A DNA stretch of 64,000 nt from Gallaecimonas sp. GXIMD4217 (GTDB lineage Bacteria > Pseudomonadota > Gammaproteobacteria > Enterobacterales > Gallaecimonadaceae): contig NZ_CP149925.1 in assembly GCF_038087665.1 (NCBI RefSeq), positions 2,294,870-2,358,869 on the forward strand, read 5' to 3'. Positions 1-64,000 of this stretch are shown one piece after another. Position 1 is the first letter of the stretch. Every line of letters begins with the position of its first letter. The notes under the pieces are model-generated. The model was not told the DNA's origin, ran no database searches, and saw nothing but the letters and a program-made list of their open reading frames with translations. A program made the position numbers and the translations under genes.

Positions 1-509
1 TGGAAGCCCTGGGCCATCAGCACCTCGTTGAGCTTGTTGCGCAGCTCGTTGGCATCGGCCTCGGAGGCCTTGATGAAGGCGTCCAGGTCGTAGCAGAGCT
101 GGCGGAACTCGCCCAGCTGCAGTTCCTTTTCCATCAGGCGCTGCCAGCTCGGCTGCAGGGCGCCGACGGTGTCGAGCAGGCGGTCGGCCATGGGCAGGCA
201 GGCTTCCACGGCGTCCATGGTCTGGTTGGCGGCCTGCTCGGTCATGGTGATGACATGGTTGAGACGCTCGGTGGCGTCCGGGATCTCCTGGGTGGCCAGG
301 GTGGCCAGGCGGGGATCCTGCTGGAACTCCGTCATGGCGTCGTGGAGTTCCCGGGTCAGTTTGCCAACCTCGCTGAACAGCTCGCTGTTGGCGGCCAGGG
401 ACATGTCCCTGAGCAGGCTCTCCGCCTGCTGGTGCTGCTCGGCCTCCAGCAGCGCCACCAGCTGTTTGGCATGGTCCAGAGAGATACGGCCTTGGCTCTG
501 ATTTGACAT
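1..509 (-). CDS. cheZ: CheZ, CheY-P phosphatase (3' end outside window)
   Basis: Cytoplasmic chemotaxis protein that dephosphorylates CheY-P. The protein begins MSNQSQGRISLDHAKQLVAL and reads as one long helical chain for 169 codons until the window edge. The last residues visible are MAQGF, which in E. coli CheZ lies just before the catalytic DLTGQ motif, so the active site itself is outside the window. It follows cheY by 14 bp on the same strand, the usual cheY-cheZ pair, and presumably leads into cheA and cheB beyond the edge. A polar-flagellate fliA-cheY-cheZ order supports the call. Confidence 0.93.
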   Translation of the reverse strand, partial: MSNQSQGRISLDHAKQLVALLEAEQHQQAESLLRDMSLAANSELFSEVGKLTRELHDAMTEFQQDPRLATLATQEIPDATERLNHVITMTEQAANQTMDAVEACLPMADRLLDTVGALQPSWQRLMEKELQLGEFRQLCYDLDAFIKASEADANELRNKLNEVLMAQGF

Positions 510-523
510 GGATTATCCTGGCC

Positions 524-919
524 TCAGCCGATGCGCTCGAAGATCTTGTCGAGTTTTTCCTTGAGGGTGCCGGCGGTGAAGGGCTTCACCACATAGCCGT
601 TGACCCCGGCCTGGGCGGCGGCGATGATCTGCTCGCGCTTGGCCTCGGCGGTCACCATCAGCACCGGCAGGTGCTTGAGCTTGTCATCGGCCCGGATCGC
701 CTTGAGCAGGTCGATGCCCTGCATGCCGGGCATGTTCCAGTCGGTGATCACGAAATCGAAATCACCGCCCTGCAACATCGGCAGGGCCGTGTTGCCGTCA
801 TCGGCTTCATGGCAGTTGTTAAAGCCCAGATCCCGCATCAGGTTCTTGATAATGCGGCGCATCGTGGAAAAGTCGTCCACGATGAGGATCTTCATGTTCT
901 TATCCAACGCTTCCTCCAA
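524..919 (-). CDS. cheY: CheY chemotaxis response regulator
   Basis: Single-domain receiver that binds FliM when phosphorylated and switches flagellar rotation. The acidic pair is D15/D16 (LIVDDFST), the phosphoacceptor is D60 ([10 protein letters not shown]), and T90, Y109 and K112 match the signalling residues T87, Y106 and K109 of E. coli CheY. The phrase [13 protein letters not shown] is typical of CheY rather than of other receivers. Length from the first ATG is 131 residues; an internal ATG at 895 (MKILIVDD) is another possible start. It lies between fliA and cheZ on the same strand. Confidence 0.95.
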
Positions 920-939
920 CGAAGCTCTCGTTTAACTTG

Positions 940-966
940 TTATCGGACGAAAACGTCCTGGCTTAA
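940..966 (-). promoter_or_regulatory. weak candidate sigma-28 promoter for cheY-cheZ
   Basis: On the minus strand TTAAGCCA, 11 bases, then TCCGATAA lies just before cheY and overlaps the fliA stop codon. The -10 half fits the FliA consensus GCCGATAA well; the -35 half is poor (about 4 of 8). The spacer contains a small GGACG/CGTCC inverted repeat. Confidence 0.35.
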
Positions 967-1709
967 ATGAGGTTTTCTGTCTCGGTGCGCCACTCCCCCA
1001 GCCTGGCCCGCAGACGGGTCATGGCCTGGCTGTGGATCTGGCACACCCGGGATTCGCTGACGCTGAGCACGGCGCCGATTTCCTTGAGGTTGAGCTCTTC
1101 GTCGTAATAGAGGGACAGCACCAGGGCCTCGCGCTCGGGCAGGCCCTTGATGGCCTGGCTCAGGGCCACGCCGAAGTGCTCGCGGTCCACGGCCCGGTCC
1201 GGGCGCTGGCTGTCGTCCGGGGCCAGCACGTCGTCGCTGACGCCCAAATCCTCCATGGCCACCATGCGCCCGGCATTGGCCTCGCCAAGCATGCGGTGGT
1301 ACTGGTCCAGGCTGACCTTGAGCTCGGCGGCCACCTGGGAGTCTGAGGCATCGGCGCCGGTTTCCCGCTCCACCTTGGCCACGGCGTCGCTGATGGCCCT
1401 GGTGTTGCGGTGCACGCTGCGGGGCACCCAGTCGCCCTTGCGGATCTCGTCCAACATGGCGCCGCGGATGCGGATGCCGGCGTAGGTCTCGAAGCTGGCG
1501 CCCTTTGAACCGTCGAAGTTGCGGGCGGCCTCGATGAGGCCCATCAGCCCAGCCTGGATCAGGTCGTCGAGCTGGACGCTGGGGGGCAGGCGCATCATCA
1601 GGTGGTGGGCAATGCGCTTGACCAGCTCGGAATGCTTGTTGACCAGGTCCACTTCCCGGCGCTGGCCATAGGCGGCCAGCTGTTTATTGAGAGTTCTGGC
1701 TCCGGCCAT
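963..1709 (-). CDS. fliA: FliA, flagellar sigma factor (sigma-28)
   Basis: RNA polymerase sigma factor for late flagellar genes, 248 residues, close to the usual 240-250. Region 2 is seen as HSELVKRIAHHLMMRLPPSV and DLIQAGLMGLIEA, followed by FETYAGIRIRGAMLDEIRKGDWVPRSV; region 4 is LPEREALVLSLYYDEELNLKEIG with the helix-turn-helix VSESRVCQIH. The start overlaps flhG by 26 bp, so translation is probably coupled. Its anti-sigma factor FlgM is encoded at 53.5 kb, and FliA-type promoters lie before two flagellins, flgM and flgOP in this window. Confidence 0.97.
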   Translation of the reverse strand: MAGARTLNKQLAAYGQRREVDLVNKHSELVKRIAHHLMMRLPPSVQLDDLIQAGLMGLIEAARNFDGSKGASFETYAGIRIRGAMLDEIRKGDWVPRSVHRNTRAISDAVAKVERETGADASDSQVAAELKVSLDQYHRMLGEANAGRMVAMEDLGVSDDVLAPDDSQRPDRAVDREHFGVALSQAIKGLPEREALVLSLYYDEELNLKEIGAVLSVSESRVCQIHSQAMTRLRARLGEWRTETENLI

Positions 1710-2556
1710 GCTCGCGCTCGCCGATCAGTTGTTCCAGGAAGAATTCCACGTGGCCACCGGCCCGGGACGGCAGCGGCCAGCTCATCACCCGGGAGGCCAG
1801 GGCCTTGAAGGCGATGGCGGCCGGGGAACGGGGGAAGGCTTCGACCACCAGCTTCTGCTTGCGCACCGACTGGCGCACGTGGTCGTCGTAGGGCACGGTG
1901 CCCACCAGCTCCAGGGCCACGTCCAGGAAGCGGTCGGTGACCCGGGTCAGCTTGCCGAACAGCTCCTGGCCTTCGCGCAGGCTGCGCACCATGTTGGCGA
2001 CGATCTTGAAGCGGAACACGCCGTGGTCCCGGGACAGCAGCTTGATCAGGGCGTAGGCGTCGGTGATGGAGGTGGGTTCGTCGCAGACCACCACCATCAC
2101 GTCCTGGGCGGCACGGGCGAAGCTCATCACCATCTCGGAGATGCCGGCGGCGGTGTCGACGATGAGCACGTCGAAGGTTTCGTTGAGTTCGCTGAAGGCG
2201 CGGATAAGGCCAGCGTGCTCGGCCGGGGACAGCTCCACCATGGACTGGGTGCCGGAGGTGGCCGGCACTATCTTGATGCCGCCCGGGCCTTCGATGAGGA
2301 TATCGTCCAGTTCGGCTTCGCCGGACAGCACATGGCTGAGGTTGCGGGTCACCCTGAGGCCCAGCATCACGTCCACGTTGGCCAGGCCGAGGTCGGCATC
2401 GAACAACAGCACCTTCTGGCCGGCCTGGGCCAGGGCCAGGGCCGTGTTCAGGGAGACATTGGTCTTGCCGACACCGCCTTTGCCGCCGGTCACGGCCACT
2501 ACCTTGGTAATGCTGCGTTTTTTCATCTGCCTCAAGCCGTTTGCCTGATCTGACAT
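1684..2556 (-). CDS. flhG: FlhG (FleN/YlxH), MinD-like flagellar number ATPase
   Basis: ParA/MinD-family ATPase that limits flagellar number at the pole and, in related bacteria, antagonises FlrA/FleQ. The deviant Walker A motif is GGKGGVGKT near the N-terminus, with LLFDADLGLANVDVMLGL (switch) and DVLIVDTAAGIS following. I start at MSDQANGLRQMKK because AGGAAGTGAG precedes that ATG at good spacing; an ATG six codons upstream (MTIGSE) is also open. The N-terminal DQANGLRQM phrase matches the short FlhG motif that stimulates FlhF GTPase. It sits 23 bp after flhF and overlaps fliA. Confidence 0.94.
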   Translation of the reverse strand: MSDQANGLRQMKKRSITKVVAVTGGKGGVGKTNVSLNTALALAQAGQKVLLFDADLGLANVDVMLGLRVTRNLSHVLSGEAELDDILIEGPGGIKIVPATSGTQSMVELSPAEHAGLIRAFSELNETFDVLIVDTAAGISEMVMSFARAAQDVMVVVCDEPTSITDAYALIKLLSRDHGVFRFKIVANMVRSLREGQELFGKLTRVTDRFLDVALELVGTVPYDDHVRQSVRKQKLVVEAFPRSPAAIAFKALASRVMSWPLPSRAGGHVEFFLEQLIGEREHGRSQNSQ

Positions 2557-2579
2557 CTCACTTCCTATCGTCATTATTA

Positions 2580-3881
2580 TTACGCCGCCATGGCTTCGGC
2601 CAGCAGGGCCACCGCCCTTTCCACCAGCGCCTGGGGCTCGGCAACCTGCAGGTCCTCGGGCACCCGCTGACCGTCTGTAAGATACCCGATTGGCAAGGCA
2701 TTTTGCACTGCCAAACTCAGGCAGCCGCCCAAACTTAGGGTCTCGTCAAGCTTAGTCAGGATGCAGCCGTCCAGGGGGATCTGGGAGAAGCGGCGGTGGG
2801 CGTCGCCCAGCACCTGGGTCTGGGCGGTGGCCGCCAGCACCAGGTAGCGCTGGATGGGTACCCGGCCACTCTGCATCAGGGTGTCGAGCTGCTGGTTCAG
2901 GCGCAGGTCGCGCTGGCCCATGCCGGCGGTGTCGATCAGCACCAGGGAGCGGTTGCGCAGCTGGTACAGCACCTCTTCCAGCTCCTCGGCGTCCCGCGCC
3001 TGGCGTACCGGGCAGCCCAGGATGCGGCCATAGGTGGCCAACTGCTCGTGGGCGCCAATGCGGTAGGTGTCGGTGGTGACCAGGGCCACTTGGTCGACGC
3101 CATGGTGCATGGCGTAGTGGGACGCCAGCTTGGCCACTGTGGTGGTCTTGCCGACCCCGGTGGGACCCATCAGGGCCACCACGCCACCGCGGTTGAGGAT
3201 GGGATCCTGGGCCGGCACCAGCCGCTTCTTGAGCTGTACCATCAGCCACTTCCAGCCGTCGGCGGCGCCCAGGGCCTCGGGCATGGGCGAGACCAGCTCA
3301 GCGGCCAGCTCCCTGGCCAGGCCCATCTCCACCAGGCGGTCCGACAGCATGGTCTTGACCGGCTGCTGGCGGGCCTGGGCATCATGGCGCAGGCCGGACA
3401 CCTGGTGCTCCAGCAGCTGGCGCAGGCTCTGGATCTCGTTGACCATGTCGTCCATCTGCTGCTGGCGGCTCCTGGCCTGGGGGATCGCCTGGGGCGCCGG
3501 CTCTTCCACCTTGGGCTGCTGGCGGGCATTGAAGAGGTTGCGGGACCAGTCCGGCAGGCTGTCGCTGCGGCTCTGGGCGTCCTGTTGGCGCCAGTCGCCG
3601 CTCAGCTGGGGCTGGGGGCGTACCGGCTGCGGGCTCTGCCTGGCCACCGACGACAAACTGACGTTGTCGTCAGCCAATTGACGGTCGGCCCTGGGTTGCG
3701 CTTTGGCCATGGTGCTTTCCCTCCTGGGGGTAGGGGCGTCATCCTGGTCGATGGCCGCCACCAGCTCCACACCGCCGTTGACCTTGGTGTTGGACATGAT
3801 CACCGCGTCCGCTCCCAGAACGTCCTTCACTTCGGCGAGAGCCGTCCTCATGTCTTTGGCAAAGAAGCGTTGGATCTTCAC
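2580..3881 (-). CDS. flhF: FlhF, SRP-type GTPase for polar flagellar placement
   Basis: Signal-recognition-particle-like GTPase that marks the pole for flagellar assembly. Residues 1-60 form the basic N-terminal start (MKIQRFFAKDMRTALAEVK), about 60-170 is a low-complexity Q/P/R-rich B region, then the NG domain follows: MGPTGVGKT at 238-246, DTYRIGAHEQLATYG at 271-285, DTAG at 317-320 and TKLDE at 376-380. Length 433 is normal. It overlaps the end of flhA by 4 bp and is followed by flhG, the standard flhA-flhF-flhG-fliA order of polar flagellates. Confidence 0.96.
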   Translation of the reverse strand: MKIQRFFAKDMRTALAEVKDVLGADAVIMSNTKVNGGVELVAAIDQDDAPTPRRESTMAKAQPRADRQLADDNVSLSSVARQSPQPVRPQPQLSGDWRQQDAQSRSDSLPDWSRNLFNARQQPKVEEPAPQAIPQARSRQQQMDDMVNEIQSLRQLLEHQVSGLRHDAQARQQPVKTMLSDRLVEMGLARELAAELVSPMPEALGAADGWKWLMVQLKKRLVPAQDPILNRGGVVALMGPTGVGKTTTVAKLASHYAMHHGVDQVALVTTDTYRIGAHEQLATYGRILGCPVRQARDAEELEEVLYQLRNRSLVLIDTAGMGQRDLRLNQQLDTLMQSGRVPIQRYLVLAATAQTQVLGDAHRRFSQIPLDGCILTKLDETLSLGGCLSLAVQNALPIGYLTDGQRVPEDLQVAEPQALVERAVALLAEAMAA

Positions 3882-5992
3882 GCTTGCCCTCCACTACCAA
3901 TGGCGCTGACGATGCGGATCTGCTTGTCATCGGGGATCTCCTGGTAGGAGAGCACCCGCAGACCCGGGATACTGTATTTCACGAAGCGGGCCAGGGAGCT
4001 CCTCAGCACACCCGAGGTCAGCAGTACCGCCGCCTGGCCGTTGAGCTCCTGCTGCTCCGCCGCCTGATTGAGCGACTGCTGCAGGCGTTCCGCCAGGCCG
4101 GGCTCGATACCGGCTTGCTCGCCACCCGCCTGTAGCGTCTGATGCAACATCTGTTCCAGCTCTGGCGCCAAGGTGATGACGGGCAGCTCCTGGTCGGTGC
4201 CGAAGGTGTCCTGGACGATCATCCGCTTCAGGGCGATGCGGCAGGCGGCGGTCAGCACGTCGGCATCCTGGCTCTTGGGCCCGTACTCCACCAGGGTCTG
4301 CACCAGGGTGCGCATGTCGCGGATGGGCACCGACTCGTTGAGCAGGTTCTGCAGCACCTTCACCACCACGCCCAGGGGCAGGATGTCCGGCACCAGGCCC
4401 TCCACCAGCTTGGGCGCCTGCTTGGCCAGCAGCTCCATCAGGTTCTGCACCTCTTCGTGGCCGAGCAGCTGGGCGGCATTGTTACCCAGCAGCTGGCTCA
4501 TGTGGGTGGCCACCACGGTGGCGGCGTCCACCACGGTGTAGCCCAGGCTCTGTGCATGATCCTTGACGTTGCCGGCGATCCAGTAGGCGTCGAGCTGGAA
4601 GGCCGGCTCCTTGGTGGGGATCCCCTCCAGGGCGCCAAAGACCTGACCGGGGTTGATGGCCAGCTCCCGGTCGTGACGGATCTCCGCCTCGCCTATGGCC
4701 ACCCCCATCAGGGTGATGCGATAGCTGTTGGGCTCCAGCTCCAGGTTGTCGCGCACGTGCACCGGCGGCACCAGGAAGCCCAGCTCCTGGCTGAGCTTCT
4801 TGCGCACCCCCTTGATGCGGGCCAGCAGCTCGCCGCCCTGGGCCTTGTCCACCAGGGGGATGAGCCGGTAGCCCACCTCCAGGCCGATCACGTCCACCGG
4901 CTGTACGTCCTCCCAGCTCAGCTCGCGCCGCTCCGGCGGCAGCACGTCACCTGTCTTGGCTTCGGCCTTGGCCGGCAGCTGGGCGGCCTTGACGATCTGC
5001 TGGTGGCGGAACCAGGCCAGGGCCCCACACAGCGCCGCCAGGGTCAGGAAGGCCAGGTGGGGCATGCCGGGCACGATGCCCATCACCAGCAGGATCAGGG
5101 CGGTGATGGCCAGGGTCCTGGGCTTGTCGAACATCTGCCCCAGCACCTGCTTGCCCATCTCGCCGCTGCTGTTCTCCCGGGTGACCATGATGGCCGCCGC
5201 CACCGACAGCAGCAGCGACGGGATCTGCGCCACCAGGCCGTCACCTATGGTCAGCAGGGTATAGATCTGCACGGCGTCGCCCAGGCTGAGGTCGTGCTGG
5301 ACCATGCCGATCACGAAGCCGCCGAGGATGTTGATGACCAGGATCAGGATGCCGGCGATGGCGTCGCCCTTGACGAACTTGGAGGCACCGTCCATGGAGC
5401 CGTAGAAGTCGGCCTCGCGGGTCACTTCCTTGCGGCGGTCGCGGGCCTCGTCCTGGTTGATGATGCCGGCATTGAGGTCGGCGTCTATGGCCATCTGCTT
5501 GCCGGGCATGGCGTCCAGGGTGAAGCGGGCGCTGACTTCGGAGATCCGGCCGGCACCCTTGGTGACCACCACGAAGTTGATGATCATCAGGATCAGGAAG
5601 ACGATGAGGCCGACCGCGTAGTTGCCGCCGATCACCACCGAGCCGAAGGATTCGATGACCTTACCGGCGGCGTCCGGGCCCTTGTGGCCCTCCAGCAGCA
5701 CCACCCGGGTGGAGGCCACGTTCAGGGCCAGGCGCAGCAGGGTGGCCACCAGCAGCACCGTGGGGAAGGCGGCGAAATCCAGGGGCCTCATGGTGTAGAC
5801 GCAGACCAGCAGCACCACCAGCGACAGCGAGATGTTGAAGGAGAACAGCATGTCCAGCAGCAGCGCCGGCATGGGCAGCACCACCATGGCCAGCACCGAC
5901 AGCAGCAGCACCGGCGCGCCAAGGCCCCCCACCCATTTGCCCGGCTCCTGCCTCACCCCGGAAAGAAAACCCTGAAAACCCGATACGGCCAT
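3878..5992 (-). CDS. flhA: FlhA, flagellar type III export gate protein
   Basis: Inner-membrane protein of the export gate; eight transmembrane segments in the N-terminal half and a large cytoplasmic domain that docks chaperone-substrate pairs. The hydrophobic half runs to about residue 330 and holds the family signature region (RISEVSARFTLDAMPGKQMA, followed by IDADLNAG); the soluble half begins near PPERRELSW. 704 residues, family-typical. First gene of flhA-flhF-flhG-fliA-cheY-cheZ, with its own sigma-54 promoter in the gap after flhB. The start codon has only a weak ribosome-binding site (GAG). Confidence 0.97.
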   Translation of the reverse strand: MAVSGFQGFLSGVRQEPGKWVGGLGAPVLLLSVLAMVVLPMPALLLDMLFSFNISLSLVVLLVCVYTMRPLDFAAFPTVLLVATLLRLALNVASTRVVLLEGHKGPDAAGKVIESFGSVVIGGNYAVGLIVFLILMIINFVVVTKGAGRISEVSARFTLDAMPGKQMAIDADLNAGIINQDEARDRRKEVTREADFYGSMDGASKFVKGDAIAGILILVINILGGFVIGMVQHDLSLGDAVQIYTLLTIGDGLVAQIPSLLLSVAAAIMVTRENSSGEMGKQVLGQMFDKPRTLAITALILLVMGIVPGMPHLAFLTLAALCGALAWFRHQQIVKAAQLPAKAEAKTGDVLPPERRELSWEDVQPVDVIGLEVGYRLIPLVDKAQGGELLARIKGVRKKLSQELGFLVPPVHVRDNLELEPNSYRITLMGVAIGEAEIRHDRELAINPGQVFGALEGIPTKEPAFQLDAYWIAGNVKDHAQSLGYTVVDAATVVATHMSQLLGNNAAQLLGHEEVQNLMELLAKQAPKLVEGLVPDILPLGVVVKVLQNLLNESVPIRDMRTLVQTLVEYGPKSQDADVLTAACRIALKRMIVQDTFGTDQELPVITLAPELEQMLHQTLQAGGEQAGIEPGLAERLQQSLNQAAEQQELNGQAAVLLTSGVLRSSLARFVKYSIPGLRVLSYQEIPDDKQIRIVSAIGSGGQA

Positions 5993-6028
5993 GCTGCATA
6001 CTCATTGAAAACGGCTGTCCGGGCTAAA

Positions 6029-6044
6029 TGCAAAGAGGGTGCCA
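6029..6044 (-). promoter_or_regulatory. sigma-54 promoter of the flhA operon
   Basis: Minus-strand TGGCACCCTCTTTGCA matches the -24/-12 consensus TGGCAC-N5-TTGCA, with GG and GC exactly 10 bases apart. The predicted start is near 6018, 26 bases before flhA. Confidence 0.85.
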
Positions 6045-6060
6045 CCCAGACACCCTCTTT
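6032..6060. repeat. perfect 10-bp inverted repeat overlapping the flhA sigma-54 promoter
   Basis: Arms AAAGAGGGTG (6032-6041) and CACCCTCTTT (6051-6060) with a 9-base loop. On the plus strand it is followed by TCTTTC. On the minus strand it could act as a weak terminator for fliK-flhB read-through, but its promoter-proximal arm is itself the -24 to -12 region. Confidence 0.7.
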
Positions 6061-6100
6061 TCTTTCAATAAGTTACGATAGATGCGCCGGAAAACCGGCG

Positions 6101-7231
6101 CTAGTGGCGCAGCTCCGGCGGGATCGGCAGCTCGCCGGGCAGGCGCTTGGGCCTGGTGCCCTTGCCGCTGCGCCACAGCTTGAGCTGGAACACATAGGCC
6201 AGCACCTGGGCCACGGCCACGAACAGGCCGTCGGGGATGGGCTGGTCCGGCTCGGCGCAGTGATAGAGGGAGCGGGCCAGGCCGGGCGAGCGCAGCATGG
6301 GAATGTCGTGGGCCTCGGCGATATCGCGGATATGGGCGGCCATGTGGTCGACGCCCTTGGCCAGCATCACAGGCGCGCCGTCCTTGTCCTGGTCGTAGCG
6401 CAGCGCCACAGCGTAATGGGTCGGGTTGGTGATGATGACGTCAGCCTGGGGCACCTGGGCCAGCTGGCGGCGCTGGGCCATCTGCCGCTGCAGCTGGCGG
6501 ATGCGGCCCTTGACCTCGGGCTTGCCCTCGGTGTCCTTGTACTCGTCCTTGACCTCCTGCTTGGTCATCTTCAGCTGCTTGTTGTGGTGCCAGATCTGGT
6601 AGGGCACGTCCACCAGCACGATCAGCAGGTAGGCCATGCACAGTCCCAGGCACAGCCACAGCAGCAGCTGCAGCCCCTCGATGCTGGCCGCCACCACCGG
6701 CCGCTGGGACAGGGCCAGCACCTCGGCGAACACCGCCTTGAGCAGCAGGGCCGCGGTAATGGCGATGACCAGGAACTTGGCCAGGGACTTGACCAGCTCC
6801 ACCAGGGCCTGCATGCCGAACATGCGCTTGAAGCCGGCCAGGGGCGACAGCTTGCTCCACTTGGGCGCCGCCGCCTTGAAGGAGAAGTTGAAGCCGCCCA
6901 CCAGGCCGGAGCCGGCGATGGTGAGCAGGAACATCACCGCCAGCAGGCCGAAGAAGGGCCAGAGCAAGTCCACCAGCACCCCGCTCAGCTCCCGCAGCGC
7001 CCCGTCCAGGTTCTCGATGGCACTCCTTGGCCTGTCCAGGGAGGCCTGCATGGCGAACATCATGCGTTTGCCGAGGGCGCCGCCGATCCACATCAGCCCC
7101 AGCACCCCGGCGACAAGGCCGATGGCCGAGGTCAGATCCCGGGAACGGGCCAGCTGGCCCTTTTCCCTCGATTCCTGTCTTCGTTTGGGTGTCGCCTCTT
7201 CCGTACGTTCGCCGGCGTCATTCTGGGCCAT
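6101..7231 (-). CDS. flhB: FlhB, export switch protein
   Basis: Membrane component of the flagellar type III exporter that switches substrate class from rod/hook to filament. Four hydrophobic segments lie between about residues 35 and 210, and the cytoplasmic tail carries the self-cleaving NPTH motif at 269-272 (ITNPTHYAV). 376 residues, family-typical. The N-terminus has the usual GERTEEATPKRRQESREKG phrase. It is the last gene of the fliK-to-flhB operon, sharing one base with the end of fliR, and is followed by a GC-rich hairpin (6084-6101). Confidence 0.97.
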   Translation of the reverse strand: MAQNDAGERTEEATPKRRQESREKGQLARSRDLTSAIGLVAGVLGLMWIGGALGKRMMFAMQASLDRPRSAIENLDGALRELSGVLVDLLWPFFGLLAVMFLLTIAGSGLVGGFNFSFKAAAPKWSKLSPLAGFKRMFGMQALVELVKSLAKFLVIAITAALLLKAVFAEVLALSQRPVVAASIEGLQLLLWLCLGLCMAYLLIVLVDVPYQIWHHNKQLKMTKQEVKDEYKDTEGKPEVKGRIRQLQRQMAQRRQLAQVPQADVIITNPTHYAVALRYDQDKDGAPVMLAKGVDHMAAHIRDIAEAHDIPMLRSPGLARSLYHCAEPDQPIPDGLFVAVAQVLAYVFQLKLWRSGKGTRPKRLPGELPIPPELRH

Positions 7232-8010
7232 CAGCAGCTGCTCCCGAGCAGATCACACATCAGGGATTGCCCCTGCTGCCAGCTATGCAAGAAGTGTTCC
7301 AGCACGGTGCCGGCGGTGACCCAGAGGATCAGCAGGCCGGACAGCATGATGATCGGAAAACCGATGGTGAAGATGTTGAGCTGGGGCGCGGCCCGGGTCA
7401 TGAAGCCGAAGGCCAGGTTGATCAGCAGCAGGGCGATGATCTCGGCGATGGCCATCCCCAGGGCACTGGCGAACAGGGTCGAGCCGAACAGGGCGATGGC
7501 GTGGAAGTCCGGAAGCCCAATGCCGTCGCTGCCCACCGGGAGCACGAAGAAGGAGTGGTGCAGCATCTCCAGCATCCACAGGTGGCCGTTGATGGCGAAG
7601 AAGATCAGGATGGCCAGGTTCAGGAAGAACTGGCTCACCACCGGCGTCTGCTGCCCGGACACCGGATCCACCATGGCCGCGAAGCCCAGCGAGGCCTGGA
7701 AGGCGATCACCTGTCCCGCCAGCACCATCACCTGCATCACCATCACCGACACGAAGCCCATGGCCACCCCCACCAGCACCTGCAGGGCGGTGATCAGCAT
7801 GCCCTGGACAGAGAACAGCGCCACCTCCGGCATGGCCGGCAGGGTCGGCACCACCACCAGGGTGACGGCGAAGGTCAGCAGGGTACGGATCCTAAGCGGC
7901 ACCATCTTGGTGCCGATGGCGGCCATGGCGGTGAGCATGGCGCCGATGCGCACGAAGGGCCAGACGTAGCCGGCCAGCCATTGCAGCAGCTCGGCGGCGC
8001 TGAAGGTCAT
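7231..8010 (-). CDS. fliR: FliR, export gate protein
   Basis: Core integral membrane protein of the flagellar export gate (FliP5-FliQ4-FliR1). 259 residues, almost entirely hydrophobic with about six membrane segments; family phrases such as FVRIGAMLTAMAAIGTKMVP at the N-terminus and QASLGFAAMVDPVSGQQTPV in the middle are clear. It overlaps fliQ by 4 bp and flhB by 1 bp, so the genes are translated in series. Confidence 0.96.
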   Translation of the reverse strand: MTFSAAELLQWLAGYVWPFVRIGAMLTAMAAIGTKMVPLRIRTLLTFAVTLVVVPTLPAMPEVALFSVQGMLITALQVLVGVAMGFVSVMVMQVMVLAGQVIAFQASLGFAAMVDPVSGQQTPVVSQFFLNLAILIFFAINGHLWMLEMLHHSFFVLPVGSDGIGLPDFHAIALFGSTLFASALGMAIAEIIALLLINLAFGFMTRAAPQLNIFTIGFPIIMLSGLLILWVTAGTVLEHFLHSWQQGQSLMCDLLGSSC

Positions 8011-8276
8011 GACAGGACCTGGGGAATGGCGTCGATGATGTGCCGGAAGAAGTCCATCATCCGCCCCACCAGCCAGTGGGAGAGCACCATCAGGGTAACT
8101 ATGGTCACCAGCAGCCTGGGCAGGAAGGACAGGGTCTGTTCGTTGATGGAGGTGGCGGCCTGGAGTATGGAGATGACAAGGCCCACCACCAGGCCGGGGA
8201 TCATGATGGCGGCCACCATGATCAGCACCAGGTAGAGGGCGTCCCGGAAGATATCGACGAACTGTTCCGGGGTCAT
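8007..8276 (-). CDS. fliQ: FliQ, export gate protein
   Basis: Small membrane subunit of the export gate. 89 residues, the family's normal length, with two long hydrophobic hairpins (about 15-40 and 50-75) and the usual [14 protein letters not shown] start. It overlaps both fliP and fliR by 4 bp. Confidence 0.96.
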
Positions 8277-9040
8277 GTGACGAAGCTCCCGGCCAGGGTC
8301 CCCATCACCAGGCTCCAGCCGTCCACCAGCACGAACAGCATCAGCTTGAACGGCAGCGCCACTATCATCGGCGACAGCATCATCATACCCATGGCCATCA
8401 GCACCGAGGCCACCACCAGATCGATGATCAGGAAGGGGATGAACAGCATGAAGCCGATCTGGAAGGCGGTCTTCAGCTCGGAGGTGACGAAGGCCGGGAT
8501 CAGCACCGTCATGGGCACCGACTCGGGGCCGTCCAGCTGCTCGTAGCCGCCGATGCGGGCGAAGGTTTCCAGGTCGGTCATGCGGGTCTGGGCCAGCATG
8601 AACTCCCGCACCGGCACCTTGGCCACGTCCACCGCCTGCAGGGCGGTGAGCTGCTCTTCCATGTAGGGGGTGATGGCCTGCTCGTAGACCCGCTCGAACA
8701 CCGGCGACATGATGAAGAAGGTCATGAACAGCGACAGCCCCACCAGCACCTGGTTGCTGGGGGTGCTCTGCAGGCCCATGGCCTGGCGCAGTATGGCCAG
8801 CACCACGGCGATGCGGGTGAAGGAGGTCATCATGATCAGCATGGCCGGCAGGAAGGTCAGCATGGTCATCAATGCCAACACCTGCAGGGTGATGCTGTAG
8901 TCCTGGGAGCCGTCCGGGTTGGTGGTGACGGTCACCGCCGGCAGGCCGGGACCGACCGGCAGGGCCGCGTTGGCGATGCCGGGCAGCAACAGCGGCAGCA
9001 GTACCAGCAGCCAGCCGTGTCTAGCGAGGAGTCTTGTCAT
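8273..9040 (-). CDS. fliP: FliP, export gate protein
   Basis: Export gate subunit made as a preprotein. I take the start at [15 protein letters not shown] because this gives a signal peptide (cleavage near [10 protein letters not shown]) and the usual length, 255 residues; the reading frame stays open upstream but that part is only the reverse reading of fliO. Downstream are [16 protein letters not shown] and the C-terminal membrane segments ending in [15 protein letters not shown]. It overlaps fliO by 20 bp and fliQ by 4 bp. Confidence 0.95.
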
Positions 9041-9338
9041 TCTGGGTTTCCAAGGGCTCGTCCAGTTCCTTGATGAGGCGGATCTCGTTCTGGGATACCC
9101 CCAGCAGCAGCTGCTGCTTGCCGGCCTGGACCACCAGCAGCCGCTGGCGGGCGCCGAGCGGCAGCTGTGCCACCACCTTGAGGGGGCCGCCCAGCATGCC
9201 GGGCTGGAAGCGCCGCACCAGGTAGCCCAGGGCCACCACCACGGCGATGACCAGGGCCAGGCTGAGCAGCAGCTGCCAGAGGGAGGCGCCCAGCTCGGGG
9301 CCGCCGCTGGCCACGGCGCTGGCAAGGAGGCTGGTCAT
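9021..9338 (-). CDS. fliO: FliO, export gate assembly factor
   Basis: Bitopic membrane protein that helps assemble FliP rings. 105 residues: a short N-terminus, one membrane segment (about [20 protein letters not shown]) and a basic cytoplasmic part with the family phrase [20 protein letters not shown]. It overlaps fliN by 4 bp and fliP by 20 bp. Confidence 0.92.
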
Positions 9339-9760
9339 CTGAGCTTCTTGATCCGCTCGACCTGGCTTATCACGTCGGTGAGGCGGATCCCGAACTTGTC
9401 GTTGACCACCACCACTTCACCGTGGGCGATGAGGGTGCCGTTGACCAGCACGTCCAGGGGCTCGCCGGCCACCCTGTCCAGCTCCACCACCGAGCCCTGG
9501 TTGAGCTGCAGCAGGTTGCGGATGGTGATCTTGGAGCGGCCCACCTCCATGGAGATGGTGACCGGGATGTCCAGTATGGTGTCCAGCTTCTGCTTTTCTT
9601 CCCTGCTGATCTCGGTGCCGGCGCCGCTGAAATCCTCCAGCTCGACGGCATCGACGTTCTCGGCCCCCAGGGCCTTGCCGTCGGCGGTTTCGCCATCGCC
9701 CTGCTCGGCCATGGCGGCCGCCCATTCGTCAGCCAGTTTCTGCTCTTCTTCGCTTGCCAT
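9335..9760 (-). CDS. fliN: FliN, motor switch (C-ring) protein
   Basis: Lower C-ring protein. The acidic N-terminal third (about 1-55) is variable; the C-terminal SpoA domain is clear: LDTILDIPVTISMEVGRSKI, then RNLLQLNQGSVVELDRVAGE and PLDVLVNGTLIAHGEVVVVN. 141 residues, normal for polar-flagellate FliN. The stop and start codons of fliM and fliN share one base. Confidence 0.96.
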   Translation of the reverse strand: MASEEEQKLADEWAAAMAEQGDGETADGKALGAENVDAVELEDFSGAGTEISREEKQKLDTILDIPVTISMEVGRSKITIRNLLQLNQGSVVELDRVAGEPLDVLVNGTLIAHGEVVVVNDKFGIRLTDVISQVERIKKLR

Positions 9761-10827
9761 CAGCTTTCACCTTCCAGATCCGATTCCAGCTCTTCCAGGC
9801 CGGACAGGTTGTCTATTCTCACCCCGCGGCGGGTGATGTTGTGCAATTCGTTCTTGGCCGAGCGCGGCCGCTTCAGTTTCTCGGAGATGCGCAGCGCCAC
9901 GTTGTCGTTGCTGCGGCCCATCTGGGCCCGGAACGTGGGCAGATCCTCCACGAACACCGTCAGGTGCTCGGGCATCTCCACCGGGATGATGTCGCCGGCC
10001 TTGAGCTCCATCAGCCGGTCCAGGGGCAGATCCACCTCCAGCAGCTTGGCGCTGAGCTCCACCGGCACGTCCATGATCTCGTCGCGCAGGGCCTTGCTCC
10101 AGCGGTGATCGGTGTCCGACTTGTCGGACTGCACGCCCGCGTCCAGCAGCTCGCGGATGGGCTCGAGCATGGAATACGGCATGGCGATGTGGAAGTCGCC
10201 GCCGCCACCGTCCAGCTCGATATGGAAGGACGACACTACGATCACCTCGGTGGGCGAGACGATGTTGGCCATGGCCGGGTTCACTTCCGAGTCCAGGTAT
10301 TCGAACTCCACGTCCATGACCGGGGCCCAGGCTTCCTTGTAATCCTCGAACACCAGCTTCAGCAGCATCTGGATGATGCGCCTTTCCGTGGGGGTGAATT
10401 CCCGGCCCTCGATCTTGGCGTGGTAGCGGCCGTCGCCGCCGAAGAAGTTGTCCACCAGGATGAACACCAGCCTGGCCTCCAGGGTGATCAGGGCGGTGCC
10501 CTTGAGGGGGCGGAACCTGACCATGTTGAGGCTGGTGGGCACGAACAGGGAATGGACGTATTCGCCGAACTTGAGGGTCTGGACGCCGTTGATGGAGACC
10601 TCGGCGGCCCGGCGCATCATGTTGAACAGGCTGATGCGCATGTGCCGGGCGAAACGCTCGTTGACGATCTCCAGGGTCGGCATCCGGCCCCGGACGATGC
10701 GGTCCTGGGAGGAGAAGTCGTAGCTCTGCACCCCGGCCTGCGGCTGCAGCTCCGGTGCCTCTTCCTCGACATCGTCCACCCCGTGCAGGAGCGCGTCGAT
10801 TTCGTCTTGCGAAAGCAGATCGCTCAA
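9760..10827 (-). CDS. fliM: FliM, motor switch protein and CheY-P target
   Basis: Middle C-ring protein. The N-terminal MSDLLSQDEIDALLHGV is the conserved CheY-P binding segment; the middle domain has RIVRGRMPTLEIVNERFARH and the C-terminal SpoA domain spans about residues 260-335. 355 residues, slightly longer than the E. coli protein. It sits between fliL (10-bp gap) and fliN. Confidence 0.97.
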   Translation of the reverse strand: MSDLLSQDEIDALLHGVDDVEEEAPELQPQAGVQSYDFSSQDRIVRGRMPTLEIVNERFARHMRISLFNMMRRAAEVSINGVQTLKFGEYVHSLFVPTSLNMVRFRPLKGTALITLEARLVFILVDNFFGGDGRYHAKIEGREFTPTERRIIQMLLKLVFEDYKEAWAPVMDVEFEYLDSEVNPAMANIVSPTEVIVVSSFHIELDGGGGDFHIAMPYSMLEPIRELLDAGVQSDKSDTDHRWSKALRDEIMDVPVELSAKLLEVDLPLDRLMELKAGDIIPVEMPEHLTVFVEDLPTFRAQMGRSNDNVALRISEKLKRPRSAKNELHNITRRGVRIDNLSGLEELESDLEGES

Positions 10828-10837
10828 CTGGTTACCC

Positions 10838-11338
10838 TCACTGCATTACGAATCCGGTGAAAAGCACCCTTTCCACCACATTGGCTCCGGCCACCGGCTC
10901 CAGGGCGGCCACCACGTCTTTCAGGGACTGCTCCCTGAGCAGCTCCCGGCCCTCCAGGGTCGACAGCTCCTCGGCGGTCTTCTGGCTGAAGGCACTCAGC
11001 AGGGTGCCCTCGATCAGCGGGATGTGCTGCTTGACCTTGTTTTCGTTGAGCCGGCCGCGCACCATCAGCTGTACCTTGATCTGTACCAGGCGGTCCCTGC
11101 TGTTGCCGGGCACGTTGAGCACGAAGGGCCTGGGCATGCCCACGTACAGGGCCTCGCCCACCGCCGCCTCGGCCACCTCGGCCACCTGGGTCTGTTCAAC
11201 CTGTTCTTGTGCCGGCCACAGGAAATAGGCCAGCACCCCGGCCACGACCAGCACCAGGCCGCTGATGGCGCCGATCAAGAGCCAGGTCTTGCGTTTCCCG
11301 CCCTGCTCGACGGCTTCTAGTTCGAGTTCTTCCGCCAT
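10838..11338 (-). CDS. fliL: FliL, stator-associated basal body protein
   Basis: Single-pass inner-membrane protein that supports stators at the motor. 166 residues; the membrane segment is about residues 18-40 (WLLIGAISGLVLVVAGVLAY) and the periplasmic part contains the family's PRPFVLNVPG and DRLVQIKVQLMVR phrases. First gene after fliK in the same operon, 53 bp downstream. Confidence 0.93.
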   Translation of the reverse strand: MAEELELEAVEQGGKRKTWLLIGAISGLVLVVAGVLAYFLWPAQEQVEQTQVAEVAEAAVGEALYVGMPRPFVLNVPGNSRDRLVQIKVQLMVRGRLNENKVKQHIPLIEGTLLSAFSQKTAEELSTLEGRELLREQSLKDVVAALEPVAGANVVERVLFTGFVMQ

Positions 11339-11391
11339 GGGGACTCCACGTTCACTGTTTCGCCTAATTTACCCCAGCCGCCAGGCTGCGC

Positions 11392-12948
<1,557 letters not shown>

Positions 12949-12983
12949 CGAATACGGCTCCCGAGCTAGGTTGCCAAAGGTTC

Positions 12984-12999
12984 TGCAAGAGTTATTCCA
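12984..12999 (-). promoter_or_regulatory. sigma-54 promoter of the fliK-fliLMNOPQR-flhB operon
   Basis: Minus-strand TGGAATAACTCTTGCA: GG-N10-GC spacing with TTGCA at -12. It overlaps the last codons of fliJ; the predicted start is near 12973, 25 bases before fliK. Confidence 0.75.
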
Positions 13000-13429
13000 A
13001 CTCGACAGCGAAGCGGCGCTGGCTGAACTCGTCGGCGATCTTCTGGTCCTGGCGGGCCTGCTGCTGCACCTGGCGCTGGTGCTGGCGCTCCAGCAGCAGT
13101 TCGATGGCACGCTTTTCCTGGTGGCTCTGGCGCCACTGCCGCTCCCTGTCCTCCATGGCGGCACGGTAACCGGCCAGGCTCTGCTGCAGCTCCTGCTGGC
13201 CGGCGTCGAGGCGGGCGATGAAGGCCTGGTAGTGGCCCAGGCTCTGGGCCATGACCCCGCCCTGGGCACGGCTGCTCATCTGCTGCAGGTATTCGTCGCG
13301 GTAGCTGGCCATGGTGTTGGCCTTGTGCTCCAGGGCCGCATAGGCCTGGCGCGCCTCGGCGAGGCGCTTGAGGGCGTCGTCCTCGGCCTGCTGGCGCTGT
13401 TCCAGCACCAGTTGCAGGGCCCGGCTCAT
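12992..13429 (-). CDS. fliJ: FliJ, export apparatus stalk / chaperone escort
   Basis: Coiled-coil protein of the export ATPase complex (gamma-subunit-like stalk in the FliI ring). 145 residues from MSRALQLVLEQRQQAEDDAL, almost all charged helix with many Q, E and R residues. The start codon overlaps the fliI stop as ATGA. The last gene of the fliE-to-fliJ operon. Confidence 0.92.
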   Translation of the reverse strand: MSRALQLVLEQRQQAEDDALKRLAEARQAYAALEHKANTMASYRDEYLQQMSSRAQGGVMAQSLGHYQAFIARLDAGQQELQQSLAGYRAAMEDRERQWRQSHQEKRAIELLLERQHQRQVQQQARQDQKIADEFSQRRFAVELE

Positions 13430-14763
13430 GACTGGCCTCCGGCGGCCTGGCCAAGCATGCCCAGGGCTTCCAGGCACTGGTCATAGGGGCAGATCTCGGT
13501 CATGGCCTGACGCAGGAACAGGCTCAGGGGCTGCTGCAGGCGGATGGCGGTGTCCACCACCGGGTCGCTGCCCTGGCGGTAGGCGCCCACCTGGATCAGC
13601 TCCCTGGCCTCCTGGTAGCGGCTGAACAGCTCGCGGATCAGCCTGGCCTGCTGCTGGTGCTCCGGGCTGGTCACCTGGGGCATGACCCTGGACACCGAGG
13701 CGCCGACGTCGATGGCGGGATAATGGCCGCCGTCGGCCAGTTGACGGGACAGCACTATGTGGCCGTCCAGTATGGCCCGGGCCGAGTCGGCGATGGGATC
13801 CTGGAGATCGTCACCCTCAGAGAGCACGGTGAAGAAGGCGGTGATGCTGCCCTGGCCGTCGCCGCCGTTGCCGGCCCGCTCCACCAGCTTGGGCAGCCGG
13901 GCGAACACCGACGGCGGGTAGCCCTTGGTGGCCGGCGGCTCGCCCACGGCCAGGGCGATCTCGCGCTGGGCCATGGCGTAGCGGGTCAGGGAATCCACCA
14001 GCAGCAGCACGTTCAGGCCCTGGTCGCGGAAGTATTCGGCAAAGGTCATGGCCGTCTCGCAGGCCTTGAGGCGCATCAGCGGGCTGGTGTCGGCGGGCGC
14101 CGCCACCACCACGGCCCGGCGCCGCCCCTGCTCGCCGAGGATCTCGTCGATGAACTCGCGCACCTCGCGGCCCCGCTCGCCCACCAGGCCGACGACGATG
14201 ACATCGGCGGCGGTGCCGCGGGTCATCATGCCCAGCAGCACCGACTTGCCGACACCGGAGCCGGCGAACAGGCCCATGCGCTGGCCCTGGCCGACGGTAA
14301 GCAGGCTGTTGATGGCCCGCACTCCCACGTCCAGGGGCTGCTTGATGGCGCGGCGGGTCAGGGGGTTTAAGGGCTGGCCGGCAAAGCCAACCCTGGCCTC
14401 GGCGCGGATCCGGCCCAGGCCATCCAGGGGCCGGCCCAGGCCGTCCACCACCCGGCCCAGCAGGTGCATGCCCACCGGCAGGCTGGCCTCGTGGCCCAGC
14501 GGCACCACCCGGGCACCTGGCACTATGCCGCCGATCTCCTGGTTGGGCATCAGGTAGAGGGTGTCCCGGGAAAAGCCCACCACTTCCGCCTCCATCTGGC
14601 CGTGCTGGCTGTCCACCAGGCACAGGCTGCCGATGGGGGCCTTGCAGCCCACCGCCTCCAGGGTCAGGCCCACCACCCGCACCAGGCGCCCGGCCACGGC
14701 CGGGCGGGCCGTGGTCAGCAGGCGGCGGTAGCGGTCGAGATCGGTGAGCAGGCGGTCATTCAT
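13426..14763 (-). CDS. fliI: FliI, flagellar export ATPase
   Basis: Hexameric ATPase of the type III exporter, related to F1 beta. 445 residues. Walker A is AGSGVGKS at 167-174, Walker B is LLLVDSLTRYA, and the ATPase alpha/beta signature region is PAIDVGASVSRVMPQV. It overlaps fliH by 8 bp and fliJ by 4 bp. Confidence 0.97.
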   Translation of the reverse strand: MNDRLLTDLDRYRRLLTTARPAVAGRLVRVVGLTLEAVGCKAPIGSLCLVDSQHGQMEAEVVGFSRDTLYLMPNQEIGGIVPGARVVPLGHEASLPVGMHLLGRVVDGLGRPLDGLGRIRAEARVGFAGQPLNPLTRRAIKQPLDVGVRAINSLLTVGQGQRMGLFAGSGVGKSVLLGMMTRGTAADVIVVGLVGERGREVREFIDEILGEQGRRRAVVVAAPADTSPLMRLKACETAMTFAEYFRDQGLNVLLLVDSLTRYAMAQREIALAVGEPPATKGYPPSVFARLPKLVERAGNGGDGQGSITAFFTVLSEGDDLQDPIADSARAILDGHIVLSRQLADGGHYPAIDVGASVSRVMPQVTSPEHQQQARLIRELFSRYQEARELIQVGAYRQGSDPVVDTAIRLQQPLSLFLRQAMTEICPYDQCLEALGMLGQAAGGQS

Positions 14764-15523
14764 GGTCCTGGCCCGCTTCCACCAGCAGCGCCTGGCAGAG
14801 CTGTTGCAGCCGGGCGTGCAGATCCAGGTCGACCAGGGACTGGCCCTGCTCCAGGCGGCACTGGCCCGGCTGCAGGGTGGGCTCCTCGCGCAGGCGCCAC
14901 CGGCGGGCCTGGAGTTCCTCCTCGCCGTAGTACTCGCGCACCAGGTGCAGGTCGGCGGGGGCCAGCAGCAGGGTCAGGGGGCTCTCTTCCTGGCCCAGGG
15001 CTTCGATACCCTGGCGGATGAGATGATGGATGAGTTCGGGCTGGGTCTTGAGTTCGGCCTGCAGCAGCGCCTTCATGGCGGCGCTGAGCAGGGTGATCAG
15101 GCGCCCTTCCAGGACGGCGTCCCGGTCGGCCAGGGGCTCGCTCAGGCAGTCGGCCAGGCGCTGCCAGTGGCCGGCGGCCTGGGCCACCTGCTGCTGGCCC
15201 TCGGCCAGGCCCTGTTGCAGCCCCTGCTGGCGGCCCTGCTCCTGGCCTTCGGCCAGGCCGGCGGCGCGGCCCTCGGCGAAGCCGGCCTCGTAGCCCTGGG
15301 CCCTGCCCTGTTCGCGGCCTTCCTCCACGGCGGCCTGGCGCAGTTCATCCAGCTCGGTGACCGTCATGCCCTGCAGGCCAGGGGCCGGCTCGGGCTCGTC
15401 CTGCTGGATGCGGCGCCGCCTCAGCCCCAGGGCGGTCTGGACCTCGTCGGCCTGATCCTCACCGAAGTGAGGCCCTTCCCAACGTTCTATGGCTTCGCCT
15501 GGCTGCGGCTCGGACTTCTTCAT
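14756..15523 (-). CDS. fliH: FliH, export ATPase regulator
   Basis: Binds FliI and anchors it to the C ring. 255 residues from the ATG of MKKSEPQPGEAIERW, preceded by AGG at proper spacing; a GTG two codons upstream is possible. Residues about 85-140 hold a long series of small-residue repeats of the form GxxxG (AGFAEGRAAGLAEGQEQG, RQQGLQQGLAEGQ), the hallmark of FliH. The C-terminal domain with GQCRLEQGQSLVDLDLHARL follows. Confidence 0.94.
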   Translation of the reverse strand: MKKSEPQPGEAIERWEGPHFGEDQADEVQTALGLRRRRIQQDEPEPAPGLQGMTVTELDELRQAAVEEGREQGRAQGYEAGFAEGRAAGLAEGQEQGRQQGLQQGLAEGQQQVAQAAGHWQRLADCLSEPLADRDAVLEGRLITLLSAAMKALLQAELKTQPELIHHLIRQGIEALGQEESPLTLLLAPADLHLVREYYGEEELQARRWRLREEPTLQPGQCRLEQGQSLVDLDLHARLQQLCQALLVEAGQDHE

Positions 15524-15532
15524 AGGCACCTA

Positions 15533-16573
15533 TCAAAGGAATTCTTCCGAGCCGCCCGCGGACAGGGCGATCTCGCCGGCATCGGACAGGCGGCGGGCGA
15601 TACCCAGGATCTCCTTCTGGGCCATCTCCACCTCGGAGATACGGATGGGGCCCATGGCCTCCAGGTCGTCGCGCATGAGTTCGGCGGCCCGCTTGGACAT
15701 GTTCTTGAAGATCTTGTCGCGCAGGCTGTCGTCGGCACCCTTGAGGGCCCTGAGCAGCACGTCCTGCTGGATCTCGCGAAGCAGGGTCTGGATGGCCCTG
15801 TCGTCCACGTCCACCAGGTTTTCGAAGACGAACATCAGATCCTGGATCTTCTGGCTCATCTCCTCGTCGGTCTCGCGGATGCCTTCCATCAGCTGGCTTT
15901 CGATGGAGGTATCCAGGTAGTTCATGATGTTGGCGGCGGCCTTGAGGCCGCCCATCTTGGCGGCCTGGGCGCCGCTCTGGCCGGCGAACTGCTTCTCCAT
16001 GATCTCGTTCAGTTCCTGCAGGGCCGCCGGCTGCACTTCTTCCAGGTTGGCAATGCGCATCATCAGATCCAGGCGCACCCGCTCCGGGAACTGGGCCAGG
16101 ATCTGCGAGGACTGCTCCGGATCCAGGTAGGACAGCACTATGGTCTGGATCTGGGGATGTTCGTTCTGGATGATGCTGGCCACCTGGCGGGCATCCATCC
16201 ACTTCAGGGAGTCCAGGCCCTTGGCGGCGCCGCCGAGCAGGATCTGGTCGATCAGCGCCCCGGCCTTGTCCTCGCCCAGGGCGTGGTTCAGGGCCCGGCG
16301 CACGAAGTCCTCGGAGTCAAAGCCGATGGTGGAGTAGTTCTGGATGTCCTCGATGAACTTCTTGTGCACCGCCATCACCTTGTCCTGGCTGAAATCGGCC
16401 ATGGACGCCATGCACTGGCCCACCTTCTGGACCTGCTTGGGCTCCAGGTGACGCAGGATCTGGGCCGCATCCTCCTCGGTGAGGCTGAGCAGCAGGATGG
16501 CGGTCTTTTCTATGCCGCCAAGCTTGTCGACGTCAAAGTCTTTCTTGACGTCGGTGCCGGTATCATTTGCCAT
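15533..16573 (-). CDS. fliG: FliG, motor switch protein
   Basis: Upper C-ring protein that contacts the stator. 346 residues, three armadillo-like domains: N-terminal KTAILLLSLTEEDAAQILRH, middle domain with the EHPQ motif (IIQNEHPQIQTIV), and C-terminal domain with MFVFENLVDVDDRAIQTLLR containing the charged torque helix. It overlaps fliF by 11 bp. Confidence 0.97.
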   Translation of the reverse strand: MANDTGTDVKKDFDVDKLGGIEKTAILLLSLTEEDAAQILRHLEPKQVQKVGQCMASMADFSQDKVMAVHKKFIEDIQNYSTIGFDSEDFVRRALNHALGEDKAGALIDQILLGGAAKGLDSLKWMDARQVASIIQNEHPQIQTIVLSYLDPEQSSQILAQFPERVRLDLMMRIANLEEVQPAALQELNEIMEKQFAGQSGAQAAKMGGLKAAANIMNYLDTSIESQLMEGIRETDEEMSQKIQDLMFVFENLVDVDDRAIQTLLREIQQDVLLRALKGADDSLRDKIFKNMSKRAAELMRDDLEAMGPIRISEVEMAQKEILGIARRLSDAGEIALSAGGSEEFL

Positions 16574-18293
16574 CGTCAGTCAACCATCCTTTCACTACCT
16601 GAGCGGACAATTCCGGCTCATTGGCCACCAGGGCGCGGATCGCCTTGACCACTTCTTCATCTTTGCGGAGATCGGGCAGCTCCACGCCGCCCACCAGCTG
16701 CACGCCGGGCACGAAACCGTCGTCGTCGCCGAGGTCGCCGACGTTGCCGCCGCCCTGGCTGGCCATGGGCACCATGGTACCACCGGCGGCGCCGAAGTCG
16801 TCCATGGCCGCCTCCGGGTGCAGCAGGCGGCGCAGCAGCGGCCTGACCACGGCGAAGATCAGCACCACGATCAGCAGGGCGCCTATGGCCATCTTGGCGA
16901 TGCGCACGAACCAGGCTTCCTTGTAGAAGGGCAGCGCCTCCAGCTGCTCCAGCTCGGGACGGGAGAAGGGCACCGACACCACTTCCAGGCTGTCGCCGCG
17001 GCCCTGGTCCAGGCCGACGCCGGCACTGAGCAGGCGGCGGATGTTGTCCAGCTCGGCCTCGGACAGGGCCACCCGCTGGCTGTTGCCGTCGGCGCCGGTC
17101 TGGGTCTTGTGATCCACGGCCACCGACACCGTCAGGCGGCTGATCCGGCCCACCTGCTGGCGGGTATGGCTGATGGTGGTGTCCAGCTCGTAGTTGCGGG
17201 TGGTCTCGGAGCGGCTGGAGCCATTGGTCCTGGCCCTGGCCGCCTGCTCGGCCTGGGTGACCTCTTCCGGGATCTCGGCGTCGGCCGGGGGCTGGTTGGA
17301 CAGGGCGCCGGGGATGCCGCCTTCCAGGGCGCCGCCGTTGCGGTTCTCGTCCAGGATCATCTCAGAGCGCACCACCTGCTGCTGGGGGTCGAAACGCTTG
17401 GCGGTCTGCTCCACGGCGGTGAAGTCCATGCTCACGTCCACCTGGGCGGTGTAGTTGCCCAGGCCCACCACGGGGATCAGGATGGAATCGATCTTCTCCA
17501 GGTACTGCTGCTCGCGGCCCTTCTCCAGCTCGAATTCCTTGCGGGTGCGGGCGGCGGTCATGTCCTGGCTGCCGGAGTTGAGCAGGCGGCCGTCCTGGTC
17601 GGTGACCGTGACCTTGGACGGCTCCATGCCCTGGACCGCGGACGCCACCATGTCGACGATGGAGTCCACCTCCTCCTGGCTGAGGGTGCCGCCGCGGCGC
17701 AGGTTGACCACCACTGTGGCGCTGGGTTTTTGACGCTGGCGGGCGAACACCGACTCCTTGGGCAGGGCCAGCAGCACCCGGGCGCGGCTGACCGCCTTGA
17801 GCTCTTCCACGGCCCTGGCCAGCTGCTGCTCACGGCTGTACTTGAGGCGCTCCTGCTCCAGGCGCTGGCTGACGCCAAAGCCCATGTCCTTGAGGATCAG
17901 CTCCTCGCCGCCCTGCTCGGCCCGGGACAGGCCGGCGCGGGTCAGGGCCAGCTTGATCTGCTGGTAGTCTTCTTCCGGCACTTCCACCACGTTGCCGTCC
18001 AGCTTGTACTGGAATTCGTTCTGGTCCAGGAAGTCCAGGGTGCTGACCAGCTCGTCGGTGTCCATCTTGCCCAGGGGGCGGTAGTTGGGCTCCTTGGCCC
18101 AGAGCACCACCAGCACCACCAGGGCCAGGCAGATGGCCAGGCCCAGCACCAGGGAGATCTGGCGCAGCACGTCGGCATTGCCCATGGAGCTGAGGAAGCT
18201 GAAGCTCTGCTCGCCCTGGTCGGCATCGCTGGTCGCGGCGGGGGCCGGCGGGGTGCCGGCCACGGTCGCCAGTTGGGTGTTCTCGTCAGCCAC
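16563..18293 (-). CDS. fliF: FliF, MS-ring protein
   Basis: Forms the membrane MS ring, the base of the basal body. 576 residues with a first membrane segment near 45-65 (ISLVLGLAICLALVVLVVLW), ring-building YscJ-like domains, and a second membrane segment near 455-480 (AIGALLIVVLIFAVVRPLLR). The C-terminal cytoplasmic tail (EVVKAIRALVANEPELSAQV, then VKGWL) is the FliG-binding segment. Second gene of the fliE operon. Confidence 0.97.
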   Translation of the reverse strand: MADENTQLATVAGTPPAPAATSDADQGEQSFSFLSSMGNADVLRQISLVLGLAICLALVVLVVLWAKEPNYRPLGKMDTDELVSTLDFLDQNEFQYKLDGNVVEVPEEDYQQIKLALTRAGLSRAEQGGEELILKDMGFGVSQRLEQERLKYSREQQLARAVEELKAVSRARVLLALPKESVFARQRQKPSATVVVNLRRGGTLSQEEVDSIVDMVASAVQGMEPSKVTVTDQDGRLLNSGSQDMTAARTRKEFELEKGREQQYLEKIDSILIPVVGLGNYTAQVDVSMDFTAVEQTAKRFDPQQQVVRSEMILDENRNGGALEGGIPGALSNQPPADAEIPEEVTQAEQAARARTNGSSRSETTRNYELDTTISHTRQQVGRISRLTVSVAVDHKTQTGADGNSQRVALSEAELDNIRRLLSAGVGLDQGRGDSLEVVSVPFSRPELEQLEALPFYKEAWFVRIAKMAIGALLIVVLIFAVVRPLLRRLLHPEAAMDDFGAAGGTMVPMASQGGGNVGDLGDDDGFVPGVQLVGGVELPDLRKDEEVVKAIRALVANEPELSAQVVKGWLTDDGK

Positions 18294-18306
18294 GGCCTAA
18301 AACTCC

Positions 18307-18675
18307 TTACACCGGCATGTTCATGACGTCTTGATAGGCCTGCACCACCTTGTTGCGGACCTGGACCGTGGCCTGGAAGGCGATACCGGCCTTCTGGCTG
18401 GCGATCATGGCGTCGGCGACGCTCACCTTGGGATCGCCCAGCTCCACGGCCCGGGCCATCTGGGCCGACTCCTGCTGCAGGCCGTTGACATGGTCCAGGG
18501 CCTGCTTGAACAGGGAGGCGAAGTCGCCGCTGGGGCCCTTGACGGCATCGCCCTGCCCGACCGGACCACCCAGTTGCTGGGCCTTATCCAGGCCCATGGG
18601 CGAACCGAGCTGGCTCTGTGCCTGCCTGGACAGCGCCTGCATTTCCTGCATCAGGGGGTTGGCACCGATTTTCAT
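18307..18675 (-). CDS. fliE: FliE, MS ring-rod junction protein
   Basis: Small basal-body protein joining the MS ring to the rod. 122 residues, with the C-terminal family segment VSVADAMIASQKAGIAFQAT and VQVRNKVVQAYQDVMNMPV. First gene of fliEFGHIJ, 63 bp after flrC, with its own sigma-54 promoter. Confidence 0.95.
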   Translation of the reverse strand: MKIGANPLMQEMQALSRQAQSQLGSPMGLDKAQQLGGPVGQGDAVKGPSGDFASLFKQALDHVNGLQQESAQMARAVELGDPKVSVADAMIASQKAGIAFQATVQVRNKVVQAYQDVMNMPV

Positions 18676-18717
18676 GTCAAGATCCCGTCATTGCCAAAAG
18701 TGGATATCAGGGGTTTT

Positions 18718-18733
18718 TGCAAGGACCGGGCCA
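18718..18733 (-). promoter_or_regulatory. sigma-54 promoter of the fliEFGHIJ operon
   Basis: Minus-strand TGGCCCGGTCCTTGCA in the gap after the flrC stop codon; spacing GG-N10-GC and a full TTGCA. Predicted start near 18707. Confidence 0.85.
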
Positions 18734-18738
18734 GGCTG

Positions 18739-20046
18739 TCAGGCCGGCACCTCGATGCCGGCGTCGCGCAGCTTGGCCAGCTTGTAGCGCAGGGTCCTGG
18801 GGCTGATCCCCAGGCGCTCGGCCACGGCCTTGCGCGAACCCTGGCACTGCTCGAGGGTGTCGAGGATGATCTGCGCCTCCTGGGCCCTGAGTTCGCCGGT
18901 CAGGCCGTCCCCTTCCACCGCCTGGGCCGGCGCCGGCGTCCCTTCGATAAGCAAATCCTCGGCCTGGAGCACCTCGCCCTCGCCGATGATCAGCGCCCGC
19001 TGCACGACGTTGTCCAGCTCGCGGACATTGCCCGGCCAGTGGTGGACCAGCAGCCGCTGCTCGGCCTGGGGCGACAGCACCGGCGCGGCGCTGCCGCCGT
19101 GCTTTTGCAGCAGGTGGCGGGCCAGGGGCAGGATGTCGCCCGGCCGCTCTTTCAGGGCCGGCCAGGTAAGCGGGAAGACGTTGAGACGGTAGTAGAGATC
19201 TTCACGGAACCGGCCTTCGGCCACGGCGTCGGCCAGCTCGCGGTTGGAGGTGGCGATGATGCGCACGTCCAGCTTGACGGTCTTGCGCCCGCCCAGGCGC
19301 TCCACTTCCCGCTCCTGCAGCACCCGCAGCAGCTTGGCCTGCAGCTCCAGGGCCATTTCGGTGATCTCGTCCAGCAGCAGGGTGCCGCCGTTGGCCTGCT
19401 CGAACTTGCCCGGGCTGGCCTGGATGGCGCCGGTGAAGGCGCCCTTCTCGTAGCCGAACAGGGTGGCTTCGAGCATGTTGTCGGGGATGGCCGCGCAATT
19501 GATGGCCACGAAGGGCCGCTCGGCCCGGGCGGACTGCTGGTGCACATGGCGGGCCAGCACTTCCTTGCCGGCGCCGCTCGGGCCCAGCACCATCACTGTG
19601 GCATCCGTCCTGGCCACCTTGTCGGCCAGCCTGAGCAGGGCCAGGCTCTTGTCATCGGCCACCACAGGGCCCTGGCCCTTGTCTTCCACCAGGGCGTGGC
19701 GGCTGACCAGGTTGACCAGCACCTCGGGGGCAAAGGGCTTGGCCATGTAATCGATGGCGCCCAGCTTGACCGCCTCCACGGCGTCCTGGACCTTGGCGTA
19801 GGCGGTCATCACCAGCACCGGCAGCTGCGGCTGGCTGGCCTTGATGGAGCGCAGCAGGGTCATGCCGTCCATGCCGTCCATCTGCACGTCGGTGATCACC
19901 AGCTGCACCGGCTGTTTCTTCAGGGTCAGCAGGGCTTCTTCGCCATTGCCGGCCTCCAGAGTCCGGAAACCGGCCAAATTCAGGGTATCGACCAGGGCCT
20001 CGCGCAGGGCCAGATCATCTTCGACGATCAACACCAAGGGACTCAT
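18739..20046 (-). CDS. flrC: FlrC (FleR), sigma-54 activator response regulator
   Basis: Response regulator that activates sigma-54 promoters of hook, rod and flagellin genes. 435 residues: receiver domain with phosphoacceptor D53 (LVITDVQMDGMDG), AAA+ domain with GPSGAGKE at 155-162 and the sigma-54-contacting GAFTGA at 202-207, and a C-terminal Fis-type helix-turn-helix (GSRKAVAERLGISPRTLRYK). The start MSPLVLIVEDD overlaps the flrB stop as ATGA; the frame is open further upstream only as a shadow of flrB. Confidence 0.95.
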   Translation of the reverse strand: MSPLVLIVEDDLALREALVDTLNLAGFRTLEAGNGEEALLTLKKQPVQLVITDVQMDGMDGMTLLRSIKASQPQLPVLVMTAYAKVQDAVEAVKLGAIDYMAKPFAPEVLVNLVSRHALVEDKGQGPVVADDKSLALLRLADKVARTDATVMVLGPSGAGKEVLARHVHQQSARAERPFVAINCAAIPDNMLEATLFGYEKGAFTGAIQASPGKFEQANGGTLLLDEITEMALELQAKLLRVLQEREVERLGGRKTVKLDVRIIATSNRELADAVAEGRFREDLYYRLNVFPLTWPALKERPGDILPLARHLLQKHGGSAAPVLSPQAEQRLLVHHWPGNVRELDNVVQRALIIGEGEVLQAEDLLIEGTPAPAQAVEGDGLTGELRAQEAQIILDTLEQCQGSRKAVAERLGISPRTLRYKLAKLRDAGIEVPA

Positions 20047-21065
20047 GGGCGGGCTCCATCGGCAAGGGGAAAGGTCAGGGTGAAGACGGCGCCGCCGTCG
20101 TTGCCGGCCTTGAAATCGGCGCCGTGGGCCCGGCACACCGACTTGACCACCGACAGGCCCAGGCCGGTGCCGTTGACCTTGGTGGTGACGAAAGGCTCGC
20201 CGAGGCGGGCCAGCACGGTGTCGGGCAGGCCGGGGCCGTCGTCGGCCAGGCGCAGCGCCAGCCTGCCGTCTTGGCAACGGCCGTGGAGCCGGATCCGCCT
20301 GGCGCCGGCCTGGACGGCGTTATGGACCAGGTTGCCCAGGGCCGAAACCAGGGCGCTGCGGTTGCCGACCAGGACGGCGTCCTGTTCCAGGTCCACCTCC
20401 AGCTCGGCGCCGTGCTGGCCGAGCATGGATTCGCAGTGTTCCTGCAGCTCCTGCAGCAGCGCCGCGACGGAGATCCGGTCCGCCAGCTTCTGCTCGTCGC
20501 TGCGGGCGAACAGCAGCATGTTGTTCATCTGGTTTTCCAGATCCTTGAGCCTGGCCATCAGCCGGCCCTGGAAGCGCTGGCGGGTGCCGTCGTCCAGGGG
20601 GGCGGCCAGCTGGCCACCGTAGAGCATGGCCGCCGACAGCGGGGTGCGGATCTGGTGGGCCAGGGAGGCCACCATGCGCCCCAGGGAGGAGAGCCGCTGC
20701 ATGTGGGAGATGCGGGTCTGCAGTTCCCTGGTGTGGGTCAGATCGGAGATGACGATAAGCTGGCCCGGCTCCCCGTCCAGGGGGCTGATGTCGAGCTTGA
20801 CCCGGCGGCCGTTGACCAGCGACACCTCATGGCCGTCGTCGGCCCGGGGGCTGAAGGCGCGGCCGGCGATGGTCAGCCAGGCTTCCCCGTCCAGGGGCTC
20901 GCCCAGCAGGGCCTTGGCGGTGGCATTGGACTCGCTGATGCGCCCCTGGCCGTCCAGGATCACCACGCCCACCGGCAGGCTGGCCACCAGGGTCTCCAGT
21001 CGCTGCAGCCGGTTGGGATTTGCCTTGGCCGTGAAATCCGGCTTGATCAGGGTTGCCAACGCCAT
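20043..21065 (-). CDS. flrB: FlrB (FleS), cytoplasmic sensor histidine kinase
   Basis: Partner kinase of FlrC. 340 residues from MALATLIKPDF: PAS-like domain (about 25-115, LPVGVVILDGQGRISESNAT), dimerisation/phosphotransfer domain with H137 in SLAHQIRTPLSAA, and an ATPase domain with ALGNLVHNAVQAG, ADDGPGLPD and GTGLGLSVV. No membrane segments, so it senses an internal cue. The start at 21065 is preceded by GAGGTG and seven T residues; an ATG six codons earlier lies inside a hairpin and has no ribosome-binding site. Confidence 0.93.
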   Translation of the reverse strand: MALATLIKPDFTAKANPNRLQRLETLVASLPVGVVILDGQGRISESNATAKALLGEPLDGEAWLTIAGRAFSPRADDGHEVSLVNGRRVKLDISPLDGEPGQLIVISDLTHTRELQTRISHMQRLSSLGRMVASLAHQIRTPLSAAMLYGGQLAAPLDDGTRQRFQGRLMARLKDLENQMNNMLLFARSDEQKLADRISVAALLQELQEHCESMLGQHGAELEVDLEQDAVLVGNRSALVSALGNLVHNAVQAGARRIRLHGRCQDGRLALRLADDGPGLPDTVLARLGEPFVTTKVNGTGLGLSVVKSVCRAHGADFKAGNDGGAVFTLTFPLADGARP

Positions 21066-21070
21066 AAAAA

Positions 21071-21102
21071 AACACCTCGACATCAGGGGATGTGGAGGTG
21101 TT
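21071..21102 (-). promoter_or_regulatory. hairpin with U-tract at the flrB ribosome-binding site
   Basis: Arms AACACCTC and GAGGTGTT (8 bp), an inner ACATC/GATGT stem (5 bp) and a four-base loop; on the minus strand it is followed directly by T residues and the flrB ATG. The downstream arm contains the GAGGTG ribosome-binding site. It resembles both an intrinsic terminator and a translation-blocking stem. Confidence 0.75.
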
Positions 21103-21103
21103 C

Positions 21104-21119
21104 TGCAAGGAGAATGCCA
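21104..21119 (-). promoter_or_regulatory. sigma-54 promoter of flrB-flrC
   Basis: Minus-strand TGGCATTCTCCTTGCA, correct GG-N10-GC spacing. Predicted start near 21093, inside the hairpin at 21071-21102 and after its upstream arm. Confidence 0.85.
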
Positions 21120-21132
21120 AAAAATTCTCCTT
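21107..21132. repeat. 9-bp inverted repeat overlapping the flrB sigma-54 promoter
   Basis: Arms AAGGAGAAT (21107-21115) and ATTCTCCTT (21124-21132), perfect. A second, mutually exclusive pairing, AATGCCA (21113-21119) with TGGCATT (21141-21147), shares part of one arm. Confidence 0.65.
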
Positions 21133-21180
21133 TTATTTCATGGCATTATGTGCCGCGAGCGCATCGCCAATTTTCTGACG

Positions 21181-22605
<1,425 letters not shown>

Positions 22606-22762
22606 AACTTCGGAGAACCACCCGTTCCTTCTGCGCAAGCGAGTGCAAGCATTTGTTATAGTTTGACAAAATAGCAGAGTTGCCGGCAACGCCAAGAGCG
22701 AGTTGATGCCTGCCGCAAGAAAAAACGCCACCTCTGCGACCTGTGAGTTTACATAAATTTAG

Positions 22763-24975
<2,213 letters not shown>

Positions 24976-24979
24976 ACAG

Positions 24980-25690
24980 ATGAAGATAGCGGTGATCCCC
25001 GCCAGGGGGGGCAGCAAACGCATCCCCCGCAAGAACCTGCGCCCCTTCTGCGGCAAGCCCATCATGGCCTACGCCATAGAGGCCGCCCTGGCCAGCGGCT
25101 GCTTCGACCTGGTACTGGTGTCCACCGACGACCAGGAAATGGCCGCCGTGGCCAGGGCTTGGGGGGCGGAAACCCCCTTTGTCCGTCCCGCCGCTCTGGC
25201 CGACGACGTCACCGGCACCAATGCCGTGGCCGCCCATGCCATCGACTGGTTCCAGCAGCAGGGACAACAGGTGACCGCCGCCTGCTGCCTCTATGCCACG
25301 GCGCCCTTCCTGACCCCGGACATCATCCGGGCCGGCGACAGGCTGCTGAGCCAGGCCCCAGACGCCGGCTTCGTGGTCACGGTCACCGAGTTCGAATTCC
25401 CCATCCAGAGGGCGGTTGGCATCGCCGACAACGGCCGGCTGGCGCTGCGCGAGCCCCAGCACCTGAAGAGCCGCTCCCAGGATCTGACCCCCTTCTATCA
25501 CGACGCCGGCCAGCTCTACTGGGGCCGCAGCGCCGCCTTCCTGGAGGACTGGCCCCTGTTCGGCGACAGGACGGTGCCGCTGCTGCTGCCCCGGGAAAGG
25601 GTGCAGGACATCGACACCGACGCCGACTGGCGCCGCGCCGAGCTGATGTACCAGGTCTGGCGCCGACAGCTCGAACAGGGAGACCAGTGA
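24980..25690 (+). CDS. pseF: PseF, CMP-pseudaminic acid synthase
   Basis: Cytidylyltransferase that activates pseudaminic acid with CTP. 236 residues from MKIAVIPARGGSKRIPRKN, the CTP-binding motif of this family. PFCGKPIMAYAIEAAL, STDDQEMAAVA and YATAPFLTPDIIRAG match NeuA/PseF enzymes. The genomic place after pseC (A. caviae flmA-flmB-neuA order) favours PseF over NeuA. Confidence 0.93.
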   Translation: MKIAVIPARGGSKRIPRKNLRPFCGKPIMAYAIEAALASGCFDLVLVSTDDQEMAAVARAWGAETPFVRPAALADDVTGTNAVAAHAIDWFQQQGQQVTAACCLYATAPFLTPDIIRAGDRLLSQAPDAGFVVTVTEFEFPIQRAVGIADNGRLALREPQHLKSRSQDLTPFYHDAGQLYWGRSAAFLEDWPLFGDRTVPLLLPRERVQDIDTDADWRRAELMYQVWRRQLEQGDQ

Positions 25691-25691
25691 C

Positions 25692-26354
25692 ATGCTGCCC
25701 AGGGAACCCATTTCGCTGCTGGTGGACAACGATTCCTGGATCCTGCCCCATGTGCAGGCACTGCAAACGGCACTGGCGGATCTCGGCTATGCCGCCAGCC
25801 TGTGCCGCCACGCCGACCAGGTTCGCCCCGGCATCGCCTGCTTCATGCTGGGCTGCGTCAGCCTGGTCCCCGAAGAGGTGCTGGCGCGCAACAAGCACAA
25901 CCTGGTGGTCCACGAGAGCGCCCTGCCCCAGGGACGCGGCTTCGCCCCCATGACCTGGCAGATCCTGGCGGGGCGCAACAGCATCCCCATCTGCCTGCTG
26001 GAGGCCACCGCCGAGGCCGATGCCGGCCCCATCTGGCTCAGGGACAGCATCGAACTGGACGGCAGCGAACTCTGCGATGAGTGGCGCCGGCGCCAGGGCG
26101 AGGCCACGGTACGCCTGTGCCTGGATTTCGTGCAACGCTACCAGAGCCTGCAACCCCAGGCCCAGCAGGGCGAGGCCAGCCACTACCGGCGCCGTGGGCC
26201 GGCCGACAGCGAGCTGGATCCCAACCTCAGCCTGGCCGAACAGTTCGAGCTGCTGCGGGTGGTGGACAACGAGCGCTACCCGGCCTTCTTCCATTACCGG
26301 GGCCGGCGCTACCGTCTCGCCATCACCCCGGATGAAGGACAGGACCATGACTGA
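25692..26354 (+). CDS. formyltransferase-like protein of the pseudaminic acid operon
   Basis: 220 residues resembling the N-terminal half of methionyl-tRNA formyltransferase. The HESALPQGRGFAPMTWQILA stretch corresponds to the catalytic HxSLLP-xxRGxxP region with H74, and D110 in EATAEADAGP to the catalytic aspartate; the asparagine normally two places before the histidine is replaced by V (VVH), with N70 nearby. Its position between pseF and pseG, and the lack of a GNAT-type PseH, suggest it acylates the 4-amino group of the sugar. That role is inference. It overlaps pseG by 8 bp. Confidence 0.75.
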   Translation: MLPREPISLLVDNDSWILPHVQALQTALADLGYAASLCRHADQVRPGIACFMLGCVSLVPEEVLARNKHNLVVHESALPQGRGFAPMTWQILAGRNSIPICLLEATAEADAGPIWLRDSIELDGSELCDEWRRRQGEATVRLCLDFVQRYQSLQPQAQQGEASHYRRRGPADSELDPNLSLAEQFELLRVVDNERYPAFFHYRGRRYRLAITPDEGQDHD

Positions 26355-27465
26355 CGGCATGCCGGTTGCCTTCAGGGTCGACGCCTGCCCCGCCATCGGC
26401 GCCGGGCACCTGCACCGCTGCCTGCACCTGGCCAGGGCCCTGGCCGAGCTGGGCGCCCGGGTTCGCTTTCTGATCCGGCCCCACCCACAGAGCCTGCACG
26501 GCCTGGTCGAGGAGGCGGGCTTCGGCCTTGAGCTGCTGCCGCCACCGCACTGGCAGGTCAAGCCTGCCGAGTCCCTGGACAGCCACAAGGCCTGGCTGGG
26601 CAAGACAGCGGCAGAGGATGCGGCGGAAACGGCGCGCCTGCTGAACGGGGACGATCTGCTCGTCTGCGACCATTACGGCATCGACGAACCCTGGCTGGCG
26701 CCGATCCGCGATCGCTGCCGGCTGGTGGCGGCACTGGACGACACCGCCAGCCGCAGGCTGGGGGTGGACGTGCTGATCAACAGCCTGCCGTCGGCAAGGG
26801 CCGATGACTACCGGGACCTGATCCGGCCCGACACCCAACTGCTGCTGGGTGCAGACTATGTGCCCCTGGGCGCCTCCTGGCCGGTCCAAAGAGCCGGTTA
26901 CCGGCCCGGTGACAGCATCGACAGGGTGCTGTTCTGCCCGGGCGGAACGGATCCCTTCGGGCTCAGCGAGCGGTTGCTGCCGCACCTGGTCGGGGCCGCG
27001 CCGGACGTGCAGTTCCACCTGGCCCTGCACGCCCCGCCACAGCGCCAGCGGCAACTGCGCCTGGCCCTGGACGGCCTTGGCAACGTCCGCTGCCACTTCG
27101 CCCTGACCGATCTGGCCGGGTTGGCCGCCGGCATGGATCTGGCCATCGGCAATGCCGGCAGCGGCGCCTGGGAACGGGCCTGCCTGGGGCTGGCCCAGAT
27201 CGCCATTCGCACCACCCCGGACCAGCACCGCATCGCCCACTGCCTGGCGGAGCAGGCACTGGCGCCGGTGTTCGACCAGGACGATGCCGCCCTGGTGGAC
27301 AAGGTGTTGGCAGCCTTCCTCGCACTGAGGGACAATCCCCGCCAACGCCAACAGCTTGCCGATAACGGCAAACGACTTATCGACGGCCGGGGCTGCTCGC
27401 GCATCGCCCGGATCCTGGCCGCGCGCTACCAAGACAGAGGAGCCAGCCATGCATTGGTCCCGTGA
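26347..27465 (+). CDS. pseG: PseG, UDP-2,4-diacylamido-trideoxy-L-altropyranose hydrolase
   Basis: Removes UDP to free the 6-deoxy-AltdiNAc-type sugar for PseI. 372 residues, GT-B-like fold: N-terminal FRVDACPAIGAGHLHRCLHL (the catalytic GxGHxxR motif), VCDHYGIDEPW, and C-terminal nucleotide site FALTDLAGLAAGMDLAIGNA, then GSGAWERACLGLAQIAI. The start follows GGACC weakly; the end overlaps pseI by 17 bp. Confidence 0.93.
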   Translation: MTDGMPVAFRVDACPAIGAGHLHRCLHLARALAELGARVRFLIRPHPQSLHGLVEEAGFGLELLPPPHWQVKPAESLDSHKAWLGKTAAEDAAETARLLNGDDLLVCDHYGIDEPWLAPIRDRCRLVAALDDTASRRLGVDVLINSLPSARADDYRDLIRPDTQLLLGADYVPLGASWPVQRAGYRPGDSIDRVLFCPGGTDPFGLSERLLPHLVGAAPDVQFHLALHAPPQRQRQLRLALDGLGNVRCHFALTDLAGLAAGMDLAIGNAGSGAWERACLGLAQIAIRTTPDQHRIAHCLAEQALAPVFDQDDAALVDKVLAAFLALRDNPRQRQQLADNGKRLIDGRGCSRIARILAARYQDRGASHALVP

Positions 27466-28504
27466 ATTCAGCATTGGCCGCCGCCAGGTGGGCGACGGCC
27501 ACCCCGCCTATATCATTGCCGAGATCGGCTCCAACCATAACCAGTCCCTGGCCCGGGCCAAGGAACTGATCGAGATGGCCAAGGAGGCCGGCGCCGACGC
27601 CGCCAAGTTCCAGTCGCTGCGCTACGACAAGCTGTACCGGGATGCCAATGCCCCGGCCGGCATCCAGGCGCTGTTCAGGCAGATCGAGCTGACCGAACAG
27701 TGGCACCTGGAACTGGCCGAGCACTGCCGCCGGCTCGACATCGACTTCTTCTCCGCCCCCACCTACCCCGAGGCGGTGGACTGGCTGCAGAAGGCCGGGG
27801 CCGAGGTGATCAAGGTGGCCTCGCCCCAGTTCGGCCTCTACCCCGAGGTACTGGATGCGGCCATCAACACCGGCAAGCCGCTGATCATGTCCGCCGGCCT
27901 GTCCGGCTACGGCGAAATAGAAGAGGTGCTGCGCCACTGCCAGCGCCGTGAGGCGCGGGATCTGGTGCTGCTGCACTGCGTTTCCCAGTACCCGACACCG
28001 CCGGCCAACGGCAATCTCAGGGTGATCCAGACCCTGCGCCAGGCCTACGGCTGCCTGACCGGCTACTCGGATCACACCCTGGGCATTCACTTCCCCATCG
28101 CCGCCGTGGCCCTGGGCGCCTGCGTCATCGAGAAACATTTCACCCCGGACCGCAACCTGCCCGGGCCGGACCACCACTTCGCCATCGAGCCCCAGGAATT
28201 CAAGGCCATGGTCCAGGGGATCCGCGACATCGAGGTCGGCCTGGGAGACGGCATCAAGGCGCCCCTCAGCGACTGGGAACGCCAGCACCGCGAAAACATC
28301 ACCATGAAACTGGTGGTGGACAAAGCCGTGCCGGCCGGCGCCGCCATCACCGCCAAGGCCCTGACCTTCAGGCGCGGCGACGGCGGCATCCCCAGGCACC
28401 AGCTTGAGCTGGCGACGCAATTCCGCCTCAAGAAGGATCGCCAGCTTGAGGCCGGCGACCTGGTGCAATGGCAGGATCTGGAGTTCAACGACCATGACGC
28501 TTGA
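27449..28504 (+). CDS. pseI: PseI, pseudaminic acid synthase
   Basis: Condenses the C6 amino sugar with phosphoenolpyruvate. 351 residues; TIM-barrel NeuB domain with AYIIAEIGSNHNQSLARAKE and CVSQYPTPP, YSDHTLG and IEKHFTPDR metal/substrate motifs, then a C-terminal antifreeze-like SAF domain (about 290-345). AGAGGAGCC precedes the ATG. It overlaps both neighbours, so it is part of the coupled series. Confidence 0.95.
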   Translation: MHWSREFSIGRRQVGDGHPAYIIAEIGSNHNQSLARAKELIEMAKEAGADAAKFQSLRYDKLYRDANAPAGIQALFRQIELTEQWHLELAEHCRRLDIDFFSAPTYPEAVDWLQKAGAEVIKVASPQFGLYPEVLDAAINTGKPLIMSAGLSGYGEIEEVLRHCQRREARDLVLLHCVSQYPTPPANGNLRVIQTLRQAYGCLTGYSDHTLGIHFPIAAVALGACVIEKHFTPDRNLPGPDHHFAIEPQEFKAMVQGIRDIEVGLGDGIKAPLSDWERQHRENITMKLVVDKAVPAGAAITAKALTFRRGDGGIPRHQLELATQFRLKKDRQLEAGDLVQWQDLEFNDHDA

Positions 28505-29693
28505 CGGCCGCAAGGCCCTGCTCATCAACCTGGGCTGGGAACAGCGCCCCTACCTGGACCGGCTGCTGGCGCTGGGAGTCGAGGTGTACGGGGTGCATCA
28601 TGAGCCCCTTTCGGCCCCTCTGCCCGGCCTGGCCGAGCTGCTGATCTGCCCCTATTTCGATACCGATACCATCACCGCCTTTGCCCGCCGCCACCAGGTG
28701 GAGGCCGTGATCAGCGACCAGTGCGACTACGCCCTCTTCGCCAGCGCCGTGGTCAGCCAGCGCCTGGGCCTGCCCGGCCCCGGGGTGGATGCGGCCCTGA
28801 AGACCACCAACAAATACCTGCAGCGCCAGGCCCTGGAGGGCAGCGGCATCCGCCAGCCACAATACCGGCTCTGCCTGCACCCGGATGACGTCCTGGCCTT
28901 CGGCCGGGAGCAGGGCTATCCGCTCATCGTCAAGCCGGTGGACGCCAGGGGCAGCTTCGGGGTCAGCAAGGTCACGGGCCCGGCCCAGGCCGCCGAGGCC
29001 TTCTGGGCCGCCCTGGCCCAGAGCCCGGCCAGGCAGGTGATCTGCGAGCGCTTCATCCACGGCACCCAGCTCACCGTCGACGGCTTCTGCCTGGACGGCA
29101 TCCCGCGCTCCCTGGCCGTGGCCAGCAAGGGCATGCTGGACGAGCAGCGCCAGGTGGCGGTGGACATCCATTACCCGGCCCGCATCGCCCCGGGGCTCAG
29201 GGACAAGGCCCTGGCCAACAACGATGCCGTTGCCAGGGCCCTGGGCCTGGAGTACGGCTTCCTCCATGGCGAGTACATGCTGACCGACGACGGCGAGCTG
29301 TACCTGATCGAGCTGGCCAACCGCGGCGGCGGCTGCCACACCTCCACCCACATAATACCGGCCATCAGCGGCATCAATGTCATGGATGCACTGATCTACG
29401 CCGCCTTTGGCCAGCAGGCCCCCTGCCTTGATACCGCATCACGGGACGGGGTACTGCTGAAATTCTTCCGCTTCGAGCGGCAGGGCCGGCTGCTGGCCCT
29501 GGCCGGCTGGGAGGACGCCCTGGCCATGCCCGGGGTGCTGACCGGCCGGGTCAACCTGAACCCGGGTGACGCCATCACCGACATTTCCAACGACGCCAAC
29601 CGCCATGGTTTCTTCATCGTCGCCGGTCCAGAGGACAGCCTCCATGACCGCTACCAGGCGGCGCTAGCGCGCCTAAGGATCACAGTGCAATGA
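28494..29693 (+). CDS. ATP-grasp enzyme, tailoring module gene 1
   Basis: 399 residues. An N-terminal Rossmann-like part (ALLINLGWEQRPYLDRLLAL) precedes an ATP-grasp domain: KTTNKYLQRQALEGSGIRQP, IVKPVDARGSFGVSKV (ATP-binding lysine and glycine loop) and YLIELANRGGG (metal-binding end). ATP-grasp enzymes of this carboxylate-amine ligase type join an acid to an amine or thiol through an acyl phosphate. The substrate is not visible. It overlaps pseI by 11 bp and the next gene by 4 bp, so it belongs to the sugar operon. Probably modifies the nonulosonic acid or prepares its substituent. Confidence 0.8.
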   Translation: MTLDGRKALLINLGWEQRPYLDRLLALGVEVYGVHHEPLSAPLPGLAELLICPYFDTDTITAFARRHQVEAVISDQCDYALFASAVVSQRLGLPGPGVDAALKTTNKYLQRQALEGSGIRQPQYRLCLHPDDVLAFGREQGYPLIVKPVDARGSFGVSKVTGPAQAAEAFWAALAQSPARQVICERFIHGTQLTVDGFCLDGIPRSLAVASKGMLDEQRQVAVDIHYPARIAPGLRDKALANNDAVARALGLEYGFLHGEYMLTDDGELYLIELANRGGGCHTSTHIIPAISGINVMDALIYAAFGQQAPCLDTASRDGVLLKFFRFERQGRLLALAGWEDALAMPGVLTGRVNLNPGDAITDISNDANRHGFFIVAGPEDSLHDRYQAALARLRITVQ

Positions 29694-30541
29694 CCGCCCT
29701 GTTCGATTTCAACTACCACCTGCCCAGGGTCGAGCCCGGCCTCGACCTGCAGCACCCCGCCCGGGCCGAGGCCCTGCAGGCGGCCATAGACCAGGAATAT
29801 CATCTGCTCGACCACGACTGGCAGGCCCTGCTGGCCCAGGCCGGTGAGCAGAGCCGACAACGCTGCCAGGCCGGCGCCCACCTGATGGTGCTGGACAGCC
29901 GCTTCGCCCAAAACGACAGCTGCCTGAACTGGCTGCAGCGGCACAGGCAAAATCCCACCACCCTGCTGGTGGACTTTCGCGCCGACGACATCAGGACCCA
30001 GCTGGCCAACATCGCCGACGCCGGCGCCAGGGGCATCAAGTTCCATCCCTACCTGCAGGCCATCACCAGCGCCGATCACGAGGCGGTCCAGGCCTGCGCC
30101 AGCCATGCCCAGGCGCTGGGCCTGTGGATCAGCGTCGACTGCAGCTACGGCACCCTGGCCCTGTACCGGTGCAGTGGCCCGGAGCTGCTGGCCGCCCTGC
30201 TGCCCACCATCAACAAGGTGCCGGTGTTCGCCCTGCATTTCGGCGGTCCCCGCATCCTGGATGTGATGATGCTGGCCCTGGCCGCCCCCAATCTCTACCT
30301 GGACACCTCGCTGTCGCTGAGCTTCTGGAAAGGCAGCACAGTGGACCAGGATCTGGCCTTCGCCATAGGCCGGCTGGGCGCCGAGCGCTTCCTGTTTGGC
30401 ACCGATCAGCCGTTCATCGCCTTCGAACAGGCGGTCAACGACATGGCAAGCTTCATGGACCGCTTCAAGCTCAACGAGGCGCAGTGCCGCTGGCTCTGGC
30501 GGGACAGCGCCCTGTCACTGATGTCGAGGTACGGCCAATGA
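29690..30541 (+). CDS. amidohydrolase-family protein, tailoring module gene 2
   Basis: 283 residues with a TIM-barrel amidohydrolase (type 2) pattern: an N-terminal FDFNYHLP strand in place of the usual HxH, GIKFHPYLQ, LHFGGPRILD and FLFGTDQPF, where H and D residues sit at metal-ligand positions of this superfamily. No signal peptide. Four-base overlaps on both sides. The substrate cannot be told; an amide or lactone hydrolase acting on a sugar substituent fits the setting, but this is inference. Confidence 0.7.
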   Translation: MTALFDFNYHLPRVEPGLDLQHPARAEALQAAIDQEYHLLDHDWQALLAQAGEQSRQRCQAGAHLMVLDSRFAQNDSCLNWLQRHRQNPTTLLVDFRADDIRTQLANIADAGARGIKFHPYLQAITSADHEAVQACASHAQALGLWISVDCSYGTLALYRCSGPELLAALLPTINKVPVFALHFGGPRILDVMMLALAAPNLYLDTSLSLSFWKGSTVDQDLAFAIGRLGAERFLFGTDQPFIAFEQAVNDMASFMDRFKLNEAQCRWLWRDSALSLMSRYGQ

Positions 30542-31749
30542 GCAAGCGCCCCTACGGCCCCTCCCGGCGGGTCGACGCCATTCCCCAGGCCATGTCCATC
30601 TACATCAACCAGCTGGTCTACCAGCTCAGGCGCCAGGGCCGCGCCATCACCTCCCTGTCATTGGGAGAGGCCTTCTTCGAGCTGCCACAGCTGGACTGGG
30701 AGGGTATCGACACCGAGGCCGGTTACCATTATTCGGACAGCCAGGGCCTGCCCGAGCTGAGGGAGCAGATCAGCCGCTATTACCGCCGCCAATACCAGGC
30801 CGATGTGGGCCCCGACGATCTGCTGATCTCCTGCGGCTCCAAACCGCTCATTTACCTGTGCATGCTGGCCACGGCCGAGCCGGGCGACGAGGTGCTGATC
30901 CACGAGCCGGGCTGGCTCAGCTATGTGGAGCAGGCCAGGCTGGCGGGCCTGGAAACCCGCTATCTGCCTTATGATCTGCCCCTGGCGGAGGTGGGGCGCC
31001 ATTTTTCCGACAGGACCCGGCTGCTGATCATCAACAACCCCAACAACCCGGCCGGTCGCCTCTACAGCAAGGCGGAGCTGCACTGCCTGTACCAGCAGTG
31101 CCGGGCCCACGGTATCTACCTGCTGGTGGACGAGGCCTACAGCGACTTCGTCGACGAGCCCTTCACCAGCCTGTGGAACCTGGAGGAAGACCGCAGTGGC
31201 ATGCTTATCGTCAATTCCCTGTCCAAGAACCTGGGCATGTCGGGCTGGCGGCTGGGCTACGTCATTGCCCCCCCGGAGCTGCTGACGGCGCTGCTCAAGC
31301 TCAACCAGCACCTGCTCACCTGCGCTCCCACCCTGCTGGCCCAGTACGTGGCGAGGCGTTTCGACGATCTGGTGGCCCATACCCGCGGCCAGATCGGCGC
31401 TCTTGTCGCCAAACGCCGGCGGCTGCGCCAGGCGCTGGTAGACCTGGGACTCGACGCCATGGCCGGTGACGCCACCTTCTACTTCTTCGTCGATGTCGGC
31501 GCCTATCCCCACGGCACCCTGAACCTGGCCCTGGATCTGCTGCTCAACCACGGCATTGCCGTGGTACCGGGCGGCGCCTATGGCGACAGCACGGCCCACT
31601 TCATTCGCCTGTCCATCGGTACCGAAAGCGAAGAGGACATCCTGGCGGCGCTGAAGGTGATCAAGGAAAAACTACGGCCGGACTGCCCCCTGGCGGATCT
31701 GGATCCACAACTACGGGCGCTGGGGCTGCCCCTGTGGGAGGACGCATGA
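30538..31749 (+). CDS. aspartate-aminotransferase-family (fold type I) enzyme, tailoring module gene 3
   Basis: 403 residues, class I/II pyridoxal-phosphate aminotransferase. Motifs in order: GYHYSDSQGLPELREQIS, NNPNNPAG at 166-173, DEAYSDF at 198-204, and the Schiff-base lysine K230 in NSLSKNLGMSGWRLGY. It is an amino-acid type aminotransferase, unlike the sugar aminotransferase PseC upstream, and so may supply an amino-acid or keto-acid substituent. Four-base overlaps join it to the genes on both sides. Confidence 0.85.
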   Translation: MSKRPYGPSRRVDAIPQAMSIYINQLVYQLRRQGRAITSLSLGEAFFELPQLDWEGIDTEAGYHYSDSQGLPELREQISRYYRRQYQADVGPDDLLISCGSKPLIYLCMLATAEPGDEVLIHEPGWLSYVEQARLAGLETRYLPYDLPLAEVGRHFSDRTRLLIINNPNNPAGRLYSKAELHCLYQQCRAHGIYLLVDEAYSDFVDEPFTSLWNLEEDRSGMLIVNSLSKNLGMSGWRLGYVIAPPELLTALLKLNQHLLTCAPTLLAQYVARRFDDLVAHTRGQIGALVAKRRRLRQALVDLGLDAMAGDATFYFFVDVGAYPHGTLNLALDLLLNHGIAVVPGGAYGDSTAHFIRLSIGTESEEDILAALKVIKEKLRPDCPLADLDPQLRALGLPLWEDA

Positions 31750-32414
31750 ACAAGGTATTGGTGGTGGCCGCCCATCCGGACGACGAGGTGCTGGGCTGTG
31801 GTGGCACCCTGGCCAAGCACGTGGCCGCGGGCGACAGCGTCGAGGTGCTGTTCATGGCCGACGGTGTCGGGGCCCGCAGCCCGGACCAGCAGGACCAGGC
31901 CCTGGCCAGCCGCAACAGGGCCGCAGAGGACGCCGCCGCCCGCCTGGGGATCAGCCGCCTGCACTGCCTTGGCCTGGCCGACAACCGCCTGGACGGCTAC
32001 CCGCTACTGGATCTGGTGCAGGCCCTGGAAGCCAAACTGGCCGGGATCCGCCCCGACATCATCTACAGCCACCACCATGGCGATCTCAACATCGACCACA
32101 GGCTGACCCACCAGGCGGTGATGACGGCCTGCCGGCCCCTGCCCGGCAGCAGCGTCAAGCGCCTCTATGCCTTCGAAGTCCAGTCCAGCACCGAGTGGGC
32201 CCTGCAGGGGCAGGGCTTCGTGCCCAACGTCTTCGTGGACATCAGTGACCACCTGGACGTCAAGCTCCAGGCACTGGGCTGTTATCAGGAAGAGATGCGG
32301 CCCTCCCCCCACGCCCGCTCGGTAGAGGCGGTCGAAGCCCTGGCCAGGTGGCGTGGCGCCTCCGTCGGCCAGGGGCCGACGGAGGCCTTTGTGCTGCTCA
32401 GGCAGTGCGATTAG
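31746..32414 (+). CDS. PIG-L family deacetylase, tailoring module gene 4
   Basis: 222 residues; the zinc-binding AHPDDE motif is at 9-14 and the second ligand motif is HHHGDLNIDH near 112-121. Family members remove acetyl groups from N-acetylated sugars (GlcNAc-PI, MshB, BshB). Here it could deacetylate a pseudaminic acid intermediate to free an amine for another acyl group. The last gene of the operon; its stop overlaps the maf stop tail-to-tail by 4 bp, with no terminator between. Confidence 0.85.
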   Translation: MNKVLVVAAHPDDEVLGCGGTLAKHVAAGDSVEVLFMADGVGARSPDQQDQALASRNRAAEDAAARLGISRLHCLGLADNRLDGYPLLDLVQALEAKLAGIRPDIIYSHHHGDLNIDHRLTHQAVMTACRPLPGSSVKRLYAFEVQSSTEWALQGQGFVPNVFVDISDHLDVKLQALGCYQEEMRPSPHARSVEAVEALARWRGASVGQGPTEAFVLLRQCD

Positions 32415-34501
32415 CGCCAGATGTGGCCCAGCTGTGAGGCATCGGGGGCCAGCCCCTGGGCCAGCAGCTTGGCCTTGGTGGCCTTGAGGTAGGCGATGAG
32501 GATGGCGCGGCCGTCCTCAAAGTTGGCCAGGCCCTCCTCCGGCGTTTGCGGCATCAGCAGCAGCTTGACCAGGGAGGAATGGCAGTACAGCAGGGTGCCC
32601 CTGAGCATGTCGGCCAGGTAGGCGGTTTCGCCCTGGTGGCCCACCAGCTCGTCGAACTGCTGCTGCAGCAGCGCCAGGGCTTGACTGCGGCTCTGCACAG
32701 GCCCAGCCACCAGCTCGACCAGCCGGTCCACCAGCTGGGCAAATTCCTGGCCTGAGCCTATGACTTCCATGCGCGCCGGCAGCGCCTCGGGCGCCTGGAT
32801 GGAGGCGGCCTCCATCAGGGCGTCGCAGTAGGCGTCCTTGTCCAGCGCCACGGGCGGCAACGCCACCTTGTCCACCGCTATGGGGGTGGCGCCGTCGATA
32901 AAGGCACCCTCGGCGGTGTTGTAGCAGTTAAGGTCGGGCGCCAGCTTGAGCAGCTCCTCGATGGACATCCGCGAGTAGTTGAAAATCGCCGAGGTATAGA
33001 CCTCGCCACCAAAGTTGGCCGGCACCTTGACCGCCTTCTGGGCATTGATGTCGAACAGGGCCTTGTCGTCACCTTCCTGATCGAAATAGATGCTGCCCTG
33101 GGCATGGTGCTGCTCACCGGGAAAGCCCATGTCCACACCCACCAGCACCACATCCCTGAAGCCCAGGGCCTCGGCGAAGGCCAGGGCGCAGTTGGACACG
33201 GTGGGGTTGCAGAAGTTGAGGGTGGAGATGGCCGGGTAACCGTCCAGCAACACCGAGGCCGCCTCGTTGAACTTCTTGGCCATCAGCACCCTGCCGAACT
33301 TGGCCGGCACTTCCGGGTGCACGGTGTTGAGGGTCAGCAGGCGCAGGCCGGCCAGGTAGTCGTCGTCCCCGATGGCGTTGAGCACGTCCCGGGTCACGGC
33401 GGTGCGCTCCATCTCCACATGGAAGTCCGGCCTGATGCCGTGGCGATGCAGGGCCTTGAGGGCGGTGCCGCAGCTGATGATCACCGCCCTGTCCTGCCAG
33501 GCCCTGAGCTGGGACCAGGCCTTGTCCAGGGAAGGACCGTTGCCGACGATGATCACCGGCAGCGCTTGGGGGTCCTTGCGGCGGCTCAGGAAGGGGGTGC
33601 CGGCCCTGATGTTGTGGTACTGGTGGGCCAGGCTCATCAGGGCATCGTCGAAGAAGCCGTAGCCGAACATCAGCTCGTAGCACTTCTTCTTGAACACTTC
33701 GATGGCGTGGGCCATGTTGGCGTCCAGGTAATGGACGTAGCAGTAGCTGAAGCTGGCCTCGTACTGGCCGTCGACGATCATCTGCCGGCTCAGGGCCTGG
33801 AAGAAGTCGTCGGCGTCGGCGCCCAGGCAGAGGTGGAAGCGGGCATCCAGCTCGTCCAGGCGCTTGAGCAGCGCCGCCCAGTCCACCACATGGAGGCTGG
33901 CGTAGAAGAAGTCCGGGTTGGGCTCGTAGAGGAACAGCCGGCGGATGTCCCGCTCCTGGACCAGCTTTTCCATGTCGAAGCCCAGGCCGATGCCGAATAC
34001 GATCAGGGAGTTGATCACCTCGGGCAGGTGCTCCTTGGCCTGCTGGCGGTCGAGCCGCTCCCCCGACAGGGCCAGCATCTTGTTCAGGTACTCCACGTGC
34101 ACGAAATTGCAGTGGTTGTCCGGATCCGCCTGCCAGTCGAAATAGGTGGTGATGGGGCTGGCACAAAAGCGCAGGTACTGGGCCAGGATCTGCTGGTAGG
34201 CGTTTTGCGGGTAAACCAGGCCGTCATCCTGGTTGTTGACCAGGTTCACGTCCCCCGGCGCCACCACGATCTCGAACTGCCTGGGCTGGTAGCCGGCCAG
34301 GGCCTGGGCCACGTCCGGCAGATATTGCTCCAGCGCCGCCATGTTATTGGCGAAGCGGGCCTCGTAGTCGATGTCGGGCAGCGCCAGTCCGGCCACTTCC
34401 GTCTCGACGAATTTCTCGCTCTCAACCCGTTTCTGGAGCTTTTGCTGGATCTTTTCCAGTTCGGCTATTTTGGCGTGGATGTCGTGTTCGAGTTCAGACA
34501 T
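32411..34501 (-). CDS. maf: Maf (motility accessory factor), putative flagellin glycosyltransferase
   Basis: 696 residues. The central MptE-like (DUF115) domain is recognisable from PVIIVGNGPSLDKAW and the following IISCGTALKALHRHGIRPDF, HVEME and LVGVDMGFPG. Maf proteins transfer nonulosonic acids to flagellin Ser/Thr residues in the cytoplasm. The N-terminal 60 residues are charged helix. It ends the flaG-fliD-fliS-fliT-maf series and meets the pseudaminic acid operon tail-to-tail, so donor synthesis and transfer genes lie together. Confidence 0.88.
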   Translation of the reverse strand: MSELEHDIHAKIAELEKIQQKLQKRVESEKFVETEVAGLALPDIDYEARFANNMAALEQYLPDVAQALAGYQPRQFEIVVAPGDVNLVNNQDDGLVYPQNAYQQILAQYLRFCASPITTYFDWQADPDNHCNFVHVEYLNKMLALSGERLDRQQAKEHLPEVINSLIVFGIGLGFDMEKLVQERDIRRLFLYEPNPDFFYASLHVVDWAALLKRLDELDARFHLCLGADADDFFQALSRQMIVDGQYEASFSYCYVHYLDANMAHAIEVFKKKCYELMFGYGFFDDALMSLAHQYHNIRAGTPFLSRRKDPQALPVIIVGNGPSLDKAWSQLRAWQDRAVIISCGTALKALHRHGIRPDFHVEMERTAVTRDVLNAIGDDDYLAGLRLLTLNTVHPEVPAKFGRVLMAKKFNEAASVLLDGYPAISTLNFCNPTVSNCALAFAEALGFRDVVLVGVDMGFPGEQHHAQGSIYFDQEGDDKALFDINAQKAVKVPANFGGEVYTSAIFNYSRMSIEELLKLAPDLNCYNTAEGAFIDGATPIAVDKVALPPVALDKDAYCDALMEAASIQAPEALPARMEVIGSGQEFAQLVDRLVELVAGPVQSRSQALALLQQQFDELVGHQGETAYLADMLRGTLLYCHSSLVKLLLMPQTPEEGLANFEDGRAILIAYLKATKAKLLAQGLAPDASQLGHIWR

Positions 34502-34509
34502 GGCCTTTC

Positions 34510-34830
34510 CTATAACTTGACGATTTTGGCGTACTGGCCGAGGGCCTTCCTGCCCAGGCGCAGCCTGGTCATATCGGCTTGGGAATGCTGCTTGGATGAG
34601 GTGATCAATTCCGCCAGCTGTCGGTCGTGGTCCAGCAACTGACGAAAGGCCGCCAGCACGGCGTCGGCCAGCTCGGCGGGCAGCTCCGGCAGCCGCTCGC
34701 CCAGGGCGGTGACCAGCAGGTGGCGGCGCCGGACCAGGGCCTCAAGCGCGTCGAAGTCCTCGCGGCCGAGGGCGGCCGCCAGTGCCTCGTTGAGCTGTTG
34801 CAGCTGCAACAGCTCCTGTTCGGCACTCAT
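34510..34830 (-). CDS. FliT-like flagellar chaperone candidate
   Basis: 106 residues, small, acidic, helical and leucine-rich (ELLQLQQLNEALAAALGRED), with a C-terminal helix ending GRKALGQYAKIVKL. Sequence alone does not fix the family; position directly after fliS (4-bp overlap) and before maf is that of FliT/FlaI-type chaperones in polar flagellates. Confidence 0.6.
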   Translation of the reverse strand: MSAEQELLQLQQLNEALAAALGREDFDALEALVRRRHLLVTALGERLPELPAELADAVLAAFRQLLDHDRQLAELITSSKQHSQADMTRLRLGRKALGQYAKIVKL

Positions 34831-35246
34831 GGCTGGCCTTGACGCTGGACCGCGGCCTGTTGCTTGGCCTCATCGGGGATCTGTGCCCAGGCCTCGGCGA
34901 TGGGCGCCAGCAGGCTCTGCAGCTCGTCGATGATACTCTCGTCCATGCTCACCGAGGCCTCGCCCAGGCGGCGGATGATGTAGTCGTAGAGGTTATAGAA
35001 GTTCTCGCCGATCTCCGGGTTGGCCTGGATGTCCAGGCCGTCCTGGAGGCCGCCGACGATGCGGATGGTCTTGTTGATGGCCTTGGCCTTGACCTCGAAA
35101 TCCTGGCGCTGCATGGCCCCCTTGGCCACGTTCATGCTTTCCAGGGCGCCCTGCATCAGGGCCAGTATGACCCTGTGGGGATCGGCGGATGCCAGGCTGC
35201 TCTGCTTGCTAACCTGCTGGTATTGGCGTGCATTACCACGGACCAT
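34827..35246 (-). CDS. fliS: FliS, flagellin export chaperone
   Basis: Binds the C-terminus of flagellin before export. 139 residues from MVRGNARQYQQV, preceded by GGGAGA at good spacing; an in-frame ATG six codons earlier is less likely. ALMQGALESMNVAKGAMQRQ and ENFYNLYDYIIRRLGEASVS are typical of the four-helix FliS fold. Lies 14 bp after fliD. Confidence 0.94.
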   Translation of the reverse strand: MVRGNARQYQQVSKQSSLASADPHRVILALMQGALESMNVAKGAMQRQDFEVKAKAINKTIRIVGGLQDGLDIQANPEIGENFYNLYDYIIRRLGEASVSMDESIIDELQSLLAPIAEAWAQIPDEAKQQAAVQRQGQP

Positions 35247-35260
35247 TAACACTCTCCCGG

Positions 35261-36640
35261 TCACGAATCGTTCTTGGGAAGACTGGCAAAGATGCTGGTG
35301 ATGTAGCTCTGTGTTGCGTTCATCTGGGCCAGGACACCGTCCAGGGCCGTGAATTTGTTACGCAGCGTCAGCTCAAAGCTTTCGATATAGCGATCCAGGT
35401 CTTCCCGTTGCTCTTCAATGTCCGCCATCGACTCATTCAGTGACTTCTGACGCTCGCTGATCAGGCCACTGGAGCCGGTATATTGCTCGAGAAAACTGTC
35501 GAACTTGGCGGCGACACCATTTTCAGAGGCAAAAAGCGCGCCAAGATCGGCCATATTGTTGGCCAGGGCGTCATTGAGACGGTCCAGGCCACTGGCACTG
35601 CTGCCCAGGCCAATGCTGCTGATCTCCAGGTGACCGTCGTTGGTCAGGGTGATGCCGGCCTCGTAGAGGCTGTCCATGTTGGTGTTGCTGACGCCACTGA
35701 CCGAGTCCCCCACCACCTTGGACAGCTCCTGCTGGATCTGCCGCACCATGGGGTTGAAGGCCAGGGCACCATTGGTGGGTTCGGACAGGGTGATCAGCTG
35801 GTCCTTCAGTTCGTTATAGGAGCTGACGAAGTCCTCCAGCATGGTCTTGACCGATTCGGTATCGGGCTCAACGGTGAGGGTGGCGCTGTTGGTACCGGTC
35901 TCCGCCAGGGCGGTCAGGCTCAGGCCACCGACGGCATCGGTAAAGGTGTTGCTGTCGGAGGTGATGGTCTGGCCGTCGACACTGATGATGCCGCTCTGGG
36001 CGCTCTTGGTCTGGGTCAGGTTGGTGGAAATGCTGTCCAGGCTGGCGTCGCTGGTGCTGACCGAGAGGCTGTTGCCATCGCCTGTCACCGAGGAGTTGAA
36101 CACCAGCACGGCGCCGGCATCGGAATTGATGATGTTGGCCTGAACCCCGAAGTTGCCGGTGGCACCGTTGATCTTGTCGCGGATGTCCTCAAGGGTATCG
36201 CTGGCGTCAATGGTGACGTCGAAACTGTCGCTGCCGGCACCTAAGGTCAGGGTGCCGCTGCCGACGGTATCGGTGGAGGCCCCCAGGGCCGCCGACTCCA
36301 TTCGCGAGCCCTTGGCCAGCTGCTGTACCTTCACCTCGAAGCTGCCGGCGGCCACCAGGCTGGCGGAGCCCACGGAAATGGGTGGGTTGTCCGGATCGGC
36401 GCTGTAGCTGATGGTGGAGGTGTTCTTGTCGAAGTTGTCCAGATCCGCCAATTTTTCGACGGCGCTCTGGAACTTGGACAGGGCTGACTTGAGGGTCCCG
36501 ACGCCGGACAGCTCGGTCTGGATCTGCAGCTCTTTGGTGTTGAGCAGATTGACCTTGGGTGATTTCTCGGAATGAACCAGGGTTTCGATCAGGCCTTCAA
36601 AGTCGTTGCCCGAACCTATGCCTGAGAGTGTGACGGCCAT
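35261..36640 (-). CDS. fliD: FliD, filament cap (hook-associated protein 2)
   Basis: Caps the growing filament. 459 residues: N-terminal SGIGSGNDFEGLIETLVHSE, middle variable domains, and a C-terminal coiled-coil part ending LRNKFTALDGVLAQMNATQS and YITSIFASL, as in other FliD proteins. Rich in S, T, D and N with no cysteine, typical of exported filament proteins. Lies between flaG and fliS. Confidence 0.95.
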   Translation of the reverse strand: MAVTLSGIGSGNDFEGLIETLVHSEKSPKVNLLNTKELQIQTELSGVGTLKSALSKFQSAVEKLADLDNFDKNTSTISYSADPDNPPISVGSASLVAAGSFEVKVQQLAKGSRMESAALGASTDTVGSGTLTLGAGSDSFDVTIDASDTLEDIRDKINGATGNFGVQANIINSDAGAVLVFNSSVTGDGNSLSVSTSDASLDSISTNLTQTKSAQSGIISVDGQTITSDSNTFTDAVGGLSLTALAETGTNSATLTVEPDTESVKTMLEDFVSSYNELKDQLITLSEPTNGALAFNPMVRQIQQELSKVVGDSVSGVSNTNMDSLYEAGITLTNDGHLEISSIGLGSSASGLDRLNDALANNMADLGALFASENGVAAKFDSFLEQYTGSSGLISERQKSLNESMADIEEQREDLDRYIESFELTLRNKFTALDGVLAQMNATQSYITSIFASLPKNDS

Positions 36641-36657
36641 GGGACCTCCTCGTGGAT

Positions 36658-37062
36658 TCAGACTTGAGAGTCAAAAAGTATGCCAATCTTCTCAGACAAC
36701 TCGTTTTCCCATACCCGGATCCGGGCGGCCAGGCTCAGGATCTCGTCCGAGGGGATCTGGCGCACCAGCTCATTGTTGTTGGTATCCATGACCTTGACCA
36801 CTGTCCTTTCCGCAGCGTCATCGACGCTGAAGTCGAGACCACGCTTGTTGGCATCGACGAAGCGCTTGACCGCCTCCATGGCGGATTCGAGACTTTCCCT
36901 GACCACGTCTTCTTCGACGGACTCCGGCTTGACCGCACCGGCGGTCGAATCCTTCGAAGAAACCGCTCTCGCCTGCTCTATGGCCGGCTGCTGCTCTGCC
37001 ACCCGGGATCCGGCGGCCGACATACTACCCAGAAGCTCACTATTGGCATTGACGTTAACCAT
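36658..37062 (-). CDS. flaG: FlaG family protein
   Basis: 134 residues. The C-terminal FlaG domain is clear: VKRFVDANKRGLDFSVDDAA followed by VVKVMDTNNNELVRQIPSDE and the ILSLAARI end. The N-terminal 60 residues are low-complexity. FlaG proteins affect filament length in polar flagellates. AAGGAGGTG precedes the ATG. First gene of flaG-fliD-fliS-fliT-maf, after the first flagellin gene; no separate promoter is evident. Confidence 0.9.
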   Translation of the reverse strand: MVNVNANSELLGSMSAAGSRVAEQQPAIEQARAVSSKDSTAGAVKPESVEEDVVRESLESAMEAVKRFVDANKRGLDFSVDDAAERTVVKVMDTNNNELVRQIPSDEILSLAARIRVWENELSEKIGILFDSQV

Positions 37063-37083
37063 AAGTCACCTCCTTGAACAATA

Positions 37084-37107
37084 ACGCTCTCCCCGAAGGG
37101 AGAGCGT
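37084..37107 (-). terminator. hairpin terminator after the first flagellin gene
   Basis: Ten-bp perfect stem ACGCTCTCCC/GGGAGAGCGT with loop CGAA; the T-tract on the minus strand is weak (TTATTGTT), so read-through into flaG is likely. Confidence 0.65.
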
Positions 37108-37123
37108 ATCCTTTTTCAGCCGT

Positions 37124-37942
37124 TTAGCCCAGCAGGGACAGGGCGATCTGCGGCTGCTGGTTGGCCTGGCTCAGCATGGAGCTGGCCGCCTGCTGCAGCA
37201 CCTGGTTACGGGCCAGGGCGGCGGATTCCGCGGCGAAGTCGGCATCCATGATCCGGCTGCGCGAGGCAGACACGTTCTCGGAGATGCTGTTCAGGTTGCG
37301 GATGGTGGACTGGAAGCGGTTCTGCTTGGCACCCAGGTTGGCGCGGGTGGTGTTGACGGTACCCAGGGCGGTATCCAGGGTAGCCACGGCGGCCTGGGCA
37401 CCGGAAGCGGTGGCAATGGAGGCGCCAGAAAGGCTCAGACCGGCGGCGTCCATGGCGGTAGCGATGGAGATGCCTATGGTCTGGTTGGCATCGGCACCGA
37501 CCTGGAAGGAGGCGGTGAAGGAGCCGTCCAGCAGCTTGACGCCACCGAAGGTGGTGTCGCCGGCGATACGGTCGATCTCGCTGGTCAGTTCGGTGAATTC
37601 CGCCTGCAACGCGGTGCGGTCGGAGGCAGTGTTGGAGCCGTTGGCGGACTGCAGGGACAGTACCCGCATGCGTTGCAGGATCTCGGTGGTCTCGTTCAGG
37701 GCGCCTTCGGCGGTCTGGGCCAGGGAGATGCCGTCGTTGGCGTTACGGGCGCCCTGGTTCAGGCCGTTGATCTGGGCCTTGAGGCGGGTACCGATCTGCA
37801 GGCCGGCGGCGTCATCGGCGGCGCTGTTGACGCGCAGGCCGGAAGACAGGCGCTGGAATGACTTGGACAGGTCATTGGTGGCGCCGGACAGATTGCGCTG
37901 CGAGTTCAAGGACGAGACATTGGTATTTACAAACAGGGCCAT
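37124..37942 (-). CDS. flagellin (first of three, sigma-28 promoter)
   Basis: Filament subunit, 272 residues. The D0/D1 N-terminal region [20 protein letters not shown] to about residue 160 and the C-terminal region ending [16 protein letters not shown] are conserved; the short variable part is about 165-195. No D2/D3 domains, normal for 28-kDa polar flagellins. Very similar to the next gene except in the middle. Preceded by a sigma-28 promoter and a leader with an inverted repeat. Probable substrate of Maf. Confidence 0.97.
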
Positions 37943-38029
37943 GATTCAGTCTCCTAAAAAGTGAGCCTTGGAACGGCGTCATGTGCTTTTCCTAAACTCA
38001 CACGCCGGGTCATTTCTTGTTCAACCTCT

Positions 38030-38056
38030 ATAACGGCGCCGAAGCGGGAAACTTTT
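38030..38056 (-). promoter_or_regulatory. sigma-28 promoter of the first flagellin gene
   Basis: Minus-strand AAAAGTTT, 11 bases, GCCGTTAT; close to TAAAGTTT-N11-GCCGATAA. About 90 bases before the start codon. Confidence 0.85.
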
Positions 38057-38114
38057 ATATCAAAAAGGAATAAATAAAGCGTTTTTGATTCCTTGAATCG
38101 GTTTCGTCAACCAT

Positions 38115-38144
38115 AAAAAACGCCCTCCTTGGAGGGCGTTTTTT
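38115..38144 (-). terminator. bidirectional intrinsic terminator after the second flagellin gene
   Basis: Stem CGCCCTCC/GGAGGGCG with loop TT, flanked by six A and six T residues; placed 17 bp after the stop codon. Confidence 0.92.
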
Positions 38145-38160
38145 ATGTGGCGGCAGACCT

Positions 38161-38991
38161 TTAACCCAGCAGGGACAGGGCGATTTGCGGCTGCTGGTTG
38201 GCCTGGCTCAGCATGGAGCTGGCCGCCTGCTGCAGCACCTGGTTACGGGCCAGGGCGGCGGATTCCGCGGCGAAGTCGGCATCCATGATCCGGCTGCGCG
38301 AGGCGGACACGTTCTCGGAGATGCTGTTGAGGTTGCGGATGGTGGACTGGAAGCGGTTCTGCTTGGCACCCAGGTTGGCGCGGGTGGTGTTGACGGTGCC
38401 CAGGGCGGTATCCAGAGTGGCCACGGCAGCCTGAGCACCAGCGGCCGTAGAAATGGAAACACTACCCGCAGTACCGGTCAGGCCCAGACCTCCGGAGCCC
38501 ATGGAGGTGGCAATGGCAATATTGATGACCTGGTTGGCATCGGCACCAACCTGGAAGTCGGCGGTGAAGGAGCCATCCAACAGGGCCACGCCCCCAAAGG
38601 TGGTGTCGCCGGCGATACGGTTGATCTCGCTGGTCAGTTCGGTGAATTCCGCCTGCAACGCGGTGCGGTCGGAATCGGTGTTGGAGCCGTTGGCGGACTG
38701 CAGGGACAATACCCGCATGCGCTGCAGGATCTCGGTGGTCTCGTTCAGGGCGCCTTCGGCGGTCTGGGCCAGGGAGATACCGTCGTTGGCGTTACGGGCG
38801 CCCTGGTTCAGGCCATTGATCTGGGCCTTGAGGCGGGTACCGATCTGCAGGCCGGCGGCATCGTCGGCGGCGCTGTTGACGCGCAGGCCGGAAGACAGGC
38901 GCTGGAAGGACTTGGCCAGATCGCCGGTAGCCCCGGACAGGTTACGCTGTGAGTTCAGGGATGAAACGTTGGTGTTTACAAACAGTGCCAT
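38161..38991 (-). CDS. flagellin (second of three, sigma-28 promoter)
   Basis: 276 residues. The first ~160 residues differ from the first flagellin at only a few sites (for example GDLAKSF for NDLSKSF, INRIAG for IDRIAG), and the last ~85 residues look identical; differences concentrate at about 150-190, with [15 protein letters not shown] here. Recent duplication or gene conversion at the ends would explain this. Own sigma-28 promoter, leader inverted repeat and strong terminator. Confidence 0.97.
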
Positions 38992-39081
38992 GATTCGGTC
39001 TCCTCAAGAGTGAATTGGAGCGGCGTCAAGGGCTTATCCCAACTCACACGCCGTGGCAGTTTTTGGTCTTGTTCAGACCCT

Positions 39082-39108
39082 GTAACGGCTTCCATCGAGA
39101 AAACTTTT
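39082..39108 (-). promoter_or_regulatory. sigma-28 promoter of the second flagellin gene
   Basis: Minus-strand AAAAGTTT, 11 bases, GCCGTTAC; same arrangement as the first flagellin promoter. Confidence 0.83.
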
Positions 39109-39141
39109 ATAAATTTTCGACATTAAAAGTTAAAAGGATAT

Positions 39142-39166
39142 AAAAAACCCGCCAGAAAGGCGGGTT
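39142..39166 (-). terminator. intrinsic terminator after the third flagellin gene
   Basis: Stem CCCGCC/GGCGGG with loop AGAAA, followed on the minus strand by six T residues; 18 bp after the stop codon. Confidence 0.9.
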
Positions 39167-39183
39167 CTTTGAGGGCGATACAC

Positions 39184-40017
39184 TTAGCCCTGCAGCAAAG
39201 ACAAGGCTATCTGAGGCTGCTGATTGGCCTGGGTCAGCATGGAGCTGGCCGCCTGCTGCAGCACCTGGTTGCGGGCCAGGGTTGCCGATTCCTTGGCGAA
39301 GTCCGCATCGATGATCCGCGATCGGGCCGCGGACACGTTTTCCTCGATGTTGGTGAGGTTGCGGATGGTGGACTGGAAGCGGTTCTGCTTGGCACCCAGG
39401 TTGGCCCTGGCATTGTTGACCACGGACAGGGCGCTGTCGATGGTGGTGATGGCCGCCTGGGCATCCGTATCCGTGGTAATGTTGGTGGCGGTACTGCCCG
39501 TCCCCAGGCCAAGGCCGGTGCCGTTCATGGCTACGGAGATGGACAGGGCTATGGTCTGGTTGGCATCGGGACCGATCTGGAAGGCGGCGCTGTAGGAGCC
39601 GTCGAGGATCTGCACGCCGCCAAAGGTGGTGTCGTTGGCGATACGGTTGATCTCGGCGGTCAGCTCCTGGAATTCGGCGTTAAGGGCCTGGCGGTCGGAC
39701 GCGGTATTGGAGCCGTTGGCGGACTGCAGGGCCAGCACCCGCATGCGCTGCAGGATATTGGTGGTCTCGTCCAGGGCGCCTTCGGCGGTCTGGGCCAGGG
39801 AAATACCGTCGTTGGCGTTACGGGCCGCCTGGCCCAGGCCGTTGATCTGGGACTGCAGGCGGGTACCGATCTGCAGGCCGGCGGCGTCGTCCTTGGCGGA
39901 GTTGACGCGTTTACCGGAAGACAGCCGCTGGAATGATGTCCCCAGGGCTTCGGTTGCACCGCTGAGGTTACGCTGAGAGTTCAGCGATGCGACGTTAGTG
40001 TTCACGAAAAGTGGCAT
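39184..40017 (-). CDS. flagellin (third, sigma-54 promoter; FlaA-like)
   Basis: 277 residues, [20 protein letters not shown] start and [10 protein letters not shown] end. More divergent from the other two along its whole length ([30 protein letters not shown]). It alone has a sigma-54 promoter, the arrangement of V. cholerae flaA, which is the essential flagellin there; by analogy this may be the core filament subunit. AAGGAGAGG precedes the ATG. Adjacent to flgL but separately transcribed. Confidence 0.96.
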
Positions 40018-40077
40018 GATCCTCTCCTTCGCAATAGTGCCGTACTTCAGCGCACCAATGCGCCTTGCTATGACTTA

Positions 40078-40093
40078 GGCAATTAGCGTGCCA
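40078..40093 (-). promoter_or_regulatory. sigma-54 promoter of the third flagellin gene
   Basis: Minus-strand TGGCACGCTAATTGCC, a full match to TGGCACG-N4-TTGC. It ends 1 bp before the flgL stop codon; predicted start near 40067. Confidence 0.9.
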
Positions 40094-40094
40094 A

Positions 40095-41315
40095 TTACCT
40101 GATGAAATCGAACAAACTCAACTGGCTGACCCTGTTGTAGGCGGCAAAGGACGCCTGCAGGGCGGTTTCTTCCTGCACCAGCTGGGAAACCGCCTCGGCA
40201 ATGTCCACCTCGGCGATATCGGCCCGGGCCGTCTGCAGCGCCAGCTCGGTGGTGGCGGCGCCCCTTTGCAGATCCTCTATGACGTTGATGCGGCCGCCGA
40301 TGCTGGAAATGGAACTGAGCAGGCTCTCGTGGGTGAGCCTGGCCATGTCCTGGGCATAGATGGAGGCCTGGGTGAGCTGATCCGGGGTCAGGTTGGGATC
40401 CCGCAGCGTCTCGGCAAAGTCGGTGAGCACATTGAGGATGTTGTCCCGCACCGGCGGCGCCAGGGTGATGTCGGCGGCGGCGCCGGCGGCCCCGTCCAGG
40501 GTGATGTCCAGGCCGTTGAAGGCGATGACCTCCCCCGGCACATAGTTGCCGCTGGCCAGCACGGTGCCGCCGCTGTCGGTGATCTGATAGCTATCCGGCA
40601 CACCGGCTATGGTGGTGACGGAAAAGACGTTGCCGGCCGGGTTGGTCGGGTCGTAGTTGGCGCGGTAGAAGGCGTCGAACTGGCCTTCGTTGCTGACGGC
40701 CGTGGTGACGGTGCCGGCCCCGGCGGTCATGGCCGCACCAGCGTCCAGTTTCGGCGGCAGGGAGTCGAAGATGAAGTAGCCGGGGAAATTGGCCTCGATG
40801 GCCACGGCGCTGGCCACCTGGATCTGCTGCAGACCCTGGTCGCCCTGGTAGACATAGCGGCCGCTGGCGTCCAGGCCATAGGGGGTGATGTTGCCCTCGT
40901 TGCCGGAGAAGATGAAGTCGCCGTTGGCATCCCTGGTGTTCATCAGATCCAGGATTTCGTCGCGGATCCCCTCCAGCTGGGTGGCAATGCCTTGCCGGTC
41001 CGGCAGGCTGTTGATGCCGTCGTTGGCCTGGATCAGCAGCTGCCTGGCCCTGTCCAGCACATCGCTGATGCTGGTCAGGGTGGCCTCGCTGATGCCCAGC
41101 CGTGACTTCAGGGAGTCGCTGTTCTTGGTGAACTGCTCGGACATGGCCAGCTGTTCGTTCAGGCGCAGCACGGTGGCGGCGCCGGCCGGATCGTCGGACG
41201 GCTGCAGGATGCGCTGCTGGGTGTTGACCCGCTCCCTGGAGGTCACCAGCTGCTGCTGGCGCTCCAGGATGGAGTCTATGCCGGACTGGTAGATGAGATT
41301 GGAAGACAAACGCAT
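40095..41315 (-). CDS. flgL: FlgL, hook-filament junction protein (HAP3)
   Basis: 406 residues. N-terminal flagellin-like start MRLSSNLIYQSGIDSILERQ and QRILQPSDDPAGAATVLRLN; C-terminal VSQLVQEETALQASFAAYNR followed by VSQLSLFDFIR, as in FlgL. Three bases after flgK in the flgF-flgL series. Confidence 0.96.
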   Translation of the reverse strand: MRLSSNLIYQSGIDSILERQQQLVTSRERVNTQQRILQPSDDPAGAATVLRLNEQLAMSEQFTKNSDSLKSRLGISEATLTSISDVLDRARQLLIQANDGINSLPDRQGIATQLEGIRDEILDLMNTRDANGDFIFSGNEGNITPYGLDASGRYVYQGDQGLQQIQVASAVAIEANFPGYFIFDSLPPKLDAGAAMTAGAGTVTTAVSNEGQFDAFYRANYDPTNPAGNVFSVTTIAGVPDSYQITDSGGTVLASGNYVPGEVIAFNGLDITLDGAAGAAADITLAPPVRDNILNVLTDFAETLRDPNLTPDQLTQASIYAQDMARLTHESLLSSISSIGGRINVIEDLQRGAATTELALQTARADIAEVDIAEAVSQLVQEETALQASFAAYNRVSQLSLFDFIR

Positions 41316-41318
41316 GGC

Positions 41319-43307
41319 TTACCCCAGGGCCCCAAGCAGGCTGTCGAAGGTGGTCTGAGAGGTGGACAGGATCCGCGCCGTGGCCGCATAGGCCTGCTGG
41401 AACTGGATCAGGTTGGCGGCCTCCTCGTCCAGGTTGACCCCGGCCACCGACTCCAGGCGGCCCTGGCTTTCCGCCAGCAGCGACTTGGCCGCCTCGGCCT
41501 TGACCTTCATGGAAGCGGTCTTGCCGCCCACTTCGCTGACCATGGCGGCAAAGGCGCCGTTCATGCTCTGACCGCTGGCGGCGGAGCCGGCATCGCTGAT
41601 GCGCACCACTTCCTTCTGCTGAAGCTGGCCCAGCAACAGGCCGTTGCTGTTGTCGGAGGTGGCGGTCATGACGCCGGTGCCGCTGTCGACGTTGGCGCTG
41701 ATGATGAACTCGTCGCCGGCGGCGGGCTGGCCGGACAGGCTGACCTGGAAGCCGCTGCCGGCCGGCAGCAGATCATTGAGGTCGGTGGCGGTGATGGGGC
41801 CGCCTATGGGGGTCACGCCGTCCTGCTCATAGAGCTGGTACTGAGTGGCGCTCAAAAAGACGATCTTGCCCGGCGCCGTGGCGTCGAGCAGCGGCGGGGG
41901 CGTGGTGTTGAAGTCGGAGCTGGCCGGTTCGGTGTCGCTGACCACCACCGAGCTGACCACGGCGGTGCCCAGGTTGAGGCTGCCCTGCTCCGCCTTCACC
42001 GGCGAGGCCAGGGCCAGATCCTGGGGCCTGTCTATGGCCAGGCCGAGCTGGGCGGCGGCGTCCCGGGTCGGGCGCATGTCGAAGGTGTCACCGGCGGCAA
42101 AAGCACCGGCAGACACAAAAGTGTATTCCACCCCGTCCACCACCATGGGCCCTGTGCTGGTGTCGCCCGTGGTGATCACGCCGCTGGGGCTGCCGTCCTC
42201 GTTGAGGGCCTCTATCTGGTAAGCGGTGCCCGAGGTGAAGGTGATCCGATAATCCTGGGCGGTCAGGGCGGTGCCGTCCACCACCCTGCCCTCTATGGTC
42301 AGGCCGGCGCTGGAATTACCGCTGTAGTCGTGGGCCACGGCCACCGGCAGCTTGAAGATGTCGCCGCCGATGTCGCCGTCCAGATCCAGGCCCAGCCGGT
42401 GCTGCCTGTTGAAGGCATCGGCCATGGCCAGGGCCAGCTGGCCGAGCTGGCGCTGGGCCGGATCCAGCAGCTCGCTGCGGAACTGGCCCAGGCCGCCAAG
42501 CTTGCCACCCACCGAGCTGAGCTGCTGGGTCATGGCCTGGGGCCCCAGCTTGACCGCCAGCTCCAGGCGGTTTTCCTCCGGGTCGCCGGGCACGGCCTGG
42601 AAGCTGGCCTTGCTGCCGGGCAGTACCAGGGACTGGCCGTTGGCCATCATCACGTTGACGGCGTCGTTGTCGGCGGGAATGACGCGGATGTCCACCAGCT
42701 CGGACAGGCGGCGGATGGCCTCGTCACGCTGGTCCATGAGCTGGGCGCGCTCGCCGCCGGACTGACCGGCATTGACCGAGGCCAGCTGCTCGTTGACCGA
42801 ATGGATGGCGCTGATCAGGGAATTGGCTTCGTCCGCATAGGCGCCGATCTGCTGGTTGACTTCCTTCTGCTGGGAGGCCAGCTGATCGGACTGGCGCTGG
42901 TAACGGGCCACCAGGTTCTCCAACTCGGCCAGGAACAGCTCCCGGTTGGGGATGGAGCTGGCCTCGTTGTTGAGGGTGTTCATGCGCTCGAACAGGGTCT
43001 CCAGGCCCTTGCCGATGCCGGTGTCGGCATCGCCGAGCAGCTTGTCGGTGCGATCGGCCTGGGCCAGGTAGGACTCGGCCAGGCCCAGCTTGGAGGTGTC
43101 CAGGCGCAGCTGGTTGAGGGCAAACTGATCCATGACCCGCACCACATCGGTCCGTCCCACCCCGCCCAGGGGCTCGGCGGTCAGCTCCACCCGCTGGCGG
43201 CTGTAGCCCGGGGTGTTGACGTTGGCGATGTTGTTGCCTGCGGTGTTGAGCAGCAGCTGGTTCGCCAGGATCCCAGATGTGCCGATACGCAGCATGTCAT
43301 TGGCCAT
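41319..43307 (-). CDS. flgK: FlgK, hook-filament junction protein (HAP1)
   Basis: 662 residues. Conserved N-terminus MANDMLRIGTSGILANQLLL with NTAGNNIANVNTPGYSRQRV, and C-terminus GVNLDEEAANLIQFQQAYAA ending TFDSLLGALG. Longer than the 546-residue E. coli protein because of extra middle domains, common in polar flagellates. One base after flgJ. Confidence 0.97.
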   Translation of the reverse strand: MANDMLRIGTSGILANQLLLNTAGNNIANVNTPGYSRQRVELTAEPLGGVGRTDVVRVMDQFALNQLRLDTSKLGLAESYLAQADRTDKLLGDADTGIGKGLETLFERMNTLNNEASSIPNRELFLAELENLVARYQRQSDQLASQQKEVNQQIGAYADEANSLISAIHSVNEQLASVNAGQSGGERAQLMDQRDEAIRRLSELVDIRVIPADNDAVNVMMANGQSLVLPGSKASFQAVPGDPEENRLELAVKLGPQAMTQQLSSVGGKLGGLGQFRSELLDPAQRQLGQLALAMADAFNRQHRLGLDLDGDIGGDIFKLPVAVAHDYSGNSSAGLTIEGRVVDGTALTAQDYRITFTSGTAYQIEALNEDGSPSGVITTGDTSTGPMVVDGVEYTFVSAGAFAAGDTFDMRPTRDAAAQLGLAIDRPQDLALASPVKAEQGSLNLGTAVVSSVVVSDTEPASSDFNTTPPPLLDATAPGKIVFLSATQYQLYEQDGVTPIGGPITATDLNDLLPAGSGFQVSLSGQPAAGDEFIISANVDSGTGVMTATSDNSNGLLLGQLQQKEVVRISDAGSAASGQSMNGAFAAMVSEVGGKTASMKVKAEAAKSLLAESQGRLESVAGVNLDEEAANLIQFQQAYAATARILSTSQTTFDSLLGALG

Positions 43308-43308
43308 T

Positions 43309-44241
43309 TCAGTCGGCTCCTCGTGTCAGCGCCGGATGGGCCAGCACCTTCATGATCTTGCTGGCATAGTTGGGGTCCGTCGCATACCCCGCTTCCTGGA
43401 GCTTCTGCAGGAAGCGTGCCGGTTCTTTCGCGGCTCCCAGCGCCTCCTGGTAGCGGTCGCTGTTTTTCAGCAGCGACACGAAGTCCTTGAAGCTTTCCAC
43501 CGGATGGCGGTAGACCCGGAACAGGGCCTTTTCCATCCTGGCCTGGTCGCCCCGGTATTCCAGGGTGCTGACCTTGACCCTGTCGCCCTGCCAGCTGCCA
43601 CCGGCCTTGATGTTGAACAGGTTGTGGCTGGGCTTGCCGTCCTCGCCCTGGAGCATCTTCTGGCCCCAGCCGGTTTCCAGGGCCGCCTGGGCCAGCATCA
43701 CCGCCGGCGACAGGCCCAGTGCCCTGGCCGCCTGGCGGGCATAGGGCATCAGTTTTTCAACGAAATCCTCCGGGCCTTCGAAACGGATGTCGGCACGGGC
43801 TTTTGACGGTGTCGGTTCCTTGGCACCGGATTGCGATTGTGCTTCGGCGGCCGCCGGCTTGGCGTCCCGGGACAGGGGGACCGAGGAGACGGCATTGCCG
43901 CCTCTGAGTACCGAGGCCGGCATCAGGTTGCCGCCCGGCTTGAGCTGGGCGGCAATGACCTCGGCCAGGCCCAGGCCGCCCTTGCCGGACAGCTCCATGG
44001 CCATCTGCTGGTCCTGCATGTCCCGGTAAAAGTGGGTGGCGTTGGAGTTGAAAATGCTGTCTTCCTCGAAGACGGCATTGGCCTCGCGCATGCTCTTGAT
44101 CAGCTCGCGCACGAACAGCGATTCGAACTGGCGCGCCGTTTCCAGCAGCGCCTGGTCGTCGTTCTGCTGGGCACCCTTTCTCAGCCTGTCCAGGGAGGCC
44201 AGATCGGTGACCAGCTGGTTGCTGCCGATGAGGTCCGCCAT
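43309..44241 (-). CDS. flgJ: FlgJ, rod cap and peptidoglycan hydrolase
   Basis: 310 residues, two domains. Residues 1-100 are the rod-capping domain (ETARQFESLFVRELIKSMRE, DMQDQQMAMELSGKGGLGLA). After a low-complexity linker (about 105-150) comes the glucosaminidase domain that opens the wall for the rod, with probable catalytic E189 in QAALETGWGQ and the LFNIKAG motif. Two bases after flgI. Confidence 0.95.
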   Translation of the reverse strand: MADLIGSNQLVTDLASLDRLRKGAQQNDDQALLETARQFESLFVRELIKSMREANAVFEEDSIFNSNATHFYRDMQDQQMAMELSGKGGLGLAEVIAAQLKPGGNLMPASVLRGGNAVSSVPLSRDAKPAAAEAQSQSGAKEPTPSKARADIRFEGPEDFVEKLMPYARQAARALGLSPAVMLAQAALETGWGQKMLQGEDGKPSHNLFNIKAGGSWQGDRVKVSTLEYRGDQARMEKALFRVYRHPVESFKDFVSLLKNSDRYQEALGAAKEPARFLQKLQEAGYATDPNYASKIMKVLAHPALTRGAD

Positions 44242-44243
44242 GG

Positions 44244-45326
44244 TCAGATCACGATCAGCTCGCCGGACAGGGCGCCGGCCTGCTTGAGGGCCTCCAGTAT
44301 GGCCATGACGTCCGAGGGGGCGGCGCCCACCTCGTTGACGGCCCTGACCAGATCCTGGAGGGTGACGCCGGGATCGAAATAGAACATCCGCGCCTGGCTC
44401 TGCTCCACCTCGATGCCGGAGTCCGGCACCACCACGGTCTCGCCGCCGGCCAGGGGGTTGGGCTGGCTGACCTGGGGATTCTCGCTGATGGTGATGGTCA
44501 GGCCGCCATGGGTGATGGCCGCCGGCTTGAGGTGCACCTGGGCCCCCACCACTATGGTGCCGGTGCGGGAGTTGACGATGATCTTGGCCGCCTCGGCCGC
44601 CGGGGTGAACTCCAGGTTCTCCAGGGTGGACAGGAAGCTGACCCGCTGGTTGCGATCCCGGGGTGCCCGCACCTGCACCGAAGTAGCGTCCATGGCCAGG
44701 GCCATGCCCGGCCCCAGCAGGTTGTTGACGGTGTCCGCCAGGCGCTTGGCGGTGGTGAAGTCGGGCCTGTGCAGGTTGAAGATCAGGAAATCGGAGTTGG
44801 CGAAGGGGCTGGCCACCTCCCGCTCCACTATGGCACCGCCGGGGATGCGGCCGGCCGTCGGCGTATTGGCCAGCACCCGGGAGCCGTCGGCGCCGTCGGC
44901 GCTGAAGCCGGACACCACCAGGTTGCCCTGGGCCAGGGCGTAGACCTTGCCGTCCACGCCCTTGAGGAAGGTCTGCAAGAGGGTGCCGCCGCGCAGGCTC
45001 TTGGCGGAGCCCACCGAGGAGACGGTAACGTCGATCTGCTGGCCGGGCTTGGCAAAGGCCGGCAGGGTGGCGCTGACCGCCACCGCCGCCACGTTCTTGA
45101 TCTTGGGCTTCTGGCCGACCGGCATCTGGATGCCGAAGTTGCGCAGCATGCTCAGGAAGGACTGCTCGGTGAAGGGGCTCTGCTCACCGCTGCCGGGCAG
45201 GCCCACCACCAGGCCGTAACCCACCAGCTGGTTGTCGCGGACCCCGGCCACCGAGGCCATGTCCTTGATGCGTTCGGCCTGGGCCAGCATGGGCAGCAGC
45301 AGCAGACAACAGATCAGGCGTTTCAT
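44244..45326 (-). CDS. flgI: FlgI, P-ring protein
   Basis: Periplasmic P-ring subunit, 360 residues with an 18-residue signal peptide ([17 protein letters not shown]). Three ATG codons stand in a row after AGGAG; the third, at 45326, has the best spacing (6 bases). [20 protein letters not shown] and the following [10 protein letters not shown] are the family start, and [20 protein letters not shown] the end. Follows flgH by 9 bp. Confidence 0.96.
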
Positions 45327-45335
45327 CATCATCTC

Positions 45336-46007
45336 CTAGAAGGGCCACCAGCTCGAGTTGAAGAAGCGGCTGAGCCAGCCCTGTTGCTGGGTCTGGGCGA
45401 AGTCACCGGTGCCGGAATACTGGAGGCGGGCATTGGCCACCCGGGTGGAGTCCACCATGTTGTCGGCGCTGATGTCGTCCTGGCGGACGATGCCGGTCAG
45501 GCGGATGAACTCGTCGCCGTTGTTGATGGTGATCCACTTCTCGCCACGTATCATCAGGGTGCCGTTGGGCAGCACCTTGACCACGTGCACCGAGATGGCG
45601 CCGTTGAGCTGGTTGGCCTGGTCGGCGTCGGACTCGCCGGCAAAGCTGTTGGCGCCGTTGATGCCGACGCTGATGGGATTGCCATTGATGGTCACGTCCT
45701 TGCCCAGGGCCATCACCGGATCCAGGCTCACCGCCGTTTCCTTGTCCAGCTCGGTCTTGGCGCTCTTGGAGGCCCTGTTGTTCTCCTTGAGCAGCACCGT
45801 GATGATGTCGCCGACCCGGGCCGCCCGGCGATCCGAATAGAGGTTCTGGCTGGTGCTGTCCTGGAACAGCGAACCGGTGGCCACCAGGGGCTCCTCCTCG
45901 AAGTCCGGCAGCACCGGGGCGAAGTCCGGATCATCGGGAATGGGCTTGGGACTGGTGCTGGCGCAGCCGGCCATGGCCAGGGCGAGCAGGATCAGGAAAA
46001 GGCGCAT
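45336..46007 (-). CDS. flgH: FlgH, L-ring lipoprotein
   Basis: Outer-membrane L-ring subunit. 223 residues with a lipoprotein signal (LLALAMAGC, lipobox Cys at 15). FQDSTSQNLYSDRRAARVGD and ITVLLKENNRASKS are the family signature, followed by RGEKWITINNGDEFIRLTGI. 12 bp after flgG. Confidence 0.96.
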   Translation of the reverse strand: MRLFLILLALAMAGCASTSPKPIPDDPDFAPVLPDFEEEPLVATGSLFQDSTSQNLYSDRRAARVGDIITVLLKENNRASKSAKTELDKETAVSLDPVMALGKDVTINGNPISVGINGANSFAGESDADQANQLNGAISVHVVKVLPNGTLMIRGEKWITINNGDEFIRLTGIVRQDDISADNMVDSTRVANARLQYSGTGDFAQTQQQGWLSRFFNSSWWPF

Positions 46008-46019
46008 CTCAAGCCCCCG

Positions 46020-46808
46020 TTACAAGGTCTGGTTGACGAAGGACATCATCTCGTCCACCGCCTTGATCACCTTGGAGTTCATCTCGTAGACCCGCTGGGT
46101 CTCGATGAGGTTGACCAGCTCCTCGGTAACATTGACGTTGGAGGTTTCCAAGGCGCCCTGCTGGATCACCCCGAAGCCGTCCAGGCCCGGCGTGCCCTGG
46201 TTGGGGGCGCCGGAGGCGCCGGTCTCCAGAAACAGGTTCTGGCCCATGGGCTCCAGGCCCTGGGGATTGACGAAGTCGGTCAGGGTCAGCTGGCCCACCA
46301 CGGTCGGCTCGGCCTGGCCGGGCTGGCGCACCGAGACCTGGCCGTCGGTGCCTATGGTGATGCTCTGGGCGTCCTCGGGGATGGTGATGTTGGGCTGCAC
46401 CTGGTAACCGGAGCCGGCGGTGACCAGCTGGCCGTCCTCGTCCAGGGCGAACTGGCCGTTACGGCTGTAGGCGATATTGCCGTCCGGCAGCAGCACCTCA
46501 AAGAAGCCGCGGCCCTCGACCATCACGTCCAGGGCGTTGTCGGTGGTCAGGCGGTTGCCCTGGCTGAAGGTCTTCTGGGTGGCGGACACCTTGGCGCCGG
46601 TGCCCAGCATCAGGCCGGAGGGCAGCTCGGTGTTCTGGGACGACTGGGCGCCGGGCTGGTGGATGTTCTGGTACAGCAGATCCTCGAACACGGCCCGGCT
46701 CTTCTTGAAGCCCACGGTGGAGGCGTTGGCCAGGTTGTTGGAAATCACCGCGATGTCGGTCTGCTGGGCGTCCAGGCCGGTCTTGGAAATCCACAGTGCT
46801 GGGTTCAT
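46020..46808 (-). CDS. flgG: FlgG, distal rod protein
   Basis: 262 residues, the family length. N-terminal [20 protein letters not shown] with [20 protein letters not shown], and C-terminal [20 protein letters not shown]. It contains the FQ/NQ extended loop [20 protein letters not shown] characteristic of distal rod proteins. 11 bp after flgF. Confidence 0.97.
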
Positions 46809-46819
46809 CTCATCTCTCC

Positions 46820-47566
46820 TCAGCCGATGCGCATCAGGCTGTTGTGGGCCGCATCCATGTCTTCAGCGGTCTTCATCATCTTCACCTGCAGCTCGAAATG
46901 GCGCTGCAGATCGATAAGGCTGGTCATCTCCGCCACGGCATTGACGTTGGAGCCTTCAAGAGCCCCCTGCACCAGGCGCACATCGGCGGTCGCCGGGGCC
47001 GGTCCGCCGTCCTTGGGGCGGAACAGGCCGTCCTCGCCCTTGACCAGGGCCCTGACGTCGGGGTTGACCAGCTTGATCCGGTTCACCACCTCCAGGGCCT
47101 CGGGCGGGGCGCCCTGGGGCCGGACGCTGATGGTGCCGTCGCCGCCGATCTCCAGCTTCTCGAAGGGAATGGGCAGCACTATGGGTGCATCGCCCTCCCC
47201 CAGCAGCAGGCGACCGTCGGCGGTCTCCAGCAGGCCGGTGGCGTTGATCTTGAGGTGCCCGGCCCGGGTGTAGCCTTCCTGGCCGTTCTGGCCGCTCACC
47301 GCCAGCCAGCCGTCGCCTTCGATGGCCACGTCCAGATCACGGCCGGTGGTTTCCAGACTGCCGACGGCAAAGTTCTGGCCGGGGCGCTCGGTCATGGCGA
47401 ACACCCGGCTCGGCAGCCCCTCACCGTAGGCCTGCATGGCGCGGGCCTGGGCGAAGTCGGCCTTGAAGCCGTTGGTCTTGACGTTGGCCAGGTTGTTGCC
47501 GCGCACGGCCAGGGCATTCATGTCCTGACTGGCGCCGGTCATGGCCAGGTAAAGCAGGCGGTCCAT
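46820..47566 (-). CDS. flgF: FlgF, proximal rod protein
   Basis: 248 residues from [19 protein letters not shown] with [21 protein letters not shown]-terminal [20 protein letters not shown]. First gene of the flgFGHIJKL series, downstream of its own sigma-54 promoter and separated from flgE by a terminator and degenerate repeats. The frame is open 19 codons further upstream but those overlap the promoter. Confidence 0.95.
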
Positions 47567-47606
47567 GTGTCGGTCCTCTGGCACCTCTGGGTTGATACCT
47601 GACCAA

Positions 47607-47622
47607 TGCAAGGGCAATGCCA
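47607..47622 (-). promoter_or_regulatory. sigma-54 promoter of the flgFGHIJKL operon
   Basis: Minus-strand TGGCATTGCCCTTGCA with GG-N10-GC spacing. The T-tract of the flgE terminator runs directly into the -24 element. Predicted start near 47596. Confidence 0.85.
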
Positions 47623-47649
47623 AAAGAAAGGCCCGCCAATGGCGGGCCT
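47623..47649 (-). terminator. intrinsic terminator of the flgBCDE operon
   Basis: Nine-bp stem AGGCCCGCC/GGCGGGCCT with loop AAT, followed on the minus strand by TTCTTT. Confidence 0.88.
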
Positions 47650-47692
47650 GTGATCGGGCTTGGAAAAGCCGTTTTTAATGAGGCTGCAGGCT

Positions 47693-47916
47693 GACGAATC
47701 AGCAGCCTGGCAATCACCCCTTAGCGGATCTGCAGACTGTTCTGCTGCAGGCTGCTGGATACCTCTATGGTCGATGAATCAGCAGCCTGGAAATTTCCAT
47801 TAACGGATCTGCAGACTGTTGGATACCTCTATGGTCAATGAATCAGCAGCCTGGCAATCACCCCTTAGCGGATCTGCAGTATGTTCTGCTGCAGGCTGTT
47901 GGACACCTCTATGGCC
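47693..47916. repeat. three degenerate direct copies of the flgE 3' end
   Basis: Units at 47693-47772, 47773-47836 and 47837-47916 (80, 64 and 80 bp). Each begins GAATCAGCAGCCTGG-like and ends GGATACCTCTATGG-like. The right part of the third unit is the true flgE 3' end; units one and two repeat its last 10-15 codons plus stop. Unit two lacks an internal 16-bp segment. Confidence 0.9.
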
Positions 47917-49163
47917 CGGGAATTCGCCTGGAAATTACGCTGGGCGGTGATCAGGTCCACCAGCTCCTGGGTCAGGTCGACGTTGGACTGCTCCAGGGCA
48001 CCGGAGCGGATGTCGCCGAAGGTGCCGGTGCCGGCCTCACCGGCCAGGGGCTCACCGGACTCGGTGCTGGCCTTCCAGGCGGTGTTGCCGATCTGGCTCA
48101 GGCCCTGCTCGTTGGCAAAGCGCACCAGGGCGACCCGGCCCAGGGGCTGGGTGGTACCGTTGGAATAGGAAGCCCGCACCAGGCCGTCGGCGCCCACTTC
48201 CACGCCGGTCAGGCGCCCCACGGTCAGGCCGTTCTGCTCCAGGGAGGTAACCTCGAAGGCGGAGGCGAACTGGGTCGGGTTGACGAAGTCCAGCTCCAGG
48301 GTCTGGGCCGGATCGGCGCCATTAGTGAGAATGCCAGCCAGGGGATCGGTGACCAGGGTCGCCGGGGTGGTGGCCGGGGTGTCCGGCAGGCCCTGGGAGT
48401 TGAAGTTCAGGTAGGCGCCGTTGTAGTTGCTGGCGCCGTCGTTGTAGACGGGGCCGCCGGCACTGGCCATGTTGATCGGGTTGTTGTCGACGAAGGCGTA
48501 GACTTCCCAGCGGTTGGCCACTGTGGCGTCTTTGCGGTAGTAGGTGGTCAGGGTATGGGCCTCACCCAGGGAGTCGTAGATGGTCACCGAGGTGGCATTG
48601 TTGTAGGTGTCCGGGCTGCCCGGATCAAAGGCCAGGGCCGGGGCGCTTTCGCCGGCCGGCAGGTTCAGGGTCAGGTCGATCTCGGAGGTGGACAGGGGCG
48701 TACCCACGGAATCCGGCACCCGCAACGGGCTGGTGGTGGACAGGGACACCGAGGCGGAGGAGCCGTCCGGGTTGACCGGGAACACCTGCAGGAAGCTGCC
48801 CTGGTTGTCGACCACGAAGTTTTCCTTGTTGAGCTTGAAGTTGCCGGCACGGCTGAAGGTCAGCTCTCGGGAGGATTGATCCGAGGTGGTGGCGAAGAAG
48901 CCGTTGCCCTTGATGGCCAGGTCGAAGGCGCTGTTGGTGAACATCAGGGCGCCCTGGGAGAACTGCTGGGCCACCGCCGAGGTCACCACGCCGTCACCGA
49001 CCTTGGTCTTGGCGTTGGCGAAGATGGAGCTGGCGTAGACATCGGCAAACTCCGCCCTGGACTCCTTGAAGCCGAAGGTGTTGGCGTTGGCGATGTTGTT
49101 ACTGGTGACATCCAGATCCTTTTGCGCCGCGTTCAGGCCACTCAGCGAGATATTGAAAGACAT
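47865..49163 (-). CDS. flgE: FlgE, hook protein
   Basis: 432 residues. N-terminal MSFNISLSGLNAAQKDLDVT with SNNIANANTFGFKESRAEFA; C-terminal LITAQRNFQANSRAIEVSNS ending LQQNILQIR. The middle is T/S/N/D-rich with no cysteine, as expected for an exported hook protein. GCAGGAGG precedes the ATG. Last gene of flgBCDE; its 3' end is copied twice downstream. Confidence 0.97.
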   Translation of the reverse strand: MSFNISLSGLNAAQKDLDVTSNNIANANTFGFKESRAEFADVYASSIFANAKTKVGDGVVTSAVAQQFSQGALMFTNSAFDLAIKGNGFFATTSDQSSRELTFSRAGNFKLNKENFVVDNQGSFLQVFPVNPDGSSASVSLSTTSPLRVPDSVGTPLSTSEIDLTLNLPAGESAPALAFDPGSPDTYNNATSVTIYDSLGEAHTLTTYYRKDATVANRWEVYAFVDNNPINMASAGGPVYNDGASNYNGAYLNFNSQGLPDTPATTPATLVTDPLAGILTNGADPAQTLELDFVNPTQFASAFEVTSLEQNGLTVGRLTGVEVGADGLVRASYSNGTTQPLGRVALVRFANEQGLSQIGNTAWKASTESGEPLAGEAGTGTFGDIRSGALEQSNVDLTQELVDLITAQRNFQANSRAIEVSNSLQQNILQIR

Positions 49164-49178
49164 TGTTTCCTCCTGCCC

Positions 49179-49868
49179 TTAGGCTTTGGCTACTTCCAGG
49201 ACATCACCCAGCTGGATACCGCCGAGGCCCTGAAGATTAAGGATGACGCCACCATTGGCTGCACTGCCCAGCGTCACAGATTCCACTTTGGCGTAATTGA
49301 CGACCGGCAGGTCGACCCGCTCCCCGTTCACCAGGGCCTGGGCCTTGACCACATAAGTGCCGCTCTTGGCTTGTTCGCCAGCAAAGTTCGTACCATCCCA
49401 TTCGAAACGGGTGTTGCCTGCGCCCTGGTCATCCAGCTCCACCGTCTTGATGAGGTTGCCGTCCTCGTCCTCGATGCGCAGGGTCAGGTTCTGCATGGGG
49501 TACTCGGAGGTGATGGCGCCGGTGATGCTGCCCCCCTGGGGCAGATAGCCGACGTTGGTGGGCACCAGCACCTTCTGGCCCACCAGGGTGGAGGCCTGCA
49601 GGGCCTGGTTGGAGCTCATCACCTCGTTGAGGGAGCCGAACTGGTCGTTCATGTTGTTGATGCCGTCCACGGTGGCGAAGGAGGCCATCTGGGCGATCAT
49701 CTGATCGTTGTCGACCGGCTTGAAGGGATCCTGGTAGGCCAGCTGCTTGGTGAGCAGCGCCAGGAAATCCTCCTGGTCCAGGCTGCCATTGTTGTTCTGC
49801 ACGTCCTGTGTCTGATCTCCCCATTTCAGGGCATTGAGAGGGTCACTGCTGCCGTTGATGGTGCTCAT
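49179..49868 (-). CDS. flgD: FlgD, hook cap (scaffold) protein
   Basis: Cap for hook growth, 229 residues. QEDFLALLTKQLAYQDPFKP with VDNDQMIAQMASF is the N-terminal FlgD motif; VELDDQGAGNTRFEWDGTNF belongs to the FlgD Ig-like domain. Preceded by AAAGGA and, just upstream, by a 25-codon reading frame that ends like flgC. Confidence 0.95.
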   Translation of the reverse strand: MSTINGSSDPLNALKWGDQTQDVQNNNGSLDQEDFLALLTKQLAYQDPFKPVDNDQMIAQMASFATVDGINNMNDQFGSLNEVMSSNQALQASTLVGQKVLVPTNVGYLPQGGSITGAITSEYPMQNLTLRIEDEDGNLIKTVELDDQGAGNTRFEWDGTNFAGEQAKSGTYVVKAQALVNGERVDLPVVNYAKVESVTLGSAANGGVILNLQGLGGIQLGDVLEVAKA

Positions 49869-49879
49869 GGCTTATTCCT

Positions 49880-49957
49880 TTATTGGCCCAGGGTCAGCAC
49901 GCAGCTGAGCTTATGTCTGACGGCGTCACGGCCGTCCCGGCGGAAGTTCTGTTTCAT
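49880..49957 (-). CDS. 25-codon reading frame copying the end of flgC
   Basis: TAAGGAGCTGGC before an ATG gives a good ribosome-binding site overlapping the flgC stop. The predicted peptide MKQNFRRDGRDAVRHKL-SCVLTLGQ ends with the same VLTLGQ as FlgC, and the last ~28 bases are nearly identical to the flgC 3' end in the same frame. It may be a translated remnant that keeps ribosomes moving from flgC to flgD, or only a scar of duplication. No known family. Confidence 0.45.
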   Translation of the reverse strand: MKQNFRRDGRDAVRHKLSCVLTLGQ

Positions 49958-49966
49958 GCCAGCTCC

Positions 49967-50389
49967 TTACTGCCCCAGGGTCAGCACGCGGCTGAGCATC
50001 TGCTTGGCGGCGTCGGCCACCTGCACATTGGTCTGGTAGGCGCGGGAGGCGGACATCATGTTGGCCATCTCCTCCATGACGTTGACGTTGGGCTTGAAGA
50101 TGTAGCCCTCGGCATTGGCCATGGGGTGATCCGGGTTGTACTCGGCCACCAGCGGCTTGTCGGACTCCACTATGCCCAGCACCTTGACGGCGGCGCCCTC
50201 GGCCTGCTGCTGGCGGGCCTCGTCCAAGGCGGCGGCAAACACCGGATGGCGGGCCTTGTAGGTATCCCCCTCGGAGCTGGACACCGAGTCGGCGTTGGCC
50301 AGGTTGGAGGCGGTGGTGTTCAGACGCACCGACTGGGCGCTCATGGCACTGCCGGCGATATCGAAGATGCGATACAGGCTCATGGTCAT
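49967..50389 (-). CDS. flgC: FlgC, proximal rod protein
   Basis: 140 residues: MTMSLYRIFDIAGSAMSAQS with VRLNTTASNLANADSV, and the C-terminal KPNVNVMEEMANMMSASRAY segment. Overlaps flgB by 4 bp (ATGA). 98 bp separate it from flgD, more than elsewhere in the operon, and that gap holds a partial copy of its own 3' end. Confidence 0.96.
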   Translation of the reverse strand: MTMSLYRIFDIAGSAMSAQSVRLNTTASNLANADSVSSSEGDTYKARHPVFAAALDEARQQQAEGAAVKVLGIVESDKPLVAEYNPDHPMANAEGYIFKPNVNVMEEMANMMSASRAYQTNVQVADAAKQMLSRVLTLGQ

Positions 50390-50784
50390 TCTCCCTTGAT
50401 GGCCGTCAGCAGGCCCTTGATCTTGCCGTTGAGGAAGCGCAGCGAGGCCTGGTATTCCATGGCGTTCTGCATATAGAGGCTGCGTTCGAGCTGCAGGTCG
50501 ACGGAATTGCCGTCACCGGTGTCGGGTTGGGTAGGCAGGCGGTAAGCGGTTGCCGCCTCGATGGTAGAGGTTGCCGCCAGGTGCCGGCTGTCGGTCCGGC
50601 TCAGGCTGGTGCCGCTCTGGCCGGCCTGGGCGGCGGCCAGGGCCGCCTTGAAGTCCATGGCCTTGGCCTTGTAGCCGGGGGTGTCGGCATTGGCGATATT
50701 GCCGGCAATGAGCTCGGCCCGCTCGGTGCGCAGGGTCAGTGCGTGCTGATGAATACCAAAGGCTTTGTCGAAACTGATGGCCAT
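50386..50784 (-). CDS. flgB: FlgB, proximal rod protein
   Basis: 132 residues: MAISFDKAFGIHQHALTLRT, ERAELIAGNIANADTPGYKA, and a C-terminal MEYQASLRFLNGKIKGLLTA. GGGAGG precedes the ATG. First gene of flgBCDE with its own sigma-54 promoter between it and cheR. Confidence 0.96.
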   Translation of the reverse strand: MAISFDKAFGIHQHALTLRTERAELIAGNIANADTPGYKAKAMDFKAALAAAQAGQSGTSLSRTDSRHLAATSTIEAATAYRLPTQPDTGDGNSVDLQLERSLYMQNAMEYQASLRFLNGKIKGLLTAIKGE

Positions 50785-50817
50785 GATGCTTGCCTCCCAA
50801 ATGCTATTGAAATGGAA

Positions 50818-50833
50818 GGCAAGATGCGTGCCA
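50818..50833 (-). promoter_or_regulatory. sigma-54 promoter of the flgBCDE operon
   Basis: Minus-strand TGGCACGCATCTTGCC, full consensus, 2 bp after the cheR stop. Predicted start near 50807. Confidence 0.92.
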
Positions 50834-50835
50834 GC

Positions 50836-51669
50836 TTAGTCTGTTTTGCGGCGATAGACGATGCCGGGGTTGCAGCGGATCATCTCGAATTCCTTGGTGG
50901 CGCCAGGCATGGATTCGGACGCCCCCAGGAACAGGTAGCCGCCGGGGTTGAGGGCCCGGGCGAACTGGGAGAGGATCTTCAGCTTGTTCTCGGCGGAGAA
51001 ATAAATAAGGACATTGCGACAGAAGATGATGTCGAACCGCCCCAGCAGCGCATAGCTGGACAGCAGGTTGAACTGGCGGAAGTTCACCATCTTCCTGACC
51101 GGCTCCTTGACCCGCCAGCGGCCGTCGTGGGTTTCTTCAAAAAACTGACGCTTGCGCTCCGGACTCAGGCCCCGGCCCAGGGCCAGGTGATCGTACTCGG
51201 CGTGCTTGGCCTGGGCCAGCACGCTGCTGGAGATGTCGGTGGCCAGGATCTGCACCCCGCCGGGCAGGGTGCCGGGCTTCTTGACCTGGTGTTCCAGGGC
51301 CTTGATGGCAATGGAATAGGGCTCCTGGCCGGTGGAACAGGCCGCGGACCAGATCTTCAGGGCGCCGGGGTTGCGGCCCAGCTCCGCAAAGAGTCGCTCG
51401 GAGAGCAGCTCGAAGGGGTAGCCGTCCCGGAACCAGAGGGTCTCGTTGGTGGTCATGGCATCGATAACGGCCGCCTGCAGCTCCCGCTCCCGGCCCTGGA
51501 TCACCCTGTTGATCAGCTCACCTATGGAGTGGCTGCTGAAATGGTTCAGCAGCGGCCCCAGCCGGCTCTTGACCAGGTACTGCTTGTTGTCGCCAAGCAG
51601 GATCCCGCACTGGCTCTCCAGATAGCTGCGAAAGCTGCGGTAATCCTGGTCGCTTATGATTCTTTCCAC
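50836..51669 (-). CDS. cheR: CheR, chemoreceptor methyltransferase
   Basis: SAM-dependent glutamate methyltransferase. 277 residues from a GTG (VERIISDQDYRSF) preceded by GGAG that overlaps the cheV stop; an ATG nine codons upstream inside cheV is the alternative. LKIWSAACSTGQEPYSIAI is the SAM-binding motif, FDIIFCRNVLIYFS the second, and GYLFLGASESM the end motif. Pairs with cheV as in Vibrio. Confidence 0.95.
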   Translation of the reverse strand: MERIISDQDYRSFRSYLESQCGILLGDNKQYLVKSRLGPLLNHFSSHSIGELINRVIQGRERELQAAVIDAMTTNETLWFRDGYPFELLSERLFAELGRNPGALKIWSAACSTGQEPYSIAIKALEHQVKKPGTLPGGVQILATDISSSVLAQAKHAEYDHLALGRGLSPERKRQFFEETHDGRWRVKEPVRKMVNFRQFNLLSSYALLGRFDIIFCRNVLIYFSAENKLKILSQFARALNPGGYLFLGASESMPGATKEFEMIRCNPGIVYRRKTD

Positions 51670-51671
51670 TC

Positions 51672-52601
51672 TTACTCCGCGGCCATCATCAGGCATTCAC
51701 GCACGGCGCCGGCCAGCTCATCGGGATTGAACTTGGCGATGAACTTGTCGGCCCCCACTTTCTTGACCATGGCTTCGTTGAAGACGCCGCTCAGGGAGGT
51801 GTGCAGGATCACCTTGAGTTCCTTGAGCTTGGGATTGGCGCGGATCTCGGCGGTCAGGGTATAGCCGTCCATTTCCGGCATCTCGATGTCGGAGATCAGC
51901 AGGCAGACCTTCTCGTTGATGCTCTCGCCACAGCCGGCTGCCAGCTCGTTGAGGTAGGCCAGGCCTTCCTTGCCGTCCTTGACCAGCTCGATGGGGATCC
52001 CCAGCGGTGCCAGCGCCTTCTTGACCTGGCTGCGGGCGACCATGGAATCGTCGGCCACCAGGATCAGTCGATCTTTTGACACCCCTTCGAAACCACAGAA
52101 GCTGTCGGCACTGGCCTCGGCACTGATGGGGCTGATCTCGTCGAGGATCTTCTCCACGTCGAGGATCTCCACCATGTTGCCTTCCACTTCGGTGACCGCC
52201 GTCAGGTAACTGGCGCGGCCGGAGCCCCGCGGCGGCGGCTGGATATCTTCCCAGTTGACGTTGACGATGCGCTCCACGGCCTGGACCAGGAAGCCCTGCA
52301 CGGATCTGTTGTATTCGGTGATGATCACGAAGCAGTTGCTGGTGTCTTCGACGGGACGGCCGCCGGTGGCCTGGCGCAGGTCGATGACGCTGATGGTCTG
52401 GCCACGGATATGGGCGACGCCACGAATGCTGCCGTTGCGCCTGGGCAGCGCCGTCAGCGGCGGGCACTGCAGGACTTCCTTGACCTTGAAGACATTGATG
52501 CCGAAGCGCTGCCTGGCACCCAGGCGGAACATCAAGAGTTCCAGCCGGTTCTGGCCCACCATTTGGGTGCGCTGGTTGACCGAGTCCAGAATAGAGGCCA
52601 T
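51672..52601 (-). CDS. cheV: CheV, CheW-receiver coupling protein
   Basis: 309 residues: a CheW-like domain (about 15-160, with RFGINVFKVKEVLQCPPLTA and HIRGQTISVIDLRQATGG) joined to a receiver domain (about 180-305) with acidic pair D184/D185 and phosphoacceptor D238 in LISDIEMPEMDGY. Couples receptors to CheA and adapts. Divergent from flgA; no sigma-54 or sigma-28 site was found on its strand. Confidence 0.95.
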   Translation of the reverse strand: MASILDSVNQRTQMVGQNRLELLMFRLGARQRFGINVFKVKEVLQCPPLTALPRRNGSIRGVAHIRGQTISVIDLRQATGGRPVEDTSNCFVIITEYNRSVQGFLVQAVERIVNVNWEDIQPPPRGSGRASYLTAVTEVEGNMVEILDVEKILDEISPISAEASADSFCGFEGVSKDRLILVADDSMVARSQVKKALAPLGIPIELVKDGKEGLAYLNELAAGCGESINEKVCLLISDIEMPEMDGYTLTAEIRANPKLKELKVILHTSLSGVFNEAMVKKVGADKFIAKFNPDELAGAVRECLMMAAE

Positions 52602-52625
52602 CTTCTCCCCCGCAGTTCATTGGAA

Positions 52626-52641
52626 AGGCACGATCCTTGCT
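52626..52641 (+). promoter_or_regulatory. sigma-54 promoter of flgA
   Basis: Plus-strand AGGCACGATCCTTGCT: GGCACG and TTGC at correct spacing. Predicted start near 52652, 30 bases before flgA. Confidence 0.78.
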
Positions 52642-52681
52642 CGGATCCCTTCCTAACACTATGTGATTGATTATTGACGCA

Positions 52682-53389
52682 ATGCCTTTCCCTGACAATC
52701 GTACCACTGTTCTCAAGGTTTTTAGCGGCTGGCTGGCGCTGATCTTTACCGCCAATCTGCAGGCGGCGGCACTGACTGACCATAAAAGCATCACGGACGC
52801 CGCCGAACGGCATGTGCTGGGCCTGCTCGAACAGCGCGATGACGCCCGCATCCAGGTGGAAGCGGCGGCACCGGACAAGCGGCTGCAGCTGGCAAGCTGC
52901 CCCCGACTGCACACCGAGCTGCCTGGCAAGCAGCGCATCGACAGTGCCGTCACCGTCAAGGTCTGGTGCCAGCAGCCCCAATGGCAGCTCTATGTCCCGG
53001 TCAGGGTCGACATTCAGGTGCCCATGCTGCTGTCCAGCCGGGCCCTGGCCAGCAACAGCGTCCTGTCGGCGTCGGACGTGCACCTGGGCTGGCAATCACA
53101 ACAGCGCCTCAGCGGCCGCAGTTTCGACAAGCTGGAACAGCTCCTTGGCGCCCGCCTCAAGCGGGGCGTCCAGCCCAACCAGCCGATCCTCGCCGACAAC
53201 CTCTGCCTGGTGTGCCGGGGTGACAAGATCAGCCTGACCGCCCGCCACGGTGGCCTGGCCATCACCGCCCTGGGAACGGCCCTCCAGGACGGCACCCTGG
53301 GCGACGTGATCCGGGTCCGCAACGATGACTCCGGCCGCACCGTGGAAGCCAAGGTCACGGCCCCCGGCCAGCTGGTCGTGAATTTCTGA
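52682..53389 (+). CDS. flgA: FlgA, P-ring assembly chaperone
   Basis: Periplasmic chaperone for FlgI. 235 residues from MPFPDNRTTVLKVF, with a signal peptide (cleavage near LQAAA). The C-terminal SAF-like domain has the family's SSRALASNSVLSASDVHLGW, LKRGVQPNQPILADNL and GDVIRVRN phrases. A TTG five codons upstream is in frame but the ATG is preferred. Divergent from cheV. Confidence 0.93.
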   Translation: MPFPDNRTTVLKVFSGWLALIFTANLQAAALTDHKSITDAAERHVLGLLEQRDDARIQVEAAAPDKRLQLASCPRLHTELPGKQRIDSAVTVKVWCQQPQWQLYVPVRVDIQVPMLLSSRALASNSVLSASDVHLGWQSQQRLSGRSFDKLEQLLGARLKRGVQPNQPILADNLCLVCRGDKISLTARHGGLAITALGTALQDGTLGDVIRVRNDDSGRTVEAKVTAPGQLVVNF

Positions 53390-53398
53390 CAAAAACGC

Positions 53399-53425
53399 TA
53401 AAGTTTGCGAAACTGGTGACGATAT
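53399..53425 (+). promoter_or_regulatory. sigma-28 promoter of flgM-flgN
   Basis: TAAAGTTT (perfect -35), 11 bases, GACGATAT, in the flgA-flgM gap. Predicted start about 50 bases before flgM. It lets FliA drive its own inhibitor. Confidence 0.88.
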
Positions 53426-53483
53426 AGGGGAAAGTCAGTATTTTGACACCCACTTGTCATCCCAGAATAAGCAGGGGAATGTC

Positions 53484-53801
53484 ATGTCAATCAATAACAT
53501 AAACCCAGGTGCCGGCAAGCCCGAGCTGCAGCAGACCACGGCCAAGCGTGCCGAGCAGCAACCGCCAGCCAAGGCACCGGCCCAGGCTGAAACGGCCAAG
53601 TTGTCCCAGGATGCCGTTTCCCTGACGCCCAGAGCCAGGGACATGGAAACAATGCAAAGGCGAATGAGCAAGGAAAGCCCCTTCGACAAGGACAAGGTCG
53701 AGAGCCTCAAGAAGGCCATTGCCGCAGGCGAATACAAGGTCGATTCAGAAAAGTTGGCAGCAACTTTGCTTAAGTTCGAAGAGGAACTCTTCGGCAACTG
53801 A
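53484..53801 (+). CDS. flgM: FlgM, anti-sigma-28 factor
   Basis: Binds FliA until the hook is complete, then is exported. 105 residues from MSINNINPGAG, preceded by AGGGGAA. The N-terminal half is disordered (A, Q, P, K); the C-terminal sigma-binding half is ESPFDKDKVESLKKAIAAGE with YKVDSEKLAATLLKFEEEL. Confidence 0.95.
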   Translation: MSINNINPGAGKPELQQTTAKRAEQQPPAKAPAQAETAKLSQDAVSLTPRARDMETMQRRMSKESPFDKDKVESLKKAIAAGEYKVDSEKLAATLLKFEEELFGN

Positions 53802-53811
53802 GGCGAAAGCT

Positions 53812-54264
53812 ATGACCCCATCCCCTGCTTCTTCGGCCTCGGCGACCGCGCTGGGGCCGCTCCTTGCCAGCCAGCGCCAGGCTCTGGAACGCATGCTGGC
53901 CCTGCTGCAGCAGGAAAGATCCCTGCTGACCCAAGCCAATCCCTTCGACGCCCTGCACCAGCTCGGTGACGACAAGGCCAGCCTGGTCAACCTGCTCAGC
54001 CAGAACGACAGGCTCATCGACCAATGGCTGCGGCAACACCAGGCCGACTCCGACCAGCATCAGGAACTACAGGACCTCAAGGCCCTGGCCGGTGAGTGCA
54101 GCCAGCTCAATCTGATCATCGGTGAACTGGTCGGCACCCTCAGCAGGCGCAACCAGGAAAGGACCGAAATGCTGATGAGTGCCCTCGGCCGCTCCAACCG
54201 CACCTATGACGGCAAGGGCAACCTGCAGAGCCGGCAGCGACTGCTGGCCGGCATCAAGGCCTAG
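53812..54264 (+). CDS. flgN: FlgN, export chaperone for FlgK and FlgL
   Basis: 150 residues, all helical and L/Q-rich: LASQRQALERMLALLQQERS, CSQLNLIIGELVGTLSRRNQ and a C-terminal GKGNLQSRQRLLAGIKA, as in FlgN. 10 bp after flgM. Its stop codon overlaps that of flgP tail-to-tail by 4 bp. Confidence 0.9.
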   Translation: MTPSPASSASATALGPLLASQRQALERMLALLQQERSLLTQANPFDALHQLGDDKASLVNLLSQNDRLIDQWLRQHQADSDQHQELQDLKALAGECSQLNLIIGELVGTLSRRNQERTEMLMSALGRSNRTYDGKGNLQSRQRLLAGIKA

Positions 54265-54716
54265 TAGTAACGGACCTGCCGGATCTCCTGGCGGGGCTTG
54301 AGGCTCTGCTGCAGATCGAACAGGCGCCTGGTATCCAGCTCCAGCTCGGTAACATAGACGCCGTCCAGGGCATAGGAGCGCACCACCCGGGCGCCCTGCA
54401 CCCTTCCCTGCCAAGTCACTTCCATGCCGTCGTCATGCAGGCGGCCATGCTGCAGGGCGCCGCTGCTGGCCAGGCGCAGGCCATGGAGCTGTTCGGCCAG
54501 CTCACGGTAGGCAACCAGTTTTGCCGCCTGCATGGCATTGAGTTGCCGCTCCCGCTCCGAGTCACCGGCCTGCTTGGCGATGACGGCACTGCCCACCGCC
54601 TGCAGCACCGGGAAACGTTCCGGTGCCACCTGCTGGTAGCTGACCTCGCGATCGAACGCCAGGCCACAGCCGGCCAGGGGCAGGGCCAGGGCAGGCGCCA
54701 GCAGCAAAGCTTTCAT
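54261..54716 (-). CDS. flgP: FlgP, flagellar outer-membrane lipoprotein
   Basis: 151 residues with a lipoprotein signal (ALALPLAGC, Cys at 17) and an LPP20-like domain: LNAMQAAKLVAYRELAEQLH, RVVRSYALDGVYVTELELDT. FlgP is needed for full motility in Vibrio and forms disks in epsilon-proteobacteria. 9 bp after flgO. Confidence 0.88.
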   Translation of the reverse strand: MKALLLAPALALPLAGCGLAFDREVSYQQVAPERFPVLQAVGSAVIAKQAGDSERERQLNAMQAAKLVAYRELAEQLHGLRLASSGALQHGRLHDDGMEVTWQGRVQGARVVRSYALDGVYVTELELDTRRLFDLQQSLKPRQEIRQVRYY

Positions 54717-54725
54717 AACGAACTC

Positions 54726-55325
54726 CTATGGCAGTATGGCGGCGGCGTCGTTGTCGTCACGCCTGAGCATGTTGTTGTCCAGCTGCATGGCGCGGCGGCC
54801 GTTCAGCACCTGCCCCAGCAGCGCCTTGGGCAGGTAGCCCTCGGCCGTGGCCACCACCACCTGGGATTTCAGGCCCACCAGGCGCACATTGACCAGCACG
54901 CCGTCATCCTGGCGCAGCAGGGTGCCGCTGAGCACGTAATCCACGGGGGCATTGTTCTTGAGCTTCTGGTGATCGCGGGAGAAGCTGAAATCGCCCCGGG
55001 GGGTGACACGGATGGCGCCGGTGGCCTTGTAGTCGATGACGGTGTAGCCGCGCTGGTGCATGGCGGTCATGAAGCTCTCCGAGAGCTGGTTGCCGAGCCA
55101 GTCGGTGCTTTCCAGGTTCTGCAGCTCCACGAAGGAGGTCACCGCCACCGGGTTGCGGTAGCTGATGTAGCGGCCGCTGGCGCTCAGCTCGTCGGCCAGG
55201 CGGCCAACGAACTGGCTGAGGCCGTGCTGGGGCTGGACCTGCTCCTGGGGGCTGTCCATCCAGCTTTCGGGCGTGGACAGCTGGCAACCGGCCAGCAGCA
55301 GCGAGGCAAAGACTATTCTGTACAT
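54726..55325 (-). CDS. flgO: FlgO, flagellar outer-membrane lipoprotein
   Basis: 199 residues with a lipoprotein signal (FASLLLAGC, Cys at 14). VTSFVELQNLESTDWLGNQL, SESFMTAMHQRGYTVIDYKA and DYVLSGTLLRQDDGVLVNVR match the FlgO domain, which resembles TolB-type N-terminal folds. Together with FlgP and FlgT it builds the outer rings of sheathed or polar flagella. Divergent from flgT. Confidence 0.9.
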   Translation of the reverse strand: MYRIVFASLLLAGCQLSTPESWMDSPQEQVQPQHGLSQFVGRLADELSASGRYISYRNPVAVTSFVELQNLESTDWLGNQLSESFMTAMHQRGYTVIDYKATGAIRVTPRGDFSFSRDHQKLKNNAPVDYVLSGTLLRQDDGVLVNVRLVGLKSQVVVATAEGYLPKALLGQVLNGRRAMQLDNNMLRRDDNDAAAILP

Positions 55326-55354
55326 GACATTTTCATCCGGGTCCCTATGTCCCG

Positions 55355-55381
55355 GTATCGGCCGGGTTCCGGGAAGCTTTA
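55355..55381 (-). promoter_or_regulatory. sigma-28 promoter of flgO-flgP
   Basis: Minus-strand TAAAGCTT, 11 bases, GCCGATAC; 14 of 16 bases match the FliA consensus. Predicted start about 20 bases before flgO. Confidence 0.8.
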
Positions 55382-55391
55382 CCTTGATGTT

Positions 55392-55407
55392 TGGAATGGC
55401 TTTTGCA
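55392..55407 (+). promoter_or_regulatory. sigma-54 promoter of flgT
   Basis: Plus-strand TGGAATGGCTTTTGCA, correct GG-N10-GC spacing. Predicted start near 55418, 25 bases before flgT. Its TGCA is shared with the opposite flgO promoter. Confidence 0.7.
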
Positions 55408-55419
55408 GGAAGCTTGCCA
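55404..55419 (-). promoter_or_regulatory. sigma-54 promoter of flgO-flgP
   Basis: Minus-strand TGGCAAGCTTCCTGCA, GG-N10-GC spacing. Lies upstream of the sigma-28 site of the same operon; predicted start near 55393. Confidence 0.78.
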
Positions 55420-55442
55420 GACTGTCATTTTTCGGGATCGCC

Positions 55443-56570
55443 ATGAAACGCCACCTCGCCCCGCTCCTGCTGCTGTGTTGTGCCCTGCCTGCCCTGGCAG
55501 ACTGGTTCCAGGTTACCGGCAAGGCCCCGCTGGGTGGGGAGCTGGCGCAGGTGCGCCAGGCCGCCATGGAGGATGCCCTGCGCCAGGCGGTCTTCTACAG
55601 CGGCCTCAACATCGATGTGCGCCAGGTGCTCACCAACGGCCGCCTGGAGGACAACAGCCTCAGCATCCACAGCCAGGGCCAGGTGCAGCAGATGGAACTG
55701 GTCAGCGAGCGGAGCGAGAACGGCCAGCTTTGGGTCACCCTGCTGGTGGACCTGGATCTGACCGCCAGCCAATGCCAGAGCAGCCAGGGCATCAGCCTGC
55801 ACCGCTTTTCCTGGCGCAGCCCCCTGGACAGGCCGGCCCATATCCAGGGTGATTTCGGGATGGGCGTGGCGGAGCAGCTGGGCCGCTTGCTCCAAGACAG
55901 GGAAGGCCTGCTGGTGCCAGCCGGCCAGGTGGGCGCCAGCCTCTACCGCCAGGGCCTGCCCGACGCCGACACCCTGCAGCGCCTGGCCAGCCAGCGCCAG
56001 GTCCGTTACCTGCTGGGGGGAAGGCTGCTGACCCTGGAACACCAGCAGCAGCGCGCCCCCTGGTTCGCCCCCTGGCAACCAGACGGCCACAGCTACCGTT
56101 TGGGAATGCAGCTGTGGCTGCTGGACAGCTTCTCGGGCCAGGCCCTGTTCGAGCGTCGCTACGAAGTCAGCGCCCTGCTGGACGACCAGGCGCCGCTGGA
56201 CATGGACAGCCCTGCCCTGTGGCAGAGCGCCTTCGGCCAATCCCTCAACCAGCTGTTGATGACGGCGGTCACCGAACTGGAAGCCCAGCTGAACTGCCCG
56301 GAGCAGCAGTGGCCGGTGCTGGCCCTGGAGGACGACATGGCCCTGATCGGCGCCGGCCTGCGCCACGGCGTCGGCCAGGGCGACCGCTTCCTGGCCCTGC
56401 ACAAGCGCACCCTGGTCACCCAGAGCGGCGAGCGCCGCCAGGTGCTGCAGCCTTCCAGCCTGATCTTCGAGGTCAGCCAGGCCGAGGCGGACCAGGCCAG
56501 CCTGCAGGCCCAGGGCGCCATCCCCGGCCAGCTCAATATTCAGATTGGCGATTATCTGCGCAAGCAGTAG
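55443..56570 (+). CDS. flgT: FlgT, H-ring protein
   Basis: Periplasmic H-ring component that stabilises the polar basal body and the stator-binding T ring. 375 residues with a signal peptide (cleavage near LPALA-DWFQV). N-terminal domain: VRQAAMEDALRQAVFYSGLN; middle domain: VRYLLGGRLLTLEHQQQ and FERRYEVSALL; C-terminal domain: GVGQGDRFLALHKRT and SLIFEVSQAEAD. The frame remains open far upstream, but that stretch is antisense to flgO and flgP. Confidence 0.9.
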   Translation: MKRHLAPLLLLCCALPALADWFQVTGKAPLGGELAQVRQAAMEDALRQAVFYSGLNIDVRQVLTNGRLEDNSLSIHSQGQVQQMELVSERSENGQLWVTLLVDLDLTASQCQSSQGISLHRFSWRSPLDRPAHIQGDFGMGVAEQLGRLLQDREGLLVPAGQVGASLYRQGLPDADTLQRLASQRQVRYLLGGRLLTLEHQQQRAPWFAPWQPDGHSYRLGMQLWLLDSFSGQALFERRYEVSALLDDQAPLDMDSPALWQSAFGQSLNQLLMTAVTELEAQLNCPEQQWPVLALEDDMALIGAGLRHGVGQGDRFLALHKRTLVTQSGERRQVLQPSSLIFEVSQAEADQASLQAQGAIPGQLNIQIGDYLRKQ

Positions 56571-56601
56571 CGCCGCGGCTTCCAATGCCCGGCCGACTCG
56601 G

Positions 56602-56607
56602 TATAAT
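56602..56607 (+). promoter_or_regulatory. -10 element of the tRNA-Arg gene
   Basis: Perfect TATAAT, 10 bases before the tRNA; a weak TTCCAA at 56580-56585 is the possible -35. Confidence 0.6.
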
Positions 56608-56617
56608 CCAGCCAATA

Positions 56618-56693
56618 CTCCCCATAGCTCAACAGGATAGAGCACCCGCCTCCTAAGCGGATGATCCAGGTTCGAGTCCTGGTGGGGAGGCCA
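56618..56693 (+). tRNA. tRNA-Arg (anticodon CCT)
   Basis: Cloverleaf of 76 bases with encoded CCA. The 7-bp acceptor stem CTCCCCA/TGGGGAG is perfect, the anticodon loop is CTCCTAA, the T arm is CCAGG-TTCGAGT-CCTGG. Reads AGG codons, rare in this GC-rich genome. Confidence 0.96.
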
Positions 56694-56701
56694 TATTCAA
56701 C

Positions 56702-56730
56702 AAAACCCCGCTCCTGGGAGCGGGGTTTTT
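56702..56730 (+). terminator. intrinsic terminator of the tRNA-Arg gene
   Basis: Stem CCCCGCTCC/GGAGCGGGG with loop TG, flanked by A4 and T5; 9 bp after the tRNA. Confidence 0.93.
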
Positions 56731-56808
56731 GTTTTCAGATCCTGAGGCGGAAACCGTCCATGGTGGTTCCTTCCGGCTCGGCCATCCTCGGCCTCGCGTT
56801 CGCCTGCA

Positions 56809-56893
56809 TGTGAAGCCGTGCTTCACACTTCGAGGCTCACCCTTCCGGCCGGTACGTCCTGTGTACCTGCGCTCGGCCGCAGCCAAGCGCAGG
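56809..56893. repeat. block of three consecutive inverted repeats, no gene
   Basis: TGTGAAGC/GCTTCACA (56809-56827, loop CGT), GGTAC/GTACC (56851-56867) and CCTGCGCT/AGCGCAGG (56866-56893). Short frames on both strands here have no family look. It could be a dispersed palindromic repeat or a structured RNA. Confidence 0.6.
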
Positions 56894-56904
56894 GCACAAA
56901 AAAA

Positions 56905-56929
56905 GCCCGGCTAAGCCGGGCCTGTTTTT
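56905..56929 (-). terminator. bidirectional intrinsic terminator of the outer-membrane protein gene
   Basis: Stem GCCCGGC/GCCGGGC, flanked on the left by seven A (T7 on the minus strand) and on the right by GTTTTT; 13 bp after the stop codon. Confidence 0.92.
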
Positions 56930-56941
56930 GCCGCCTTTTCC

Positions 56942-57580
56942 TTAGAAAACGGCGCGGTAGTAGATGCCCCAATGATCGGCATCGAAGTTTACCGCCGGGA
57001 TACCGACACCATCCACTTCATCGATGTCGTAATCGACAATCTGGTAACGGAAGCCTACCCAGCCGTGGCGATAGAGCTGGTAGTTGTATTCGACCAGAAA
57101 GCCAATCTCGTCGTCCATCTTGGCTTCCTTGAAGCCAAAGATGTCGGTCTGCTCGTCGACCTCGACCTCACCACCAAAATGCCAGGAAATACCGGCACCC
57201 AGCAGATGACGGCCCAGGCGGTAGTAGGGAATGGCCTCCAGGGTATAACGCTTGATGGTGACCTCGTTGTCGGCATCGTCGGCCCAGTTGACGTGGTAAC
57301 CCAGGTTAGCCCCAAACAGCCAGCGGCTGTCCGGCACTTCGTAGACACCGCCGATACCGAAGTGGTAACGGCCACCGAAACGTACCGAGTCGGTTGTACC
57401 GTCGGTAAAGGAAATCTCGGCGATCTTGTCACCACCCGTGGTAAAGCCACCAAACAGGGTAAAGCTGAAGCCGGGATCGGCCTGCCATTTGTCGGCATCG
57501 GTTTTCAGGTAGGGGTTGTCGGCCAGGGCCGGGGCAGCAAGCAGGGTGGCCCCCAGGGCCAGCGCGAGACGAGTTTTCAT
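56942..57580 (-). CDS. outer-membrane beta-barrel protein
   Basis: 212 residues with a signal peptide (MKTRLALALGATLLAAPALA) and alternating amphipathic strands rich in G, Y, W and F: FSFTLFGGFTTGGDKIAEIS, SVRFGGRYHFGIGGVYEVPD, WGIYYRAVF at the end with a terminal aromatic, as needed for outer-membrane insertion. About eight strands could fit. No specific family recognised. Monocistronic, divergent from the next gene and ending at a strong terminator. Confidence 0.75.
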   Translation of the reverse strand: MKTRLALALGATLLAAPALADNPYLKTDADKWQADPGFSFTLFGGFTTGGDKIAEISFTDGTTDSVRFGGRYHFGIGGVYEVPDSRWLFGANLGYHVNWADDADNEVTIKRYTLEAIPYYRLGRHLLGAGISWHFGGEVEVDEQTDIFGFKEAKMDDEIGFLVEYNYQLYRHGWVGFRYQIVDYDIDEVDGVGIPAVNFDADHWGIYYRAVF

Positions 57581-57654
57581 GTAACCCTCCGTGGAGATTT
57601 TCTTAATATTTTAAGTAAGCTGCCCCATTTTAAGGCAAGTTGCAATTGAATAAC

Positions 57655-58338
57655 ATGTCGCCAACACACCTCCCCTCCAAGGCCAAGCGTAACGGCTTGA
57701 GCCTGACCCTGCTGGGTGCCTTGCTTATCCTGGCCGGGCTGGCGGCGCTGGGCCTGGGCTGGCAGGGACCGGGCATGGTGGCGCTGCTGGCGGCCATGGT
57801 GGTGCTGCCGCTGGGTATCGGCAAGCTCACCGAGCCGCCCTACTCGCTGTCGCTGACCGCCCAGAGCCTGGTGCTGCACCACAGGCGCGGCGGCTGGAGC
57901 CTGAACTGGGCCGACATCCAGCGCATCGACCAGCCCAGCATAGGCGCCGGCTTCATGGCGCGTCCCCTGCCCTTCGTGGGCATTCGCCTCAAGGATCCCG
58001 ATGCCCTGCTCGGCAGGATCAGCCCCCGGCTGGCGGTGGGCCTGCTGATGGAGACCCGGGGCCTGCTGGTGATGGCGCTGCGCCAGCAGTGCCCGGACGG
58101 CCGCTGCCCCAGCGAGGATCTCTTCGAGGATGGCCGTTATCGCAGCCCGTCTGGCCAGGAGTACCAGGGAGTGCTGGCCATGCTGGGACTGCGCATGAAG
58201 AAGCTCCACGAGCTGCTGGGCTATGACCTCTTCATTCCCGAGGAACTCACCAACAGCGATGCCGCCGAGGCCGTGGGGCTATTGCGCCGCTACTGGGCGG
58301 CGGCCGCACAGCACCAGGGACAGCAACAGCAGAGCTGA
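57655..58338 (+). CDS. DUF2982-type membrane protein of unknown function
   Basis: 227 residues from MSPTHLPSKAKRNG; two adjacent membrane segments near the N-terminus (LSLTLLGALLILAGLAALGL, GMVALLAAMVVLPLGIGKL) followed by a soluble domain with SLTAQSLVLHHRRGGWSLNW and ADIQRIDQP that resembles bacterial PH/YcxB-like membrane proteins. The DUF2982 label is from memory of this layout. Its last 60 bp overlap the end of the opposite EamA gene. Confidence 0.6.
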   Translation: MSPTHLPSKAKRNGLSLTLLGALLILAGLAALGLGWQGPGMVALLAAMVVLPLGIGKLTEPPYSLSLTAQSLVLHHRRGGWSLNWADIQRIDQPSIGAGFMARPLPFVGIRLKDPDALLGRISPRLAVGLLMETRGLLVMALRQQCPDGRCPSEDLFEDGRYRSPSGQEYQGVLAMLGLRMKKLHELLGYDLFIPEELTNSDAAEAVGLLRRYWAAAAQHQGQQQQS

Positions 58339-59124
58339 GCCGGCCAGGAAGGGCCAGGGCTCGATCTGGCCGTCCCAGATCAGCACATTGACCGCGATAC
58401 CCGCCGGCACCAGCATGTTGTTCATCACCGCCAGCTGGTTGGCCTGCACCAGGGTGGCGCCGCTGTTCCAGCCCAGGTAGCCCAGGCCGGATGCCACCAG
58501 CCCCAGCCACAACAGCACAGTCCAGTGACTGGCCGTCTGGGGCACCTTGCTCCAGTCCGCAAGCCAAACGGCCGCCAGGCCGGTGACCAGCAGGGCCCCC
58601 AGGAAGAACCAGCCAAAGCGCAGCGGCACCGCCAGGGAAGAGGCGGCAAAGCGTTGCCGGTACCAGATCTGGCCCAGGGCGAAGCAGGCGTTGGCGGCCT
58701 GGATCAGCAGGAAGCCTGTCCAGTAACTTTCCCCCAGTGGCGCCCAGCGGATCACCGCGGCCCCGGCCACCGCCAGCAGCGCCGGCAGCCACAGGCCCCT
58801 GGGCCGGCGCCTGGCCCAGAGGTCGGCAAAGAGGCTGACGTAAAGGGGGGTAAAGACGGTGAACAGCAGCAGCTCCGGCACCCTCAGGTAGCCGAAGGCA
58901 TGGTAGAGGAAGAGGTACATGATGCCGATCTGCACCGCCCCTATGGCCATCAGCTCAACGGCCCGGCGCCAGGCCGTGGCCCTGATAAAGGGCAGGAAGA
59001 CCAGCAGCGCCAGCGCCATGCGGCTGGCCACGGCCAGGTAGGCGTCCACCTGGCCGGCGAGGTACACGCCGATCAGGCTGAAACTGAAGGCCCAGAGGGC
59101 GGTAATGAGCCACAGCAGCGCCAT
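58279..59124 (-). CDS. EamA/DMT-family transporter
   Basis: 281 residues, about ten membrane segments in two repeats: first MALLWLITALWAFSFSLIGV, second starting near WTGFLLIQAANACFALGQIW. The pattern of small-residue-rich helices with W at starts is that of EamA drug/metabolite exporters; substrate unknown. One base after the GNAT gene, so probably cotranscribed with it. Its 3' end overlaps the opposite gene by 60 bp. Confidence 0.88.
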   Translation of the reverse strand: MALLWLITALWAFSFSLIGVYLAGQVDAYLAVASRMALALLVFLPFIRATAWRRAVELMAIGAVQIGIMYLFLYHAFGYLRVPELLLFTVFTPLYVSLFADLWARRRPRGLWLPALLAVAGAAVIRWAPLGESYWTGFLLIQAANACFALGQIWYRQRFAASSLAVPLRFGWFFLGALLVTGLAAVWLADWSKVPQTASHWTVLLWLGLVASGLGYLGWNSGATLVQANQLAVMNNMLVPAGIAVNVLIWDGQIEPWPFLAGSALLLLSLVLCGRRPVAAQ

Positions 59125-59125
59125 G

Positions 59126-59632
59126 TCAGCGCCTGGACTGGTACTGCCAGACCGGCATGCCGTCCAGCTCCAGTAATGGCCCGCAACTCATGCCCAGCTT
59201 TTCGGCAACGCGGATGGAGCCCTCGTTGTCGGGGTGGATCAGGGCGATGATGTGCTTCAGATCCAGCTCGGTATGGCCGTGCTCCAGCACCACGGCGGCG
59301 CCTTCCGTCATCAAGCCCTTGCCCCAGTATGCCCTCAGCAGCCGGTAGCCCAGCTCGGGCAAACCCAGCTCGTCGACATGCTTGATGCCGCAGAAGCCGA
59401 TCACCTGGCCGGTCTCCTTCAGCTCCACCGCCAGCCGGCCATAGCCGTGCACCTCGTAGTCCCGCAAGGGGGCCTTGATCATCATCTCCCTGGCCTGGTC
59501 CAGATCCCTGAGCGGCTGCTGGCCGGTATAGCGGATCACCTCCGGATCCTGGTTCATGGCCAGGAAGGCGGGCAGGTCGTCAAGGGTGAAGGGCCTGAGG
59601 ATCAGGCGTTCGGTTTCCAGCCGGTAACACAT
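59126..59632 (-). CDS. GNAT-family N-acetyltransferase (RimJ-like)
   Basis: 168 residues from MCYRLETERLILRPFTLDDL, preceded by AAGGAGA at good spacing. ETGQVIGFCGIKHVDELGLP, ELGYRLLRAYWGKGLMTEGA and NEGSIRVAEKLGM are the acetyl-CoA binding and end motifs of RimJ-type acetyltransferases. Substrate unknown. Cotranscribed with the EamA gene. Confidence 0.88.
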   Translation of the reverse strand: MCYRLETERLILRPFTLDDLPAFLAMNQDPEVIRYTGQQPLRDLDQAREMMIKAPLRDYEVHGYGRLAVELKETGQVIGFCGIKHVDELGLPELGYRLLRAYWGKGLMTEGAAVVLEHGHTELDLKHIIALIHPDNEGSIRVAEKLGMSCGPLLELDGMPVWQYQSRR

Positions 59633-59685
59633 GGGGATCTCCTTCTCGGTTGAGGCACCAGCATAAGGGGGCAGGCACAAAAGAA

Positions 59686-59709
59686 AAAGGGAGGCATGAG
59701 CCTCCCTTT
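59686..59709 (-). terminator. intrinsic terminator of the ExeM/NucH nuclease gene
   Basis: Stem AAAGGGAGGC/GCCTCCCTTT with loop ATGA; minus-strand T-tract TTCTTTT follows. 16 bp after the stop codon. Confidence 0.9.
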
Positions 59710-59725
59710 CCCCCTTTACCTGGTC

Positions 59726-62581
59726 TTAACGCCAGAAGGCGAACCAGGGCCTGTCCTTGGGGCTGTCCTGGATCACCACGTCCACCTCGCTGGTGAGCAG
59801 CCGGCCGTCGACCAGATGGTCTACCTCCAGCACCAGCCGCTCGTTGTGCTCGGTGGCCCTGTCCTGGGTCAGCGCCAGCACCAGCTCCTGGGTGCCGGCC
59901 TCGCCGTCGGCGAAGCGGACACTGTCGGTCACCAGCTGGATATCGCGCGCATCGGCAAAGCGGTCGTTGCGGCGCTTGCCGTTGTCGCGGCCGTTACCCA
60001 GGAAACGCAGCCTGGCGTTGACCACCAGCTCACCGTCGGCACCCTCGATGCGCTCGATGGGGAAGCGCAGCTCGCCGTCGGACTCCGCTACGACCAGGCG
60101 CTCGGTGGCAAAGCTGGCCTTGCCCGGCAGCGGCATGGCCAGCTCCAGCAGCACGGGGTCGTGGTCCGAAGAGCTGTAGGGGCCTTCGGACTTGACCAGA
60201 TCACCTGTGTAGCGGCCGGAGTATTCGAACAGACTGCTCTCCACGGCGTTGATGTGCCAGTCGCCGATGGCCACCACCTTGTCGGCCAGGCCAGGCGTGG
60301 CCAGGGCGTGGTCCAGGCTGCCCAGCTCGCCTTCGTAGCTGTAGGAATAGGCCTCGGGCTCGGACAGCTTGATCAGGCCCTGGCCCTGGCTCACCACCTG
60401 GGGCTCGGCGTCCAGCACGGCGCCGTCCAGGAAGGTGTTGCCGGCGGTGACGATATCGCGGCTGCCATCGGCCTGGTAGTCGGTCAACACCAGCAGCGGA
60501 TCTTCCATGGCGTAGGCGTTGAGGTCGCCCAGCACGATGGACTCACCGGCCAGGGCGTTCACCGCCTGGCCCAGGCGCAGGGCCGCGGACACCCGCAGCT
60601 CGTTGCAGTGGCCCTGGAGGTCGGCCGGATCCACGTCCGCCTCATGGGGGTAGTCCTCGGCGCAGGAAGAGCCCTTGGACTTGAAGTGGTTGACCACCAG
60701 GTTGAAGGTATCGCCGGCGGCCATGCCGCCGCTGATGCGCCTGAAGCCCTGGATCAGGCTGTCGCGCATGCCCTGGTCGATGCCGACGTCCTGGCCGTTC
60801 TTGTCCTTCACGGTGGTTACCTGCCTGGGCATGGTCAGGATCCGGGCCTGGCCCTGGAGGGCCACCTTGGCCGGGCGGTACAGCAGGCCAACTGTGATGG
60901 CGTCGCTGCCGATGGGGCCGCCATCCGGGCTGGCGACGAAGGCGTAGCGGTCTGCTTCGGCCAGCTCGGCGTTGAGGCTGCCGACCAGGTTGGCGACGGC
61001 GGAGTTGTCACCGAAGCCGTTGTTCTCCAGCTCCATCAGGCCGATGATGTCGGCGTCCATGGCCAGCAGGGCATTGACTATCTTGGTGCGCTGCAGCAGG
61101 AACTCGGCTTCGCTGCGGGCACCGCGGTTCTGGCCGGTGGGGTTGGCGTCGCCACCCACGGCGGTGGTGAAGAAGTTCAGCACGTTGAAGCTGGCCACGC
61201 GCAGATCGCCTTCGGCGTCCAGCACCGGCTCGGCGGTACGGTCATGCTCGCCATGCTCGAAGTCGCCGGCGGTCATCATCAGGGTCGGGATCAGGCGGTA
61301 CTCGTTGTAGGAGTAGCCCAGCACCCCTTCCATGTTGCGAACCTTGTCGCCGATGCGGATATAGCCCTGGTCGGCGTCGAAGCCCGGAAAGTAAGGCACC
61401 ACGCCATTGGGGGCGCGCTGGTCGCTGTCGATATAGAGACGGTTCCTGCGGTTGGCCTCGGCCAGGGCCAGAGCCTCCTCGCTCAGGGCCGGGTACAGCT
61501 GGGTGGCCTTGTAGTGGGGCTCGCCCAGGCTCAGCACCATGTTGTTGCGGCGGGAGTCGTAGTCGTAGCCGAAGCTGCGGGTCACGGCCATGTCCAGGTT
61601 GTCCCAGCGCAGCAGCATGCCCTCATAGCGCTCCAGGGCGTCGTGCAGGGTCTCGCCCTCATCAACGAACAACTGGCCCGCCTCGGGCAGGCTGACCGGG
61701 CCGGCCACCACGCCGTAGCCGTCGGCGCTTAGCTGGGTGAAGCCATAGTACTCCTTTACCTTGCCGGTCACACAGACTTCCATGCCGGGCTCGATGTCGG
61801 AGGCCGGGGTGGCGCCTGTGTGCACGAACAGGCCATCGGAGGTCAGGGCATTGCCGTCGCCCTGGGCATCCTGGATGAAGAAGCCCTTGTAGAGGCTGGT
61901 CATCACCTGGGTGACCACCCCGCGGGTGGCGTAGCTCTCGTCGCTCTGGTAGCGGCCGTTTGGCACCAGGGGTGAACGTGCGCCGTCACCCTGGATGGCG
62001 TAGATGGGGGTCAGATCGTCGGGGCACTGGAAAACGGTTGCGCTGCAGGCCGCTTCACCGGCACAACCCAGGCCGTCGAAGCTGTCCTTGGGGAAGGCCT
62101 GCCACTGGCTGAAGTCGAAGCTCGCCGCGCCCCGGCTGACGCCGTCCAGGCGGCGCAGGGTCATGTCCTTGGTGGACTTGCCGGCCGCGGTCCAGGCGCT
62201 GCCGGGATCCTGGCCGATGACGCCGATGACGTCGACCAGCTCACCGGCCTTATAGAGGCCAATGGCATCGTCGCCATTGTGGCTGATGTTGCTGTTGGTC
62301 AGCATGCCGCCGGCCAGGAAGCTGGCGGCGGGGTTGGCGATAACGATTGCCTCACCGGCGGCCAGCTGGCCGGACAGGGTGATGGCGGCGCCATGGCTGC
62401 TGCCGTTGGAGAAGCGCTTGAGCTGGTAGCTGGACAGCTCGACGGCGCCGTCGCCCAGGTTGGCGATTTCCACCGCCTTGTTGTTGCTGCTGCCTTCCAC
62501 GTATTCGGTGAACAGCACATCGGCCAGGGCCGGCTGACAGCACAGGGCCACGGCCATGGCCAGTTGCGTTTTTCTTAGCAT
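59726..62581 (-). CDS. ExeM/NucH-family extracellular endonuclease
   Basis: 951 residues with a signal peptide (MLRKTQLAMAVALCCQPALA). Domains: lamin-tail domain (about 21-160, VLFTEYVEGSSNNKAVEIAN), an OB-type nucleic-acid domain (about 190-320), and an endonuclease/exonuclease/phosphatase domain (about 455-815) with DLRVASFNVLNFF, MELENNGF, LGDLNAYAMEDP and the catalytic SSDHDP. A C-terminal ~130-residue domain follows. It probably digests extracellular DNA. Most Shewanella-type ExeM proteins end in a GlyGly-CTERM anchor; this one ends RPWFAFWR with no such tail. Confidence 0.88.
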   Translation of the reverse strand: MLRKTQLAMAVALCCQPALADVLFTEYVEGSSNNKAVEIANLGDGAVELSSYQLKRFSNGSSHGAAITLSGQLAAGEAIVIANPAASFLAGGMLTNSNISHNGDDAIGLYKAGELVDVIGVIGQDPGSAWTAAGKSTKDMTLRRLDGVSRGAASFDFSQWQAFPKDSFDGLGCAGEAACSATVFQCPDDLTPIYAIQGDGARSPLVPNGRYQSDESYATRGVVTQVMTSLYKGFFIQDAQGDGNALTSDGLFVHTGATPASDIEPGMEVCVTGKVKEYYGFTQLSADGYGVVAGPVSLPEAGQLFVDEGETLHDALERYEGMLLRWDNLDMAVTRSFGYDYDSRRNNMVLSLGEPHYKATQLYPALSEEALALAEANRRNRLYIDSDQRAPNGVVPYFPGFDADQGYIRIGDKVRNMEGVLGYSYNEYRLIPTLMMTAGDFEHGEHDRTAEPVLDAEGDLRVASFNVLNFFTTAVGGDANPTGQNRGARSEAEFLLQRTKIVNALLAMDADIIGLMELENNGFGDNSAVANLVGSLNAELAEADRYAFVASPDGGPIGSDAITVGLLYRPAKVALQGQARILTMPRQVTTVKDKNGQDVGIDQGMRDSLIQGFRRISGGMAAGDTFNLVVNHFKSKGSSCAEDYPHEADVDPADLQGHCNELRVSAALRLGQAVNALAGESIVLGDLNAYAMEDPLLVLTDYQADGSRDIVTAGNTFLDGAVLDAEPQVVSQGQGLIKLSEPEAYSYSYEGELGSLDHALATPGLADKVVAIGDWHINAVESSLFEYSGRYTGDLVKSEGPYSSSDHDPVLLELAMPLPGKASFATERLVVAESDGELRFPIERIEGADGELVVNARLRFLGNGRDNGKRRNDRFADARDIQLVTDSVRFADGEAGTQELVLALTQDRATEHNERLVLEVDHLVDGRLLTSEVDVVIQDSPKDRPWFAFWR

Positions 62582-62625
62582 TGTTCAAACATCCTGTATG
62601 CCCCTGATTTCGAGGCTTTTTGTTA

Positions 62626-62919
62626 ATGGTTATCTATGAAGTTTCCCTAAAGGTGGAAGCCGCCGTTGCCGACGACTTCCGCACCTGGCTGGCGGAGCAC
62701 GTCCAGGACATGCTCAGGCAGCCCGGTTTTACCGGCGCCCAAGGCTTCGAGCGCCAGGACGGCGACGGCCTGGAGCTGGTGGTGCATTACCAGGTCAAGG
62801 ACAGGGCCGCCCTGGAACACTACTTCCAGCATGGCGCCGCCCAGATGCGGGGCGACGGCCTCAGGCGCTTCGGCGATCGCTTCCAGGCCAGCAGGCGCAT
62901 CCTTGTCCCCCTGGAATGA
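62626..62919 (+). CDS. DUF4286-type small protein
   Basis: 97 residues from MVIYEVSLKVEAAVADDFRT. The pattern of a ferredoxin-like dimeric alpha-beta barrel is visible: MVIYEVSLKV, WLAEHVQDMLRQPGFTGAQG, LELVVHYQVKDRAALEHYF, RFQASRRILVPL. This matches DUF4286 as I recall it. Function unknown. Divergent from the nuclease gene. Confidence 0.7.
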   Translation: MVIYEVSLKVEAAVADDFRTWLAEHVQDMLRQPGFTGAQGFERQDGDGLELVVHYQVKDRAALEHYFQHGAAQMRGDGLRRFGDRFQASRRILVPLE

Positions 62920-63014
62920 TCCGTGCCTTTTTAACGACTTAGTGTGACAACAGGAAGACGCAGCACTGACAACCGCACAAAAAACACCCAGCCGGTACCA
63001 GGGACTGGTCGGAC

Positions 63015-63030
63015 CGTGATCCCGATCACA
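63015..63030 (+). promoter_or_regulatory. CRP-type binding site upstream of slyD
   Basis: CGTGATCCCGATCACA matches TGTGATCTAGATCACA at 13 of 16 positions and is symmetric (GTGA-N6-TCAC core). A TTGGCG -35-like hexamer abuts it, so the site is centred near -42 of a candidate start around 63065. Confidence 0.65.
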
Positions 63031-63091
63031 TTGGCGATGGCGGTGACGACTGTGTTAGGCTCGGGGCTCAACCCTTATGAAAGAGGTCCAC

Positions 63092-63574
63092 ATGACCATC
63101 AGCAAAGACAAGGTAGTGAGCATCCACTACACCCTGAAAGATGACGCCGGCCAGGTGCTCGACAGCTCCGACGGCCGCGATCCGCTCGTCTACCTGCACG
63201 GCCACGCCAACCTGATCCCGGGCCTGGAAAAGGAGCTGGAAGGTCAGGCAACGGGTGCCAAGCTGGAGGTCACGGTGGCGCCGGAAGAAGGCTACGGTCC
63301 CTACCATCAGGAAATGGTCCAGTCCGTACCGCGCAGCGCCTTCCAGGGTGTTGACGAGATCCAGCCCGGCATGCGCTTCACCGCCCAGACCGACGCCGGC
63401 CCCCGCTCCGTGGTGGTCACCGAGGTTTCCGAGGAAACCGTCACCGTCGACGGTAACCACCCCCTGGCCGGCCAGCACCTGCACTTCGCCGTGGAAATCG
63501 TCGAGATCCGCGACGCCGAGGAAGAAGAGATCGCCCATGGTCACGTCCACGGTCCTGGTGGTCATCACCACTAA
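63092..63574 (+). CDS. slyD: SlyD, FKBP-type peptidyl-prolyl isomerase and metallochaperone
   Basis: 160 residues from MTISKDKVVSIHYTLKDDAG with AAAGAGGT seven bases before the ATG. FKBP core DGRDPLVYLHGHANLIPGLE surrounds the insert-in-flap domain (VAPEEGYGPYHQEMVQSVPR). The short tail is His-rich (HGHVHGPGGHHH), fewer metal ligands than the long tail of E. coli SlyD. Monocistronic, between a CRP-type site and a strong terminator. Confidence 0.93.
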   Translation: MTISKDKVVSIHYTLKDDAGQVLDSSDGRDPLVYLHGHANLIPGLEKELEGQATGAKLEVTVAPEEGYGPYHQEMVQSVPRSAFQGVDEIQPGMRFTAQTDAGPRSVVVTEVSEETVTVDGNHPLAGQHLHFAVEIVEIRDAEEEEIAHGHVHGPGGHHH

Positions 63575-63584
63575 GTTCGTCGAA

Positions 63585-63608
63585 AAGGCCCTCTCGAGGG
63601 CCTTTTTT
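63585..63608 (+). terminator. intrinsic terminator of slyD
   Basis: Stem GGCCCTC/GAGGGCC with loop TC, flanked by A4 and T6; 10 bp after the stop codon. Confidence 0.93.
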
Positions 63609-63620
63609 GATGCAGATCAG
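63607..63620 (+). promoter_or_regulatory. FNR-type box 1 (distal)
   Basis: TTGATGCAGATCAG matches TTGAT-N4-ATCAA at 9 of 10 positions. It overlaps the end of the slyD terminator T-tract. Confidence 0.6.
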
Positions 63621-63647
63621 CAAATACCCCTGAGCTGAATAGGGTTT

Positions 63648-63661
63648 TTGATTCAGATCAG
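63648..63661 (+). promoter_or_regulatory. FNR-type box 2 (proximal)
   Basis: TTGATTCAGATCAG, 9 of 10 positions, 41 bp from box 1 centre to centre. A TAACCT hexamer at 63684-63689 lies where the -10 of a class II FNR promoter would be. Confidence 0.65.
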
Positions 63662-63725
63662 GCCCGCCATCACGACCAGCCCCTAACCTGACCACAGAGA
63701 CAAAACCGGCATCCCGGAGGAAAAA

Positions 63726-63866
63726 ATGGACCTGTGGCTGGATCTCCTGTTTGGTAACCCCGTCGGCCTGATGAGCATCATCGGCATCCTGATCACCCTG
63801 ATCATCATCTGCTATTGCGCCGGCTTCCTGGTCTACAAGGCCACCCACAGCGAAGAAGGCAAGTAG
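63726..63866 (+). CDS. DUF3149-type membrane micro-protein
   Basis: 46 residues: MDLWLDLLFGNPVGLMSIIG, then a membrane segment (IGILITLIIICYCAGFLVY) and the tail KATHSEEGK. GGAGG lies 6 bases before the ATG. This fits the DUF3149 family of small single-span proteins, whose role is unknown. Two FNR-type boxes upstream suggest oxygen control. Confidence 0.8.
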   Translation: MDLWLDLLFGNPVGLMSIIGILITLIIICYCAGFLVYKATHSEEGK

Positions 63867-63902
63867 CTCGATTCTTGTACCGCATTGGGCTAATATCAGC
63901 CC

Positions 63903-64000
63903 ATGCAAAAGTACATTATCTCACTGATTCTTCTCATAGTTCTGGCGCCGCTGCCGTCCAATGCGGCGCCGGCCCTGTGGCAGGTCGGCTCCCCCCAGGG
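63903..64000 (+). CDS. TraB/GumN-like secreted protein (5' end only)
   Basis: The frame starts MQKYIISLILLIVLAPLPSN, a signal peptide, and continues AAPALWQVGSPQG to the window edge. The phrase ALWQVGSPQG resembles the start of the mature part of TraB/GumN-type proteins (usually followed by a GSIHxG motif, not visible here). Only 32 codons are seen. Confidence 0.5.
   Translation, partial: MQKYIISLILLIVLAPLPSNAAPALWQVGSPQ

Follow-up and report, generated by a model that had tools for sequence, protein, structure and literature searches.

Nonulosonic acids with unusual N-acyl groups are familiar from chemistry, and in the cases compared here most of the enzymes responsible for attaching amino-acid-type groups have yet to be assigned. 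A flagellar nonulosonic acid of Treponema denticola bears a methoxy-trihydroxyhexanoyl group; a route through an aldolase and a methyltransferase would be compatible with such a group. In the bacillithiol route, the PIG-L deacetylase BshB frees an amine that subsequently receives an amino-acid acyl group, and BshC of this route is not known to be an ATP-grasp enzyme. The window, i.e., the whole 64,000-nucleotide stretch of Gallaecimonas sp. GXIMD4217 DNA that was analysed, contains a ten-gene operon for a pseudaminic-type acid, whose last four genes form a block encoding an ATP-grasp ligase, an amidohydrolase-like protein, an aminotransferase and a PIG-L deacetylase. The order of events proposed for this block, PIG-L deacetylation followed by acylation, resembles the bacillithiol route and differs from it in sugar and purpose.

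The sfmABCDE genes of Shewanella oneidensis are associated with a mono-N-acetyl pseudaminic-type acid of 274 Da plus a further moiety of 236-264 Da, and deletion of sfmE changes the flagellin mass (PMC3765264). Like the window, this system combines a NeuB-family synthase, an ATP-grasp_4 protein (SfmE, likened to the window ligase by description only) and a Maf protein close to flagellin genes, but its gene list includes a TPP enzyme, an oxoacyl reductase and a methyltransferase and lacks a PIG-L protein, an amidohydrolase and an aminotransferase (PMC3765264). Conversely, neither a TPP-dependent enzyme nor an oxoacyl-ACP reductase of the sfm type is present among the ten genes of the window (Pfam, NCBIfam). 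The pilin sugar of P. aeruginosa 1244, 5-N-(3-hydroxybutyryl)-7-N-formyl pseudaminic acid, is similar to the predicted window sugar in structure, having a formyl group on N7 and a non-acetyl acyl group on N5 (PMC6222762), the latter being hydroxy-acyl in P. aeruginosa and predicted to be amino-acyl in the window. Flagellin of C. botulinum carries Leg5GluNMe7Ac, a nonulosonic acid with an amino acid, N-methyl-glutamyl, attached at N5, but the core of this sugar is legionaminic, a methyltransferase of the PtmH type is implicated and the text consulted names no ligase (PMC5207245, PMC13317340). The flagellin glycan genes CDR20291_0244-0247 for the peptidylamido-glycan (type B) of C. difficile likewise encode an ATP-grasp_4 ligase and, next to it, an amino-acid enzyme; however, their target is a glycan capped with fucosamine and not a nonulosonic acid, and PIG-L is not listed (PMC5207245, PMC5207246). 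Subgroups IE and IF of the Aeromonas group I islands resemble the block in having a deacetylase inserted among pse genes near Maf and flagellar genes, and differ in that ATP-grasp and amidohydrolase proteins are not named (PMC7874193).

Similar sugars and similar ligases are already known, separately. A preliminary description of the locus had presented it as a candidate for an undescribed system; this holds for the exact block, which was not found in the openly accessible papers searched, and needs to be narrowed in that nonulosonic acids with amino-acyl or formyl groups are already known, as are ATP-grasp genes that flagellin glycans require. What the block offers is a complete candidate set of deacetylase, ligase and acid-making enzyme, the last being predicted to be exchangeable, and if this is true such sugars on flagella and capsules become predictable from genes.

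Organization of the operon

Four reading frames reported to follow the synthase gene with overlaps of 4-11 bp are present at 28494-32414, and the computed junctions are 11 bp between the synthase and ATP-grasp genes and 4 bp at each of the next three (ATP-grasp/Amidohydro_2, Amidohydro_2/aminotransferase, aminotransferase/PIG-L). The sole strong terminator-like hairpin on the + strand falls in the terminal part of the PIG-L gene (Table 1). Overlaps and the 3'-end hairpin fit a ten-gene transcription unit, as had been suggested, with the correction that the tenth member is the formyltransferase-like gene at 25692-26354. All Pfam assignments of the four block proteins exceed the gathering score, and the start of pseF was set at MKIAVIPARGG.

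Table 1. Coordinates of the operon genes and adjoining features in the window
Feature	Position	Strand	Evidence
pseB, UDP-GlcNAc 4,6-dehydratase (inverting)	22835..23836	+	NCBIfam PseB 552 bits, cut-off 408
pseC, sugar 4-aminotransferase	23833..24975	+	NCBIfam PseC 517 bits, cut-off 424
pseF, CMP-sugar synthetase	24980..25690	+	NCBIfam PseF 312 bits, cut-off 206
fmtL, formyltransferase-like	25692..26354	+	Pfam Formyl_trans_N 28.1 bits, cut-off 26.1
pseG, UDP-sugar hydrolase	26347..27465	+	NCBIfam PseG 173 bits, cut-off 154
Divergent nonulosonate synthase (NeuB/PseI family)	27449..28504	+	Pfam NeuB 255 bits
ATP-grasp carboxylate-amine ligase with LAL_C2 domain, 399 aa	28494..29693	+	Pfam LAL_C2 7e-14, ATP-grasp_4 7e-12
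Amidohydro_2 (TIM-barrel) protein, proposed lactonase	29690..30541	+	Pfam Amidohydro_2 2e-14
Class I/II (AspC-type) aminotransferase	30538..31749	+	Pfam Aminotran_1_2 2.9e-58
PIG-L (LmbE-like) N-deacetylase, predicted	31746..32414	+	Pfam PIG-L 8.5e-28
Terminator-like hairpin, 13-bp stem	32358..32386	+	Consensus match only
Maf-type flagellin glycosyltransferase gene, convergent to operon	32411..34501	-	Homology and gene context

Nonulosonate core genes and the flagellin link

PseB, PseC, PseG and PseF exceed their curated NCBIfam cut-offs (Table 1). The synthase, previously named PseI, belongs to a separate clade and scores below the cut-offs of both the PseI model (242 bits, cut-off 340) and the NeuB model (282 bits, cut-off 400); for comparison, the canonical PseI of genome G731 reaches 474 bits. 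The PseH N-acetyltransferase has no match above the 93-bit cut-off anywhere in the genome, the best being 66 bits. The N-acyltransferase expected to accompany the pse genes is represented by an operon-encoded acyltransferase, formyltransferase-like rather than PseH, and fmtL is proposed to substitute for PseH by formylating the 4-amine (N7 of the product), so that the sugar probably also carries an N-formyl group. A counterpart of fmtL occupies the same place in the operon of genome G049 (47% identical). In the alignment, the NxH motif of fmtL reads VVH, with the His and Asp retained and the Asn not conserved, and formylation is not certain because this usual motif Asn is missing.

The genome has one nonulosonate synthase, and the neighbouring Maf is its only one at E<=1e-20; the same Maf gene adjoins flagellin genes in four genus mates. 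Maf is likely the user of the operon's sugar in this genome, and the earlier placement of the sugar on flagellin is likely right for the window. It does not extend to the module as such: G049 carries the operon in a surface-polysaccharide locus, hence use of the sugar is not confined to flagellin and a flagellin-specific block was dropped from consideration.

Enzymes of the four-gene block

Both the ATP-grasp fold and the C-terminal LAL_C2 domain (52 bits, cut-off 29, Pfam) are present in the ligase, and the best structural matches of its AF2 model (pLDDT 88.7) are L-amino acid ligases, with 3vot matched at Z 39.5 and rmsd 2.8 over 380 residues. The amidohydrolase-like protein matches the Amidohydro_2 profile (54 bits, cut-off 26, Pfam) and retains His183 and Asp239, with the HxH metal motif of strand 1 degenerate to NxH in the window, G049 and G435 in an alignment of six proteins. 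Its AF2 model (pLDDT 74) is closest to the COG3618 amidohydrolases 4dlf/4do7 (Z 18.4), with the PDC-lactonase-type structures 4i6k/2ffi/4di9 at Z 16-17 and dihydroorotases at up to 17.1. As a guess, this protein probably keeps the acid open as a lactonase or readies it in another way.

The aminotransferase (198 bits, Pfam) keeps, with its G049 counterpart, the PLP Lys in SLSKN and the carboxylate-binding Arg in FIRLS, and its closest solved structures are aspartate aminotransferases. A role on the sugar itself was dropped in view of the class I/II type and the Arg that binds amino-acid carboxylates, PseC already performing that step. The PIG-L protein (98 bits, cut-off 28, Pfam) shares the AHPDDE and NIDHR motifs with those of G049 (50% identity) and G435 (57%), and its top NCBIfam relative is BshB1, a weak match. 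Characterised PIG-L enzymes strip acetyl from GlcNAc units (PMC4101496).

Distribution and exchange of the block

Among the sampled genomes the complete ten-gene set was seen in two, the window genome and G049, a distant organism with the identical ten genes in identical order at 29-74% identity; the repeated order means that the arrangement is not due to chance. A pse operon in G435 retains the ATP-grasp (34%), amidohydrolase (30%) and PIG-L genes and has a 4-hydroxy-2-oxovalerate-type aldolase (271 bits, cut-off 229) plus a methyltransferase in place of the aminotransferase. In each of the six strong matches an ATP-grasp gene is accompanied by an amidohydrolase gene, and five of the six lie in nonulosonate operons; the two genes are adjacent in the window, G049, G701 and G975 and near each other in G435 and G731. 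That the extra genes belong with the nonulosonic acid operon is borne out by the whole block lying with pse genes in G049, and parts of it in G435, G731 and G701. The idea of an aminotransferase-made substituent needs qualification, since the aminotransferase is the exchangeable part and ATP-grasp and amidohydrolase are the constant pair.

In the tree, the synthases of the window, G049 and G435 form one distinct clade (support 100/99), whereas PseB follows the species, that of the window lying near genus mates and that of G049 inside its own genus (100/99). This discordance indicates cassette exchange.

Scans of 84,980 genomes, covering short exact patterns, gave zero matches with the ATP-grasp protein and, with the amidohydrolase alignment, only unrelated amidohydrolases, none adjoining an ATP-grasp gene; with such patterns this is a weak indication of absence. 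Among individual candidates set aside, no ATP-grasp neighbour is visible for the amidohydrolase matches in G900 (at a contig edge) and G990; G087 and G131, which are related to G049, have ATP-grasp matches of another subfamily in loci of O-antigen type, without the block; and the contig with the ATP-grasp gene of G013 (28%) is 3 kb long and shows no block. No viral or phage copies of the block were found, and plasmid matches, among the matches listed, are below 33% identity and generic.

Proposed acyl exchange and alternative readings

The favoured reading, to which we assign a probability of roughly 0.57 and whose chemistry and step order are inferred, is that the four genes form an acyl-exchange module for a pseudaminic-type acid leading to a formylated, N-(aminoacyl) product. 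PseB and PseC would generate UDP-4-amino-4,6-dideoxy-L-AltNAc, the formyltransferase-like protein would place formyl on the 4-amine (N7 of the product) and PIG-L would strip the acetyl from the 2-amine (the later N5). The aminotransferase would transaminate a 2-oxo acid to yield the acid for ligation, which would make the new group probably an amino acid or a derivative; the amidohydrolase-like protein would probably hold this acid open or otherwise prepare it, and the ATP-grasp enzyme would convert the carboxylic acid to an acyl phosphate and couple it to the amine exposed by PIG-L. The CMP-sugar would then arise through the action of PseG, the divergent synthase and PseF, for transfer to flagellin by Maf or, in G049, for use by a polysaccharide transferase in its place. 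The deacetylate-then-re-acylate logic put forward earlier agrees with the enzyme families, and the synthase clade common to the three PIG-L operons (window, G049 and G435) weakly suggests that acyl exchange takes place before the synthase acts.

The strongest competitor, although unlikely, is that an amino-acid-like group is added at an existing position (a hydroxyl ester or the second amine) and both core N-acyl groups stay, PIG-L trimming acetyl from the added group or an N-acetylated precursor. For A. caviae and C. jejuni, glycine and N-acetyl-glutamine are reported to be ester-linked to the Pse of the flagella (PMC5207245), and PIG-L was not seen at the ATP-grasp/amidohydrolase loci of G731, G701 and G975, so ligation there seems independent of this deacetylase. 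However, characterised PIG-L enzymes target GlcNAc-type N-acetyl groups, and PIG-L is the best-conserved block gene between the window and G435 despite their different acid-making enzymes.

Less probable still is a pairing of PIG-L with the formyltransferase-like protein, acetyl being taken off and formyl put on, with the substituent made by the other three block enzymes at the other amine. In the genus mate G040, PIG-L lies beside a formyltransferase in a NeuC/NeuB-type nonulosonate operon (L026 7299-8866), and a deacetylase occurs among pse genes in Aeromonas flagellin islands (PMC7874193). On the other hand, the pse operon of G078 has the same formyltransferase-like family and no PIG-L was found there, and in the G435 operon PIG-L is together with an acetyltransferase and a formyltransferase, looked for, was not found.

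Beyond acyl exchange itself, a tentative and rather doubtful extension is that ATP-grasp and amidohydrolase constitute a portable core that loads acyl groups onto surface sugars, in which the neighbouring acid-making enzyme is swapped between species (aminotransferase, DmpG-type aldolase, RraA-type aldolase, methyltransferases) and the amidohydrolase may be a lactonase opening a 4-hydroxy-acid or amino-acid lactone prior to ligation; if true, one genetic scheme would yield many N-acyl nonulosonic acids. It is very improbable that the four genes instead produce a small molecule that has nothing to do with the sugar and have no more than a transcript in common with its genes: the aminotransferase and the ligase belong to generic families and the tie of the four genes to the sugar is drawn from sequence, but their pse linkage recurs in G049 and partly in G435, G731 and G701, and they are co-inherited with the distinct synthase clade.

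Operon layout and recurrence

The four-gene block that closes the pse operon of Gallaecimonas sp. GXIMD4217 represents a rare and clearly delimited variant of nonulosonic acid tailoring and not a new kind of system. Its four reading frames were located exactly where the preliminary description had placed them, with matching overlaps of 11 bp between the synthase and ATP-grasp genes and of 4, 4 and 4 bp at the next three junctions, and each named family scored above its Pfam gathering score. The operon begins with pseB, followed by pseC, pseF, a formyltransferase-like gene, pseG, the synthase gene and the block. By consensus scan only, the PIG-L gene carries in its last codons a terminator-like hairpin with a 13-bp stem, and the operon interior shows no conspicuous promoter-like site. 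GC and GC3 of the block genes agree with those of the remaining six, hence there is no compositional hint of recent import.

Coordinates of the features discussed (window unless a locus is named)
Feature	Coordinates	Strand
Ten-gene operon	22835-32414	
Formyltransferase-like gene	25692-26354	
Synthase	27449-28504	
ATP-grasp	28494-29693	+
Amidohydro_2	29690-30541	+
Class I/II aminotransferase	30538-31749	+
PIG-L	31746-32414	+
maf	32411-34501	-
At least three tandem flagellin genes, downstream of fliD-, fliS- and maf-like genes	37124-40017	
Interval compared with L023-L026	22835-34501	
Two-domain formyltransferase adjoining PIG-L (genus mate G040)	L026:7299-8866	
358-aa protein matching nothing in Pfam or NCBIfam, adjoining a PseG-like N-terminus fused to a PseH-like acetyltransferase (G435)	L031:3314-4390 and L031:4395-5189	
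Second PseG-like gene (G435)	L031:9902-10858	
ATP-grasp/amidohydrolase pair, then beta-lactamase-family protein (G975)	L038:8236-10234	

Using the ATP-grasp protein as query in 296 genomes of the order, one close relative was found, in genome G049, where all ten genes occur with identical order and content (protein identity 29-74%). A six-sequence amidohydrolase profile retrieved only the window and G049 among 395 genomes of the order. As read by eye, the G049 operon lies in a surface-polysaccharide region, flanked by UDP-glucose dehydrogenase and pyrophosphorylase-like genes at one end and by further nonulosonate and flippase-like genes at the other, and no homologue of the Maf flagellin glycosyltransferase was detected adjoining it. 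The earlier logic of PIG-L deacetylation and a new substituent is mostly right and the block is real, but a limitation of the block to flagellin does not hold, since the G049 copy lies outside flagellar loci.

Variant loci

Profile searches of the class and phylum revealed four further loci with an amidohydrolase relative and an ATP-grasp gene adjoining or a few genes off. The pse operon of G435 contains ATP-grasp, a 4-hydroxy-2-oxovalerate-type aldolase, a methyltransferase, amidohydrolase, a PseG-like protein and PIG-L, and that of G731 ATP-grasp, methyltransferases (including a pseudaminic-acid-associated methylase), an RraA-type aldolase, a radical SAM protein and amidohydrolase. In G701, ATP-grasp, amidohydrolase and methyltransferase genes adjoin a synthase and PseC/PseF-like genes. 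In G975, ATP-grasp and amidohydrolase genes belong to an exopolysaccharide-type locus; the 20 kb read there showed no nonulosonate synthase, and the pair may have a role with other sugars as well. At the weaker amidohydrolase matches in G900 and G990 no such pair was seen. Across the six loci, ATP-grasp and amidohydrolase are constant, PIG-L is present in three and the acid-making enzyme varies.

Proposed chemistry

The ATP-grasp model (pLDDT 88.7) best matches L-amino acid ligases (3vot, Z 39.5, rmsd 2.8, 380 residues), which convert a carboxylate to an acyl phosphate and then transfer it to an amine, and the ligase would likewise activate a carboxylate as acyl phosphate and hand it to an amine. 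The aminotransferase conserves both the PLP lysine and the arginine that grips an amino acid's carboxylate, which makes a 2-oxo acid its probable substrate. The least certain part of the mechanism is the amidohydrolase, whose model (pLDDT 74) most resembles COG3618 and PDC-lactonase-type structures, though dihydroorotases come within 2 Z units, and whose HxH motif is replaced by NxH. A role as lactonase is proposed, which fits the aldolase partners because 4-hydroxy acids lactonise.

The gene between pseF and pseG, overlooked in the preliminary description, encodes a formyltransferase-like protein (Pfam Formyl_trans_N), and no PseH above the curated cut-off was found anywhere in the genome; the second nitrogen is therefore probably formylated rather than acetylated. 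Formyltransferases usually carry an NxH motif, and the replacement of its Asn by V, with His and Asp retained, calls for caution on formylation by this protein. Since PIG-L enzymes studied to date remove acetyl from GlcNAc units (PMC4101496), analogy suggests that PIG-L would strip the hexose of its 2-N-acetyl, equivalent to N5 of the nonulosonic acid. The pathway would be expected to yield a pseudaminic-type acid bearing formyl at N7 and an amino-acid-type group at N5.

Synthase and co-inheritance

The label PseI given earlier to the synthase was not sustained, as it scores 242 bits against the PseI cut-off of 340 and 282 bits against the NeuB cut-off of 400. The G049 synthase is similarly low (225 and 265 bits), whereas a canonical PseI in G731 reaches 474 bits; the window synthase is therefore a distinct branch. 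In small trees (11 rows for the synthase, 9 for PseB, with a long G435 branch), the window synthase shares a single clade with those of G049 and G435 (support 100/99), whereas PseB of G049 falls within its own genus (100/99) and PseB of the window is, by distance, closest to that of its genus mates. The downstream operon part thus travels with the synthase, apart from pseB. A synthase matched to a modified substrate would predict such co-inheritance, which hints, without proof, at acyl exchange before the synthase step.

Relation to known systems

P. aeruginosa pilin carries Pse with hydroxybutyryl at N5 and formyl at N7 (PMC6222762), and C. botulinum flagellin Leg5GluNMe7Ac (PMC5207245). The Shewanella flagellin sugar is a mono-N-acetyl Pse-type acid with an extra 236-264 Da moiety, and loss of sfmE, an ATP-grasp gene, shifts the mass of flagellin (PMC3765264). 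An ATP-grasp ligase adjoins an amino-acid enzyme in C. difficile type B flagellin loci (PMC5207246), and Aeromonas flagellin islands can include a deacetylase among pse genes (PMC7874193). No description of the four-gene set was found in the open-access literature searched. The novelty lies in the gene set being complete and recurrent, in its occurrence outside flagellar loci and in a swappable acid maker next to a fixed pair of ligase and amidohydrolase.

The flrA-maf interval

The block is absent from four genus mates of the window, in which other nonulosonate operons occupy the same flrA-maf slot. Compared with L023, L024, L025 and L026, the operons between flrA and maf differ; in the five sampled genus members the flanking flagellar genes are conserved and the operons are apparently swapped as cassettes, and the interval looks like an exchange site for nonulosonate cassettes. 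In G040 the operon in this slot is of NeuC/NeuB type, and its formyltransferase and PIG-L pair suggests acetyl-to-formyl exchange on another nonulosonic acid.
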